From positions 3,562,001-3,626,000 of the forward strand of contig OX637402.1 in the NCBI GenBank assembly GCA_951799425.1: 64,000 nucleotides of DNA. Reading direction: 5' to 3'. The position numbers were made by a program, and so were the translations under genes. Below, one piece after another: positions 1 to 64,000 of this stretch (the stretch's first letter is position 1; the number at the start of each line of letters is the position of its first letter). The DNA comes from Ilex aquifolium. Lineage: Eukaryota > Streptophyta > Magnoliopsida > Aquifoliales > Aquifoliaceae. Below the pieces are notes generated by a model. The model searched no databases. It had not been told where the DNA came from and saw nothing but the letters and a program-made list of their open reading frames with translations.

Positions 1-770
1 AAGTCATATACTAACTATCAAGGACCCAAAATGACATTGGTGCCAAAGACTAATCCTTGATTTTTTTGTGTAGTTATGTTTCAAGTCCACCCACAAAACT
101 ATCAAGGTGTTCCTTCATAGTGGATGCTCAAAATACAGGATGAATGACTTCTCAAACTTTGCATAACTATTAAATGAAGATGGTGGATATGTGACATTTG
201 GAGACAACACCAAAGAAAAAATTGTTAGAATTGGTAATGTGTGTAAGAGGTATTCACTTCAAATTGAAAATGTGCTCTTAGTGGAATACTTTCAAACTTC
301 TAATATAACTCATATTATATCTCCCAAGGTTTCTTAACCTTCTAGATTTAATGGTAGCCTTATTTTGACCTAAAAACTTTTATAAACTCACTGAACCACC
401 CTTATCAAGCTTAAACACCTCATAACTAAATTTGATCCCAAGTTCAATACGCGCGAAATTCAAATTTCATGATCAATCTTTCAACAATAATTCGAAGTTT
501 CTACCATCATTTTATTTATCTTAAGAGAACTGTTAAGATGATATTATTTTTATTTAATTATAGTACGGGTCTTACGGAATGAATTGAAACATAACCTACT
601 AAGTACTAGTCCATTGTGTGATAAAGGTTATAAAGTTATTTTTTAGGCTAATACTTGCAAAGTAGAAAGCGTGATTGATAAGTGTACATTATTTCTAACT
701 AAAAAAGTAAAAAATGTATATGTAGTAGACCTAGATGAGTTATTTGACCAAATGTTAAATGTTTATTCAT
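1..770 (+). pseudogene. Ty1/copia pol remnant (protease to GAG-pre-integrase region)
   Basis: Conceptual translation across several frames gives recognisable copia segments in the correct order: an N-terminal stretch ending VPKT, then HSGCS (the region of the copia protease active site, normally DSGCS), then GYVTFGDN, IENVLLVE, and further on LCDKGYKVIF and VYVVDLDEL. These fit the protease and GAG-pre-integrase linker of Ty1/copia polyproteins. The copy is non-functional: it has stops and frameshifts, and about 270 bp of unrelated sequence (roughly 308-578) separates the ENVLLVE part from the LCDKGYK part. The 5' side lies outside the window. The family call rests on motif order and not on a database match. 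Confidence 0.72.
308..578. other. Unclassified insertion in the copia remnant
   Basis: This segment interrupts the copia remnant between two parts that are adjacent in intact copia polyproteins. It is AT-rich with no coding potential. I could not find terminal repeats or a target duplication, so its origin is undetermined; a decayed solo LTR is possible. Confidence 0.4.
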
Positions 771-1271
771 AGTTAAAATAACTGTGATCCAGGATACTCT
801 CTCAACAGATGAGAGTCCCTTATTTATACAAACAATCTAGATAATTCAAAGACTAGGTTCTCAATAAAAGCGGACTTTTGATGAAGCCTATCACCGAATT
901 TTAAAAAGGCGTGTTTAGACGGCATAAGTAGTGTCCAGACAGTGAAAAGTCACTAGAACTTGTGCCTTTAGAGTTGCGTCTGGATAGTGCAGGTCGTGTT
1001 CGGACGGTAAGAGTCTATATCGGTAGTTGGGTCCAAACTGTCAATTGGGTGTCTGGGAAGTCAACCTTCTCTAGAAATTTGATTTTAATGCTTGCATCCG
1101 GACGGTCAATGCTACGTCCGGACAGTGGTCTTCCATCTTCAATTTTTACTTCAGCTACATTTTTTATTTGATTTTAATCAATTATTGCATCTAGACAGTG
1201 ATATTTGCGTCCGAACAATGTTATGTATCCAGATTTTCTTAGGTTATGTTCTCCAATATTCAGGGAATGGG
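771..1271 (-). mobile_element. LTR (U3-like) fragment with TCCGGAC palindromes
   Basis: The minus strand has a TATA-like box (GTATAAATAAG near 826-838). Upstream of it on that strand (840-1240) lies a cluster of degenerate motifs around GTCCGGACAGTG and GTCCGGACGGT. The same motif occurs upstream of a minus-strand TATA box near 17490-17525, so both may be U3 regions of related LTRs. The fragment is cut off at 1271 by Tekay-A. The element type is not known. Confidence 0.4.
840..1240. repeat. Dispersed TCCGGAC palindromic motifs
   Basis: About ten copies of a 10-13 bp motif, such as ATCCGGACGGT (about 1096) and CGTCCGGACAGT (about 1114). Most copies have one or two changes (GTCTAGACGG, GTCCAGACAGT, GTTCGGACGG). 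The core TCCGGA is a perfect palindrome centred on CCGG. Spacing is irregular, so this is dispersed amplification and not a simple tandem array. Confidence 0.65.
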
Positions 1272-3777
1272 TGTAAAACCCAGGAAATTTTAAATTTTAT
1301 TGTGAAGGGCAAAATGGTAATTAGTCGTTACGGTGCTGGTATAAAATCCAAATTTTTTTGGAACTCGGATGATGAAACGAACCTCACTGTTGCATTCGTC
1401 TCGCAAAATCTAGTTGTCTAGTCAATTTTCGTTGAATTCCGAGACAGTCAGATTTTTTGCGTTTTAGAATGCGATTAAGTGTTGCGTGACTAAAGTAAAT
1501 AAAATTAAATTTTATTCGCAAAACCCAGAAAATAATTTAAAGTTAGTTCAAATTAAATATATTGAACATAACATGAGACGAGATTTAATTGATTCGAAAT
1601 CAAATTGGACCAAACAAAAGAGGAACGTGTGGGTTAATGTGGGCCAAGTAAATGGAAAGTATAAAAGGGGAAGAAAATCAGATTTCTTCCCCTTTTTTCA
1701 ACAAGATCGAGATTTTCGGGATCAAGTATTTGAAGCTTGAGTTGGGTTTTCTTGGAATTTCTACTACGTGTATAACGCTTCAAGAGTTAGGGTTCTTTTC
1801 CTAGTTAGATTTATTTTCAACCTAGAGTTGTATATGAAATGGGTAGCATGATTAGAGATGAAATCTCTTTTCTAAATATACCCTTAGTGTAACTAGAATA
1901 TGAAAAATGGTATAAGAATGCATAAAATCAATTCTAGCATGAATTGAGTTTGTTGAAATTGCTTGTTTGGTAATTTCATAAGAAATGTGATGAATTGGGC
2001 ATATTATGTGTTTACATGATTTTGTGTCTTATAGGTGTTTGATAAAATTCCTTGAATGATATGTTCATGTTATTTTAATGAAATTAATAGAACAAGTTTT
2101 GTGGAGATCGTGGGATGTAATTATATGCTTAATGATATAAGTTACATTGAGAATTTAGAAATGTTGATAGACATTGAAATTGCTCATCATGTGCTCATGA
2201 CATGTTGAACATGAGGCTGAAATTATAATTGAAAACTTGATTGCATAGTGATATGAAATGCAATTGTTCAGTACATGGCATATGCACGGGTAGAATCACG
2301 TTCGTGGGCATTTGACACGAGTGTGGTGTGTGTATGGTTTGATCAAACACCATTCTTAGTGGATGATACGCGGGCTCGGGAAAGTTGGACCAAGGTTCGA
2401 CTGATTCGCACGGTTTACATGAAAACAAGGGTCAGGGTTAGCAAGAAGGGATAGATTCTCCCACGGGTACAAGACCCGATAATTTTGGATACGCACTCTG
2501 TTGGTATTGACTCCATAAAGTGTGTCGGTGTATGCGGAGCCATTGGTATAATTCCATAGATGCTGTGTCGATTAGGTATCCGTTGGTGAAAGTCTATAAA
2601 TACCAACCCAAGAAAGACCCGGGATTTATAAATGGTCATTGGATGTGTAAAATCAATGGCGGGGAAATGTATAAGCATGGCAGTGCTTGTGTTATGTGAG
2701 CCAGTGGAGGGATCGAGTTGCATTGCATGTATGAATATCATCTCATGACATGGCATGCCATTGTGAAATCCATTATGAATTGTATGTGCTTGGATGGATG
2801 TTTGATTGATTATTGAATTGCATGTGAACATTTCATATGTATCTAGGTTAGGAAGTAGCCTCTTTAGGAGATACCCTATTGAGCGTGGCTCACCCTTCAT
2901 AGTAACAACATTTCAGTTGTGGGACAAACGCCAGTGGATGGCCCTTACAGGGGTCCTTGTTGAGAAGAAGCCGGAATGTGGCTTTAAATTACATTTTTGT
3001 AAAACAATTGTGTAATTTGAATTGAACTTGTAAATTGTATTAAGAGCACATGTACTGAACTCTTATGGACTAGAATTTGTGTATATGAATGTATAAATGG
3101 GTATGGAATGGGTTTTGATGGCCAATCGTTGAAGATTGGAATGAATTGGAAAAAAATCTGGGCCCTGGTACCGGTACCTAAGTAATTAAGTACCGGTACC
3201 ATGTTGTTGGATGCCCCAGGTACCAATACCTTGACATACGGGTACCAGTACCTAGATTCCAGTGGGCTCAGGTACCAGTACCAAGCTTTTGGGTACCGGT
3301 ACCTTGATGGACAATGGGCTCAGGTACTGGTGCCCTGTCACGTAGGTACCTGTACTTGGCAACTGGAAGGAACTCGAAAAATAAATGTCCAGGTACCTGG
3401 CAGACAGAAGACTCAGGTACCGGTACCACGTGTAAGAGGTACCGTTATCTTTTTCAAAATTTTCAAAAATTTAAATATAACTTGTCAAGCCTTTGGGCCT
3501 TGAGCATTTTTGTTTAAAGGATGTAATTGATGTAATATTAAGTGTAAATTGATGGAGATTGGACCTTGGAATGGTCAAATAATTGATAGGTGTACAGGTT
3601 ATGCGTTTGGGAGTGCTCAGTACAATGGAGACCCTGTCCAAACTCTGTGTTGGTTACGACCCCGATGAAGGGGATGTGATGATCGTGGTGTTGGGTTATA
3701 CGACATACACGGGTTCTTGCGCGGGTTGATGAGTGATATACGGGTAAAAAAGGACCCCTGGATTTTGGAGTGTCATA
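1272..3777 (+). repeat. 5' LTR of Tekay-A
   Basis: It begins TGTAAAACCC, as do the other three Tekay-type LTRs in the window (13545, 19757, 27267), and ends GTGTCATA, where Tekay-B has GCGTCACA, just before the primer binding site. At about 2506 bp it matches the large LTRs of this group. A TATA box (AGTATAAAAGGGG) lies near 1657. The downstream part carries a cluster of GGTACCGGTACC palindromes (3165-3450). Confidence 0.85.
3165..3450. repeat. GGTACCGGTACC palindrome cluster in the LTR
   Basis: Ten or eleven copies of GGTACCGGTACC or one-to-two-base variants (GGTACCAGTACC, GGTACCAATACC, GGTACTGGTGCC), spaced 20-45 bp apart. They sit in the downstream third of the LTR, well past the TATA box. 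Tekay-B has a different palindrome family in the corresponding place, and the solo LTR at 13545 has none. Confidence 0.85.
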
Positions 3778-3780
3778 GCT

Positions 3781-3793
3781 TGGTATTAGAGCC
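3781..3793 (+). other. Primer binding site (tRNA-iMet type), Tekay-A
   Basis: TGGTATTAGAGCC starts three bases after the LTR end. It differs by one base from TGGTATCAGAGCC at the same place in Tekay-B, which matches the initiator methionine tRNA 3' end used by many plant LTR retrotransposons. Confidence 0.8.
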
Positions 3794-4126
3794 TAGGTTC
3801 TCGATTTCTATAGGACTTGCAGGGCATGGGTCTAGGCCATTGTATCCATTATGCATTACATGTTGTGTGCTTTAAATGCTACATGTTATGTGCTATGTGA
3901 ATTATATGCATGATTTAATAGGTATGGACATGAGACACTAGGGTTAGAAAACATAACATTGGGGGTCGAAAAAAGAAAGAACGAGAAGGTTCATGGCTAA
4001 AGTGTTTACTACGGGGGAGCATACCTCCTGCTAGAGAGATAAGGAGAGAAATCTCAATGTTTTGACTTTGATCCCAAACTTTAGGATGATAAGTTAGTAC
4101 TCTATTACTATCTTGCGTGTGTGTAA

Positions 4127-5046
4127 ATGGCAAATAGAGGAAGAGGACACCGGAATGGTCGAGGGAGTGGGAGGGACAACAACCAACTGCCACTGGCCTT
4201 TGATCAACAAGCATTCATGGAGGCTAATGGGCACTATGGCTGCCACCTTTATGCAAGCCAGAGCCAACATGAGCCAAGGAGGCTCGAACAACAACCAAAA
4301 TTTTTAGGCACACATGCCACTGACTTTTATGGGAGGGGCGAATATGATGGTGGCTGACCATTGGTTCCAACAAGTGGACAAGATCTTAAAGGCTATGGAG
4401 ATCACATCCGACGCCACTAAGATAAGACTAGTTTCATTCTATCTTGAGGGAGAGGCCTATCTATGGTGGGATTGGGTCAAGGCCTCGGAGAATCTTGAGG
4501 CAATAACATGGGAAGAGTTCCGTGATCTTTTTATGGGAAAGTATTTTTCGTCGGCTGTTCAGCAAGCGAAAGCCTAGGAATTCTTGCATTTGAAGTAAGG
4601 GACGGTGATGGAATAAGTGGCTACATTCATCGAGCTAACATGTTTCGCTGATACTTTCGTGGCCACAGACTTGGTCAAAGTAAGGAGGTTCAATGATGGT
4701 TTGAAGTTGTCCATCCAGGGAAAGATTGTGGGCTATCGCCTACAAGACTTGAACTCTATGGTTGAGACTGCCATGGCCATTGAGAGGAAAGTGGAAGACG
4801 CAAAGAGCATCCGAGAAGCCAGTGCTAAGGATAAGAAGTAGGAGGGTCAATCCTCTTCTTCTAGTTCGGGGAAGAAGCAAAAGACTTCTACCCCTCAAGG
4901 GCATCAAGGGCAGGGCCATGGCTATCAAGGCCAAGGCCAAGGTCAATCCTCCTAAGGTGGGAGAAATTTTAGGGCTTCCTATCAAGCTAGACAGAGGACC
5001 TGTTTCATATGTCACCAGCCGGGCCACATGAAGCGGGATTGTCCTC
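4127..5046 (+). pseudogene. gag of Tekay-A (broken)
   Basis: The start codon at 4127 opens a basic N-terminus like that of Tekay-B gag. A retrotransposon-gag domain follows, with LWWDWVK and [12 protein letters not shown] motifs near 4460-4545. Near 5000-5045 is a CCHC zinc knuckle (CFICHQPGHMKRDC), which binds nucleic acid in related gag proteins. The reading frame is broken by several stops (for example near 4576, 4597 and 4614) and by frame changes, so no full gag can be made. Confidence 0.8.
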
Positions 5047-5219
5047 AGAGGTAGGGATCCCAAAACTATGGGGCATCTTAGTCCCAGTCATCGGTAGGAC
5101 ATCCATAGACTTTCTTCATTCCTCCCTACCCCACCATAGGATAGGGAAATTAGTTTCAGTTCCAAGGTGCTGCACATGTCCCTACTACTTAACGAGCGAG
5201 GACTCCGTAATTAGTCCCG

Positions 5220-5970
5220 ATGGGCAAGGACATGGGCCGAGGCCGAGGACTGGGCTTACAGGCTGGGACTTCAGGGGTTCAAGGGCGACTCTACGCCGTC
5301 TCTAGTCAGACTGATTCGGTGGATCAGTCGGTGATTCAGGGTACATTTCTACTCTCTCGCTTCTGGGCAAGGATCTTATTTGATTCTGGTGCATCGCATT
5401 CATTTATTTATGCATCCTGTGTAAAATACTTAGGCTTAGAGTTTGAGACCTTGGAAGAGCCAATGCATGTGAATTCTCCCCTAGGAGCTAGGGTTTGTAT
5501 TAATCAGATATGTCGGGGATGTGAGTTAGAGATCTCGGGGATTCTACTGAGTGTGTACCTTAGGGTTATGAATATGTCAGATTTTGATATCATTCTCGGG
5601 ATGGATTGGTTGGCGCACGCCGAGTCGTCATCGATTGTGATCAGACGAGGGTCATTGCTTATACACTAGAGGATGTTTGTTTCAAGTTTCATGGGAAAAA
5701 GTAGGATACTTTATCCCAAGCCGTGTATAATTCTCATTGGCACGGACAGTTGATGAGTTGGCTTGCGAGCCTTACCTTGGAGGACGAGGTGAGACAGGTG
5801 TTTCTACGTTGGGTAGTGTGTAAGTATACGGACGTCTTTCCGGATGAGTTACTGGGATTACCTCCTCATCGTGATGTAGATTTACCATTGAGTTACAACT
5901 CGGTGCATCCCCTATTTCTATAGCGCCGCATAGAATGGCACCGACGGAGTTACCAGAACTCAAGGTCCAG
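5220..5970 (+). pseudogene. Aspartic protease region of Tekay-A (broken)
   Basis: A frame from 5220 contains [10 protein letters not shown] (active-site DSGA) and a downstream ILGMDWL, both typical of chromovirus pepsin-like proteases. A frame change occurs after LAHAESS, and a stop falls near 5667. The linker to RT (the [19 protein letters not shown] region near 5830-5880) is recognisable but also interrupted. Family role: cleavage of the gag-pol polyprotein. Confidence 0.75.
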
Positions 5971-6711
5971 TTATAAGAATTGTTGGACAAGTGTTTCATT
6001 AGATCGAGTACCTCACCTTGGGGTGCACTGGTATTATTTGCCAAGAAGAAGGACAAGACTCTTACACTGTCTATAGACTACCGGCAGTTGAATTGGGTTA
6101 CAATCAAGAATAGGTATCCACTGCTGAGGATTGATGACTTGTTTGATCAAATGAGAGGGGCACGGGTCTACTCCAAGATAGATCTACGCACGAGATACCA
6201 TAAGTTGAGGATTAAGGATGAAAATATCCATAAGACAACATTTAGAATGTGATATGGGCATTTCGAATTTATTGTGATGTCATTTGGATTAACGAATGCC
6301 CTGGCGGCATTCATGGATCTTATGCATAGGGTATTCCAATCCTACTTAGATCAGTTTGTCGTAGTCTTTATTGGTGACATTCTGATCTACTCCAAGTCTG
6401 AGGAGGAGCACGATGGTCACTTGAGGATTGTTCTCTAGACCTTGAGAGACCACCAGTTGTACGCCAAGTTCAGCAAATCTGAATTTTGGCTAACGAAAGT
6501 GAAATTTCTGGGACATGTGGTTTCGGCTTCGGGCATGTCAGTTGACCCAGAGAAGGTTGAGGCGGTTATGAGTTGGGAGAGGCCTAGATCAGTCTTTGAG
6601 ATATGTAGTTTCTTGGGATTGGCGGAATACTACAGGAGGTTCATTGAAGACTTCTCACGACTAGCCGTACCTATGATTAGGTTGACCAGGAGAGAGGTCA
6701 AGTTCCAATAG
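5971..6711 (+). pseudogene. Reverse transcriptase of Tekay-A (broken)
   Basis: RT fingers and palm motifs appear in order: [31 protein letters not shown], then after a stop at about 6250 the FGLTNA-like segment. The catalytic motif near 6370-6390 reads [10 protein letters not shown], so the first aspartate of the canonical FVDD is glycine. Another stop near 6438 separates the thumb and connection ([25 protein letters not shown]). Loss of a catalytic aspartate would inactivate the enzyme even without the stops. Confidence 0.8.
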
Positions 6712-6741
6712 AATGACTCGTGCGAGAGGGCATTCCAAGAG

Positions 6742-7257
6742 TTGAAGAAGAGGCTTACTTCAGCTCCTATTTTGATAGTTTCAGAGAGGGGAAAGAGTTA
6801 CACTGTATACTGTGATGCCTCTAAGGACGGAATTCGATGTATTTTGATGCAGTTCGGGAGGGTGGTGACTTATGGCTTACGAAAGTTAAAGAGCAACGAG
6901 CAGAACTACCCCACACACAACATGAAGTTGGCAGCAGTTGCCTTTGTCTTGAAGGCATGGCACCACTATTTATATGGAGAGCAGTGTGAGGTATTTTTGG
7001 ACTATAAGAGTCTGAAGTACATCTTCACGCAGCGGGACCTCAACATGAGGCAACACAGGTGGATGGAGTACCTGGAGGATTACAACTTCACGTTGCATTA
7101 CCATCCAGGTAAAGCAAATGTGATAACTGATGCACTCAATCGAAAGTTACGAGGAGTTCTAGCTAGTATCGCTTCTCGAGAGTGGCAGATGCTCGAGATT
7201 GTGGATAGTTTGGGGTACACTATAGGGGTTAGGCTCAGGACACTTTCGGGATTCTAG
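6742..7257 (+). pseudogene. RNase H of Tekay-A (fragment)
   Basis: A 171-codon frame carries the gypsy RNase H pattern: VYCDASKDG, a KLAAVAFVLKAW segment with Glu replaced by Lys compared with Tekay-B ([12 protein letters not shown]), a DYKSLKYIF segment, and HPGKANVITDAL. At least two catalytic-site positions therefore differ from Tekay-B (E to K and, at DHKS, H to Y). Similarity to Tekay-B fades at about 7320. Confidence 0.78.
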
Positions 7258-7320
7258 TGGCTACTACTTCCCTACTTAGCAGAGTGATCGAGTCTCAAGG
7301 ACATGACACAGAGATATTGT

Positions 7321-8570
7321 AAGGAACGAGGTATAACTCTCCTGATGTTCTGGGGTCCTAAATTTGTTCTTGTCAGAGCCTTGGGCTATCCTAACTCTCT
7401 TCACACCCCCTCGGAGGCATATTCTAACTAATTTATCGGTGAAAGTGCACTAAACGCTATGGGCAATCATTTAATCAGAGCATAAATGAAAGTAAACGAC
7501 TGAAAGTGAAGATCCAAAGTGAATGTGATTGAGAAATCAGAGGGTTTTCTGAGTTGGGAGAATTTAAAAAAGAGAAATAAGGTGTAAATCTGATTTTGAC
7601 GCGTATTTTCGCTGTTTGACATAGGAGCACTTGTTGACAAATTGATTTACTTTTAACCCCCAAATGCATGTATGTATGTGCGATGTACAAATGTATCACT
7701 TTTGAGTACATACATGAATGAAATTCAATCTAAATACAATGAATTTGGAATTATAAACATGAAAATTAACTTAAAATCATCAATTTATTAATTTAATCTC
7801 ATTTCATCATCCGGTAAGTCACTCTAAGGCTTATCTAAAGACAGAAAATTCAATAATCATAGTCCAACTAACACATATACATATTTAAACTTTGCAAGCA
7901 TAATAATAAATCTATGTGTAATGCGTGTGAAGCCTATAAAAACAAGTTGTGGAATTCATCTTGATTAAAAAAATAAGGCAAATACATGGATTTCTAAAAA
8001 TATCCAGTAGGCTAAGGCAAGACCAGTTAGTCAATGCTTATATTTATTTTTTTTAATTTAATTCTGACATTTTCCTTTTTTGTTTTTATATCTATTCTAC
8101 TCATCTTGTCTGGCCCAGCCACAGTTTTTTAGAATTATATTTATAATTTTTTTATTAGACCTTTGAGCATTCTTCACATTTAGCAAAGCATGTACTCTCA
8201 AAAATCATGTTGCATTGAATTTAACCACACTTTATTTTGGGTGCCTAACTTTTTTTTGCACGTATATGTCATTTTGTGTGTAATTTTTTCAAACATTGAG
8301 TTGCTTTTGTAATTTGTCAGTTTAAGACTTTTTCTCACATTTGACCCATTTAGACATCTTTTCAAGGAATATGAGACTTTACTAACCTTTAGCCTACCTT
8401 TGCCTATAATCCAAATTCTCGAATCATGTAAAAACATTAAAATCAAGGGCTAGCAAGACTCTAAAATCGTGAAGGTGATAAGTTATAGTGCATAAAGTTA
8501 TATAAATCTATCAATTGGATGTGAAAGAGACTTAGACTTAAATTGCTTGCATGGAAGTATAATTACTAAA
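7321..8570. other. Unassigned AT-rich sequence
   Basis: No convincing coding region or terminal repeat. It starts abruptly where Tekay-A stops being recognisable. It may be the flank of a deletion or another decayed LTR; there is no motif I can assign. Confidence 0.5.
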
Positions 8571-8790
8571 GGTGCGTTTGGTTACATTTTTAATTTTTTG
8601 TTTTTTTTAGAAAATGAAAATATATATGGTAAAATGTCAAAACAGAAAACTTGTTTAGTATTATTTCTGTTATGACATATTACAAAAACAAAACAGAAAA
8701 CTCGTTTGGCTATTATTTCTATTATGACAAATTATAAAAACAAAAATAGAAAACTCGTTTGACAAATTATGACATATGCATACGTGTTTT
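8571..8790. repeat. AT-rich tandem repeat, MITE-like
   Basis: About three imperfect copies of a roughly 52-bp unit built around AGAAAACTCGTTTGGC, TTATTTCT and TTATGACA, preceded by GGTGCGTTTGGTTAC. The latter resembles ends seen in some plant hAT-type MITEs. A matching inverted end was not found on the right, so the MITE reading is tentative. Confidence 0.45.
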
Positions 8791-8875
8791 GCACGTGGAC
8801 CGATTTAAATTATAATTTAATATATTTTTATTTTTTTGAGATATGAGTAATGTAAATATAAACAATGATGTATAC

Positions 8876-9487
8876 TGATGATGCACAAATAGATTTTGCA
8901 CACCACCTGTCAAGTAATTAATGCAAATAATAAAATAGAGAGAGAAACTCAAGCAAGACACAATTTAAGTGGTTCAATCAAGGTTACCTACTCCATTGTG
9001 AAGGGTTAGGATGGCCTGGGTGTTTTATTGCTATATGAGTGTAGCGAGATCAGATGAGAGCAATGAGAGCTCAAGTGAGGTAAAAGCTATGAGAGAGATG
9101 ATGAGTGATGCCAAATGTGTTTGATGTCCCCTAGGTATAGGCGAGGCTTACATTTTATAGTCGTTTTCTAACAGATTGAGGTGGCTTATCAGTAACCAAA
9201 AGACTAATTTGGCGGAGGTGACATGATCTTCTCCACAGATGAGGCTGTTGCAGGGCTTTCCTCAAGACCAGGTCTTAGGATTACGTGGTCCTTACTCCAA
9301 GGTGGCGTGGATGAGGCTCTTGGATGTCGCTGCCTACTTCTTGATGACGTGGCTCTTAAAGCCTTGATGAACCTGACTAGGCATGGATCTCTTTTTCTTT
9401 TTTGGCTGGGTCCATTGGGTTTTGTCCAGTGGGTCCTTTATTCAAGTTTGGCCCCTATAGCTTGTGTTGGGTTTTGGGCCGAGCCCA
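8876..9487 (-). repeat. 3' LTR of Tat-1
   Basis: About 612 bp, running TGATGATGCAC to CGAGCCCA on the plus strand, so TG...CA on either strand. A minus-strand TATA box (CTATAAAATG) lies at 9151-9160, and a polypurine tract abuts its right end. The length matches the other Tat LTRs in the window (572-593 bp). The left boundary is my best fit and could shift by about 10 bp. Confidence 0.6.
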
Positions 9488-9503
9488 TTATTTGCCCCTC
9501 AAA
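9488..9503 (-). other. Polypurine tract of Tat-1
   Basis: The minus strand reads TTTGAGGGGCAAATAA directly before the LTR start TGGGCTC. Its position, and its likeness to Tekay-B's GGGGGGAATAA, support a plus-strand priming tract. Confidence 0.55.
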
Positions 9504-9696
9504 TGCCTCGAGTCCAATAAGACTTGGAGAAGAGGGCATTTGAACTTGGACTCTGACTGACAAAGACTACTCTTGACTGATGACTCCGCTTGACTGATGA
9601 ATCCTTTTCATTCTTGATGTAGTTCATCTCGCTATGATACCCTTTGTTATGAAAATTTTTCCCTATTCTATCACTTACTAGGATTTAAAAACCCTA

Positions 9697-9710
9697 GGCT
9701 ATAAATTGGG
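9697..9710 (+). promoter_or_regulatory. TATA box of the antisense ORF in Tat-1
   Basis: GGCTATAAATTGGG on the plus strand lies about 125 bp upstream of the first ATG at 9831, with a pyrimidine-rich stretch (TTTTTCCCTTCTTTCC) just after it. It is inside the element and points away from the LTR promoter, so the antisense gene probably has its own promoter. This is an inference from spacing and sequence. Confidence 0.5.
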
Positions 9711-9830
9711 ATTTTTCCCTTCTTTCCATCCCATTCAACTTGAGAGAGGGTTTCTTGTGAGATGCTCAAGAACAGAGGCAAGATAAGTAAGGCTAGTGAT
9801 TTTGTTACTGAGTTGTGTGCCTAGAGATCA

Positions 9831-12458
9831 ATGTTGAGTGAAAGAGAGGAGATGCCAGAGGCCATCAATGTTAGTGGGGAGTCAGGCAGTGTTGGAGTTG
9901 TTGATGCAATAGCTCAAGTGAACGTCGGCAAGGCAATAGGCGAGATGGGAGTTGGTGAGGAGACCCAAGCAAGCGTTAGAGGCGAGGGGACCCAAACAGC
10001 GGGTGCCGAAGGCTAGGTGACCTAGGTAGCGGGCGCCGAAGGCGAGGGAACCCAGGCAGCGGGCGCCGAAGGAGAGGTGCCATGGGCTGGCACTGATCGC
10101 GGAGGATCAGGCGGTGTTGTGCTGGTCGAAGACGGTGGAGCCCACAGGTGGCATCGCCGAATGCTAGACGTGGCCAGGTGAGTGCTCTAGCAACGTCGCT
10201 GGGCGCGGCCAGGCGGGCCCACAGGCGACGTCGCTGGGTGCGGCCAAACAAGCACGCAAGCAGCGTCGCTGGGGCTAGGGAGCAAGTAGGCGGCGTTGTG
10301 CACGATGGAAGCTGGGCACGGAGCTTCGGAGCTTAGGCACAGAGCTATGGAGCTTGGGCAAAGAGCTATGGAGCTTGGGCACCGAGCTATAGAGGAGGGT
10401 ACGCCGGGAAATGCTAGTGTTTTAGGCAGCAACAACTCCAGGCAAGTGGTGGATGGCATGACTCATTCAGGCGAAATTCCACGTAGCCATGTCCCTCAAG
10501 GTTCTCCTGGTAGTGGCCAAGGCAATATCTCGCTTCATCCTCACACCAGTAAACATCGAGGAAAGGTAGCTCTTGATGAGGATATGTCCAAAGTAAGTAC
10601 GATTTCTAGTACTCTCAATACTGATGATGACATTCTCAGGATTGTTTCCACTTATAGCATTCTTCCAACGGTGCTGTGTTGCCGAGCTGAAATGGGTGAG
10701 CCTACTTGTGATGACTCCTCTGGTGATATTTCTATTTATGAGGAGGTGCTTGAGGCAAAGCTAAGGTTTCCCATGCCTTCCTCTGTCTTTCGCATCCTCC
10801 ATTGTTTATTACTTGCACTAGGGCGCTTGGCGCTAAATGGTTGGAGAGTTCTTCCGGGATTTCTGGCACTATGGAGGAGAGTGCATCACGAGGATGCTTC
10901 TCCTGAAGATTTTTGTGCGGCCTATACTTTGAGTGAGACCCATGCACCCAATTGTGGCTGGTATTACTTCACTCTGAGGGGAAGAAAGGTGATTGTTGGG
11001 CTGCGCTCTAATTACCATAGTTGGAAAGCTCGCTTCCTCTTTGTTGGTGGAGAGTGGGTTTTAGAGGCTGACATGGATTTGGTTCCAGCGAGATGGGACA
11101 CTCCCAAGAGAATTGGTACGACTGCTTTTATTTTTCTTTACTTTTCTCGCAAACGTGTGCTTACCACATATTTTTTTCAAGCTCCCCGACACTTTCAAAA
11201 GATCAGGAATGAAAATTGCAGGCTGTGAAGGCTTATCCTGTTAAGGATTTTGGGACCCTCATGCTTAAGGACGGTGAGGCTAGGGACTCCCCTTCTTCTG
11301 GAGGTGCTAAAATTGGTGCACCCTCTTCCAAGCCTGGCAGCTCCTCTTTGAAGAGAAAGGTATGTTGATTCCCTTTAGATTTTCGTTTCTTTACTTGATT
11401 TTTCTTTAGGGTAACACTTGTCCCCTTTCTAGTGGATATGACAGTGGTGGAGTCTCGTTACTCCACTAGGAATACTCCTCCATCCAAGATGGCTAGTGTG
11501 AGTGATGTTCTGGCGAGCCCTTCTTAGATGACCCCTCAAGTGGTGTCTCCCTAGTCAGTGACTCCTTCAGAGGTTCCTGTAGTGACCGCCCCTTCAGAGA
11601 CTCCCCAGGCAACCACACCTCCTGCCCCCCATTCATCAGACCCTCATGTAGGGACTTCTAGAGGGGCTGGCTCTCAAACTGTCTCCATGCTGGATGATGT
11701 GCGGATTGTTAGGGAACGACTTGGGAGATTCGTGTTCCCTGTAGAGATTGGGTAGGTTGGTGCTCTGGGCACCGAGGGCATTATCGACACTGTCTTGGAA
11801 GGCTTGGCACAGGTAATGATTTGTTCTTTTCCTTGCCTTTGTGTTTTCTTTAGGGCGCTAACATTTCCTCATATTTTCTCAAGTTTCAGCTATGTCTATA
11901 TGCCTTTTTTCAAGGGCTATTCAGTTTAACAATCTAAGCTCGACCATTAGGGAGGAGAAGCTTGCTCATGAAGCTGTGAAAGGGGAGTTATTGGCAGCTC
12001 AGGAAAGGATTGCTAAGCGCAAGGCTGATGGTGAGGCTTTCCAGGTTGAGCTTGTGGCGGCTCGTGAGAGGGCTACGCTCAGTGAGGCTGCTTGCACGAG
12101 AGTTGAAGCAGAGCTTGTGGCGACCCGCGAGAGGGTTTCCCGAGCTGAGGCAGATCTGCAATTGGTTCATGAGAGGGCTGCTAAGGCCGAGGCTGATTCA
12201 GAGAGTGACCTTGCATATGCCTTTATTGATGGATATGAAGAGCTCCGAGGAAAGATTTCTGCTGCTTTCCCTGATATTGAATTTTCGGGTTTTGTCCCAT
12301 ATGAGGCGCCACCGGATGATGATGCTGATGATGATGATGATGATGATGATGGTGACTGTGATGGTGCAGAGGATGAGGTCGAGCAGGATGACGGTAGTGA
12401 GAGCAGTCAGAGTGCTGAGGACTTTCATTTTTTATTTTTTTTTTGGGTTGGTAGATAA
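9831..12458 (+). pseudogene. Antisense multi-exon ORF of Tat-1 (plant transposon-type protein with coiled coil)
   Basis: The plus-strand frame from 10296 runs to a region (about 10730-11113) with LRFPMPSSVFRILHCLL, NGWRVLPGF and WYYFTLRGRK. This resembles plant proteins annotated as 'putative gypsy type transposon' (PF04195-like). Candidate introns, tentative, are 11116-11181, 11360-11432 and 11813-11889 (GTAATG...TTTCAG). The last precedes an exon (11892-12458) encoding a long coiled coil of VELVAARERA-type repeats and an acidic Asp-rich tail made by GAT repeats near 12316-12350. The reading frame is not continuous: stops such as TAG at 11526 and 11552 lie in otherwise good frames. The gene opposes the element's own genes. 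Its function is unknown. The 60-62.8 kb copy has the same plan. Confidence 0.65.
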
Positions 12459-12730
12459 GCAATGTGTTGCCTTGCTTTTGTAAAAAATGGTTTCTTGCCA
12501 ATGATGTTTAATAGATTGCAAGAGATCTTTTGGAGTAAACTCAAAATTTTATTTCATGGTTCCTCATAACAAGCAATGGTGGGCTATAATAAAAAAAGGT
12601 ACAATTCTTTTGACTAAAAAGGAAAAAATTAAAATCAAGTCCCTCAGCTTTATTACTTCTACTCTCCTCAAGTGTTATTGATAGTAACTCTTGAGATGTT
12701 CAGCATTCCATGGATGAGGAAAGATTTTTC
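12459..12730. other. Spacer between the antisense ORF and the integrase end
   Basis: About 270 bp where the plus-strand antisense gene and the minus-strand pol converge. It should hold the 3' ends of both transcripts. I see no clear terminator or repeat; the hairpin arrays seen in Tat-3 and Tat-4 are absent here. Confidence 0.5.
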
Positions 12731-13539
12731 CCTCAGAATTCTGGATTTTGTAGGTACCTGGCCTCACTATCTCTGTCATGATGTAAGGCCCTTCCCAATT
12801 TGGTCCAAGCTTCCTTTCTCATGAATCCTTCGTGGCGAGGATTACTTTCTTGAGAACTAGGTCTCCTGGTAGGAAGGAGCGAGGTTTCACCCTCGAGTTG
12901 TAGTATCTCGTCATGCGGCACTTGTACTCCGCATTCCGGACCATGGCCATCTCTCTTTCCTCCTCCACTAAGCCGAGGTTGATGCGGAGTCCTTTCTCGC
13001 TGATGATTGGGTCGTGGTGTTGGACCCTTAGAGAATGTATGCCAATCCCCACATGTATGACTGCTTCGGTTCCAAAGGCGAGTGAGAAGGAGTTTCTCCA
13101 GTCGGGGCCCTTGGCGTCGTTCAGTAGGCCCATAATACACCCGGGAGCTCCTCTACCCACAGTCCCTTTGCTCTTTCCAGCCTCGTCTTCAGATAGCGTA
13201 ATACCGTCCTCACTGTGACCTCTGCCTGCTCATTTGTCTGCAGGTGTGCAGGGGTAGAATGAGACTGTTTTATTTGGAGGTCAGCACAAAAAGAGTTTAA
13301 GAGCTTGTTATCAAACTGCTTGGCGTTGTCACTGACTATGGCGTGAGGCACTCCAAAGCGGCATACTAGGTTTTTTCCAGATAAAATCCTTGACCTTTAC
13401 GTCTATTATCTTGGCTAAGGGCTGGGCCTCTGCCCATTTTGTGAAGTATTCTACAGCTACTACCACAAATTTACACTGCCCTCGGCTCATGGGTAGAGGG
13501 CCCAAGATTTTGATATCCCATTTGGATAAGGGTTAGGGA
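12731..13539 (-). pseudogene. Tat-1 integrase, core and C-terminal part
   Basis: On the minus strand: KWDIKILGPLP (first catalytic Asp region, near 13520), then AIVSDNAKQFD (second Asp) and LQTNEQAEVTVRT (catalytic Glu), then a C-terminal FGTEAVI and YYNSRVKPRSFLPGDLVLKKV. These are the DDE core and C-terminal domain of Ty3/gypsy integrases of the Tat/Athila side. Frameshifts occur near 13370 and 13150. The N-terminal zinc part continues at 15869-16165 beyond the solo LTR. Confidence 0.8.
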
Positions 13540-13544
13540 CTTGT

Positions 13545-15863
13545 TGTAAAACCCGGGTAAATTTGAACTTTTTATGAGAAAGGGCAAAATGGTAAATTAC
13601 CACTACGGTGCTGGTTGAGAACTTTTATTTTTCTAGAGCTCGGATCACAAAACAGACCTTACCGTTTGATTCGTATCGCGAAATCTAGTTACCTAGAAAA
13701 ATTTCGTCGAATTCCGAGATAGTTGGATTTTTCGCGTTTTACAAGGCGGTCGGTCGGGTCTCAGGTGACCAAAAAAACAAAATTTTTAAAAAAATTTTGA
13801 AAATTGAAAAATAATTTAAATCAAGTTGAAATAAAAATATTTGAACTTGAACCGGAGCGAAATTTAATCGTTTTGGGGAGAAAACGGACCTGGGAAAAGG
13901 GGGCGTGTGGTGCGACGTGGACTAAGCGTTAAAGTGTATAAATAGGAACGAAAATCTGATTTTTTAGACACATCTCTGCTGGGTTTCTGTTGGGTTCAAG
14001 TTGGAAGAGAAAGAGAAGGAAAAAAAGAAAGATTTCAATCTTCTCTTTCAGATTTGCGGAGTTCCGCCGGTCGGAATTCTTCTGGTCAAGTATTAAAGTC
14101 GATCTCCTCGACGAGGGCTACGCAACCATACCAAAAACGAAGGATTTCACCGGAGATTCAAAAACAAGATTGTGGGGGAAGCTTGGGTTTGAGCTTGGGT
14201 TGAATCCTTGAAGCTTCCTATGTTGATTTTACGCTTCAAGAGGTAGGGTTTTCATCATACTTAGGTGTATTTCCAACCTAGGATGATTGTATGAAATGGG
14301 TAGGTTGTTAGGTTTGATTTAACAAATGCCTATTGTATTTGAAATGTGAAATGGGTATTGAAAATGGGTAGAATAAATTCTATCTTGACTTAAGTACATA
14401 GGAATTGCTAGATTGTGATTTCTTGGAATTTTGATAATTAGGTATGTGGAAATCACTAAATGTGATTTTTTGATTTATGTGATGATTATGGGCATTTTTA
14501 TGTGATAACATGATTTGATGCCTTGAAGGTGTTTGACTAAATGCCTATGTGAAAATTTAGTGTGTTATTGCATAGATTATGTGATAACATGTTTGGGCAT
14601 TATTGTTGATATGTTGATATATGTTTGTTGATATATTGACGTTGTGATGAATCATGATAATTATATGCTTTTGTTATAAATTGTCATATAATATGTAGAT
14701 ATGTGGTTAAATGGTTCATATGGTACTCGTACATATTGGACATGACATTGGTGTTGCAATTACACATTACATTGTATTTGCACGGAACCAACGCATTCAT
14801 GTGCATAAGGCATGAGTGTGGGTGTGTGTGCATAGTTGATCAAACACCATTATTGGTGAATGATTCATGGGCTCGGGATAGTTTGGCCGAGATTCGACTG
14901 AGTCACATGGTTTGCATTGAAAATATGGTCGGGGTTAGCAAGAAGGGATAGAAAATTCCCTCGGGTGCAAGACCCGGTTATTGGGATACGCACTCCCTTG
15001 GTTCAGCCCATAAAGTGTGTGGGTGTACGCGGAACCCTTGGTGGAAGCCCATGAATTCCGTGTGGGTTGGGTGACCCTTGGTGTAAGTCCATGAATACCC
15101 ACCCCAAGAAAGACCCGAGATTTATAATGGTCATTTGATGTGCAACATAAATGGCGAATTTATACACATTGGCATTGCATTGTGTTATGGGAGCCGGGGA
15201 GGGCTCGGGTTGAAGTGCATGAGTGAGTCTCACCTCATTTCATAGCATGACATGGTGATTTCGAACATTGAATTGCATATTCTTGATTGGAATGCTTTGT
15301 AGCTTGTTGAATGTTGCATGTGAACATTTCATATGCACTTAGGTTGGGGAAAGGCCTCTTTAGGAGATACTCTATTAAGCGTGGCTCACCCTTTATGGGA
15401 AAATATTTCAAGTACGGGTTATACACCGGTGGACGGCTCGTATTTGGGGCCTCAAGAATGAAGAAAAGTCAACTTGTGCTTTTAATCCATTTTTGTAAAA
15501 CATTTGCAAAGTTAGTTTTTGGGCATGTAATGTATGTAAAATAATTGTAATTTGAACTTGTATTAACTATGTTTGATATATATTGGACCTCGGATGGGTC
15601 ATGTGATTAAATGTTGTATATTGGATCTCGGATGGGTCATGTGATTTTATGATTGCACAGGTTGTGTTTTTATGATTGCACATGTTGTGTTTTGGGTAGA
15701 GCTCCTTGTACAAAGGAGACTCTGCCCGAATTTTGTTAAATTATGGATCCCGATAAATGGGACATAATGGCGTGATATCGAGTTACATGGTATCCACGGG
15801 TATTCCGCGGTTGATGGGTGATCAACGGGTTGACAAAGGACCCCCGGTTTTTAGGGCGTCACA
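13545..15863 (+). repeat. Solo LTR of the Tekay family
   Basis: It begins TGTAAAACCCGGG and ends AGGGCGTCACA, like the LTRs of Tekay-B, and is 2319 bp long. It is flanked by a perfect 5-bp duplication CTTGT (13540-13544 and 15864-15868), and the host integrase reading resumes directly after. No internal region is present, so this is a solo LTR left by LTR-LTR recombination. A TATA box (GTATAAATAGG) is near 13936. It lacks the CCGG palindromes of the other Tekay LTRs but has a short duplication of GACCTCGGATGGGTCATGTG (15590 and 15628 region). Confidence 0.93.
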
Positions 15864-15868
15864 CTTGT

Positions 15869-16165
15869 GATGGCTGTCAACTCTTCTGGTGGTTGTCTAG
15901 GCACAGTGGCGAAGCGTTGCCACTTGTCACATTTTCTGGTGAATTCACGAGCATCCTTAACCATGTTAGGCCTAAAAAAACCTTGGTTGACTGCCTTATG
16001 GGCTAAGGAGCGTCCTCCAGAATGGTTTCCGCAAACTCCCTCATCGATTTCCCGTAGGGCGTAGTCAGCTTTCTCTGGGGAGAGGCAGCGGAGTACTGGT
16101 AGGGAATAACCCTTTTTGTACAAGATCCCCTGTAGGATGATGAACTTGGAGGCTCTCATTCTAAG
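15869..16165 (-). pseudogene. Tat-1 integrase, N-terminal zinc-binding part
   Basis: The minus strand encodes LYKKGYSLPVLRCL, GNHSGGRSLAHKA (two His ligands) and FTRKCDKWQRF. In the HHCC zinc motif the last ligand (CxxC) is Trp, which would disable the zinc finger. It joins the core part at 13539 once the solo LTR is removed, ending PPEELTAITS. The upstream side is cut near 16165. Confidence 0.78.
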
Positions 16166-17815
16166 AATACTCGGTTTTAAGTCCGAGGTCGAACCCACAG
16201 GGAGCAAATAATTGGAATTCAAAATAGAAACGATGAACTTGTTATAGATACAAAATGTAATAAAAGAGCTTATGGTGCGAGCTTAGAACAACTAAAAATA
16301 ACTTAATTAAAACTGTGGAAATGCAATAATTAAAAGATACAAAAGAGCAGGAATTCCATATGCATTATATTGACTAAGTACTGGAAATGACACCTTACAG
16401 CAATTAATCCCCATTTTACTGGAAAGTCAACCGGTAGGTATAATGTATGTTAAATCCTATCCAGCAACTGGTTAGGTTAGCTGGTAGGTATATTCTCATG
16501 CACAATCAAATAATCCAAGTAAACCCGAAGGCAAGCCATTTAGGAGGAATACTTGAATTACTCAATCGACATATCTGTACCATGCAACAGTTAGACAACT
16601 ATAGTAAACCAGAAGGCAAGCCATTAAGAAGGAATACTATAGTTTTTCAACCGACGGGTTGATGATTCACTGATGACGAGATTCCAGTTTATGCATTGAA
16701 TTGAAAGCATTGGCTATGCCGAGACATAACTCGTCTATAACCAATCAATCAAATGTTACATAAAGCCCAATCACGTACATCACTGTATCATGCATGAAGT
16801 ACATAACTAGTAGATAGTATGATATATAACAGTAGATATCGCTCGGTGTTCATAACCATGAGCATATTATAAATATAACCATCCATCAATATGGGAGGTA
16901 TATATAACAATAAAGCATAGTTATAACATCGACATTTCCATAACTTAAACAATATCTTACATATGTTCACCCTTCACCTAAGGGTAAAAGTGGACTACTC
17001 ACGCCCCATTGCTATAGACGAGCAAGAGGTGCGAGATAGTTCCATTACAATACTTAAACAAAATACAGACAATCATTCCCCGAGGAATAGTTGAAACACG
17101 ACCGCTCTTAATACCGATTAGGGCACAAAAATGGGAGAGGTTCAACCCTCCAAGTAGAAAGGAATAACATAAATGTAGAAGAAAGAAAAGTTTCGGCAGA
17201 AAAGTAGGTTGGAAAGCTGGCTGGAAGTGGTTCGGCAGGGCTTCATTGTACTGTTTCTGACTTTCTCTCACTCACTGAATGTATCTGACTTTTTCTGAAT
17301 ATCCCCGACTCTCCAGACTTCTCTCCACTCTCTCTGGCTTTCTCTCTGACGGAACTGCTGGAAATGGAAGCTACAGGGCTATTTATAGGCTCCAGGGGAG
17401 GTGCTTTAAGGCGGCAGAAGAAGGGAGGCCCAATCAAAAGCTCTTGTTGCATATTTTGGCCAATGGGAGGAGAGCAAGGACTTGAGGCAGTTTGTTGACC
17501 GTCCGGACGCCACCACCCCCGTCCGGACTGTGGCATTCCATTATTTTTGGTGGCTTGCTTCCTTGCTTAATTTGATGTAATTACTCTTTGATCCCCTGCT
17601 GATTTGACTTTGACAGATTGCTCCCCTTTACTTTGTAGCATTTACACACAAAACCCTAAAAAATACAACAATTAACGCATTAACCATAATTTACGCACTA
17701 ACCCTAATTTGACTTACTTTGATCGTTTTAACTCATTTAACTAACATAATTAACCTATTAACCTAACTCATTTACACACTAATTAGGGTTAATCAGAAAA
17801 TCCTCAACTTCAAAG
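16166..17815 (-). mobile_element. LTR-like sequence, minus orientation, unclassified
   Basis: A non-coding block lies between Tat-1 and copia-1. The minus strand has a good TATA box (GCCTATAAATAGCC, 17371-17385). Upstream on that strand are two copies of CGTCCGGAC (near 17497 and 17519), the same motif as at 840-1240. The left edge contains TCGAACCCACAGGGAG. An imperfect direct repeat of about 53 bp (16519-16571 and 16603-16655, sharing GAAGGCAAGCCATT) is present. Ends and duplication were not resolved, so it is a probable LTR fragment of an unassigned family. Confidence 0.45.
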
Positions 17816-19756
17816 GTTGAAGGCTGTGGAAAGGTGATACTCAAGATCACATCCGGCAAGGAACTCACCTTGAATGAAGTGATTCATGTCTCTAACATTC
17901 GCAAGAATCTAGTTTCTGGTTCTTTGCTTAGCAAAAATGGCTTTAAGTTAGTCTTTGTATCCGAAAAATTTGTACTCACTAAGAATGAGATGTTTGTCGG
18001 AAATGGATACATGAGTGATGGACTTTTTATTCTCAATGTAATGTTGTTGTGCCAAAGTCTATTATTAATAAAGATGAGATAAATTCTTTTTACTTGCTTG
18101 AGTCTTCTAATATGTGGCATGATGGACTAGGACATGTTAATTATGATGCAATTAGAAGATTAGTTAATTTGAATGATTTTCTAAGATATCTATTGATCCA
18201 ATCATAAATGTGAAACTTGTGTGGAATCAAAGTTGACAAGAATATCTTTCAAGTCAGTTTGAAAGAAGTACTGAACCTCTTGAATTAATTCACAGTGATA
18301 TTTGTGACTTAAAGTTTGTGCAAACAATGAGTGGTGAAAAGTATTTTATTATTTTTATTAATGATTGCAAAAGAACTGTTATGTTTATTTAATTAGAACT
18401 AAAAATGAGACTATTGATATGTTCAAGTATTATAAGAATGAAGTTAAGAATCAACTTAGCAGAAAGATAAAGACATTAAGAAGTGATAGGGGGTGGAGAT
18501 TATGAATCTCCTTTCGAGAAGTTTTATATAACGCAGTGAATCATTCACCAAACGATTGCCCCCTTTTCACCTCAATCAATTGGCATAGCTGAATGCAAAA
18601 ACCGAACATTGAAACAAATGATAAATGCTATGTTATCAAGTTCGGGAACACCACAAAACTTGTGAGGCGGGGGGGAAGCCTTATTATCGGCTAATTATAT
18701 TCTTAATAAGGTGCCTCATAAGAAAACTAATAAGGCACCATATGAATTATGAAAAGTTCGAAGACTTTCCTATAAATTCTTAAAAGTGTGGGGGTGTCTA
18801 GCAAAAGTGGGAGTTCCTAAACCTCAAAATGTTAAGATAGGACCAAAAATCATTAATTGTGTATTCACTGGTTATGCCTATAACAGTAGTACATATCGAT
18901 TTCTTGTTCATAAATTTGAGATTCCTGATGTGCATATTAATATAATTATAGAGTCAAGGAATGCGTCATTCTTTAAAAATAATTTTATATTTAATATGTC
19001 ACATGATTCAAGCTCATTAAAGAGACAAATTGAGGCTACAACTGGTAATGGTCAAGATGATGAGTTCATTGAAGATAAACCTAGACGTAGCAAGAGGACA
19101 AAGACTTCCAAGTCATTTGGTCCTGATTTTCTAACTTATCTATTCGAAAATGATCCTCAAAGTTTCAAAGAAGCTATGTCCTCCCCCGAAGCTCCGTATT
19201 GGAAAGAAGATGTTGATTCTAAAATCGAATCTATTATGAGAAATCATACATGGGAGATGGTGGATCTTCCACCAGGTAACAAAACTTTAGGCTGTAAATG
19301 GATTTTTTTTTTAAAAAGATGATAGCCGATAGGTCCATTGACAAGAACAAAGCTAGACTTGTAGCCAAATGATATAAACAAATGCAAGGATTGGATTATT
19401 TTGACACTTATTCACCAGTTACTAGAATTACTTCCATATGGATGTTAATTGCTATAGCTGCATTGAATGGTCTTGAAATACATCAAATAGATGTAAAGAC
19501 AACATTCTTAAATGGTGAATTAGATGAAAAAATATATATGAAACAACCTAAGGGGTTCATTGCTAATGGACAAGAAAAGAAAGTATGTAACTTGTTAAAT
19601 CTCTGTATGGTTTAAAACAAGCACCGAAGCAGTGGCATGAAAAATTTGACAAAGTAATATTGTCAAAGGGATTCAAAATAAATAAGTGTGACAAATGTGT
19701 ATATGTCAAGAGCACTCATAGTGGATACGTTATTGCATGTCTTTATGTAGACGACA
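17816..19756 (+). pseudogene. Copia-1, 5' part: integrase to reverse transcriptase
   Basis: Copia pol segments appear in order: [20 protein letters not shown] and [10 protein letters not shown] (GAG-pre-integrase), WHDGLGHVNYDAIRRLV, integrase core with SDICDLKF and a GIAECKNRTLKQM segment (catalytic Glu), FTGYAYNSSTYRF, then RT with WKEDVDSKIESI, TYSPVTRITSIWM and IDVKTTFLNGELDE. It ends at CLYVDDM, the RT catalytic motif, where Tekay-B is inserted. Multiple stops and frameshifts make it a pseudogene. It continues at 29694 and again at 35092. Confidence 0.88.
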
Positions 19757-22198
19757 TGTAAAACCCGGGAAATTTGAACTTTTTCCAAAAAAGGGCAAAA
19801 TAGTAATTTGCCACTATAATGCGTATTTAAAATACACATGTTCTAGACCTCGGATGAGGAAACGGAGTTCGCTGTTGAATTCGTATCGCGAAATTTAGTC
19901 ACCTTGTCAAATTTCGTCGAATTCCGAGATAGTCGGATTTTGCACGTCGTTTGAGGCGACTGCGTGGCGATTCACCCTACGAACGTCCCCATAAATAAGT
20001 TTTATAAAATTTCCTTAAAATTAAGTTAAAGTTCAAATAAACTTAATTTGAACTTAAACTGGGATCAAACGAATCGTTTCGGGACTAAATCGGACCCGAT
20101 TAAGCGAGGGACACGTGACGCGACGTGGGCCGAGTATTTAAAACTATAAATAGGGGTAAATATCTAGAAAATCAGATTTTCTTTCCCCTTGTGCTCTTGT
20201 TTGGCCGGTCAAGAGAGAGAAAAGAGAGAAAAGAGAGAAAACCTTGATCTTCAAGCTTTCTCCGTCGATTCCCGGAGTTCCGTCGCTCGGATTCCGTCGA
20301 GCCAAGAGCTAAAGTCGATCACATCGACGAGGGCTACGCAACCACACCAAGAGCAAGGGATTTCACCGAAGATCCAAAGGAGGAGATTTGGGCGAAATCT
20401 AGTCTTGGGCTCGGGAAGTATTCTTGAAGCTTCATTCGGGTGAATTACGCTTCAAGAGGTAGGGTTCTCCCTACTTTGGTGTAATCTTCCCTTAGATGTT
20501 GGTAGTTTAAAGGCTTGATATGTTATGCATAGGGATAGACCCTCATGTATAGGTTTATGGTTATGAAAATGGAAAAGTGAGCATATAAATGGTTTAATCT
20601 ATTTTCTAGCTTGATTTTGGTGTATGAAGTTACATGTGATTTATTATGTAACTTAGGGAAAATTTGAGGCATGCTTTGTGTTTTATAAATTGTGGCTAGA
20701 AGGTGTTTGATTAAATGTCTTGCTTGAATGGAATGGTTGTTTTGATTTAATTGAAATAACATGTTAAGTTCAACTTGTGAAGTCATATGCTATTGATATG
20801 ATTGAATGTGTTTGTTGATATGTGCATATGTTGATATATTAACATTGAAATGAATATGGCATTTATATGCTTAGGATATAAATTTACCATGGATGTGTTG
20901 AGATTGTGCATGGGTTGTTCTTGACATATTGAACATCATGTGGTATGCACTGGGACATAGCATTGCATGTGCATGGAAGCATTGCATTATATGAGTGTGT
21001 GCATGGTTGATGTCAACACCACACTTGGTGATTGACGGAATGGCTTGGGAAAAGTTGGGTCGAAGACCTAGCTAAGCCGCTTGATTGCATGATAAATTGG
21101 GTCGGGATGAGCAAGAAGGGGCATGACGACCTCTCGGGTGAAAGACCCGGTGTTTGGGGGGTGCACTCCGTTGGTATAAGAGCCCATAAAGCGTACGGGT
21201 GTGGAAGACCATTGGTTAAGTCCATAAAGAAGTCCGATCCCAAGAAAGACCCTAGTTTTGAAAATATCATTTGATGTAAACATAAATGATGAAATGAAAC
21301 ACTTTGGCATTGCATCGTGTTGTAGGAGTCGGTGAGAACTCGGGTTAAAATGCATGAGTGAGTGACATCTCATTTCATGGCATGGTATGTTGCATTCCAA
21401 CTTAGAATGCATGTTCTTATGAGAAATGGTTGTTTGCAAATAAATGTTGCATGAGCATGAGCATTTAGGGGGAGAGTAGCCCTTGTAGGATTTACTCTAC
21501 TGGGCGTTGGCTCACCCTATACGGGAAACATTTCAGGTGTGGGGTTTGCACCGGCGGATGGCTCACTTGGAGAGCATCAAGCATGAAGGGGGCCGGCTTG
21601 TGGCCTTAGTTAGAGTTTTTGTAAAAACTTTTGTATAAATTCCATTTTGATGTGTAAATTATGGAATTAATTGTAATGGAATTTGTATAAGTTATGTATT
21701 GTATGGAAAATCTCATTAAACATATGTTGGATGAGTTTTGGGAGGTTTGGAATGGCTTGGAAACGAAAAACAGGTAAAAAGAGGAATTCAGGGCCAGGCG
21801 TACCGGTACGCGTACCGGTACGCTAGGGTCCAGAAGGTGTAGCGTACCGGTACGCGTACAGGTACGATCAGGTCCAGAGGTCGTAGCGTACCGGTACGCT
21901 TACCGGTACGCTCACCAATTTCAGAAATTTTTTTATTTTCTTCTTCTTTTGCCAAGTTCTTGGGCTATGTTTTCCTCCCTCCTAATGTTACAAATGGATA
22001 ATAAGGGGATACCAATGGTGGTATATTGGGTCTCGGATAGGTCAACCAACCGAAAGAAATTGGACTTGTATTTTTCTTTTATCCCGGTAAAGGGAATGTG
22101 GTGCCGCGGTATCGGGTTAAGCGACATCCACGGGTATTTCCGCGGGTTGACGGGTTGTCAACGGTTAATACAGGACCCCCGGATTTTGGGGCGTCACA
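19757..22198 (+). repeat. 5' LTR of Tekay-B
   Basis: 2442 bp, TGTAAAACCCGG to GGGCGTCACA. A TATA box (CTATAAATAGGGG) lies near 20145-20157, about 390 bp in, so most of the LTR is R and U5. Six CGTACCGGTACG-type palindromes lie at 21805-21915. Immediately downstream is the primer binding site. Confidence 0.96.
21805..21915. repeat. CGTACCGGTACG palindromes, 5' LTR of Tekay-B
   Basis: Six copies arranged as three closely spaced pairs, each pair like GCGTACCGGTACGCGTACCG, separated by GGTCCAGA-containing spacers. The core TACCGGTA is a perfect palindrome. The 3' LTR has only four copies. Confidence 0.9.
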
Positions 22199-22201
22199 GC
22201 T

Positions 22202-22214
22202 TGGTATCAGAGCC
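22202..22214 (+). other. Primer binding site (tRNA-iMet type), Tekay-B
   Basis: TGGTATCAGAGCC begins three bases after the LTR, the standard site complementary to the 3' end of plant initiator methionine tRNA. An untranslated leader of about 330 bp follows before the gag start at 22547. Confidence 0.92.
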
Positions 22215-22546
22215 TAGGTATACGAATTACTTAGGGCTTGATGGGCATTGGGTCTAGAACTATTGCATGCATTGTGCATTTCATCTTATGTGTTTAAATG
22301 CTACATGTTATGTGCTATGTGGATAATATGCATTGTGGAATGTATATGGAAATGAACACACTAGGGTTAGGAAACATAACCTTGGGAGTGGGAAAACAAA
22401 TGAACGGGAGGGTTCATGGTATAAATGTCTACTAAGGAGAGGAATATGCTCCCCTAGTAAGACTATTCAGAAACTCTTTATGTTAGAGTGTTGATTCCTA
22501 TTTTTGGGATGCCTTGTAAAACTATATTGCTATTTGACTTATGTAG

Positions 22547-24904
22547 ATGGCATATAGAGGGCGTGGACGCCGAGGCGGTAGGTGGAATAACCAACCACCT
22601 CCGGCCTTTGATCACCAAGCCTTTGCAGAGGCTATTGGTGAGGCGGCGGCGACTATTGCACAGGCTAGTGCTACGGCCGCTACCATTGCACAGACAGGTG
22701 CAAACATGGGACAAGGAGGCTTGAGTAACCTCCAGAAGTTCAAAGCCCATCATCCTCCGGTTTTTCTGGGAGGGGCGGATCCAATGGTAGCCGATCGTTG
22801 GATTCGGCAAGTGGAGAAGATCTCGAGGGCTATGGAGATCACTTCCGATGCCACCAAGATAACTCTGGCAACTTTTCAGCTGGAGAGAGAGTCCCAGCTA
22901 TGGTGGGATTGGGTGAAGGACTCCAGAAATTTGGAGGCCATGACTTGGGCAGAGTTCCGAGAGCTTTTTATGGGAAAGTATTTTCCGGCAACTGCTCGAC
23001 ATGCAAAGGCCCGTGAGTTCTTAGACTTGAGACAGGGAACGATGACGGTGATGGAATATGTGGCTAAGTTCACTGAATTAGCCCGTTTCACCGACGATTA
23101 TGTGGCCACTGACATGGCCAAAGTACGTAAGTTTGAGGATGGCTTGAAGTTGTCCATTCGAGGCAAGATTGTGGGACTTCTCCTGCAAGACCTTGATTCG
23201 ATGGTCAAGACTGTTATGGCTATCGAGAGGGAGGTGGAGGACGCGCGTAACATCCGGGAAGCGGATGTTAAGGACAAAAAGAAGGAGGGTCAATCCTTTT
23301 CTTCTGGTGCGGGAAAGAAACAAAGGACTTATGTTCCGCAGGGAGTTCAAGGGCAGAGCCGCGGCTATCAAGGCCAAGGTCAGGGTCGATTTTCCCAAGA
23401 CGGGGGAAACTTCAAGACCGCCTTCCAGACGGGTCAGAAGACTTGTTATTTTTGTCACCAGCCGGGTCACATAAAGAAGGAGTGTCCTCGACTGCAGGGA
23501 TCCCAGAGCTATGGGACATCCCAATCCCAGTCTTCTGTGGGACAGCCGCAGACACAGTTTGTTCCTCCTTACCCCACCATGGGTCAAAGGAGCCAGTACC
23601 AGTCACAGGGTGCTGCACAAGGCCCTACCACTTCACGTGCGGGAACACCGCAAGCTGGCCAGATGGGCCAAGGCATGGGTAGAGGGCGAGGCCAGGGTTC
23701 ACAGGCCGGGATTTCAGGGACCCAGGGGCGTGTCTACGCCATTATGCCACAAACTGAGCCGGCAGATCAGTCGGTGATACAGGGTACATTTCTACTCTCT
23801 CGTTTATGGGCAAGAGTATTATTTGACTCTGGTGCATCGCATTCATTCATTTCTGCATCTTGTGTGAAAGACTTGGGTTTAGAGGTTGAGACCTTAGAAG
23901 AACCATTGCATGTGAGTTCTCCCCTGGGAGCTAGGGTGAGAATTGATCAGATATGTCGGGGTTGTGAGCTAGAGATCTCAGGGATTCTACTCACCATGGA
24001 CCTTCGGGTCATGGACATGTCGGAGTTCGATGTAATCCTGGGAATGGATTGGTTGGCGGCACACCGAGTCGTCATTGATTGTGACCGGAAGCGGGTTACT
24101 GCTTACACGCCGGATGGGGTTTGTTTCATGTTTCAGGGGGATAAGCACGATGCTTTTCCTCAAGCCGTGTACAATTCTAGATGGCACGGACAGTTGATGG
24201 GTTGGCTAGCAAGCCTTACCCTGGAGGACGAGGCGAGACAGGAGTTTGGTCTACCTCGGGTTGTGTGTGATTATGAGGATGTTTTTCCGGATGAACTTCC
24301 GGGATTACCTCCACATAGGGATGTAGATTTCACTATAGAGTTGCATCCTGGTACATCACCCATTTCTATGACTCCACATAGGATGGCGCCTGCTGAGTTG
24401 CAAGAACTCAAGGTCCAATTGCAGGAATTGTTGGACTGGGGTTTCATTAGACCGAGTACCTCACCTTGGGGCGCTCCGGTGTTATTTGCAAAGAAGAAGG
24501 ACAAAACCCTTCGACTATGTATAGACTACCGGCAGTTGAATAGGGTTACTATCAAGAATAGGTACCCTTTGCCGAGGATTGATGACTTGTTTGATCAGCT
24601 GAGAGGGGCGCGGGTCTACTCCAAGATAGATCCCCGCACCGGTTACCATCAGTTGAGAGTTAGGGAGACAGATATCCCTAAGACGGCATTTCGGACGCGA
24701 TATGGGCATTTCGAGTTCACAGTGATGCCATTCGGATTGACGAACGCTCCAGCGGCATTCATGGATCTCATGCATAGGGTGTTTCAACCCTACCTTGATC
24801 AATTCGTTGTAGTCTTTGTTGACGACATCTTGATCTACTCCAAGTCTGAGGAGGAGCATGAGGGTCACTTGAGGGTCGTTCTTCAGATCTTGAGAGACCA
24901 CTAA
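22547..24904 (+). CDS. gag-pol: gag-protease-RT part of the Tekay-B polyprotein (ends at a premature stop)
   Basis: The 785-codon frame starts with a basic, Gly/Arg-rich N-terminus. The retrotransposon gag domain spans roughly residues 75-235 ([35 protein letters not shown]). A CCHC zinc knuckle ([14 protein letters not shown]) is at residues 300-313 in a Gln/Gly-rich linker. The aspartic protease DSGA is near 427 and ILGMDWL follows. RT runs from about 600 with [30 protein letters not shown] and the intact catalytic FVDD at about 758-760. Translation stops at TAA (24902-24904) where Tekay-A has CAG (Gln). The frame then continues unchanged at 24905, so one codon separates this from a full polyprotein. 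The start is the first ATG after the leader and matches Tekay-A. Confidence 0.93.
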
Positions 24905-27169
24905 TTGTATGCCAAGTTCAGCAAGTGTGAATTTTGGCTTACTGAGGTGAAATTTTTGGGACATGTGGTATCGGTTTCGGGTGTATCCGTAGACCCGGAG
25001 AAGGTTGATTCAGTCATGAATTGGGAGAGGCCGAAGTCAGTCTTCGAGATACGTAGTTTCTTGGGATTGGCGGGGTATTACAGGAGGTTCATTGAGGACT
25101 TCTCCCGACTAGCTTCACCTATGACTAGGTTGACCCGGAAAGAGGTTAAGTTTGAGTGGAATGATTCTTGCGAGAAGGCATTCCAAGAGTTGAAGAGGAG
25201 GCTTACTTCAGCTCCTATACTGATCGTCCCAGAAAGGGGACAGAGGTACACAGTGTATTGTGATGCCTCTAAGGACGGACTTGGATGCGTCTTGATGCAG
25301 TCCGGGAGAGTGGTAACTTATGGTTCTCGGCAGTTAAAGAACCACGAGCAGAGTTACCCTACACATGACATGGAGTTGGCAGCCATTGTCTTTGCCTTGA
25401 AGGCTTGGCGCCACTACTTATACGGTGAGCAGTTTGAGGTGTTTTCAGACCATAAAAGTCTGAAGTACATTTTTACACAGCGGGACCTCAATATGAGGCA
25501 ACACAGGTGGATGGAGTTTTTGGAGGACTATGACATCACTTTGCATTACCATCCCGGTAAGGCAAATGTGGTAGCTGACGCACTCAGTCGGAAGTCACGG
25601 GGAGTCTTGGCTAGTGTGGCTTCCCGAGAGTGGCAGATGCTCGAGACTGTGGGACAGTTCGGGCTATGTTATATGGGACAGACTCAGGGTACTTTGGGAA
25701 GTTTGGTGGCTACACCTTCCCTACTGAGTAGGGTTGTTGAGTCCCAGAGTCAGGACACGGAGCTATTGTCCATCCGGGACCGTGTACAGGCAGGTACAGG
25801 TGACGAGGGCTGGGCCATTCACTCGGATGGTAGTCTTCGGTATCGAGGAATAGTTGTGGTTCCTCAGTCGGCGGATCTGAGAGAGGAAATCCTTAGGGAG
25901 TTTCATTGCTCCCGTTTCGCGGTTCATCCAGGGGGTACGAAGATGTATCATGATCTTCGTCGCCAATATTTTTGGAATGGGATGAAGCGACAGGTTGGCG
26001 AATTTGTTAGTAGATGTCTCACTTGTCAGCAAGTAAAGGCTGAACACCAGAGACCAGTAGGGTTACTCCAGCCATTGGAGGTAGCTGAGTGGAAGTGGGA
26101 ACATATCACGACGGATTTTGTGACTCATTTGCCACGGACATCGCGGGGACATGACGCGGTATGGGTGGTAGTGGACCGGCTTACGAAGTCGGCACACTTT
26201 TTGGCTGTGCGGATGACCTTCACACTGGAGGAATTCTGCAGGTTATATATACAGGAGACTGTCCGGTTGCATGGGGTACCCGTGTCTATAGTATCAGATC
26301 GGGATCCCAGGTTTACGACTCATTTTTGGGAGAGTTTCCAACGAGCCATGGGGACACAGCTGATGATGAGCACTGCTTTTCACCCCCAGACGGATGGTCA
26401 GTCAGAGAGGACCATCCAGACCTTAAAGGACATGCTGCGGGCATGTGTCCTAGATCTCAAGGGTAGCTGGGAAGATCATTTACCCTTGATGGAGTTCGCC
26501 TATAACAATAGTTATCAGGCGAGCATACAGATGGCACCCTATGAGGCACTATATGGGAGGCCATGTCGATCTCCAGTTTGTTGGACAGAGGTTGGGGAGA
26601 GACCTGCTACGGGTCCGGATTTGGTTAGAGACACCTCAGAGAAGGTGGACTTGATACGGAAGCGTCTTCTCACGGCTCAGAGCCGTCAGAAGAGCTACGC
26701 CGATAGACGACGGCGACCTCTAGAGTTTGAGGTGGGAGATCATGTCTTCTTGAAGGTTATGCCTAAAAGAGGAGTGGTCCGGTTTGATAAGCGGGGAAAA
26801 CTGTCGCCGAGATACATCGGGCCCTTTGAGGTACTTGAGAGGGTGGGTACAGTTGCTTACCGGTTGGCGTTACCGCCAGATTTATCGAGTGTTCACGCAG
26901 TGTTCCATGTCTCTATGCTCCGGAAATACACCCCAGATCCGACTCATGTGGTGGATTGGGGTGAGCTTGTTGTTGATGCGGATGAGACCTTCGAGGAGGG
27001 ACCGGTGCATATCATGGATAGCCAGGATCAGGTTTTGCGAGGCAAGACCGTGAGGCTAGTGAAGGTGCTGTGGCAGCACCGGGGAGTGGAAGAGGCGACA
27101 TGGGAACGCGAGGACACCGTACGTGCCAATTATCCTTTCCTGTTTGAGGATAGGGGTACGTTTTTATAG
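24905..27169 (+). CDS. gag-pol: RT thumb, RNase H, integrase and chromodomain of the Tekay-B polyprotein
   Basis: In frame with the preceding part after one stop codon. It has the RT thumb and connection ([25 protein letters not shown]), RNase H with [22 protein letters not shown] and [10 protein letters not shown], then the integrase HHCC zinc finger ([11 protein letters not shown] ... CLTCQQ). The integrase core has [15 protein letters not shown] and [12 protein letters not shown] (Asp, Asp, Glu). A GPF-type C-terminal module ([20 protein letters not shown]) and a chromodomain (about 26995-27165, [16 protein letters not shown]) follow. In chromoviruses the chromodomain guides integration to particular chromatin. 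All catalytic residues that I can see are intact. Translation of this half would need readthrough or complementation. Confidence 0.93.
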
Positions 27170-27246
27170 TCATTTACTATTACATGACTGTAGCATGTGC
27201 ATGAGACTGCATGTATGTGTGTGTGTGTGAATTTCGGGGACGAAAT

Positions 27247-27266
27247 TCCTTTTAAGGGGGGAATAA
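27247..27266 (+). other. Polypurine tract of Tekay-B
   Basis: TTTTAAGGGGGGAATAA lies directly before the 3' LTR start TGTAAAACCC. This is the plus-strand primer position in LTR retrotransposons. Confidence 0.88.
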
Positions 27267-29688
27267 TGTAAAACCCGGGAAATTTGAACTTTTTCCAAAA
27301 AAGGGAAAAATAGTAATTTGCCACTATAATGCGTATTTAAAATACTCATGTTCTAGACCTCGGATGAGGAAATAGAGTTCGCTGTTGAATTCGTATCGCG
27401 AAATTTAGTCACCTTGTCAAATTTCGTCGAATTCCGAGATAGTCGGATTTTGCACGTCGTTCGAGGCGACTGCGTGGCGATTCACCCTACGAACGTCCCC
27501 ATAAATAAGTTTTATAAAATTTCCTTAAAATTAAGTTAAAGTTCAAATAAAATTAATTTGAACTTAAACTGGGATCAAACGAATCGTTTCGGGACTAAAT
27601 CGGACCCGATTAAGCGAGGGACACGTGGCGCGACGTGGGCCGAGTATTTAAAACTATAAATAGGGGTAAATATCTAGAAAATCAGATTTTCTTTCCCCTT
27701 GTGTTCTTGTTTGGCCGGCCAAGAGAGAGAGAAGAGAGAAAAGATAGAAAACCTTGATCTTCAAGCTTTCTCCGTCGATTCCCGGAGTTCCGTCGCTCGG
27801 ATTCCGTCGAGCCAAGAGCTAAAGTCGATCACATCGACGAGGGCTACGCAACCACACCAAGAGCAAGGGATTTCACCGAAGATCCAAAGGAGGAGATTTG
27901 GGCGAAATCTAGTCTTGGGCTCGGGAAGTATTCTTGAAGCTTCATTCGGGTGAATTACGCTTCAAGAGGTAGGGTTCTCCCTACTTTGGTGTAATCTTCC
28001 CTTAGATGTTGGTAGTTTAAAGGCTTGATATGTTATGCATAGGGATAGACCCTCATGTATAGGTTTATGGTTATGAAAATGGAAAAGTGAGCATATAAAT
28101 GGTTTAATCTATTTTCTAGCTTGATTTTGGTGTATGAAGTTACATGTGATTTATTATGTAACTTAGGGAAAATTTGAGGCATGCTTTGTGTTTTATAAAT
28201 TGTGCCTAGAAGGTGTTTGATTAAATGCCTTACTTGAATGGAATGATTGTTTTGATTTAATTGAAATAACATGTTAAGTTCAACTTGTGAAGTCATATGC
28301 TATTGATATGATTGAATGTGTTTGTTGATATGTGCATATGTTGATATATTAACATTGAAATGAATATGGCATTTATATGCTTAGGATATAAATTTACCAT
28401 GGATGTGTTGAGATTGTGCATGGGTTGTTCTTGACATATTGAACATCATGTGGTATGCATTGGGACATAGCATTGCATGTGCATGGAAGCATTCCATTAC
28501 ATGAGTGTGTGCATGGTTGATGTCAACACCACACTTGGTGATTGACGGAATGGCTTGGGAAAAGTTGGGTCGAAGACCTAGCTAAGCCGCTTGATTGCAT
28601 GATAAATTGGGTCGGGATGAGCAAGAAGGGGCATGACGACCTCTCGGGTGAAAGACCCGGTGTTTGGGGGGTGCACTCCGTTGGTATAAGAGCCCATAAA
28701 GTGTACGGGTGTGGAAGACCATTGGTTAATTCCATAAAGAAGTCCGATCCCAAGAAAGACCCTAGTTTTGAAAATATCATTTGATGTAAACATAAATGAT
28801 GAAATGAAACACTTTGGCATTGCATCGTGTTGTAGGAGTCGGTGAGAACTCGGGTTAAAATGCATGAGTGAGTGACATCTCATTTCATGGCATGGTATGT
28901 TGCATTCCAACTTAGAATGCATGTTCTTATGAGAAATGGTTGTTTGCAAATAAATGTTGCATGAGCATGAGCATTTAGGGGGAGAGTAGCCCTTGTAGGA
29001 TTTACTCTACTGGGCGTTGGCTCAACCTATACGGGAAACATTTCAGGTGTGGGGTTTGCACCGGCGGATGGCTCACTTGGAGAGCATCAAGCATGAAGGG
29101 GGCCGGCTTGTGGCCTTAGTTAGAGTTTTTGTAAAAACTTTTGTATAAATTCCATTTTGATGTGTAAATTATGGAATTAATTGTAATGGAATTTGTATAA
29201 GTTATGTATTGTATGGAAAATCTCATTAAACATATGTTGGATGAGTTTTGGGAGGTTTGGAATGGCTTGGAAACGAAAAACAGGTAAAAAGAGGAATTCG
29301 GGGCCAGGCGTACCGGTACGCGTACCGGTACGCTAGGGTCCAGAAGGTGTAGCGTACCGGTACGCGTACCGGTACGATCAGGTCCAGAGGTCGTAGCGTA
29401 CCACCAAACTTCAGAATTTTTTTTATTTTCTTCTTCTTTTGCCAAGTTCTTGGGCTATGTTTTCCTCCCTCCTAATGTTACAAATGGATAATAAGGGGAT
29501 ACCAATGGTGGTATATTGGGTCTCGGATAGGTCAACCAACCGAAAGAAATTGGACTTGTATTTTTCTTTTATCCCGGTAAAGGGAATGTGGTGCCGCGGT
29601 ATCGGGTTAAGCGACATCCACGGGTATTTCCGCGGGTTGACGGGTTGTCAACGGTTAATACAGGACCCCCGGATTTTGGGGCGTCACA
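27267..29688 (+). repeat. 3' LTR of Tekay-B
   Basis: 2422 bp with the same ends as the 5' LTR and about 25 substitutions relative to it. The main difference is an 18-20 bp deletion at about 29400 that removes two palindrome units. It is followed by the target duplication CGACA and then by copia-1 RT sequence. Confidence 0.95.
29310..29405. repeat. CGTACCGGTACG palindromes, 3' LTR of Tekay-B
   Basis: Four copies; the third pair is cut short at TAGCGTACC. The second pair is perfect here, whereas the 5' LTR has one changed base (GTACAGGTAC). Confidence 0.88.
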
Positions 29689-29693
29689 CGACA

Positions 29694-29935
29694 TGCTAAT
29701 TATAGGCAGCAATAACGATGTCATTAAAGCTACCAAGCGGATGTTGACAAATAAGTTTGAAATGAAAGACCTAAGTATTGCTAACATTATATTAGGAATT
29801 ACAATTTCTAGAACGTTAGATGGACTCACACTATCTCAAACTCATTATATTGAGAAAGTACTTGATAAGTTCAAGCAGTATAAGATAAAACCTACGAGAA
29901 CATTTGTCGATGTTAATATCAATTTTTCGGAGAAT
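29694..29935 (+). pseudogene. Copia-1, middle part: RT after the YVDD motif
   Basis: Continues the RT directly after the Tekay-B target duplication: the codons for DMLIIGSNN, then ATKRMLTNKFEMKDLSIAN and LGITISRTLDGLTLSQTHYI, the classic copia RT thumb. It is open to the point where copia-2 is inserted at 29936 (target duplication AGAAT at 29931-29935 and 35087-35091). Confidence 0.9.
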
Positions 29936-30484
29936 TTTTATGAACCAAATTCACAAGGAAAATAGCAACACAATGAAATGGAAAAAATAGAACACAAAAT
30001 ATTTATGTGGTTCAGCTCAACAAGCAAGCCTAGGTCCACAAATGAAACACGACGGCAATATTTCACTATTAAAGGTTGGAAATTACAAAGTTCTCAAAAT
30101 AAAGGCAAGAGAATATCATCCTGCTCTATTACAATATTTATATTGGACCAAAAAATAGAGCAAATTCAAATCTTCATAACGGAAGAATCATCGTCGTCAA
30201 TCCCATAGCAACCACTGATCACGTTGCTGCCACTTTAAAGTTTCTAGAGAAAACCTTAGCATTAAAATAGCAAAGTCATAGTAGACTAGGTCAAATAGGT
30301 CATTAAGTCCAAGAAGTAAAAACTTCACCAAGCAATTATGTGTTGGACTTTTCAACACTTATCCCATGTATCCTCAAATTGGTATTTTAAGCCAATAGCC
30401 TTCCATGTGCAGAAGACATCCAAGAGTTTGTGTACAAAACAAACTCAAATCAATATTACATGTAATACAAGTCAATTATTAACA
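29936..30484 (-). repeat. 3' LTR of copia-2
   Basis: 549 bp. In the element's orientation it starts TGTTAATAATTGAC after a purine tract and ends near GGTTCATAAAA next to the AGAAT duplication. A minus-strand TATA-like box (CAATATAAATATTG) lies near 30133-30146. Confidence 0.88.
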
Positions 30485-30500
30485 AATCTCCACCTTGGCT
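30485..30500 (-). other. Polypurine tract of copia-2
   Basis: The minus strand reads CCAAGGTGGAGATT just before TGTTAATAATTG, matching the purine tract usual in plant copia elements. Confidence 0.75.
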
Positions 30501-30540
30501 TGTATTCCATCAAGCCATCCAACCAAAGTGAACTTTAACG

Positions 30541-31116
30541 CTGCTTTCGCCAAATACCCCGAAGGGTATCTCAAACAGTGCAAACATCAATCAAGTCCAA
30601 GCAATGCTTGAAGTTGAGCACTGATATCGGCTTAGTAAACGTATTTGTTGGGTTGTCCGATGTGACAACCTTTTTCACTGTGACAATACCTTGAGCCATA
30701 ACCTCACAAAAGAAATGATACCTAACATCAATGTGCTTGTTCCTTTCATGATACATCTGATTTTTGGTCAAATGTATTGCACTTTGACTATCACAAAACA
30801 CAGTAGTCACCTCCTCTTGCAAGCCCAAATCACAGACCAAACCTCTTAATCAAATTACTTCTTTAACTACCTCTGATACTGCCATGTATTATGTCTCTGT
30901 GGTAGACAAAGCAACTTTAGACTATAGGATCGCCCTCCAACTTACAGTGCACCTAAATAGAGTAAAAACATAACCTTTCAGAGATCTCCTCTTATCTAGA
31001 TCATCCAAATAATCTGAATCAATATAACCAAAAAATGTAGAATCAATGCCATCTCTTCTACCAAATACTAAGCCAACATCTATAGTGCCTCTCAAATAAC
31101 AAAGTATCCATTTCAC
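30541..31116 (-). pseudogene. Copia-2 RNase H region
   Basis: Minus-strand frames carry MKWILCYLRGTIDVGLVF, GYIDSDYLDDLDKRRSLKGY (the copia RNase H DSD...D pattern) and, after a stop, VTTVFCDSQSAIHLTKNQ with YHERNKHIDVRYHF. The motifs are clear, but TGGAGDW-type sites are broken and stops occur near 30845 and 30925. Family role: removal of template RNA. Confidence 0.82.
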
Positions 31117-31376
31117 AGACTGTCAATTAAGCTTCCTTGGATTTGTCATGTAACGACTAACCACACTAACTGCCTATGAAATATCTGGACGAGTGCAAAT
31201 CATAGCATACATGATGCTACCAACTGCACTCGAATAGGGAACACGAGACATAAATTGCTCCTCATTCTCTCACTCTATGGTGATAAAGCTGCTAAAAGCC
31301 TAAAGTGAGTGGCATGTGGAGTACTCATGGGCTTTGAATTCTGCATCTCAAACCTCTCAATATATTTCTTTTGAGA

Positions 31377-32024
31377 TTAATATAACATACCTGTTCTCCT
31401 ATCCCTGTGAATCTCCATACCCAAAATTTTCTTTGCAGTACCCAAATCTTTTATCTCAAATTCTAAACTCAATTGTTTCTTCAACTTGTCAATCTCTAAC
31501 ATGCTCTTAGCGGCAATAAGCATGTCATCTACATAAAGTAATAAATACATAAAAGAACCATCTGACAATTGCTTGTGATACACACAACTATCATAATTAC
31601 TCCTAGAGTAATCATGATGTACCATAAAGGGGTCAAAAATTTTGTACCACTGCCTTGGAGACTATTTTAAACGATATAATAATTTCTTCAACAAGCAAAC
31701 ATGATCTTCTTTACCTTGAACAATAAATCCCTCTGGTTGATGCATGTAGATAGTTTCCTCAAGCTCACCATGTAGAAAAGTTGCATTTACATCAAGTTGC
31801 TCAAGCTCTAGATTGAGTGAAGCAACAATGCCAAGCAATACACGAATAGAGCTATGTTTCACAACTGGTGAGAAAACTTCATTGAAGTCCACACCCTCTC
31901 TTTGATTGTAACCCTTTGCAACCAATCGTGCCTTGTACCTTGTAGATTCAACCCCTGGAATTCCTTCATTTTTCTTGAAGACCCAATTGCAACCAACAGT
32001 CTTCGTGCCCTTAGGCAACTTCAT
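31377..32024 (-). pseudogene. Copia-2 reverse transcriptase
   Basis: Two minus-strand frames: 32024-31662 with KTVGCNWVFKKNEG, YKARLVAKGYNQREGVDF, FSPVVKHSSIRVLL and DVNATFLHGELEETIYM; and 31625-31377 with YLLLYVDDMLIAA (intact catalytic YVDD) and FEIKDLGTAKKILGMEI. A frame change between 31662 and 31625 breaks the enzyme. Confidence 0.88.
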
Positions 32025-32195
32025 TAATTCTCAAGTATGGTTCTTATGAAAAAATTCAATTTCTTCCCCCATAGCAACGGCACAATATGTAGACTCATTA
32101 CCAGTGACAGCTTTTGAATATGTGGAAGGCTCCCGAATACCAAACTCCTCTGCTATAGTCAGTGCATATGCCACCAAGTCTACATACCCATATTT

Positions 32196-33204
32196 CTAAG
32201 GGGGTCTAATTTGCCTCCCCTCCCTGCCTGTTGCAATACTATATTCCTGTTGCTCCTGTAGATTAGCACCAAAAATAGAACTAGGCAAATCTATAATAGA
32301 TTGACTTGAATCTTTCCCTACAAAAACTACAAACTCCTTTCTCGGATGAAACATGGAAGATTCATCAAATATAACATCCCTACTGATTATAAACTTAGAT
32401 GATTTAGAATCAGAACACCACAATCTTTATCCTTTCACACCATTAGCATAACCAATAAATATGCACTTTTTAGCCTTAGGCTCAAGTTTACTATCATTCA
32501 TATGACAATAATTAGTGCAACCAAATATTTTTAAATCAAAATAATCAGCAGGAGTACCAGACCATACATTATAAGGAGTCTTCAACTCAATAGTAGTGGA
32601 TGGAGAACGATTAACCAAATAGCAAGCAGTGCTGATAGCCTCAACCCAAAAATCTTTAAACAATCCTACATTAGAGAGCATACAACGTGCTCTCTCCAAA
32701 AGAGTCTTCTTCATCCTCTCTGCAACCCCATTTTGCTACGGAGTAGACCAGACAGTACAATGCCTAACAATGCCTTCATCTCTGCATAACTCATTAAATT
32801 CACCTCCACAAAATTTCAAACCATTATCTATTCTGAAAGGCTTGACTTTCTTGTCTGTCTGTTTCTCAATCAAAGTCTTCCATTTCTTAAAAGCCCCAAA
32901 AATATCACTCTTGCGTTTCAGAAAATACACCCACACCTTTCTTGAATAATCATCAATAAAGGTAAAAAAAAAACCAAGTGCCACCCTTATATGGAACCTG
33001 AGAAGGACCTCAAAGGTCTGAATGAATATAATCAACTGTACCTTTAGTCCTATGAATAGTTATACTGAACTTGAATCTGCACTGTTTCCCAAAGACACAA
33101 TGCTCACAAAAATTAAGTTTTCTAATTTTCTGTTTGCCAAGGAAACCCTGTTTACATAAGACTGTCATGCCCTCTCGCACATGTGACTCAAACGCATATG
33201 TCAT
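32196..33204 (-). pseudogene. Copia-2 GAG-pre-integrase and integrase
   Basis: Running down the minus strand: FCEHCVFGKQ (zinc-binding CxxC), integrase core FTFIDDYSRKVWVYFLK, PFRIDNGLKFCGGEFNELC (second catalytic Asp), RTLLERARCML-like helix with the Glu region interrupted, WVEAISTACYLVNRSPS, then FGCTNYCHMNDSKLEPKAKK and the C-terminal RDVIFDESSMF. Frames shift near 33010, 32735 and 32425. Confidence 0.85.
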
Positions 33205-33233
33205 AACTGGGTAGTATCTGAATCTAGAATTTT

Positions 33234-33660
33234 TTAGGATAACACACCAACTGCATCAATCACAGTATCACTTTGAAGAACATAGAAGCCATTAATCTTT
33301 TTACCTTTCATCACAATTAGGGAACCCCTGCAAACTTTCATAACTCCACCTTTAGCAGAAAATTTGCAACCAATGGAATCTAAAGTACCCAAATAAATCA
33401 AATTCTTCTTTAATTCTGGAATATGCTGAACATCTGTCAAAGTCCTCACAACTCCATCATGTGTCTTAATTCGGATAGTACCTATTCCAACAGTTTTGCA
33501 AGCAATATTATTTCCCATTAAGACTGAACCATGATTGATTGAATCGTAGGTGGTAAACCAATCCCTATTAGGGCATATACAATAGGAACAACCCGAATCA
33601 GGAATCCATTAATCATTAAAACATCTATCAGAGACAACTGTAAGGACATTATCTAAACTA
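33234..33660 (-). pseudogene. Copia-2 protease to GAG-pre-integrase linker
   Basis: The minus strand has CPNRDWFTTYDSINHGSV and MGNNIACKTVGIGTI, RTLTDVQHIPELKKNLIYLG and NGFYVLQ, the segment that follows the protease in one large group of plant copia elements. The protease DSG motif itself lies in a poorly preserved stretch near 33590-33640. Confidence 0.8.
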
Positions 33661-33714
33661 TCTGATGTATTTTCTGCAACGCCAATAACACTAAAAGAAT
33701 CAAAAGGATTTTAT

Positions 33715-34500
33715 TTTTTCTTTCCCCCATTATTTTTCAACTTAAAACAATCACGCTTATAATGGTCAATTTTGTAACGATAGAAATATTCAACATTATT
33801 TTGTTTCTTCCTAGACTGTAATCAATATCCAGATTTTCATTTTATTTTATCTGAATTTATTTAAACGGATCGACCTCTATTATTATTAAAGGAATTATCA
33901 TGACGACCCTTCCCTCGGCCTGAGCATCACTGCCCTTACCGTTCAATTTTGTACGCAGCTCCTTAGAATTTAAAGAGGATTTCACATCAACTAAGGAGAT
34001 TGAGTCTCTCTCATACAACATCGAATTAACAAAATTATCAAACGAATAAGGCAGGGAGCATAACACAATCAGGGCTGATCTTCATCCCCAATTTTAATTT
34101 CAATATTTTTCAAGTCAATAATGATTTTGTTAAATTCATCAATATGTTCATTAATGGGCGTACCTTCCTTCATCTTGAGTGTATACAACCGTTGCTTCAG
34201 ATAAAAGCTGTTGGCGAGAGACTTCTTCATATATAAACTCTCCAACTTTTTCCACAACCATTCGGCTTTGTCTTCATCGACGACCTCCTGAAGAACTTTA
34301 TTAGTAAGAGACAATTGAATTGCACTCTGTGTTTTTTCTTCAATATCATCAACTTTAGTCTGATCTATCTCCTTGGATAGAGATCCATCAATGGCCTTTG
34401 CCAAACTCTGTTGACGAAGCAATGCCTTCATCTTGATCTGCCATAAACTGAAATTTTTTTCACCATCAAAATTTTCTATCTCGAATTTTGTTGTACCCAT
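33715..34500 (-). pseudogene. gag: Copia-2 gag
   Basis: The ATG at 34500 (the start consistent with related gags, 28 bases after the primer site) opens MGTTKFEIENFDGEKNFSLW. It continues with VDDIEEKTQSAIQLSL, EAWKKLE-like (EWLWKKLESLYM) and LYTLKMKEGTPINEH, ending at 34069. The next frame (34066-33857) continues with LPYSFDNFVNSMLYERDSI. The zinc knuckle near 33730-33780 reads YFYRYKIDHYKRDCFKLK, having lost two of the usual cysteines. Confidence 0.85.
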
Positions 34501-34513
34501 CCCAGCAACAATA

Positions 34514-34525
34514 GCTCTGATACCA
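34514..34525 (-). other. Primer binding site of copia-2
   Basis: The minus strand reads TGGTATCAGAGC two bases inside the 5' LTR end, the site complementary to initiator methionine tRNA. Confidence 0.85.
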
Positions 34526-34527
34526 GT

Positions 34528-35086
34528 TTTTATGAACCAAAGTAACAAGAAAAATAATAATGCAACAAAATATAAAAAATAGAACAAAAGAGATTTACGT
34601 GGTTTGGCTCAACAAGCAAGCCTACATCCATGAACAAAGCACGACGATAAGATTTCACTATTAAAGGTTGGAGATTACAAAGTTCTCAAAATAAAGGAAA
34701 GAGAACATCATCCTGCTCTATCAAAATATTTATATTGGACCAAAAAATAGAGCAAATCCAAATCTTCATAAAGGAAGAATCATCGTCGTCAATCCCATAG
34801 TAGCCACTGATCACGTTGCTGCCACTTTAAAGCTTCTGGAGAAAACCTTAGCATTAAGGTAGAAAACTCATAGTAGACTAGGTCAAATAGGTCATTAAGT
34901 CCAAGAAGTAAAAAACTTCACCAAGCAATTACATGTTGGAATTTTCAACACTTATCCCATGTATCCTCAAATTGGTATTTTAAGTCAGTGGCCTTCCATG
35001 TCCAAAAGATGTCCAAGAGTTTGTGTACAAAACAAACTCAAATCAACACTCCATGTAATACTTGGAATACAAGTCAATTATTAACA
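34528..35086 (-). repeat. 5' LTR of copia-2
   Basis: About 559 bp, alignable along its whole length with 29936-30484. It has an extra CTTGGAATA-like 9-bp unit near 35061. The plus-strand right edge ATTAACA is followed by the duplication AGAAT and then copia-1. Confidence 0.88.
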
Positions 35087-35091
35087 AGAAT

Positions 35092-36060
35092 AATGGTGTA
35101 ATCATATATCAATTAGAATATGCATGTATAATTGGTAGTTTAATGTACATTATGAATTGTATCCGTTCGGATATAATATACTCTGTGAGTAAGCTAAGTC
35201 GATGTACTAGTAATCCCAGAAAAGACCACTGGAAAGCAATAATTAGAGTCTTGGGATATTTAAAACATACTCAAAACTATGGTTTGCACTACATGAAGTA
35301 CCCACCAGTACTCGAGGGATACACCGATGCTAATTGGATATCCGATACTAAAGATTCAAAATCCACGAGTGGATATGTCTTTACCTTGGGTAATGCAATC
35401 GTATCTTGGAAATCCTCAAAACAAACTTGTATTGCTAGATTTACAATGAAATCTGAATTCATTACCTTAGATAAAGTTGGAGAAGAAGTAGAATGGCTTC
35501 GTAACTTCTTAGAGGATATTCCAAATTGGCCAAAGCCTGTGCCTGCAATATGAATTCACTATAATATCCAATCTATAATTGAAAGGGCACATAATTTTAT
35601 GTATAACGGTAAGTCTAGACACGTCGTATCACAATATTGTTAGAGAATTGCTCTCTAATGGTGTTATATCCATTAACTATGTGAATTCAAAGGATAATAT
35701 TATGGCTCCGCTTACAAAAGGTATGACTAGAGAGCAAATGGAAAGTTCATCAAAGGGAATGGGCTTAAAGCATATTATTCCAAAAGTCACCATAATGACA
35801 ACCCAACTTAGCTGACTAGAAATCTCAAGATTTAAGTTCAAATGGACAACCGAATTATGTGTCACTATTGACTATGTGAAGTTAAAGGATAATATTATGA
35901 ATCCGCTTACAAAAGATTTGAGTAGAGAACAAGTGGAAAGTTTATCAAGGAGAATGAGCTTAAAGCCTATTATTTAACCAACAGTCACCATAATGGCAAC
36001 CCAACTTAGCTGACTGGAGATCCCAAGATCTAAGTTCAAAGGGACAACATAATTATGTGT
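35092..36060 (+). pseudogene. Copia-1, 3' part: RT end and RNase H
   Basis: Resumes copia-1 after copia-2 with [55 protein letters not shown] and [11 protein letters not shown]. This is the copia RNase H domain with catalytic DANW. After a stop at 35551 the frame continues with NSKDNIMAPLTKGMTREQ. A tandem duplication of the 3' end follows. It is the same element as 17816-19756 and 29694-29935. Confidence 0.9.
35674..36060 (+). repeat. Tandem duplication, period about 195 bp, at the end of copia-1
   Basis: The stretch from ACTATGTGAATTCAAAGG to AATTATGTGTCAC recurs as ACTATGTGAAGTTAAAGG to AATTATGTGTAAC, offset by 195 bp (65 codons). The copies have diverged by many substitutions, including a changed stop, so the duplication is old. 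Confidence 0.82.
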
Positions 36061-36789
36061 AACTCAGTACGCACTGAGGAGATTTTCTAAACTCCTTCCC
36101 ATTCCTATGATGAGACAGTGCACATCTGCTGCGAGAACTAGGGTAAGTTACGATTTTAATGATATTCTGTGACTTGAAAATGTCCAAGTGGGGTATAGTA
36201 GGATACTCTTAATCAAAAATTACCTATGTGAGTAAAGAAAGGGCCGCTTCTATGAGAATCTTAGGCTAATTACTCTAAATTACTCATGAAACCAAGTGGT
36301 ATTCAATGTCAAAATGAACACAAACTTGAGAACCAACTATGACCGAAGGGATACTATGTGAATTCTATTATCTTGGTTTACACAAACGAATGACAGTTCA
36401 AAGACATCATGTCCACTAGATAGCCAAGTAAATTCGATAGTTTGTCACTACGGATCAGATCGGAGTAGTGGATGAAGCAAGCAGCGGAGCTGGCAAGTGG
36501 GGCCCAAGGCCTTGGCGCCATGACTTGGGGCACCCCCTCCTGTGGTTGTCTCGTGTCGCCTCACGGTCTTCTACCTTCACATTCTAGAGCCCAACCCAAC
36601 CGTCTTTTAAATTATTTTTTAAAATACACGCCATATAATTGTCATTGTCAAGAGTGTGTCTCTGAACAGGTGTGATAAACAGTGGCGTTCCTTACCTGTT
36701 CAGTTTAATTGAACAAGTGACTGTAGTCTATAAAAGGGCGTCCCTATTGCCGATGAAAATCACCAAACATAATAAAATCTCTCAAATCC
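36061..36789 (+). mobile_element. Copia-1 3' untranslated region and probable LTR part
   Basis: No coding sequence. A TATA box (CTATAAAAGGGCG) near 36729-36741 and a polyadenylation-like CATAATAAAATC near 36767 suggest an LTR in plus orientation, fitting the expected 3' LTR of copia-1. The LTR start could not be placed; no second copy of this U3 is in the window. Confidence 0.45.
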
Positions 36790-37354
36790 CAATTTTTTTA
36801 TTATGTTTCATCTCTCTGCATAAATATTATTGCATCGTTGTTCTTCTTCTTCGGTTCAAGTATAAGGCATAAAGTTGTGTTCACTAGAGTCTTGGATATT
36901 AAAGTTCTGCTTTTTCAAGAATGTAAATCCATTCTATCTTGGGAGACAATTACTCATCAAACTTCAGCACCAAGAGAGAGAAAATTTGTCTTAAAGAAAC
37001 TGTTGGTATAGGGCTCAAATTTATTTTTAATTTATTATGATTTTTTTGTTCTGATCATTGCTACTGTTTTGCGTCCATGTGAATGCATTATTTTGTTTTA
37101 AACAGTAGACTTTATGTTTTAAATTTGCAACAATTATTAAATTTCCTAAATCTAATTATATGTTTTGAATAACAAGTTTATCATGCAGCATAGTGGGTTC
37201 GACTAACTCATCACTAAATCATCCGCAGTAGCTGGTTAATTAGCACAAATATTGTCACTTCAATTTAATCATATATCTATACGTATACATCTAGTTTTCA
37301 TCGGAATGCAATTAGATTGAATATTTTTATAGCTAAAATTGAATCTATGTAACG
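36790..37354 (+). repeat. R1 repeat, copy 1
   Basis: Non-coding sequence starting near CATCTCTCTGCATAAATATT, with GGTTCAAGTATAAGGC and TCTTGGGAGACAATTACTCA. It recurs at 38456 (close copy), in part at 39286, and more diverged at 46441. It could be the R/U5 end of a copia LTR plus adjoining sequence; GGTATAGGGCTC near 37007 may be a decayed primer site. The assignment is uncertain. Confidence 0.55.
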
Positions 37355-37946
37355 TGATGATGTTAATAACACGACCAAGCAAAGTGGTCTATGCACAGTG
37401 CACTGAATAGTTCATTCTGAGCTCCAAGGCTCTTGAGAATTAGAGCAAAAGAATGGGATCATCACACGAAGGGTTTATAGTGGTTCACCAGCTCGGTAAC
37501 TTGACAAATCCATTGTCAAAAGAGTCTCTTGCTCCTAGGGAATATATTAATAATGGGGGATTTTACAGAGAGTATTTGAGTAAGGCTACAATGGCTTGTC
37601 CTTTCTGTTGTGGGATTTGGCCCCTATTTATAGTTGACCCTGTGCCTAGCTTGATCTAAGGCGAGATCCTTGTCTCTTTCTCGTAACGATCGCCTTTATT
37701 GTGCAACGGCTGTGGTGGGTGTTAGGGCGTTTACGAATCTTACGCTTGGATAAGTGATTGTTGCTACTGGGGGGTACTTGGTGGAAGCCAACTGTCATCT
37801 ACACCGTCTTCCTTGAGATGCAGATGCAGGGAGCTTGAGGTCTGAAGCCGAGGTCTATAGGTAGCTTAAATGAACTGAGCTCCCGACCTAAGAGAGCATG
37901 ACTTGTGTTACCGAGCTCAACCTTAGGCATATACGAGGTACCATCA
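37355..37946 (-). repeat. Tat-2 LTR (3' LTR, minus orientation)
   Basis: 592 bp, TGATGATGTTAATAAC to GAGGTACCATCA on the plus strand; it aligns in reverse complement with the Tat-4 LTR at 58338-58930. A minus-strand TATA box (AACTATAAATAGGGG) is near 37626-37640. A purine tract (GGGGGGCAAC on the minus strand) lies directly right, so it is a 3' LTR of a minus-strand element. Confidence 0.85.
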
Positions 37947-38455
37947 GTTGCCCCCCAGTTCCTGGTCAGGCAGTGTAGTATGAGCTGGGACTCAGCTCTG
38001 TCTTGGGTGAGCGAGGTTGTAGAAGATCGACCTCGAGATGCACAAGACGGGATGTTTCCTGGCTGTCACGGCATTGCGAACGTGCAATCATTTCTGCCTC
38101 GTTTCTCGTGCACATCCCTTATTCCTCTATCTCCACTTGTCTGTTCGAACAACCGCCTTAAATGTTTCAGCAGATGAAAACTACCTTTTCCATTATTTCG
38201 AAATCTCTTCACATTCTTTCTCCATATGTTACTCCTTTTCTTCTTCCCTTTCAATTTCTTATTCCCCAATCTATTGGAGATCTAGGGCTTTGCTGGTGAA
38301 TTCCCAAATTCCTTTTGAAGATTTTGCGAGGCTAACTGGATTCGTTCCTCAGATTATAACCTAGGTATCTAATTGTTGCTTATTCCCAGCTAGGTACTTC
38401 TTTCGCTCTGCTCCTCTTCTTCTCTTTAGGCCTATGTTCGTTCAGGATCCCAAAA
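37947..38455 (+). pseudogene. Tat-2 internal remnant: 5' part of the antisense ORF region
   Basis: After the purine tract, 38216-38450 is closely similar to 59788-60015 of Tat-4 (TTACTCCTTTTCTTCTTCCC, GAGATCTAGGGCTTTGCTGG, CCCAGCTAGGTAC). The latter part could be a splice donor. It is the leader region of the plus-strand antisense gene, in the expected place next to the 3' LTR. It breaks off at GTTCAGGATCCC, where R1 copy 2 begins. Confidence 0.65.
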
Positions 38456-39285
38456 TTTTGTATTCTGTTTCATCTCTCTACATACATATTATTGCATCAT
38501 TGTTCTTCTTCGTCGGTTCAAGTACAAGGCATAAAGTTATGTTCACTGGAGTCTTGGAGATTGAAGTTCTTCTTTTTCAAGAATGTAAATCCATTCTATC
38601 TTGGGAGACAATTACTCATCAACCTTGAGCACCAAGAGAGAGCAAATTTGTCTTAAAGAGACCGTGGGTATAGGGCTCAAATTTATTTTTTATTTATTCA
38701 ATTTTTTGGTTCTGATCGTTGCTACTATTTTGCGTCTATATGAATGCATTATTTTGTTTTAAATAGGAGACTTTATGTTTTAAATTTGCAACAATTATTA
38801 AATTTCCTAAATCTAATTATATATTTTGAATAACAAGTTTATCACGCACCATAGTGGGTTCGACTAACTCATCACTAAATCATCCGCAGTAGCTGGTTAA
38901 ATAGCACAAATATTGTCACTTCAATTTAATCATATATCTATACGTATACATCTAGTTTTCATCAGAATGCAATTAGATTGAATATTGTTATAGCTAAACT
39001 TGAATCTATGTAATGTGATGATGTTAATAACATGACCGACCAGAGTGGTGTATGCACAGTGCACTGAATAGTTCAGTCTGAGCTCCAAGGCTATTGAGAA
39101 TTGGATTAGGGGAATGGGGTTATCACACGAAGGGTTTCTAGTGGTTCACTAACTCGGGAGCTCGGCTAATCCACTCTTAAAGCAGTCTCTTGCTCTTGGA
39201 GAATATATTAATAATTGGGGATTTTACAGAAAGTATTTGAGTAAGGCTACAATTGATTGTCCTTTCTTTTGTGGGCTTTGCCTCC
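38456..39285 (+). repeat. Tandem segmental duplicate of R1 plus part of the Tat-2 LTR
   Basis: About 830 bp closely matching 36790-37620: R1 sequence (38456-39015) followed by the first 270 bp of the Tat LTR (39016-39285, TGATGATGTTAATAAC). The left junction shares ATCCC between the two source sequences, and the right junction shares TATT, so both joins look like short-homology recombination. Confidence 0.78.
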
Positions 39286-39380
39286 TATTATTGCATCATT
39301 GTTCTTCTTCGTCGGTTCAAGTACAAGGCATAAAGTTGTGTTCACTGGAGTCAAGGAGATTGAAGTTCTGCTTTTTCAAG
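39286..39380 (+). repeat. R1 repeat, copy 3 (partial)
   Basis: The first 95 bp of R1 again (TATTATTGCATCATTGTTC, GTACAAGGCATAAAGTTGTG), ending at CTTTTTCAAGAG where the Athila-like pol begins. Confidence 0.75.
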
Positions 39381-39733
39381 AGGCAGGCGCGAATCTCGGA
39401 GGGATATTCTGGTTCCATCAAAAGAATGGTGTCCACATTTTTAACAAAGTCCTCCAAAAAAGGTTTCAACCGCTGACCATTAACAGTAAAGATATTGTCA
39501 TTCGATGGGTTTTCTACTTCAACTGATCCATGGCCAAACACTTTTTTGACAATGTAAGGCCCAGTCCATCTTGACTTCAACTTACCAGGAAAGAGACGGA
39601 GTCTTGAATTGAACAATAGGACTTTTTGAGAAGGTTCAAAAGATTTTCGTACAATGTTCTTGTCATGAAAAATTTTCATCCTGGTTTTCGCAATCTTAAC
39701 ATTCTCATATGCTTCATTTCTCAATTCCTCCAA
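39381..39733 (-). pseudogene. Athila-like integrase C-terminal part
   Basis: The minus strand encodes EELRNEAYENVKIAKTRMK, FHDKNIVRKSFEPSQKVLLF and SRWTGPYIVKKVFGHGSVEV, the C-terminal GPY/F-type module of Athila and Tat integrases. It is separated from the core by stops between 39733 and 39857. Confidence 0.8.
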
Positions 39734-39856
39734 TTCATTTATCTAAAGTTTCCTTGCTAGTTCGACCTTGTCCAGGTCAAAATTCGTTGCTTTAATGGCC
39801 CAGTATGCCCTATGTTCCAATTCCACAAGTAGGTGACATGACTTTCCATAGACTAA

Positions 39857-40480
39857 TCAATAAGGAGACATGCCCAAAATTGTTTTGAAAGCAGTGCGAT
39901 ATGCCCAGAGTGCATCAGTTAGTCTTAACGACCAATCTTTGCGGTCTGGATTTACCATTTTTTCTAAAAATAATTTGATCTCCCGATTAGCTAATTCAGC
40001 ATGTCCACTAGTCTGTGGGTGAAAAGGGGTTGCAATTTTGTGAAAGATCAAGTATTTTCTCATTAAATTCCAGAATGGACGATTGCAAAAATGAGCACCC
40101 CCATCACTTATGATTGATCTCGGAATTCCAAATCGGGACAAAATATTTTCTTTTAAAAATTTGATCATTGTGCGGTGATCATTGTTTTGGCATGGAATTG
40201 CTTCAACCCATTTAGATACATAGTCTACGGCCACTAAAATGTATAGATAGCCAAAGGAAGGGGGAAATTGTCCCATAAAATCGAAGCCCCAACAGTCAAA
40301 AATTTCAATCACCAGAATGGGGTTTTTTAAGGGCATCATGTTTCTTTTAGAAATGCCTCCCAACCTTTGGCATCTATCGCAAGTTAAACAAAAGACATGG
40401 ACATCTTTGAAAAGTGTGGGCCAATAAAATTCACACTGCAGGATTTTTGCAGAGGTTTTCCTTGATGAAAAATGGCCACC
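39857..40480 (-). pseudogene. Athila-like integrase zinc finger and core
   Basis: The zinc region near 40480-40370 shows ACGGHF and CLTCDRCQR. The frame from 40363 has GFDFMGQFPPSFGY (first Asp), RSIISDGGAHFCNRPF (second Asp) and HPQTSGHAELANREIK (Glu), so the DDE triad is present. It ends TILGMSPY. The enzyme is cut from its C-terminal part by a frame change. Confidence 0.85.
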
Positions 40481-40585
40481 GCATGCTTTAGAATGGCAAA
40501 ATGTTATTACCTGGTTGCTTTCATGAGCGGAGATGCAACGCCTTATAATCTGATCCTTACAGTACTTAAATACATAGGGATCCTC

Positions 40586-42313
40586 CTAAAAGAAGTTACG
40601 AACCTCCCTCAGAAATTTCTTCTTGTCCATCATGGTAAAGGATGGAGGGAGTGTACCAGTAGCAAGGAAGTTAGCAATATCAGCATACCACGGTGTCTCA
40701 TCAATCGTGAACAGCTGTTCATCGGGAAATTTCTCATTGATTGACAATCCATCTTCATGAAATTCATACGTTAATCTGGACAGATGGTCTGCCACCACAT
40801 TCTCGACACCCTTTTTGTCTTTAATGATCAGATCAAACTCTTGGAGCAAAAGTATCCATCTCAAGAGCCTTGGCTTGACATCCTTCTTTGTGAGCAAGAA
40901 TTTTAGGGCTACATGGTCAGTGAATACAGTAACAGAAGAACCAACAAGATAAGAACGAAATTTTTCCAGAGCAAAAACTACATCAAGCAATTCTTTTTCA
41001 GTTGTTGAATAATTCATTTGAGCATCATTCAAAGTTTTGCTTGCATAGTAAATCACATGAGGTTTCTTATCTTTTCTTTGTCCCAACACAGCACCTACAG
41101 CATAATCACTTGCATCACACATCAATTCAAATGGAAGAGTCCAATCAGGGGGTTGCATTATTGGAGCAGAAATTAACATGTCTTTAAGCTTGTCAAAAGC
41201 TTTCTGGCATGCTTCATTCCACATAAAAATTACATCATGACTCAAAAGATGACACATGGGTTTGGCTATGGTACTGAAATCTTTTATGAATCTCCTGTAA
41301 AAACCTGCATGTCCTAGGAATGATCGGACGTCCTTTACATTCTTAGGGGCGGGCAAATTTCCAATCAGATCTATTTTTGCCTTGTCAACTTTCATGCCCT
41401 CAGACGATACAATGTGACCAAAGACAATGCCTTGTGTTACTATGAAATGACATTTTTCCCAATTTAGCACTAGATTGGCTTCCTTACATCTAATTAGCAC
41501 ATTTTCTAGGTTGGCATCCTTCTTTGTGAGCAAGAATTTTAGGGCTGCATGGTCAGTGAATACAGTAACAGAAGAACTAACAAGATAAGAACGAAATTTT
41601 TCCAGAGCAAAAACTACAGCAAGCAATTCTTTTTCAGTTGTTGAATAATTCATTTGAGCATCATTCAAAGTTTTGATTGCATAGTAAATCACATGAGGTT
41701 TCTTATCTTTTCTTTGTCCCAACACAACACCTACAGCATAATCACTTGCATCACACATCAATTCAAATGGAAGAGTCCAATCAGGGGGTTGCATTGTTGG
41801 AGCAGAAATTAACATGTCTGTAAGCTTGTCAAAAGCTTTCTGGCATGCTTCATTCCACATAAAAATTACATCCTGACTCAAAAGATGACACATAGGTTTG
41901 GCTATGGTACTGAAATCTTTTATGAATCTCCTGTAAAAACCTGCATGTCCTAGGAATGATCGGACGTCCTTTACATTCTTAGGGGCAGGCAAATTTCCAA
42001 TCATATCTATTTTTGCCTTGTCAACTTTCATGCTCTCAGACGATACAATGTGACCAAAGACAATGCCTTGTGTTACTATGAAATGACATTTTTCCCAATT
42101 TAGCACTAGATTGGCTTCCTTACATCTGATTAGCACATTTTCTAGGTTGGCCAAACACAAATCAAATGAGTCATCATAAACAGAGAAGTCATCCATGAAT
42201 ACTTCCAAAAAAATTTCAACCATGTCACTGAACAAGCTTAACATACATCTTTGGAATGTTGCAGGAGCGTTACAAAGTCCAAATGGTATCATTTTTGAAT
42301 GCAAAAGTGCCAA
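40586..42313 (-). pseudogene. Athila-like RT end with two consecutive RNase H modules
   Basis: An uninterrupted 575-codon frame starts just before [11 protein letters not shown], carries the RT catalytic FMDD (near residue 41), then thumb, connection and RNase H (residues about 55-266). The same 212-residue module repeats (267-478), followed by the RNase H end VVADHLSRL. Each module has [15 protein letters not shown] in variant form, [33 protein letters not shown] and VFTDH, so both contain RNase H Asp-Glu-Asp; only the second has the final Asp. The modules are about 98% identical in DNA. The RT N-terminal half lies in other frames upstream, so the whole is a pseudogene, though this frame stays open. 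Confidence 0.9.
40879..42150 (-). repeat. Tandem 636-bp duplication inside Athila-like pol
   Basis: The two copies are 40879-41514 and 41515-42150. The period is exactly 636 bp (212 codons), so the reading frame is kept. I count 13 differences between the copies (about 2%). The junction on the minus strand reads [13 protein letters not shown]. The short shared string TTGGC or CATCC at the ends suggests a slipped or unequal event. Confidence 0.92.
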
Positions 42314-42800
42314 AGGGGCATGTGAAAGTTATTTTCTCCTGATCATCTAGTGCTATCTCAATTTGATTGTATCCAGAATACCCATCTAGGAAATAGTAGA
42401 ATGCGTGGCCTGCAATTCTCTCTAGGACTTGGTCAAGAAATGGAAGAGGAAAATGATCTTTTTTTGTGATCAAATTGAGTTTTGATAGTCAATACACATT
42501 CGCCATCCTGTGACAACTCGAGTTGGTACTAGTTCATTTGCATCATTTTTGACCACTGTGACCCCAGACTTTTTGGGCATAACTTGGGTTGGACTAACCC
42601 ACTTGCTATCAGAGATGGGGAAGATTATCCCTGCATCTAGGAGCTTGAGTACCTCAGTTCTCACAACTTCCTTCATGTGAGGGTTTAGTCGTTGTTGCAT
42701 TTGACGAGAGGGTTTTGAACCTTCTTCAAGGTATATAGCATGATTGTAGATTAACGGGCTTATACCTTTCAAGTCAGCGATGGTCCACCCAATTTAGCCA
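42270..42800 (-). pseudogene. Athila-like RT N-terminal part
   Basis: Two minus-strand frames: 42772-42470 with LKGISPLIYNHAIYLEEGSK, LNPHMKEVVRTEVLKLLDAG and WVSPTQVMPKKSGVTVV; and 42473-42270 with ITKKDHFPLPFLDQVLERIA and FLDGYSGYNQIEI. Single frame changes at about 42472 and 42290 separate them from each other and from the following frame. Confidence 0.86.
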
Positions 42801-43015
42801 GACACCCAAGCTCTCTCCTCTCCTTCTACTCTCTTCTAATCTTCAAAACACTTCACCCAACCTCAAATTTCTCACTTTTCTCTTGATTAGGGTTAAGTTT
42901 TGAGTTGTTTTAACATAAAATCTTGAGTGTTCTTCAAAGAAACCCTAGGTCTCCAAAGTTCCCCCAAATCCTCAAGTCCTTTTTGATCCTCTTCAAATTT
43001 CTAAAGTCCCTTGTG
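42801..43015 (+). other. Leader-like sequence before the Athila-type ORF
   Basis: Pyrimidine-rich, non-coding stretch between the head-to-head minus-strand pol and the plus-strand ORF. It resembles a transcript leader (CTCTCTCCTCTCC), but I see no clear TATA box. Confidence 0.4.
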
Positions 43016-44286
43016 ATGGCTCGATAGGGAAAAGCATCCCTCGACATATGTGAGCCCATTGAATGAGTGTGGATGTTCATTTTGTCTATCCTTGGTGTTG
43101 GGGCACTATTGTCCTTCATAGCCCACACCAAGAGGATGAGTCTTGAGTCCCTACCACCTATGGGCACGAGCTCCCGCAAAAGGGGCGGGGAGGGCCCTAG
43201 TAGCCAAGATAGGGAGGAAATGAGGACTGAGGTGATGCACAATGCACGAAGACAAAGAATAGAGGAGAAAAATGTTACGTGCGAGAGATACGTAGACAAA
43301 GTCTCTCTTGGCCCAAACGATGAAGTTGTGAGGATACTCGAGGCATGTGGGTTGCATATTTGGTTTCAAGAGGTTAAGGGCTACAATTTGGGTTTGTGCC
43401 CTGAGTTTTACATGAAATTGATTATGTTTGGTGAGAATGGGGGTAGGTTGAGGACCAACGTGCGGGGGAAAACCTTCGAGGTGACCCCTGACACGATTGC
43501 CACAATGATGAGCTATGAGAGGCCTCCTCGACTACCCCAGTCTACCCACACAACATGGATGGGGGTAGGAATCTCACATACTATGTGGGGCTCACCTATG
43601 AGGACCCGACCACTTTTAAGGGGACAACCCTTGTCGGGTGCCTCAAGCATGCTTACGGGGTAATGAACAAGGTGTTGCATTATAATCTAATGCCCCAGGG
43701 TTCAGAGAAGAGCTCGAACATCGAGAAGCTGGCCCTCCTTCACACATTCATGACGAGGGTGGCAATTGATGTAGCGTATTTGATTTTTGAGGAGATGAGG
43801 GAATTCGCCAAGGTCGCAAAGCCGAAGGAGAATCTCCGCTTTGGTAGTCTGGTCATCCGTCTATGCAACTATGCCAAGGTGAAGCACTACGCACACGACA
43901 CTCTGCTTCTCTCGGATACTGGAGCCATCGGGAAGTTAAGAAGCAGCAAGAGGGCTGCCAGGACTAGGGGAGAGAGGCCCAAGGCCTCAGGGGCAGAGCC
44001 ATCTACAGTAAGGCCCTCCACTTCAGCACCTCCTGCACCTGCTCCAGCTCGTACCATGTCGCAGCGTATGGATGCACTAGAGTTCACTATGTACGGGCTG
44101 TCAGTAATGGTGATGCGACTGTTCCAACATACATTCACGGGTGAGCCCATCCCCGGTGGACCTCTGCCGCCTGCAGCTAGACCATCAACCGTTACTTCTA
44201 TACCTTCTACTACTATGGAGGTGGACGACGAGGACGAGGATGAGGAGACCGAGGAGGAGGATGCCTTCGATGAGGACGATGATTAG
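43016..44286 (+). pseudogene. Athila-like 3' ORF (putative plant transposon protein)
   Basis: The ATG at 43016 opens a frame with early stops (43025, 43064) that then runs MGTSSRKRGGEGPSSQ, LGPNDEVVRILEACGLHIWF and NVRGKTFEVTPDTIATMM. It shifts near 43550 into NLTYYVGLTYEDPTTFKG, LMPQGSEKSSNIEKLALLHT and a C-terminus with a Pro/Ala linker, an RMDALEFTMYGL helix and a long Asp/Glu tail. Plant transposon-associated proteins of unknown function have this plan. It lies just upstream of a purine tract and an LTR, the position of the extra ORF in Athila elements. Its function is unknown. Confidence 0.65.
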
Positions 44287-44590
44287 TATAGTTTATGTGT
44301 TTTGTTTCTTTTGAGTTCAGATTGTACATTGCTAGGGTTACTTTTGTCGGCCAGCAGAAGTGTCTTTAGGTTTTGGGTCGTTTTGTTTGAAACTCGAACC
44401 CATTGTAATGAAATTTTGAGAATGATCAATGAAAATACCACAGTTGTTACATTTTATCATTGCTTAAGGCTATTTTTAATTGCAATGTGATTTTTGCATT
44501 TTGAGTGTTTGGATATTTACTTTTGTGGATGGATGTTGTTGTAGTTTATATTTTGTGGTTTAAAGTGAATGTTTGTTAGGGACTAGCAAA

Positions 44591-44605
44591 ACTCAAGTTG
44601 GGGGG
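44591..44605 (+). other. Polypurine tract before the Athila-like LTR
   Basis: CTCAAGTTGGGGGG precedes TGTGATTAGC, the typical arrangement in Athila elements. It marks 44606 as the LTR start and plus orientation. Confidence 0.75.
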
Positions 44606-46440
44606 TGTGATTAGCACAAAATATTGCATATATTGTATGTTGTTATGCCCCTTTGTGCTTGCTTTAGTTGTGAATTTAGGGAGAATTACGTTTAATCTTC
44701 TCTTTAATGAAGTTTTGTGTGAATGTAGGTGAAAAGGTTGTAAAAGGCTTGAGTAAGCTCCCATCATAATGTTTAAAGTCAATGAAGATGAGCGGATAGC
44801 TTAAAGGAAGGATTGGAGGGTGAAGAAACCAAGAAAAATGCAATTTGGATGAAAACCTTTCGGAAGGTTTGGCCCTAAACCTTTCGGAAGGTTTACACTT
44901 GGTCTGTCTATTCATTGTCAAAACCTTCCGAAAGGTTTTGTCTACTGGAATGAACCTTCCGGAAGGTTTGCATCGACCTTCTAGAAGGTTTTGCTCACTG
45001 AAATTCTATTTCACCTGTTCCTACACAAACCTTCCAGAAGGTTTGTATCGACCTTCCGGAAGGTTTTGCCTAGACAGCCTGCAACTCAAGCTCTGCCATT
45101 TAGAGGCCCCACCTACACTTCTCCCACTTGTCCCCTGACATCTCTTACACACATACAAGCCTCCCATCACCTCATGTTGTACTTTGGAGGCTCAAGCATT
45201 GAAGAGGAAGAGAGAGAAGAAGCAAGTGAAGGGGGTTGCAGGCTAGGCTTGTCCTAGCCTGCCCAAGCCATCAAATCAGCCCCCTTTTGATGGGAAGCCT
45301 GTGACACACCTAGAGGGAGCTCCATGGACGAAAATGCATCATTCATTACACATTATTCAGATTGTATTGCATTGTAGAGAAAGAAACTCCTAGGAAGGAG
45401 ACATAGTTTAGAAAGAGAAAGCTTAGATTTTTACATTTCTTCCATCCATTTCATTTGTGATCTTCTGTAAGATGTTTGTAAGCTTCATTTATTGTCTTTA
45501 ATGTCATTTATTACAAGTGCATTGCAAGTTTAGTTGAGTATCCTAGCATCTACCATTGTTGTATTTAAGTTTTTCATCTCAAGCTCTTCAAATGGGTATA
45601 AAATGCATTTTCTCCTAATTTGACTTTTCTTGCATTAATTTAAGTTCAAATCTTCATTGCTTTACGATGTCTCTTTACTTCATTTATGTTCTTGCATTAA
45701 GTATGAGTAGCTAAGCTTTAAGTTGGCTAATCAAAGGGAGAACTCCTCTTGGGTATGCTAAATCAACTCTTTTTCTTTCCTCCTCGTAGTGTACGTTGAT
45801 TTGGTTTGACTAGGTTGAGTGTGGACATGGTTGTGAGTTCTTGATACACCGTAGACTTGTCACGGTATATGCTTGAATCCTCACATTTTTATTAGTCCCG
45901 CGCTTCCTATGAATCAATCAAACATCTAGACACCATTGGAGGAAGATCTTGAGTTGATTTGGCATTCCCATTGGAATGACCTCTTCGGATTAGCCAACAC
46001 TTGTTCCATTTCATTTTCATCTTGAAAACAAATCACCAAATTCAAACATCAAATATTTTTACACTTTCCCTTTTTCACCAAAATCACCTTTAAAACGATT
46101 CACCTCATTCCCTGAGTAGACAACCTTGAAATACGATTTCCAAGTAAAACACGACATTCAAAAGTCTCTTTGCGCTTGGGGAGCACTTTTGTTCACACAC
46201 ATACACACATTTCATTCCCACACTATTTCGTTTACCCCATTTCTTGCATCATTCCCAAGGGAGAGTGACACTCCCCTATCCATATAAGTCATACACATAC
46301 TATGAAATCATGGTAGGAAATTAGGGTCAACGGAAGAAGAACTCATACTATGAAGAACTCAAGCCACTCCCAAAACATACCATTTAACAATTCAAAAATT
46401 GCTCTCTTATTCTAGTTCTTTCAATTATCTAAGATACTGA
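44606..46440 (+). repeat. 3' LTR of the plus-strand Athila-like element
   Basis: Begins TGTGATTAGCAC after the purine tract. A TATA box (GGTATAAAATGC) lies near 45596. The upstream part carries seven CCTTCCGGAAGG palindromes. The right end is placed near 46440 because sequence resembling R1 starts there; it was not confirmed by a duplication. No 5' copy is in the window. Confidence 0.65.
44850..45070. repeat. AAACCTTCCGGAAGGTTT palindromes
   Basis: Seven copies in about 220 bp. Examples are AAACCTTTCGGAAGGTTT, AACCTTCCGGAAGGTTT and GACCTTCTAGAAGGTTTT. The complete form is an 18-bp perfect palindrome centred on CCGG. It sits upstream of the LTR TATA box. Confidence 0.88.
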
Positions 46441-46860
46441 ATTAAGGATTCAGTCTTTCTTCTCTTTCTCTCTCTGCATATTGCTGCATTATTATTTCAA
46501 TTTCGGTTCAAGTATAAACACATAATTGTGTTCATTGGAGTCTTGGAGATTGAAGTGATGCATCTTCAAGAACGAAATATGTTCTATCTTTGGAGACAGT
46601 TACGTATCAACCTTAAGTACCGAGAGGGAACAAATATGTCTTAAGAAAACTGTGATTATACGGTGCTTGGATTATTGTTTTTATTATTGGATTTCTAGAT
46701 TTCTAGTTTTCTGGATTTTACTATTCATGTTGTTCTGCGTCAATGTAAGTGCACTAGTTTTGATTTCTATACATTATGTTTAAATTAGTGCATAAGTTAG
46801 ACTTTATACAGTTTAATATAATCTAGTTATATACACATTTTTTTCTATAAAATTTTTTTG
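46441..46860 (+). repeat. R1-like repeat, diverged copy
   Basis: Aligns with 36790-37180 and 38456-38850 (CTCTCTGCATATTGCTGCAT, GGTTCAAGTATAAACAC, GTCTTGGAGATTGAAGT) but with clearly more differences than those two show to each other. It is therefore an independent member of the same repeat family. Confidence 0.6.
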
Positions 46861-47203
46861 GTGGAAAAATCAGAGAGCAAAAATAGAAAGTTGGTGTCCA
46901 GAAAATCAGCAGGTGTGCAAGAGCAGAAGCTCCAATTTCTGAGGTTTTGATGCAGTTTTTTCCTTGTGCGTTTTGCTGAAAATTTCAGATAAGTGACCCC
47001 TTTGTTTTGATTGTTGAAATATAGGAGTTTTGAAGTGAAATTGGGTAGCATATGCAGTAGATTTTTCTGTTCATGTTATACTTGATTTTGTGTTGCGAAT
47101 TTGTGTGAGATTCTGTAACAGAAATTTCAGCCACTGTTTTGGTGTTTTCTGCTCTTGTTCTTTGTTGTTTTGGTGAGCTAATTAGCTTCGATATACCAAA
47201 CAC
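46861..47203. other. Unassigned sequence
   Basis: No coding region or repeat that I recognise; T-rich on the plus strand. It could be host intergenic DNA. Confidence 0.5.
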
Positions 47204-47467
47204 GGATTCGGATCCCCTCCATTACCCCTTCCCTTCAATTCCCCTCAATACAGTGTTAGATGAGTGACATGTGTAAGATTCTGGATTTCAATGGACAAGA
47301 TTTTTTCCTTGTGGAAAAATTACTTAATAATGGTTAACACTCCATCAATAATAAAATGAATGAGAAAAAATCTTATCCATTGAAATTCAAAATTTTATAC
47401 ATGTCACTCATCTAGCACTGCATTGAGGGAAATTGAAGGGAAAGAATAACAGAGGGGATCTAAATCC
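47204..47467. mobile_element. MITE with about 105-bp terminal inverted repeats, 9-bp duplication
   Basis: The left arm, GGATTCGGATCCCCTC and on, and the right arm, reading GGATTTAGATCCCCTC in reverse complement, match over roughly 105 bp (TAGATGAGTGACATGT shared), leaving a short unpaired centre. The flanks are ACCAAACAC (47195-47203) and ACCCAACAC (47468-47476), a 9-bp duplication with one mismatch. Long inverted repeats with a 9-bp duplication are the mark of Mutator-like MITEs. No coding capacity. Confidence 0.85.
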
Positions 47468-47705
47468 ACCCAACACAAAGGAAAAGAAAAAAAGAGATAA
47501 ATGAGCTAAGTCTGCTCTTTTCATATTTCAAGTTGAAGTGTCCACATCGAAGTGTCTTTTATCAAATGGGAAATTCCCTTTTTGAGAGCCATGCAGTTGT
47601 TTGGGAAGTATTATCCTAATTCAAGAAAAAAATAATCCACCCTTCCCATAAAATATCAACTGTATACATCTTTTTCGGTTTGTTTAGTTTCAGTTTTTTT
47701 TTTTC

Positions 47706-48277
47706 TGATGGTGTAATTCCATGTGAATGAGCAGCGAGTTAGAGTATAATTGCTAGGAACATATCTGAGCTACAAGGCCCGTGAATTGGTGGTTGAATGC
47801 TCTAGTTGTCCGAGGTGTGGTGTGTGTAACACGTAGAAATATAGTGGTTCACCAGCTTGGGAGCTCAGCTAGTCTACTCTTCAATGGAGTCTCTTGCTCC
47901 TAGAATCTATATTCATCTAGAAAATGTTTTACAAGATGCATTTGATGCCAGTAGGGTTCTCTGCCTCTTGATTGAGGCGCTGTACAGTATTTATAGTGTA
48001 ATTCCTATCTCTAAGGGATTTTCACCGAGATCTTTGTCCTTCATCCGTGGGATCTTCCTTGATTTTTGGGAGAGGATCTTGGTTAGTTGAGAGTTTTGTG
48101 CCTTGATTATAGCTTTCCATTGCTTTGAGGATGCCATTCACTAGCCAGCTGTTTCCCTTTCAATTTCCCGTTTGTTTTCTTTGAGGAAAGCTTGAGGTCT
48201 GGATTGCGGAGCCCTGGTTACTATGTCTGACCTCCTTGTCTGACCTCATATTTAGAGCTTTTTTCTAGGTATCATCA
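47706..48277 (-). repeat. 3' LTR of Tat-3
   Basis: 572 bp, TGATGGTGTAATTCC to TAGGTATCATCA on the plus strand. A minus-strand TATA box (CACTATAAATACTG) is near 47990-48003. The adjoining minus-strand GGGTTGGGGGGCAAC is the purine tract. Confidence 0.92.
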
Positions 48278-48509
48278 GTTGCCCCCCAACCCTTGGCCCA
48301 AGCGAGCTTGGGCAGGGGCTGAGTCGATGCTGAATTGAGATAGACTTCCACACATCGACCTCGATTTGCATGAGCTCGAGGTGCAGAGAGCTGCTGCTTT
48401 TCCTACGGTTGCCGAGTTCCCAGTTGTTCTCATTGCTTCGAGAAGTGCTTCTTAAAGCAAAATTATTGACTTTATGAGCTGCCGGACTTTTTTTTTTTAT
48501 GAACTAGGG

Positions 48510-49345
48510 AACTCATCATGAGCTTCAGGGCTCTTTTAAGGAATTAAAGAATTCATTATGAGCTACAAGGCTCTTTTTAGGAATTAAATAGCCCATTCCG
48601 AGCTCCTAGGCTCTTTTCTGAACTATTGGAGTTCTTCGTGGGCTGTGTTGCTCATATCATGAACTGAATAGTTCAGCGCGAGCTACGTGGCTCATATTAT
48701 GAGCTGAAGAGTTCAGCGTGAGCTGTTTGGCTCAAGTTATGAACTGAATAGTTCATCGTGAGCTACGTGGCTCAAGTTATGAACTGAAGAGTTCATCGTG
48801 AGCTGCTTGGCTCAAGTTATGAACTGAAGAGTTCGTCGTGAGCTGCGTGGCTCAAGTTATGAACTAAAGAGTTCATCGTGAGCTGCTTGGCTCAAGTTAT
48901 GAACTGAATAGTTCATCGTGAGCTGCGTGGCTCAAGTTATGAACTGAAGAGTTCATCGTGAGCTGCGTGGCTCAAGTTACGAACTGAAGAGTTCATCGTG
49001 AGCTGCTTGGCTCAAGTTATGAACTGAATAGTTCATCGTGAGCTGCGTGGCTCAAGTTATGAACTGAAGAGTTCATCGTGAGCTGCTTGGCTCAAGTTAT
49101 GAACTGAAGAGCTCATCTTGAATTTATGAGCTGAAGAGCTCATCGGATGTTTATGAGCTGAAGAGCTTATCTTGAGTTCATGAGCTGAAGAGCTCATCTT
49201 AAATTTATGAGCTGAAGAGCTCATCGGATGTTTATGAGCTGAAGAGCTCATCGGATGTTTATGAGCTGAAGAGCACATCTTGAATTTATGAGCTGAAGAG
49301 CTCATCGGATGTTCATGAGCTGAAGAGCTCGTCTCGTTCTCTGAC
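48510..49345 (-). repeat. Hairpin tandem arrays in Tat-3 (40-bp and 27-bp units)
   Basis: Regular 40-bp units run from about 48650 to 49110 (about eleven copies). Each holds two small inverted repeats, GAACTGAAGAGTTC and GAGCTGCTTGGCTC. From 49110 to 49345 the unit becomes 27 bp with TGAGCTGAAGAGCTCA, a 6-bp stem with a GAAG loop. Degenerate units extend left to about 48510. The 27-bp part is an open frame on the minus strand (MSSSAHK repeats). Confidence 0.9.
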
Positions 49346-49429
49346 ATTTTCCCTTCTCTTGGGGGAGCGATCTCTGTCTCTTCTTGGGGACCTATCTCGT
49401 CCTCTTTCTTTCCTAGGACTTCAATCCCT

Positions 49430-50559
49430 CTTATTTTCTTCCTTCACTTTTTCCTTCTGTGAGGATGAGCTCCCTACCTTTGAGAGAAGGGCTTCCTCGC
49501 CATTAATATACTTTTCTGCTTTAGCCAGCACCTCTACCATGCTTGCTTGCGGGTTCTTTGATATAGAAAATATCAAATCCTTCGACTACACTCCTAATCC
49601 AGCAATGAAAGCAGTGATAGCAAACTTCTCATCTGGAATTTCTACCTTCAGGGATTCTGAATTGAACCTTTGGACATAAGACCGTACGTTCTCGTTGGGT
49701 CCTTGTTTTACATTCAACAGGTGGTAGCTCGGCTTTCGGTAGGTCCGAGCTCCTATGAAATGAGATACAAAATATATGGAGAGCTCTTTAAAGGATGAGA
49801 TCGAGGCTGGTGGGAGCCTGTGAAACCAGGCTAGGGCAGAGCCTTTCAACGTGATGGCAAAGGCTCTGCAACGTACAGGATCCTGGTATCCATGCAGCTT
49901 CATCTAGTTCTTGTAAGTGTTGAGATGATCTACGGGATCTTTCATTTCGTCAAAGATTTCTATTTGTGGCATCCTGAACTTTGGTGGGAGAGGAAAGTGC
50001 AACACTCCAGTGGTGAATGGGGACTCGGTCTGTTGTACTAGGGCGTCCATTGTAACCGGAGTCTTGCTCTTTACAGCCTCCTTCATGTGGCTGAGCTCTT
50101 GCTGGATGTCCTTGAAGCGTTGCTCCCAGTGCTGCTCTCTCCTGTCCTGCTGGTAAGGGAAAAAATCGTCCCTCTCGCCACCCATCGTTCTGACTTTGCA
50201 CTTCTTCGTTGTGGCCATTCCTAGGGGGGTAGGTAGGGAACATGCCCCCTGGTCTGGCTGCTTTCTCCTCCTTCGTTGACCTCTGTAAGGGGGTCCAAGT
50301 GTCGTTGTTCCCTATGAGGGGGATTATTCTGGCCTTCTTGGGCCGTTCGTGCCTCCTGTGGGCGTTGTATGAGTTTCGATAGCTCTGCGTTTTCCCTTAG
50401 CAAACGTTGGTTGACGAGGCGAAGGGCCTCCATCTCATTGTTAATGGGGGAATTAGTCTCTTGGACGTTCTCGGGTTGTCTGCCGTTGGTGGCTTCCTGT
50501 TGATCTTGCGTTCGTGGTGGGTTTGTTTGGCTTCTGCTCATGTTTCGAGTTGATACCAT
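49430..50559 (-). pseudogene. gag: Tat-3 gag
   Basis: The minus strand starts MVSTRNMSRSQTNPPRTQDQ and continues NEMEALRLVNQRLLRENAEL (coiled coil). A frame change near 50221 leads to MATTKKCKVRTMGGERDDFF, PLPPKFRMPQIEIFDEMKDP and, after one TAG (49904-49906, Gln in Tat-4), MKLHGYQDPVRCRAFAITLK, GSALAWFHRLPPASISSF and YHLLNVKQGPNENVRSYVQR. This is the Tat/Athila retrotransposon gag domain. The frame ends at 49586, but similarity continues to about 49430. Role: capsid. The copy has one stop and one frameshift. Confidence 0.87.
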
Positions 50560-50621
50560 CAGTCACTGAGAGATCAGCTTATTTGTAACAGGAACAGTCG
50601 TTCCCACAGACGGCGCCAAAC

Positions 50622-51193
50622 TGATGGTGTAATTCCACGTGAATGAGCAGCGAGTTAGAGTATAATTGCTAGGAACAGATCTGAGCTACAAGGCCCGTGA
50701 ATTGGTGGTTGAATGCTCTAGTTGTCCGAGGTGTGGTGTGTGTAACACGTAGAAATATAGTGGTTCACCGGCTTGGGAGTTCGGCTAGTCTACTCTTCAA
50801 TGGAGTCTCTTGCTCCTAGAATCTATATTCATCTAGAAAATGTTTTACAAGATGCATTTGATGCCAGTAGGGTTCTCTGCCTCTTGATTGAGGCGATGTA
50901 CAGTATTTATAGTGTAATTCCTATCTCTAAGGGATTTTCACCGAGATCTTTGCCCTTCATCCGTGGGATCTTCCTTGATTTTTGGGAGAGGATCTTGGTT
51001 AGTTGAGAGTTTTGTGCCTTGATTATAGCTTTCCATTGCTTTGAGGATGTCATTCACTAGCCAGCTGTTTCCCTTTCAATTTCCCGTTTGTTTTCTTTGA
51101 GGAGAGCTTAAGGTCTGGATTGCGGAGCCCTGGTTACTGTGTCTGACCTCCTTGTCTGACCTCATACTTAGAGCTTTTTTCTAGGTATCATCA
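50622..51193 (-). repeat. 5' LTR of Tat-3
   Basis: 572 bp, same ends as the 3' LTR. Directly left (in the element's sense, downstream) is TTTGGCGCCGTCTGTGGG, the primer-site region usual in Tat elements. Right of it is the duplication TTTTC. Confidence 0.92.
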
Positions 51194-52459
51194 TTTTCCA
51201 TTTGTTTTTCATTTGAATTCTTTTGTTTATTAGTCTTATTTTTTACTTATAATTTAGGATTTCATATTGACATCGATTGAGAGGAGTGGATAGAAGCTTA
51301 GTTTCGACCACAAGGTGATCACAATACACATATTTCCTATTATTTCTCTATGTTGATCCTACATTTATTGGAACTTCAATTCATTCATTATCTGTTTGTA
51401 AAGTGTATGGAATTTCTGTTGGAAATTAGGTTAGAATTCATGAATTCGGTATATATTTTTGTTTAGTTTTTTGGGTGAATGTAAAGTATATACTACCGGA
51501 GATTTCAAATGTAAATAGGTTTTTGTTTAGTCCTTTGGATTCATAACATTGTTTTTGTCATTCTATGAGCTCTATATGTGTGGATGATGTGCGAATAACT
51601 TTAGGAAACCATTCTCTAACTTTGATTTATTTATTTATTTATTGTTTCACATTTGTTTACGTCGTGTTTTTCTTAAGATTGAATACACATTGATATTTTG
51701 TAGGATTTTATTTTTAGAGAAAAGTTTCCTAAATTTTTTTAAAAAATAATAGGTCTTAATTTTTTACATAATACCTTTAGACACGAGGGCATTAACTAGT
51801 ATTTATGTAATTTGAATTTCAAATTCCAATAGTTATTTCATGGCGATTATTCATGGTGGTTATTCATGTTTATATAAAAAAGGTCCTGTATAATAGATTA
51901 TTTAACTCAATTTTCATTGTTTAGTTTGTAAACAATTTAAAATGAGGCTTTATTGTATCTAAAAATAGATTTATCAGAAATCTATTAGCAAACTTACCAT
52001 GGAGACAAATATCAATTTAAAGAAAGCTATCGTACTTCAAAATCTGCAAATTATTTTATTCATACATTATCCCAAACCTATTTTTCTAACTAAAAAAAGA
52101 AAAATTCAGCAACCCATTCTTGTTTATGGTGTCCATGCCTTATGCCCATTGTCTTCTTTCACTTCATTCCTCACTCTGACTACTTGTTTCTATACAATTG
52201 GCTTCAAAGCCCATTAAAATAATTCAACATTTACCTCTAGGTCCATCTGTGTGTGTGGACATTTAAGAGAGAGGGAGAGAGAGAGATTGATCAGGAACTC
52301 AGAAAATAAGTAGAATTTTTATAAGTTGTAACTTGGGTTGGGTACGTAGAAGTGGTTTCCTCACTTTAATTTAGAGGTGCACAGAAGCACTAAAACGGGG
52401 CTTATTAGATATCATACAGCGATCTCATCTCATCTTTCAGAATTTGCATGCATTCACAT
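51194..52459. other. Unassigned AT-rich sequence beside the defensin gene
   Basis: Contains a GA-rich microsatellite-like tract (52265-52290) and scattered T-rich stretches. On the minus strand just below the defensin stop, AATAAG near 52407-52412 may serve as a polyadenylation signal. No other gene is visible. Confidence 0.5.
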
Positions 52460-52638
52460 TCACTTGCAAGGTTTGTAGCAATAGCATCGACGTCGGATTC
52501 CCTTGCAGTGTCCGCCATTGATGCCGCCCTCTTTCATGCAAGCGGTTGCGCAGCTGCTGTCACTCAAACAGTGTCCCCACGAGTGTTGGCTCTTAAACTG
52601 GCATAACTTCACCGCCTTGGCCCTCATTGGACCCATTT
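52460..52638 (-). CDS. Defensin exon 2: mature peptide
   Basis: 58 codons and a TGA stop. After MGPMRAKAVK comes the cysteine-stabilised alpha-beta core. Eight cysteines are present, expected to form four disulfides, with the conserved GxC pair (HC before KGIRRRC) of the gamma-core and a basic RRR loop. Nothing in this exon is broken. Splice acceptor TTTAACAG precedes it on the minus strand. Confidence 0.92.
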
Positions 52639-52816
52639 CTGTTAAACATTATTTAACGAATAAAATTAATCAAAAAGACTTAACGTACTGTGTGAAATAA
52701 ATCAGAAGATCGACTCAATTGCAGTTCATTTAGTTTTATTGGTGCGGTGCAACATTGAAAATTTGATCAGACAAGAGAGAATAACCAGTGGTCATGATAA
52801 GCATCAGCAGTAGGAC

Positions 52817-53654
52817 CATGGTTCTGAATAACGGTAACGGTTATCGTAACGGTAACGGTAACGTTGTAACGGACGCGGGGTGAAACGGGCGTTACGTAAC
52901 GGTAACGGAAACCGAATGCGTGAATTTTTTTTTTGAACACACAACCTCCCATAAAACATGAATATTTACATATTTCAACTTAAAATCATGCAAATATGGG
53001 TGTTTAGTGATTTAGTGCATTTTATTGTATCATGAACATGATAATAAAATATCATAAATATTAATAATATATCTCAAGTCACTATGCATCAGTGACCTTT
53101 CCATTAGCAACAATTTAACAAATAAAATGCACAATTACAAATCTAACAATTTATTAAATGAAACATATTGATAGAACCAAAATGACACAAACGATTATAA
53201 AATTGACACGATTATTAAATACGCATAATAAATAATTTATACTAATGTTTAATATTTAGAACACAATAAATATTTTTTTTTTGTGGGTCTTGACTTTTGT
53301 CATGAATACGACACGATTGATACCCTTAATTGTGATACACATGTCAACTCCATTAAAATAATTAATAAATTCTGTTAAAATTATTTAATTAAACACATGT
53401 TTTATTTGACTAAAAATATATCTCAAACATACCATTATAAATTTATAATATCTAAAGATCTAAAGAGATAAGACAACATTAATGTCATTAAACCACAAAA
53501 ACAAAAACAAAAAAATAATAAAATAAAATAAAGAAAGTGGCAGTGGCAACAGGTAAGTCATTATAACCACACAAAAAAAAACAAAAAAAAAAAAAAAAGA
53601 AAGAGGCGGTGGTAAGTAACAGCTACAGCTAAGTCATTATATCCACATAAACAA

Positions 53655-53694
<40 letters not shown>

Positions 53695-54277
53695 AGAAGA
53701 GGCAGTCGGTGTCATTATATCCACATAAACAAAGCCACAAAAAAAAAAAAGAAGAAGAGGCAGTCGGTTACCAGGAGAAGAGGCAGTCGGTGCTACGCAG
53801 AACACGATGGGGCTACGCAGAACAGGGGATCAACTCGTCTTCGATCGTCCAAAGCAAGCAGCGACCACACCGACTAGAAGAGACCACAGATCTGAATACT
53901 GGTCAAGGTTTCGAGTAGGGGCTCAAATTTTTTGGAAGATCTAGAAATTTTTTGGAAGAGATCATAGATCTGATCACAGGTGCGTTTTTAAGTTTTTATT
54001 TGAAAGATTTTCTAGATCTAAACATGTATTTGAGTGAGTGTTGGTTGAATTTGGGGCTGAAATTGATTTTTGGGGCTGAAATTTGGGTTTTATACTCAAA
54101 ATTTTCGGGTTGTAACGGGTCAAAGCGGGCGTTACGGGGCCGTTACGGAACGGTAACGGCCGCTACGACTGTGAAATTCATTCTTCCCGTTATATCGGGC
54201 TGTAACGGAATCAGACCCCGCCGTTACTGTTACGTAACGGCCGTTACGCGCCGTAACGGCCGATTTTCAAAACCATG
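52817..54277. mobile_element. Non-autonomous hAT-like element with GTAACGG repeats
   Basis: 1461 bp, flanked by a perfect 8-bp duplication AGTAGGAC (52809-52816 and 54278-54285), the length made by hAT transposases. The ends are inverted: CATGGTTCTGAA on the left and CATGGTTTTGAA reading in from the right. Next to both ends are clusters of GTAACGG and its complement CCGTTAC (52830-52915 and 54110-54262), likely transposase-binding subterminal repeats. The interior is AT-rich with poly(A)-containing repeats and has no transposase. It lies within defensin exon 1. Confidence 0.9.
53480..53800. repeat. A-rich direct repeats inside the hAT-like element
   Basis: Two to three copies of a unit with TCATTATATCCACATAAACA, a run of A of varied length and GAAGAAGAGGCAGTCGGT. 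The A-runs reach over 30 bp near 53660-53690. Confidence 0.75.
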
Positions 54278-54355
54278 AGTAGGACAGCTGTTGAAAGAAA
54301 ACTCATGGCGCCCTTCATCTTGAGAGAGAGAGAGAGCAAAGTGCTTGGAATGGCC

Positions 54356-54531
54356 GGCAATGCTTGTCATTTGTAAGGGTGGCCTTGTTAGCCTTGCCAC
54401 ATAGGTGCTTAGAAGTTGCAACAAATGTCACTTCCCATGATCAATGCACAAGGTCTAGAGACAAGTCTGTCTGAGGATAGAGGCAGTGCTTGTCCTTGTA
54501 AGGGAGGCACTGTTACTGTTAGCCACGTACC
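54356..54531. repeat. Imperfect direct repeat upstream of the defensin gene
   Basis: GGCAATGCTTGTCATTTGTA at 54357 and GGCAGTGCTTGTCCTTGTAA at 54482 begin two copies of a roughly 50-bp block that both contain AAGGG(T/A)GGC and GTTAGCC. They lie in the presumed promoter of the minus-strand defensin gene. A regulatory role is possible but unproven. Confidence 0.6.
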
Positions 54532-54573
54532 AGTTCAGAATTAATGTTATTGAGATTTAAATAATTAATTTAA

Positions 54574-54698
54574 ATAATAATGTGTTAGTGATATGATCTA
54601 ATAGTATTGTTGTGATTGTACCTCTTAAACTTTTTTCTTATTATTAATTTTTGTATTAAACTTATTCCTTAAAACTCTATCACTAGACACATTATTAT
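54574..54698. mobile_element. Small MITE-like inverted repeat
   Basis: The left end AATAATAATGTGTTAGTGATA pairs with the right end TATCACTAGACACATTATTA with one extra base. The interior is about 85 bp, AT-rich and non-coding. The target duplication is not clear because the flanks are AT-rich. Confidence 0.45.
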
Positions 54699-54873
54699 GT
54701 TAGTAAATTAGATAATTTTTTTAGGCTCTAATAATATTACTCACCAATCGAATCATGGTATCGAAAAAAATTAATATTGTATTTCAGATTTTGTTTAGTA
54801 AAAACGTCATACTTGTACATTTATCTTATTTTTAAATTGAGCAATAATATATGGACTTAAAAAATAGACTTAA

Positions 54874-55205
54874 CACTGCAAGAAAAAAACTTTTACCGGC
54901 GTTTATTAAACCAAGCTAAAATGTAAATAAACGCTGCAAAATATTATTATTGACGTTTGTTATTAATGTCGTTGAAACCTCCGTCGAAAAAATTACCGGC
55001 GTATAATTAAACGCCACAAAAATTAAAGTGACGTTTGCTAAACATTGAAGCGACGCTTTTTTAATCGATGATTTCATTATAAAATTCGGGTGACCGGAGC
55101 TATTTTACGGCGTTTATTTAAACGCCAATAATTATTATTTCTGAGCAATTGGTTTCCGGTGTTTATGCGTTTAAATAAACGCCGGTAATGATAATTAATA
55201 TTTTT
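54874..55205. repeat. CACTA terminal and subterminal repeat region
   Basis: After the terminal CACTG come motifs ACCGGCGTTTATTAAACC, GGCGTATAATTAAACGCC, GGCGTTTATTTAAACGCC and TTTAAATAAACGCCGGTAA. Most are palindromic around TTTAAA or TTATTAA. In CACTA elements such motifs are bound by the element's own protein. Confidence 0.7.
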
Positions 55206-55239
55206 TTTTATAATAAAACCTAGCTCATTGCATTTTCAC

Positions 55240-55760
55240 TTTTTTTTTTTTTTTTGGCAAAAAGAAATTTTATTTATTTACAAAACAAGATATTACAAGA
55301 AGCAACAAAAAGGCACAGCCGCCTTACAAAACGACAAAATAAAAGCAAGGCACAAATGCCTTTCAAAATAAAAGACTTAACACGAACTCTCAACAAGACC
55401 ATATAAAGCAGTGCTCCAGTCCAGAAGCTTTATCACAGCCATCCTTCTCCTTCCAAAGAATTTCAAGCTTTATCACAGGTATCCCCCTCTGATCATTTAC
55501 TAAAGCAGATCCAACCTCACATGGCAGTTGCAAATCCATAGAATAATCCTCAGACTGCCCAGTCAAAACAGCCTGACAAGCCATACTGCATAATCAACTG
55601 CAATCCATCACTTAAAGCTCTAACCTCAACCAAATAGTGAAGCATTACCATCTTTAATACATTTTGTTCATCAGATGCCACTAGAGGTCCAATTGACACC
55701 AAATGTAATATCAATAATGCGAGAGAGAGAGATAGAGAGAGAGAGAAAGAGAGCACTCAT
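55240..55760 (-). mobile_element. LINE-like 3' end (poly-A tail, minus strand)
   Basis: On the minus strand the sequence ends AATAAATAAAATTTCTTTTT, then GCC, then an A-run (T-run at 55240-55255), as in many plant LINEs. Upstream, VEVRALSDGLQLIMQYGLSG resembles the start of the RNase H domain at the end of LINE ORF2, but stops follow. A processed host transcript is the alternative. The 5' end was not found. Confidence 0.45.
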
Positions 55761-57190
55761 AACCATGCCATATTAATAATAAGTCTTACATAAAATTCCA
55801 ACAAAGCCAAATTGTCATAATCTGAAGGTTTACAAAGAGTAAAGAAGATTTACCCTTTTCCATTATTTGACCATCCACCAGAAGGCCAAAAACATGCACT
55901 CTAAATATAACTGGAAACTAAGCAATTAAAACCTCCAGAATTCATCATGGTGTTAACATATATAATCATATGCATCGATGAGCCAAAATCGCCACTGTTA
56001 CTGCATTATATTTATGCCCCGACCGATCAGAAATGATGTGGGCCATCGGGAGGGTGACGACATTTGCAGAAACAATCTTGCAGCAACCTACAACAGTAGA
56101 GGCAGGATAAGCTGCAATTCCAAAACAATTAGGCTCCAACAAGTTTTCCGATGATCAAACAAACTGAACCCAACTATAATAACTTGCATTCAACAGAGTT
56201 TCATTCGCAAAAAAAAAGACTACTCAAATTGAATATGTCAGCAAGTTCCATATTTTATCACAAGTAGTTTTAGATTTGTTAACTACAACTACAACAAAAC
56301 ACCCAAAACACCCAAAGCAGTTTTAGAAAATTAAGATTTTAGTGCCCAATATTTTTGCTGAGGCAATAAATAAGGGAAATTATTCTGTCAAAGGATAAGT
56401 GTTATGAGATTGACTTTGTTCTTTGAACACTACATCTAGGAGTGTGGCAGGCATACCAGCACGGTAACATGGACTTCACTGACAAAAATTGTCTCTATCC
56501 CCAAATAGGTCACATAAATCTAAGAGAACTAATACATAATTAGGGCATTCAAAATCTCGGTATTCGCAAGTAATCACATATTTACTATATAAATATTCCA
56601 AGGAGGACCCTAATTCCTAACAGTTCAGTCAAATTATAGCATAACACGTCAAGATCACAAGAAATAAGGGGCTTATAAGCATCAAAGTCACTCTTATTCA
56701 CTATTTTACCATCTAAATAGTATGAAATTAATGAAGCAGAGAGAAGAAGATTAGCCAACCTTCACTTTTGACTACAACTTATCCACAAACACAACATACT
56801 GCTTCAATGTGTAATTTTTCGAATTACCTAGAGCAGCCACCATCGCCTATTTACCAACTATGGACAGATCCATGGCATAGAAGAGGGAGAGTCACTTGGG
56901 TGGGAATTTCGCTGCATTGCTATTAACATGCTGCAATTTCGCTCTCTTTTGTCAATGAACCTACATTTAATATAAATTAACACATGAATTCCACATAAAA
57001 AAATAAAAATGAACATATTTGTATTTTCAATAACACAAATTCAATACAAACAGAAAACCCAACAAGCACAAAAAATCCATCAAACTTAAACCAAACAAAA
57101 AACCCAACAAGCAAAGATATTTAACTAACAAGAAAAGATATTGGTCAACAAACTCATGTAATATTTAAGTACTATTCCATTTATTGACTC
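55761..57190. other. Unassigned sequence inside the CACTA interval
   Basis: AT-rich, with a GA microsatellite (55715-55755). No coding region I can support. It probably contains introns or non-coding parts of the CACTA element. Confidence 0.45.
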
Positions 57191-57194
57191 ACCT

Positions 57195-58180
57195 GATCAA
57201 ATGAAGATGCTCTAGAATGACCTCGAAATGCCGTGTCTCGCACTGCCGGACTTCTTGACTCACTCCTCATCGATGATCGATGATCGATGAGAGTTTATAT
57301 TATGAGTACTAGATGCATTAGGTACCTTTTAAGATTGCAAATACTTAATATTCATGGAGAAAAATAATACAACAATACAATAACTCTTCTAACTCAAAAT
57401 ATAAGTCGCTGAAGTTTTTATTACCTTTTCAACCTGAAGTGGATCTATGTTTTTGCGAGCTGGTTCGGGAATAGGCATACCCATTGCACGCATTTGAACG
57501 AGAAAAACCTCAAACTTTCTTTATTGAGCCTCAAACTTAGCTTCTAGCTGACTCATTTGCTTCTCCATTTGTGCCTATTGAGCCTCCATCTCTAACTGCT
57601 TAGCCTCCATCTCTGCCTTATGTCTACTCAATTGCTCATCTAGTTGGAACTGCATTGCTTGCATCTCTTCTGATTTTTTATGTCCAAAACCATATGTTCT
57701 AAAATGTCCAGGTCGCTCCGGTCCCATGACCTGAGTGAAAACTTCATCTACTGCAGATGAAGATTGCATAGAAGACTCTGGCATTTGTGACACAAGTTCA
57801 TCCATGTCTGACTGCAGTAAAAAATGATTTGAAATAAATATGAAACATAGGGGAAATAAGAATGGATAAATAGTGAACATCTTTCTTGCCAATATTATAT
57901 ACCAAGGCCTGTGCAACAACATTACTAACTGGTCGACCAACCTTAAAAAATTCAATACGACTCATTTTCTTCCCATTATTCTTTTTCTTTTTCTATAGTT
58001 AAAATAGGGGCAATAAATAAACTTGAATAAAAGTCTTTTATAAAACACATTTGTTTTCTAACAAACCCTTTCCATAACACATGCAAAGCTTGTTCGGCCA
58101 GTGGTGTGATGAAATTTTTTCTTGCTCCGAATGAGTTTGTTCCTCTCACTTTTTTCCTATTACATGCCAAAAGCAATTAT
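57195..58180 (-). pseudogene. CACTA-associated protein gene (Transposase_24-like)
   Basis: The minus strand shows, in order: RGTNSFGARKNFITPLAEQA (58130 region), MSRIEFFKVGRPVSNVVAQA (57963 down), an acceptor CTGCAG, then SDMDELVSQMPESS, VDEVFTQVMGPERPGHFRTY and GFG, then a Gln/Glu-rich coiled coil (QFQLDEQLSRHKAEMEAKQ). The VFTQVMGPER...YGFG string is characteristic of plant En/Spm-type proteins (PF03004-like). After two in-frame stops where related codons would be CAG, the frame continues to PIPEPARKNIDPLQVEK and a GT donor near 57424; another exon ends at a CAG|GTGAGT donor near 57195. Exon limits are approximate. Confidence 0.65.
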
Positions 58181-58337
58181 CATAAAAATTTGAAGAAAAA
58201 CAGCAATGAATTCTTTTAGAATTGACAAGATTTACACTTGCATATTTGTACCTGTGCCTTCGGAGTGCTCCAATAATAGACCAAGGCCTGCCAATGTTAT
58301 TCCTCCACTGACCTCGGAGCAGACGATAGGGGGCAAC

Positions 58338-58930
58338 TGATGGTACCTCGAATATGCCTAAGGTTAAGTTCGGTAACACAAGTCATGCTCTCTTAGGTCA
58401 GGAGCTCAGTTCATTTAAGCTACCTATAGACCTTGACTTCAGACATCAAACTCCCTGCATCTGCATCTCAAGGAGGGCGGTGTATATGACAGTTGGCTTC
58501 CATCAAGTACCCCCTTAGTAGCAACAATCACTTATCCAGGCTCAAGATTCATAACCGCCCCAACACCCACCACAGCCGTTGCACAATAAAGGCGACCGTT
58601 ACGAGAAAGAGGCAAGGATCTCGCCTTAGATCAAACTAGGCCCAAGTTCAACTATAAATAGGAGGCAAAGCCCTCAACAGAAAGAAGAAGCAATTGTAGA
58701 CTTACTCAAATACTCTCTGTAAAATCCCCCATTATTAATATATTCCCCAAGAGCAAGAGACTCCCTTGAGAGTGTATTAGTCGAGCTTCCAAGCTGGTGA
58801 ACTATTATAAACCCTTCGTGTGATAACCCCATTCCTCTTATCTAATTCTCAAGAGCCTTGGAGTTCAAACTGAACTATTCAATGCACTGTGCATTTACCA
58901 CTCTGCTCGGTTGTGTTATTAACATCATCA
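58338..58930 (+). repeat. LTR of Tat-4
   Basis: 593 bp, TGATGGTACCTCG to AACATCATCA; reverse complement of the Tat-2 LTR (37355-37946) along its length. A TATA box (CAACTATAAATAGG) is near 58660. It has a purine tract on the left and a primer-site region on the right, an unusual combination. Confidence 0.88.
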
Positions 58931-58931
58931 G

Positions 58932-58949
58932 TTGGCGTCGTCTGTGGGA
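58932..58949 (+). other. Primer-site region of Tat-4
   Basis: TTGGCGTCGTCTGTGGGA directly follows the LTR. Tat-3 has TTTGGCGCCGTCTGTGGG in the same place, the string usual in plant Tat elements. One base differs (GTC for GCC). Confidence 0.75.
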
Positions 58950-59011
58950 ACGAATGCTCCTATTAAAATTCTACTGATCTTCTTCAATAATTGATGGTTT
59001 TTACGTGCAAC

Positions 59012-59788
59012 ATGAGCAGAATTCAAATCAATCCCTTTCGATTACAAAACCAACAAGAAGCTACCACTAGAAGAAGTAGGAAAATCCTCGTGATTTCTTG
59101 CTACTCTTGAGGTCGATCCTCCCATGATGGATCCCCCACCGAACAACGAACTTGAGGCTCTTTGCCTAGCCAATCAGCGTCTCCTCCCACAGAATGAAGA
59201 GCTGTTGTATCTTCATCAACGCCCACAAATGGCACAGCCAGCCCAAGATAATATCCCACAGGGGGAACAACAACACCCAAACCCCCTGAGAGACATCACT
59301 GAGGGAATGAGTGCAGCCAGACAGTGGGCAATGCCCATCGTCGAGCCCATAGGAATGAAGACAACGAGGAAGTGCAGAGTCAGAATAGGGAAACCTATAA
59401 AAACGAATTCCTCAACATCAGTAGGAGAGGAAGGAACAATATTGGGAACAACGCTTTAAACAAATTCAACAAGATATCAGCCACATGAAGGAGGCTGTAA
59501 AAGGCAAAATCCCAATGACCATGGATGCCTTAGTTTAGCAGATTGAGTCACCTTTTACCACATAAGTGCTACACTTCCCCCTTCCCCCTTCCACCAAAAT
59601 TCAGGATGTCTCAGATAGAGACATTTGACGGGACAAAAGATCCTACGGACCATCTTAATACCTACAAAAACCAGATGGAGTTTTATGGGTATCAAGATTC
59701 AGTACGTTGATGAGCTTTTGCCATCACCTTGAAGGGCTCAGCCTTGGCGTGGTTCAATAGGTTGACCCCAGAATCCATCTCTTTCTCC
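59012..59788 (+). pseudogene. gag: Tat-4 gag, N-terminal part
   Basis: The ATG at 59012 (MSRIQINPFRLQNQQEATTR) aligns with Tat-3 gag; the frame then changes and 59124-59459 has NNELEALCLANQRLLPQNEE (coiled coil) and MKTTRKCRVR. Further broken frames carry the matrix/capsid region to KGSALAWFNRLTPESISF at 59788, where Tat-3 continues with SSFKELSIYF. The rest of gag is found at 63607. Confidence 0.8.
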
Positions 59789-62700
59789 AGATTTTACTCC
59801 TTTTCTTCTTCCCTTGCGATTTCGTCTTCCCCAATATGTTGGAGATCTAGGGCTTTGCTGGTGAATTTCCAAATTCCTTTCGAAGATTTTGCGTGGCTAA
59901 CTGGATCCATTCCTAGGATTATAACCTGGGTATCTGATTGTTGCTTATTCCCAGCTAGGTACGTCTTTCGCTCTGCTCCTCTTCTTCTCTTTAGGCCTCT
60001 GTTCGTTCAGGATCCCTCGAATTCGAGGTGGTTGCTTCATTTATGGACCTTTCATTTTTGTTTCTTTAGGAGTCGAGGTCGTTCCTTATCTTCTCTTCCT
60101 CTTTTCTTAGACCCTTATGCTACTGCTAGGATTTTCCTCTTTGGTCGCTGGAGCCTCTATCCCAGGGCTCTCGAAGATTGTTTAAGCAACGTTCCTCCCC
60201 TTTACGCTTCCTTTAGTCTTCTTATCCCATATCCCCTTATGTACGCTTCCTCCAAAGCCACTGTATCTTCTGTGTCCCTTGCCATGGGGAACAGGTCTCT
60301 CGAGCTTGAGGAGAATGACCTGGGAGATATGGGTGATCAAATAGACAACTTCCCAGGAGTTGACTCTAGTGGCGTCGAGGAGGGGGCAGAGGCGCCTTTA
60401 TCTTTGCCAGGGTCTACCTCGAGCTCTAAGAGATCTCAAAAAGGGAAGGCTAAAATAGTCGGGGCTAGGCCCTCAGACAGTGTTGAGGGCACTGAACCTA
60501 CCCCTTGCGCTTCAGACATGGTAGGACATAGTGAGGTCACACCTCCCTTTATGAGTGTCCTTTCTGCGAGGTAAATTTTCCCAGAGGCATGCGTTATTGG
60601 TGTCCTTCCATAGACGTTAGGTACAGCTCTGAGGTGTCTGAGAAGATCTATTTCTTTGTTGCCTCTTTGGAGAATGGTCTCAGGTTCCCTGTAAATCCTT
60701 TTATCAAATATGTTCTTCAGTATTTCAACGTTTGTCCAGCTCAAATTTCTCCCAACTTCTGGGGTGTGTTAGTGGGTCTCCTTGTCTTTTTCAAGAAAAA
60801 TAAGCTTGGTACTCCTTCGGTCCCCTTGCTTATGAAGTACTTCAATGTCAAGTTCTCCCCCTCTGATGGTTTTTTTAATATTTCCAAACGGGTGAAGACT
60901 CCAGCCCTAATTACTGACCTGCCGAGCTCCCACAAGGGTTGGAAAAAACTTTCTTCTTCATGTTAGGGAAAGAATGAGAGTTTGACGTGAGTAATGATAC
61001 TGACACCCTGCATGTTCCTCGCTCTTAGTCTAGTCCTGACAACTTAGGTGAGTCCTTGTTAGGAGAGTTTTAACTTGACTCCTTTTATTTCCATATTTGT
61101 CTTACTGACCTTATCTCCTTGGATTGTTTCAGGTATTCGTCCCAACCTCGGAGCAGATGATAGACTTGCCCTGCTGGGCCTTAAAGATTTTCAACTGGAG
61201 AAATATTCTAACTTAATCAAGCATTTTATGCTTACCCAGTTCTGGTTCAGTCCCCCCCGAGGTGAGAGTGGAGACCCTTATTCTCATATCCATAGTTGGC
61301 GCAAAAGATCCTACTAGTAAGGCTTCTTCTTCTTTATCTCTAGTTCTTCCTTTCCTTCTCTTTGTGCTCACTGACCTGTCTATTTTCTCAGGTCCTAGCT
61401 CAATGGCTCCGGATGCTGAGGCTTTGAGGGCTAAGGTGGCCCATCTTAGGAAGGGTAGAACTGGAGAAAAATGCAAGGTTGAAGTCAGGTTTGGAAGCGA
61501 CCCCGATCCTCCTTCAAAAGCGTAGAGAACATAGGTGCCTCCACCTTCACTTCCTTCGCCAACTTTGCCTCCTCAAAAGACAACTATTAAGGCATCGTCC
61601 TCTGCTGAGGGGAATTTTACTGCTCCAGAGGCCCTAGTTGCCCCCGAGGCTCAGGCGGGGGTTCTTTCTAAGGCGGAGCTCAAGAAACCTCTAGCCTCGA
61701 CTAGGGAGAGTGCACTGAGCTCTCTGGCTCCCTCTTTACAAGATACTTTTGCATATGTTTCGATTGGGGTGACGCCTCTTAAGCTAACCTCTTGTAAAGT
61801 TGAGGGTTCTTCTGGCCGAACTCCTTAAGCAAGGGGTTCTCTCATCAGAGATGTGAACCTTGCCACCACGGCCATTGCATCCATTATCCCGGAGTCTGAC
61901 ACAGAGGAGGTTTCCACTGTGCCTCGGTCTACCTCGGCTACCACTGCTCTGTACAGAACAAACTCGATAAACTTTTGAGTTTTCCAAATCTCCTTTTCTG
62001 TTTTGTGTAAGTAGGCTTTTCTGACCCTAGATTCTTGCTTTTTTCAGCTGGCCATTCATGTGAATGCCTTGGTAAGCCAAGTTCGGGCTTTGGAAAGTGT
62101 AGTCGAGGTGTCTCAGAAATCCTCAAATGCATTCAAGCTCAAGGTTACAGACTTGGCCTTGACCAACGAGGATCTCAAGGCTCAGATGCATGAATTGAAG
62201 ACTCAAGTGAAGGGGCTGAGCTCAGCAAATAAGGTTCTGGAGGCTGAGGCTAAAAAGGCTAAGGATGAGCTCAAGCTTAAGGTTGACAACTTGCTTCAGG
62301 CACGCAAGGATGCCTTTGAAGCTCTTGACTCTCTCTAGTCCCTGAAGACAGAGTATATCATGTTGGCCGAGGTCAACACAATGCTACTGGAGGAGATTGA
62401 GGTGGAGAGGTCCAAGAATCGCCAGAAGTATACCCTGATTGCTACACTTCAGGATGAATCTGTCACGAACTGGGCTGCAGGGTATTTCGTCTTCCAAGAG
62501 CAGACTATGGACAAATACCCAAATCTAGATTTCAATTTTGACCCTCCTCTGAACAAGGATAAGCCAACAGCTGATAAGGAGGCTGAGGTCTGGGTTTCAG
62601 CTCCCGTTGTTGTTCCTGGGGTGGAGGAGCCTACTGCTGGTGATGCGGTTGAAGTTCCTGTGGACTTTGAGGCTCAAGCTCCTGGGCAAGTTTCTTTTGA

Positions 62701-62848
62701 GGCAGAGGTTGGAAACTCTGACACTATTCTGCCCCCAGCTGATGTTGAAGTCCCTGCTATTTTCTTTACTGAAGCTCCTCCTGGACTTCCTCTAGCTGTT
62801 TCTTATGCCCCTAAGCTACTTGAAGCCACTACTAAACCATATGTATAG
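59789..62848 (+). pseudogene. Inverted antisense-type ORF of Tat-4 (multi-exon, coiled coil)
   Basis: 59789-60282 is leader-like and matches Tat-2. The ATG at 60283 opens MGNRSLELEENDLGDMGDQI. After a stop (60572) comes the PF04195-like domain (60589-60960: LRFPVNPFIKYVLQYFNV, ISPNFWGVLVGL, DLPSSHKGWKK). Two introns keep the frame exactly: 61048-61132 (GTGAGT...TTTCAG, 85 bp) and 61262-61391 (GTGAGA...TCTCAG, 130 bp), both phase 1. A third acceptor (TTTTTTCAG at 62047) precedes a coiled-coil exon (LAIHVNALVSQVRALESV to 62335, stop, then to 62848). Several stops are TAG or TGA where CAG or TGG is expected, so this copy is dead. Function unknown. Confidence 0.75.
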
Positions 62849-63194
62849 ACTTAGGGCTTCTGTTATTTTAGGACTTCTTCATTTTTTCTAATAGTTTTTT
62901 TGAGAAAAGACTTTAATCTTGTATTTTTTTTCTTTTTTTCTAATAGTTTTTTGAGAAAAGACTTTAATCTTGTATTTTTTTTCTTTTTGAGGAAATGAAA
63001 ATATTTTCATCTTGTACTCTGTTCTTCTCTTGTACTCTATTATTATAATCTTGTATTATGTTCTTCTCTCCCTTTTCCCCCTTGCTTCAAGGAGAACTCC
63101 GTTCTCCTGGAAGTGAATTTATTTTTTTCGTGTGAGGTCTGTCTTTAAACTATAAAACTTAGCTGTTTGTTAAGAGCTCTTAGGTGTGCTGAAA
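62849..63194. other. T-rich spacer after the antisense-type ORF
   Basis: A 65-bp direct duplication (CTTCATTTTTTCTAATAG to TTGTATTTTTTTTC, near 62876 and 62932) and scattered TTGTACTCT repeats. It is probably the 3' untranslated part of the ORF; no defined terminator. Confidence 0.5.
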
Positions 63195-63606
63195 GGCTCA
63201 CTGTTTTATGAGCTGAATGGCTCATTTCAGTTTGCTGATGATCTCATCGTTAGTCTATGAGTTGAAGAGCTCATCATTTTTTTATGAGCTAAAGAGCTCA
63301 TTGTTTGTTTATGAGTTGAAGAGCTCATCGTGTGTTTATGAGTTGAAGAGTTCATCGTGTGTTTATGAGCTGAAGAACTCATCGTTTATTTATGAGCAAG
63401 GGAGCTCATCATTTGTTTATGAGCTGAAGAGCTCATCGTTTATTAATGAGCTGAAGAGCTCATCGCTTGTTTATGAGTTGAAGAGCTCATCATTTGTTTA
63501 TGAGCTGGGGAGCTCATCATTTATTTATGACCTGAAGAGCTCATCATTTATTTATGAACTAGGGAGCTCATCGTTTATTTATGAGCTGAAGAGCTCATCG
63601 TTTAGC
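63195..63606 (+). repeat. 27-bp hairpin tandem array in Tat-4
   Basis: About fourteen units of GAGCTGAAGAGCTCATCGTT plus TATTTAT. Each has TGAGCTGAAGAGCTCA (6-bp stem, GAAG loop). The unit is 9 codons and the array is open in the plus strand (YELKSSSFV repeats). It is inverted relative to gag compared with the array in Tat-3. Confidence 0.9.
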
Positions 63607-64000
63607 AGAGAGCTCTCCATGTCATTCATCTCGCACTTCATAGGTGCTCGAACTTATCAAAAATCGAGCTACCACTTGTTGAATGTAAAGCAAGGACCTA
63701 GTGAGACCTTACGGAGCTATGTTCAGAAGTTCAATTCAGAATCTCTGAAAGTAGACGTCCCTGATGAAAAATTCACCCTCGCCTCCTTCATTTTCGGGCT
63801 GGGCATCTAGTCAAAAGACTTAATATTTTCTATCTCTAAAAACCCACAAGCCAATATGACAGAGGTCCTTGCCAAACCAGAGAAATACATCAATGGCAAG
63901 GAAGCCCTCCTCTCCAAGGCAGGGAGCTCAACCACACACAATGAGAAGTAGAAGAAGAGCAACTGGAGTCCCAAAAAGGAGATAAGTCGAGATAGGTCTC
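63607..64000 (+). pseudogene. gag: Tat-4 gag, C-terminal part, in frame with the repeat array
   Basis: Continues gag with ELSMSFISHFIGARTYQ, YHLLNVKQGPSETLRSYVQK and FNSESLKVDVPDEKF to FGLGI, stop at 63808 (TAG, Gln in related copies), then SKDLIFSISKNPQANMTEVL and KPEKYINGKEALLSKAGSS. The frame from 63217 runs through the array into this segment without a break, giving a 197-codon fusion. It carries on past the window edge. Confidence 0.8.

Follow-up and report, generated by a model that had tools for sequence, protein, structure and literature searches.

A plant defensin gene on the minus strand of chromosome 12 of holly, Ilex aquifolium, is interrupted in its first exon by a 1461-bp transposable element. 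With a probability of roughly 0.8 this is a genuine defensin gene whose exon 1 was hit by a deletion derivative of a hAT transposon, and on sequence grounds the allele would be expected to be null. In the most likely account, one of 21 defensin-like loci in the genome has been knocked out, and recently. The structure of the gene, the anatomy of the insertion, the identity of the element and the stop codon reached on reading into it are all directly visible in the DNA. The stretch analysed, called the window here, is 64 kb long and spans positions 3562001-3626000 of this chromosome in assembly drIleAqui2.1, for which PMC11109700 gives 34.75 Mb for chromosome 12 and 800.0 Mb in 104 scaffolds overall.

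Read in the direction of the gene, the coding sequence opens at a native ATG (54318-54316). The first part of exon 1 (54278..54318) ends in eight bases that form one copy of a target-site duplication. The second part (52786..52808) carries the end of the signal peptide and closes in phase 1, and is followed by a GT-AG intron of 147 nt (52639..52785) and by exon 2 (52460..52638), which encodes the end of the propeptide and the defensin domain. Exon 2 contains 58 codons after the split codon and then a TGA (52462-52460); its translation is MGPMRAKAVKLCQFKSQHSWGHCLSDSSCATACMKEGGINGGHCKGIRRRCYCYKPCK. The plan of a secreted precursor is readable here, with a putative signal-peptide exon 1 (interrupted), a phase-1 intron and the mature domain in exon 2; the signal peptide is assigned by homology and hydropathy. 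The 5' leader and proximal promoter (54319..54430) are CT-rich beside the ATG. Homology of the leader to two paralogues extends to 54336 by BLASTN, and farther upstream a three-way alignment finds a weaker core common to the gene and two paralogues. A 20-bp motif also occurs twice just upstream of the start (54371-54390 and 54496-54515, 125 bp apart, 85% alike), and the copy closer to the start partly coincides with a short sequence that is conserved upstream of two paralogues.

The assignment of exon 2 to the plant defensins, made in an earlier note from the letters of the DNA, is supported by Pfam, by PDB sequences, by a fold model and by further copies in the genome. Exon 2 matches PF00304 (Gamma-thionin) with 46.9 bits against a cut-off of 25.1, over profile positions 1-47 of 47, and 16 distinct PDB sequences match it at E <= 0.001, all named as defensins, gamma-thionins or similar. 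These matches, together with the homology of exon 1 to that of a paralogue on chromosome 17, are not a chance resemblance. The defensin gamma-core motif is GxC-x(3-9)-C, and exon 2 has it as GxC-x6-C together with eight cysteines. In an alignment of the gene with seven paralogues the eight cysteines are invariant and the defensin spacing is confirmed, at 10,5,3,10,6,1,3 in the gene and 10,5,3,9,6,1,3 in the seven paralogues. Modelled with the seven paralogue rows, exon 2 is predicted to adopt a defensin-like CS-alpha-beta fold (mean pLDDT 73.5, pTM 0.52), with one helix and three strands (E11-15 H26-37 E42-45 E50-56), the composition described for this fold in plant defensins (PMC11174490). 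The model matches ten PDB chains at E <= 0.001, each a plant defensin or gamma-thionin, with a best TM of 0.73 by query length; plant defensins rank first, and scorpion toxins of related fold stand lower in the ranking at E > 0.1. A search of a 5.8-billion-protein set with exon 2 found no relative. Grapevine VvK1 (7c31), tomato TPP3 (4uj0) and NaD1 have the eight cysteines and gamma-core of the holly gene, and likewise the CS-alpha-beta fold (predicted for holly), the signal-peptide exon and the phase-1 intron. Unlike these, the holly gene has an interrupted exon 1.

Intact relatives of the gene are found elsewhere in the genome. A search with exon 2 gave 13 places, the gene itself and 12 others, and a family-profile search gave 21 defensin-like places including this gene, all above the cut-off and free of inner stops. 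An uninterrupted paralogue, which the earlier note proposed to look for in the same genome, lies on chromosome 17 (C17:13676707-13677069; L030/L042). Its exon 2 (C17:13676905-13677069) is the nearest to that of the gene at 67% identity, and its exon 1 begins at C17:13676707 with a hydrophobic leader and runs without a break to an intron of 132 nt, in the same phase and place as the 147-nt intron of the gene. The two therefore share the exon-intron plan, with homologous signal peptide and leader, and differ in the insertion. The second-nearest paralogue, C12:3477451 (56%), likewise has an exon 1 that reads uninterrupted; of the several candidates for this exon, the one homologous to the window was taken, irrespective of rank. 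The intron is put at about 2.1 kb from where exon 2 matches, the acceptor pattern search having hit a similar site farther upstream (2039 nt). A stretch of about 4 kb on C4, from position 51726526 onward (L061/L038, with L058 and L067 as neighbours), holds three places with a defensin domain, and the open frame of the third continues into a tail of 207 residues, 43% of them proline. Art v 1 and other pollen allergens of the Asteraceae have this architecture; allergenic members have so far come exclusively from the pollen of some Asteraceae weeds, as stated in a review (PMC10281898).

The insert (52817..54277, in the same orientation as the gene) is bounded by two identical copies of AGTAGGAC, at 54278..54285 and 52809..52816 on the plus strand, with 1461 bp between them. 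The reverse complement of AGTAGGAC is absent throughout the 64-kb window. Setting the insert aside restores exon 1, as the earlier note had argued: positions 54281-54336 align at 82% to 4690-4745 of the region holding the chromosome 17 paralogue (L042), and 52772-52816 align at 82% to 4741-4784 of the same region. These adjoining stretches overlap by a few bases, as the 8-bp duplication predicts. Together the insert and the duplication add 1469 bp, which is not a multiple of three. A hAT transposon of a multi-copy family would have landed in exon 1, within the codons of the signal peptide, and would have duplicated eight bases of its target. The two parts of exon 1 could instead have been joined from different loci by an assembly error. 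Against this, a perfect 8-bp duplication, like those around other copies of the element, stands exactly at the breaks, both flanks align to one paralogue at adjoining positions, and among the candidates scored neither exon 2 nor the near upstream flank has a second, near-identical copy. Nothing was found in favour of such an artefact, which is extremely improbable and was set aside.

The insert belongs to a family with many members in the genome. A search with it, in which 40 of 797 candidates were scored, gave at least 62 matching rows; 20 element regions were retrieved, and the ends were inspected in 16. Exact 8-bp duplications flank 13 of these 16 other copies, and in one more (L026) seven of the eight bases agree; no duplication was found at L012 and L017, where the ends could not be delimited. 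The inverted ends of the insert are CATGGTTCTGAAT and CATGGTTTTGAAA, and TTCAGAACCATG terminates 15 of the 16 inspected copies. Nine of the 20 regions hold sequence from both ends of the element, some 5 to 6 kb apart; in one of the nine the first 34 bases are missing. When seven frames from four of these longer copies were scanned for transposase domains, the hAT dimerisation domain PF05699 (Dimer_Tnp_hAT) was detected in L014, L009 and L018, DUF659 (PF04937) in L014, L011 and L009, and a BED finger (PF02892) in one of the seven frames (L009 only). Typical hAT transposases are described as having a BED finger and, at the C-terminus, a dimerisation domain (PMC3499209). Identification of the insert as a hAT element, by its likeness to copies with 8-bp duplications and transposase domains, is supported, and what had been called hAT-like can be named as hAT by the proteins of its relatives.

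The ends of the insert carry clusters of a short motif. All 16 of its TAACGG/CCGTTA motifs, counted on both strands, lie in the terminal regions: nine at 54113..54259, toward the native ATG (element positions 19-165), and seven at 52829..52908, at the other end (element positions 1370-1449). The transposase of Ac binds AAACGG repeats near the ends of Ac, and by analogy the terminal arrangement in holly would fit a hAT element. The insert thus shares with the hAT superfamily the 8-bp target duplication, short terminal inverted repeats and subterminal motif clusters, and its longer relatives share the BED and hAT-dimerisation domains. The holly family differs in its extreme ends, which read CATGG, CAGGG or CAAGG, and in the BED finger, found in only one of the seven frames scanned.

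The resident copy is non-autonomous, an internal deletion derivative of a transposase-coding element of about 5.2 kb. Its deletion junction lies at 53183..53184 (element positions 1094/1095) and joins sequences that are about 3.7 kb apart in the parent, so that the derivative lacks roughly this length; two bases, TC, are common to both sides of the junction in the longer copies shown. Ac/Ds comprises full-length and deleted hAT copies, and the relation between the parent of about 5.2 kb and the 1461-bp holly derivative is of this kind. When a 181-bp query across the junction was searched against the genome, the window alone crossed the junction among the 40 scored of 613 candidates, and the other 39 scored matches stopped or started at the junction or within 18 bases of it; as far as scored, the derivative is therefore single in the assembly. 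The occurrence of the junction at this site alone suggests one of two histories: a full-length element arrived and its middle was then lost in situ, or the derivative itself moved only once. The copy L017 (C9) was considered as a sharer of the junction and rejected, since its sequence continues beyond that point and its match stops at query position 97.

The earlier note took the undamaged coding sequence as a hint that the insertion may be recent. That is weak evidence, because few damaging changes are expected in an exon of only 58 codons; the suggestion itself fits the differences private to the element copy. Four are found in 999 aligned bases (1 of 369, 2 of 340 and 1 of 290), counted against 17, 18 and 14 comparison copies, and the branch lengths of the window copy are 0.009, 0.010 and 0.005. 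L017 is the nearest copy, differing by 1.2% and 1.4% in the 340- and 290-base stretches; its own private count of 36 in 369 is put down to a non-homologous stretch past the junction. At substitution rates between about 2.5e-9 and 1.3e-8 per site and year, the differences of the window copy very roughly give an upper bound of 0.3 to 4 million years for the time spent at the site. The low count does not prove a young insertion, because the element may predate its stay there.

The gene itself may have been decaying before the element came, the insertion then being a passenger. Between cysteines 4 and 5, exon 2 carries 10 residues, one more than the 9 of the seven aligned paralogues; two phenylalanines kept in all seven are absent from it, and a TATA box is not clear in the gene where one paralogue carries TTTATTTATAAGG. 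Against this, exon 2 is without stop or frameshift and the splice sites are intact. On the branch leading to the gene (56 codons), dN is 0.089 and dS 0.398, so that dN/dS is about 0.22, near the 0.25 of the chromosome 17 paralogue and below the 0.55 of the second chromosome 12 gene, with few codons and a wide range behind the comparison. A codon bootstrap of the gene-branch value spans 0.05-1.07 (1957 usable replicates of 2000), and 2.7% of replicates are at or above 1. Within the limits set by so few codons and so wide a bootstrap range, the ratio suggests a gene constrained for most of its history, and prior decay is quite unlikely.

On the preferred reading, that of a functional gene disabled by the insertion, the consequence follows from what a native transcript would meet inside the element. 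Read from the native ATG, the frame continues into the element and meets a stop after 24 residues in all. Four AATAAA signals lie in the gene sense within the element, at 54000, 53406, 53155 and 53026. Transcripts from the native promoter would thus translate only 24 residues and would probably end at the polyadenylation signals of the element. With so short a read-in and probable polyadenylation in the element, this allele would secrete no defensin; the intact relatives remain.

The insertion could also have re-tooled the gene. A transcript started in the element, or spliced within it, might use a candidate acceptor in its end (52824..52825, minus strand), where TTATTCAG is followed by AACCATGG, and be translated from the ATG that the terminal repeat supplies in AACCATGG (52817..52819); the product would be a defensin precursor whose signal peptide is shortened and starts inside the hAT end. 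This ATG, starting at 52819, is in frame with the remainder of exon 1, and the phase-1 intron carries the frame on into exon 2, although an in-frame ATG arises by chance one time in three. By a crude score the AG beside it comes out top among 65 such sites, and upstream, at 53432, there is a fair candidate donor. The scoring relied on approximate plant frequencies for donors and on the analysts' own weights for acceptors, and it discriminates poorly, because the native acceptor ranks only 18th of the 65. The longer copies encode their transposase in the direction in which the defensin gene is read, which would suit such a transcript, but many upstream ATGs and the four AATAAA signals precede the ATG at 52819. 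The eight-residue core of the shortened leader keeps most of its hydrophobicity, with a mean hydropathy of 3.46 where two intact paralogues have 3.70 and 3.75; over 12 residues it is clearly less hydrophobic (2.06, against 2.69 and 2.73), and it is without a positively charged start. Re-tooling of the gene in this way is unlikely. It is similarly doubtful that the hAT terminal repeat acts as a translation-start cassette, yielding an in-frame, element-started and still secreted defensin under altered expression control. If true, this would be a regulatory reinvention and not a knock-out, and the acceptor-plus-ATG of the terminal repeat offers a small testable idea on hAT ends recruited as gene starts.

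The surroundings of the gene are rich in repeats. The earlier note could support this gene as the only host gene in the window. There are 21 stop-to-stop frames of at least 150 amino acids, and of the 19 scanned, ten have transposable-element domains and nine have no match; no host domain was found in these 19, although genes with short exons could be missed. Rfam and tRNA scans of the 64-kb window were empty. At 10290-11228, in a GC-rich stretch, there is an open frame of 312 residues that overlaps a tandem repeat and has no Pfam match. A 641-bp tandem duplication (40875-42151, 97.8%) lies within the reverse-transcriptase/RNase H part of a retrotransposon frame. Two direct repeats of 579 bp (47705-48283 and 50621-51199, 97.6% identical) resemble the LTRs of a short retroelement; the pair ends about 1.3 kb downstream of the defensin stop, and arrays of 40-bp and 27-bp units lie between the repeats. 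Related 27-bp tandem arrays at 49097-49334 and 63234-63603 are about 14 kb apart and about 80% alike, the second overlapping a frame with a gag domain. Upstream of the defensin, an interspersed repeat begins about 0.55 kb away (from 54869-55000 onward); 39 other scored places match it at 84-93%, with 40 of 383 candidates scored.

That one gene of a defensin family should harbour a hAT deletion derivative is, biologically, a familiar kind of event. In the literature searches, the matches listed for Ilex and defensin were unrelated, judged by title and the start of the abstract, and the match for defensin, hAT and transposon insertion concerns torenia flower colour; both statements apply to those matches alone. 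As a marker, the insertion is a clean presence/absence character within a family of plant immune peptides, and it suggests that a hAT family has been active recently enough to alter a holly gene. If the insertion segregates, holly would offer a natural null and intact alleles of one defensin, and with them a direct test of redundancy.
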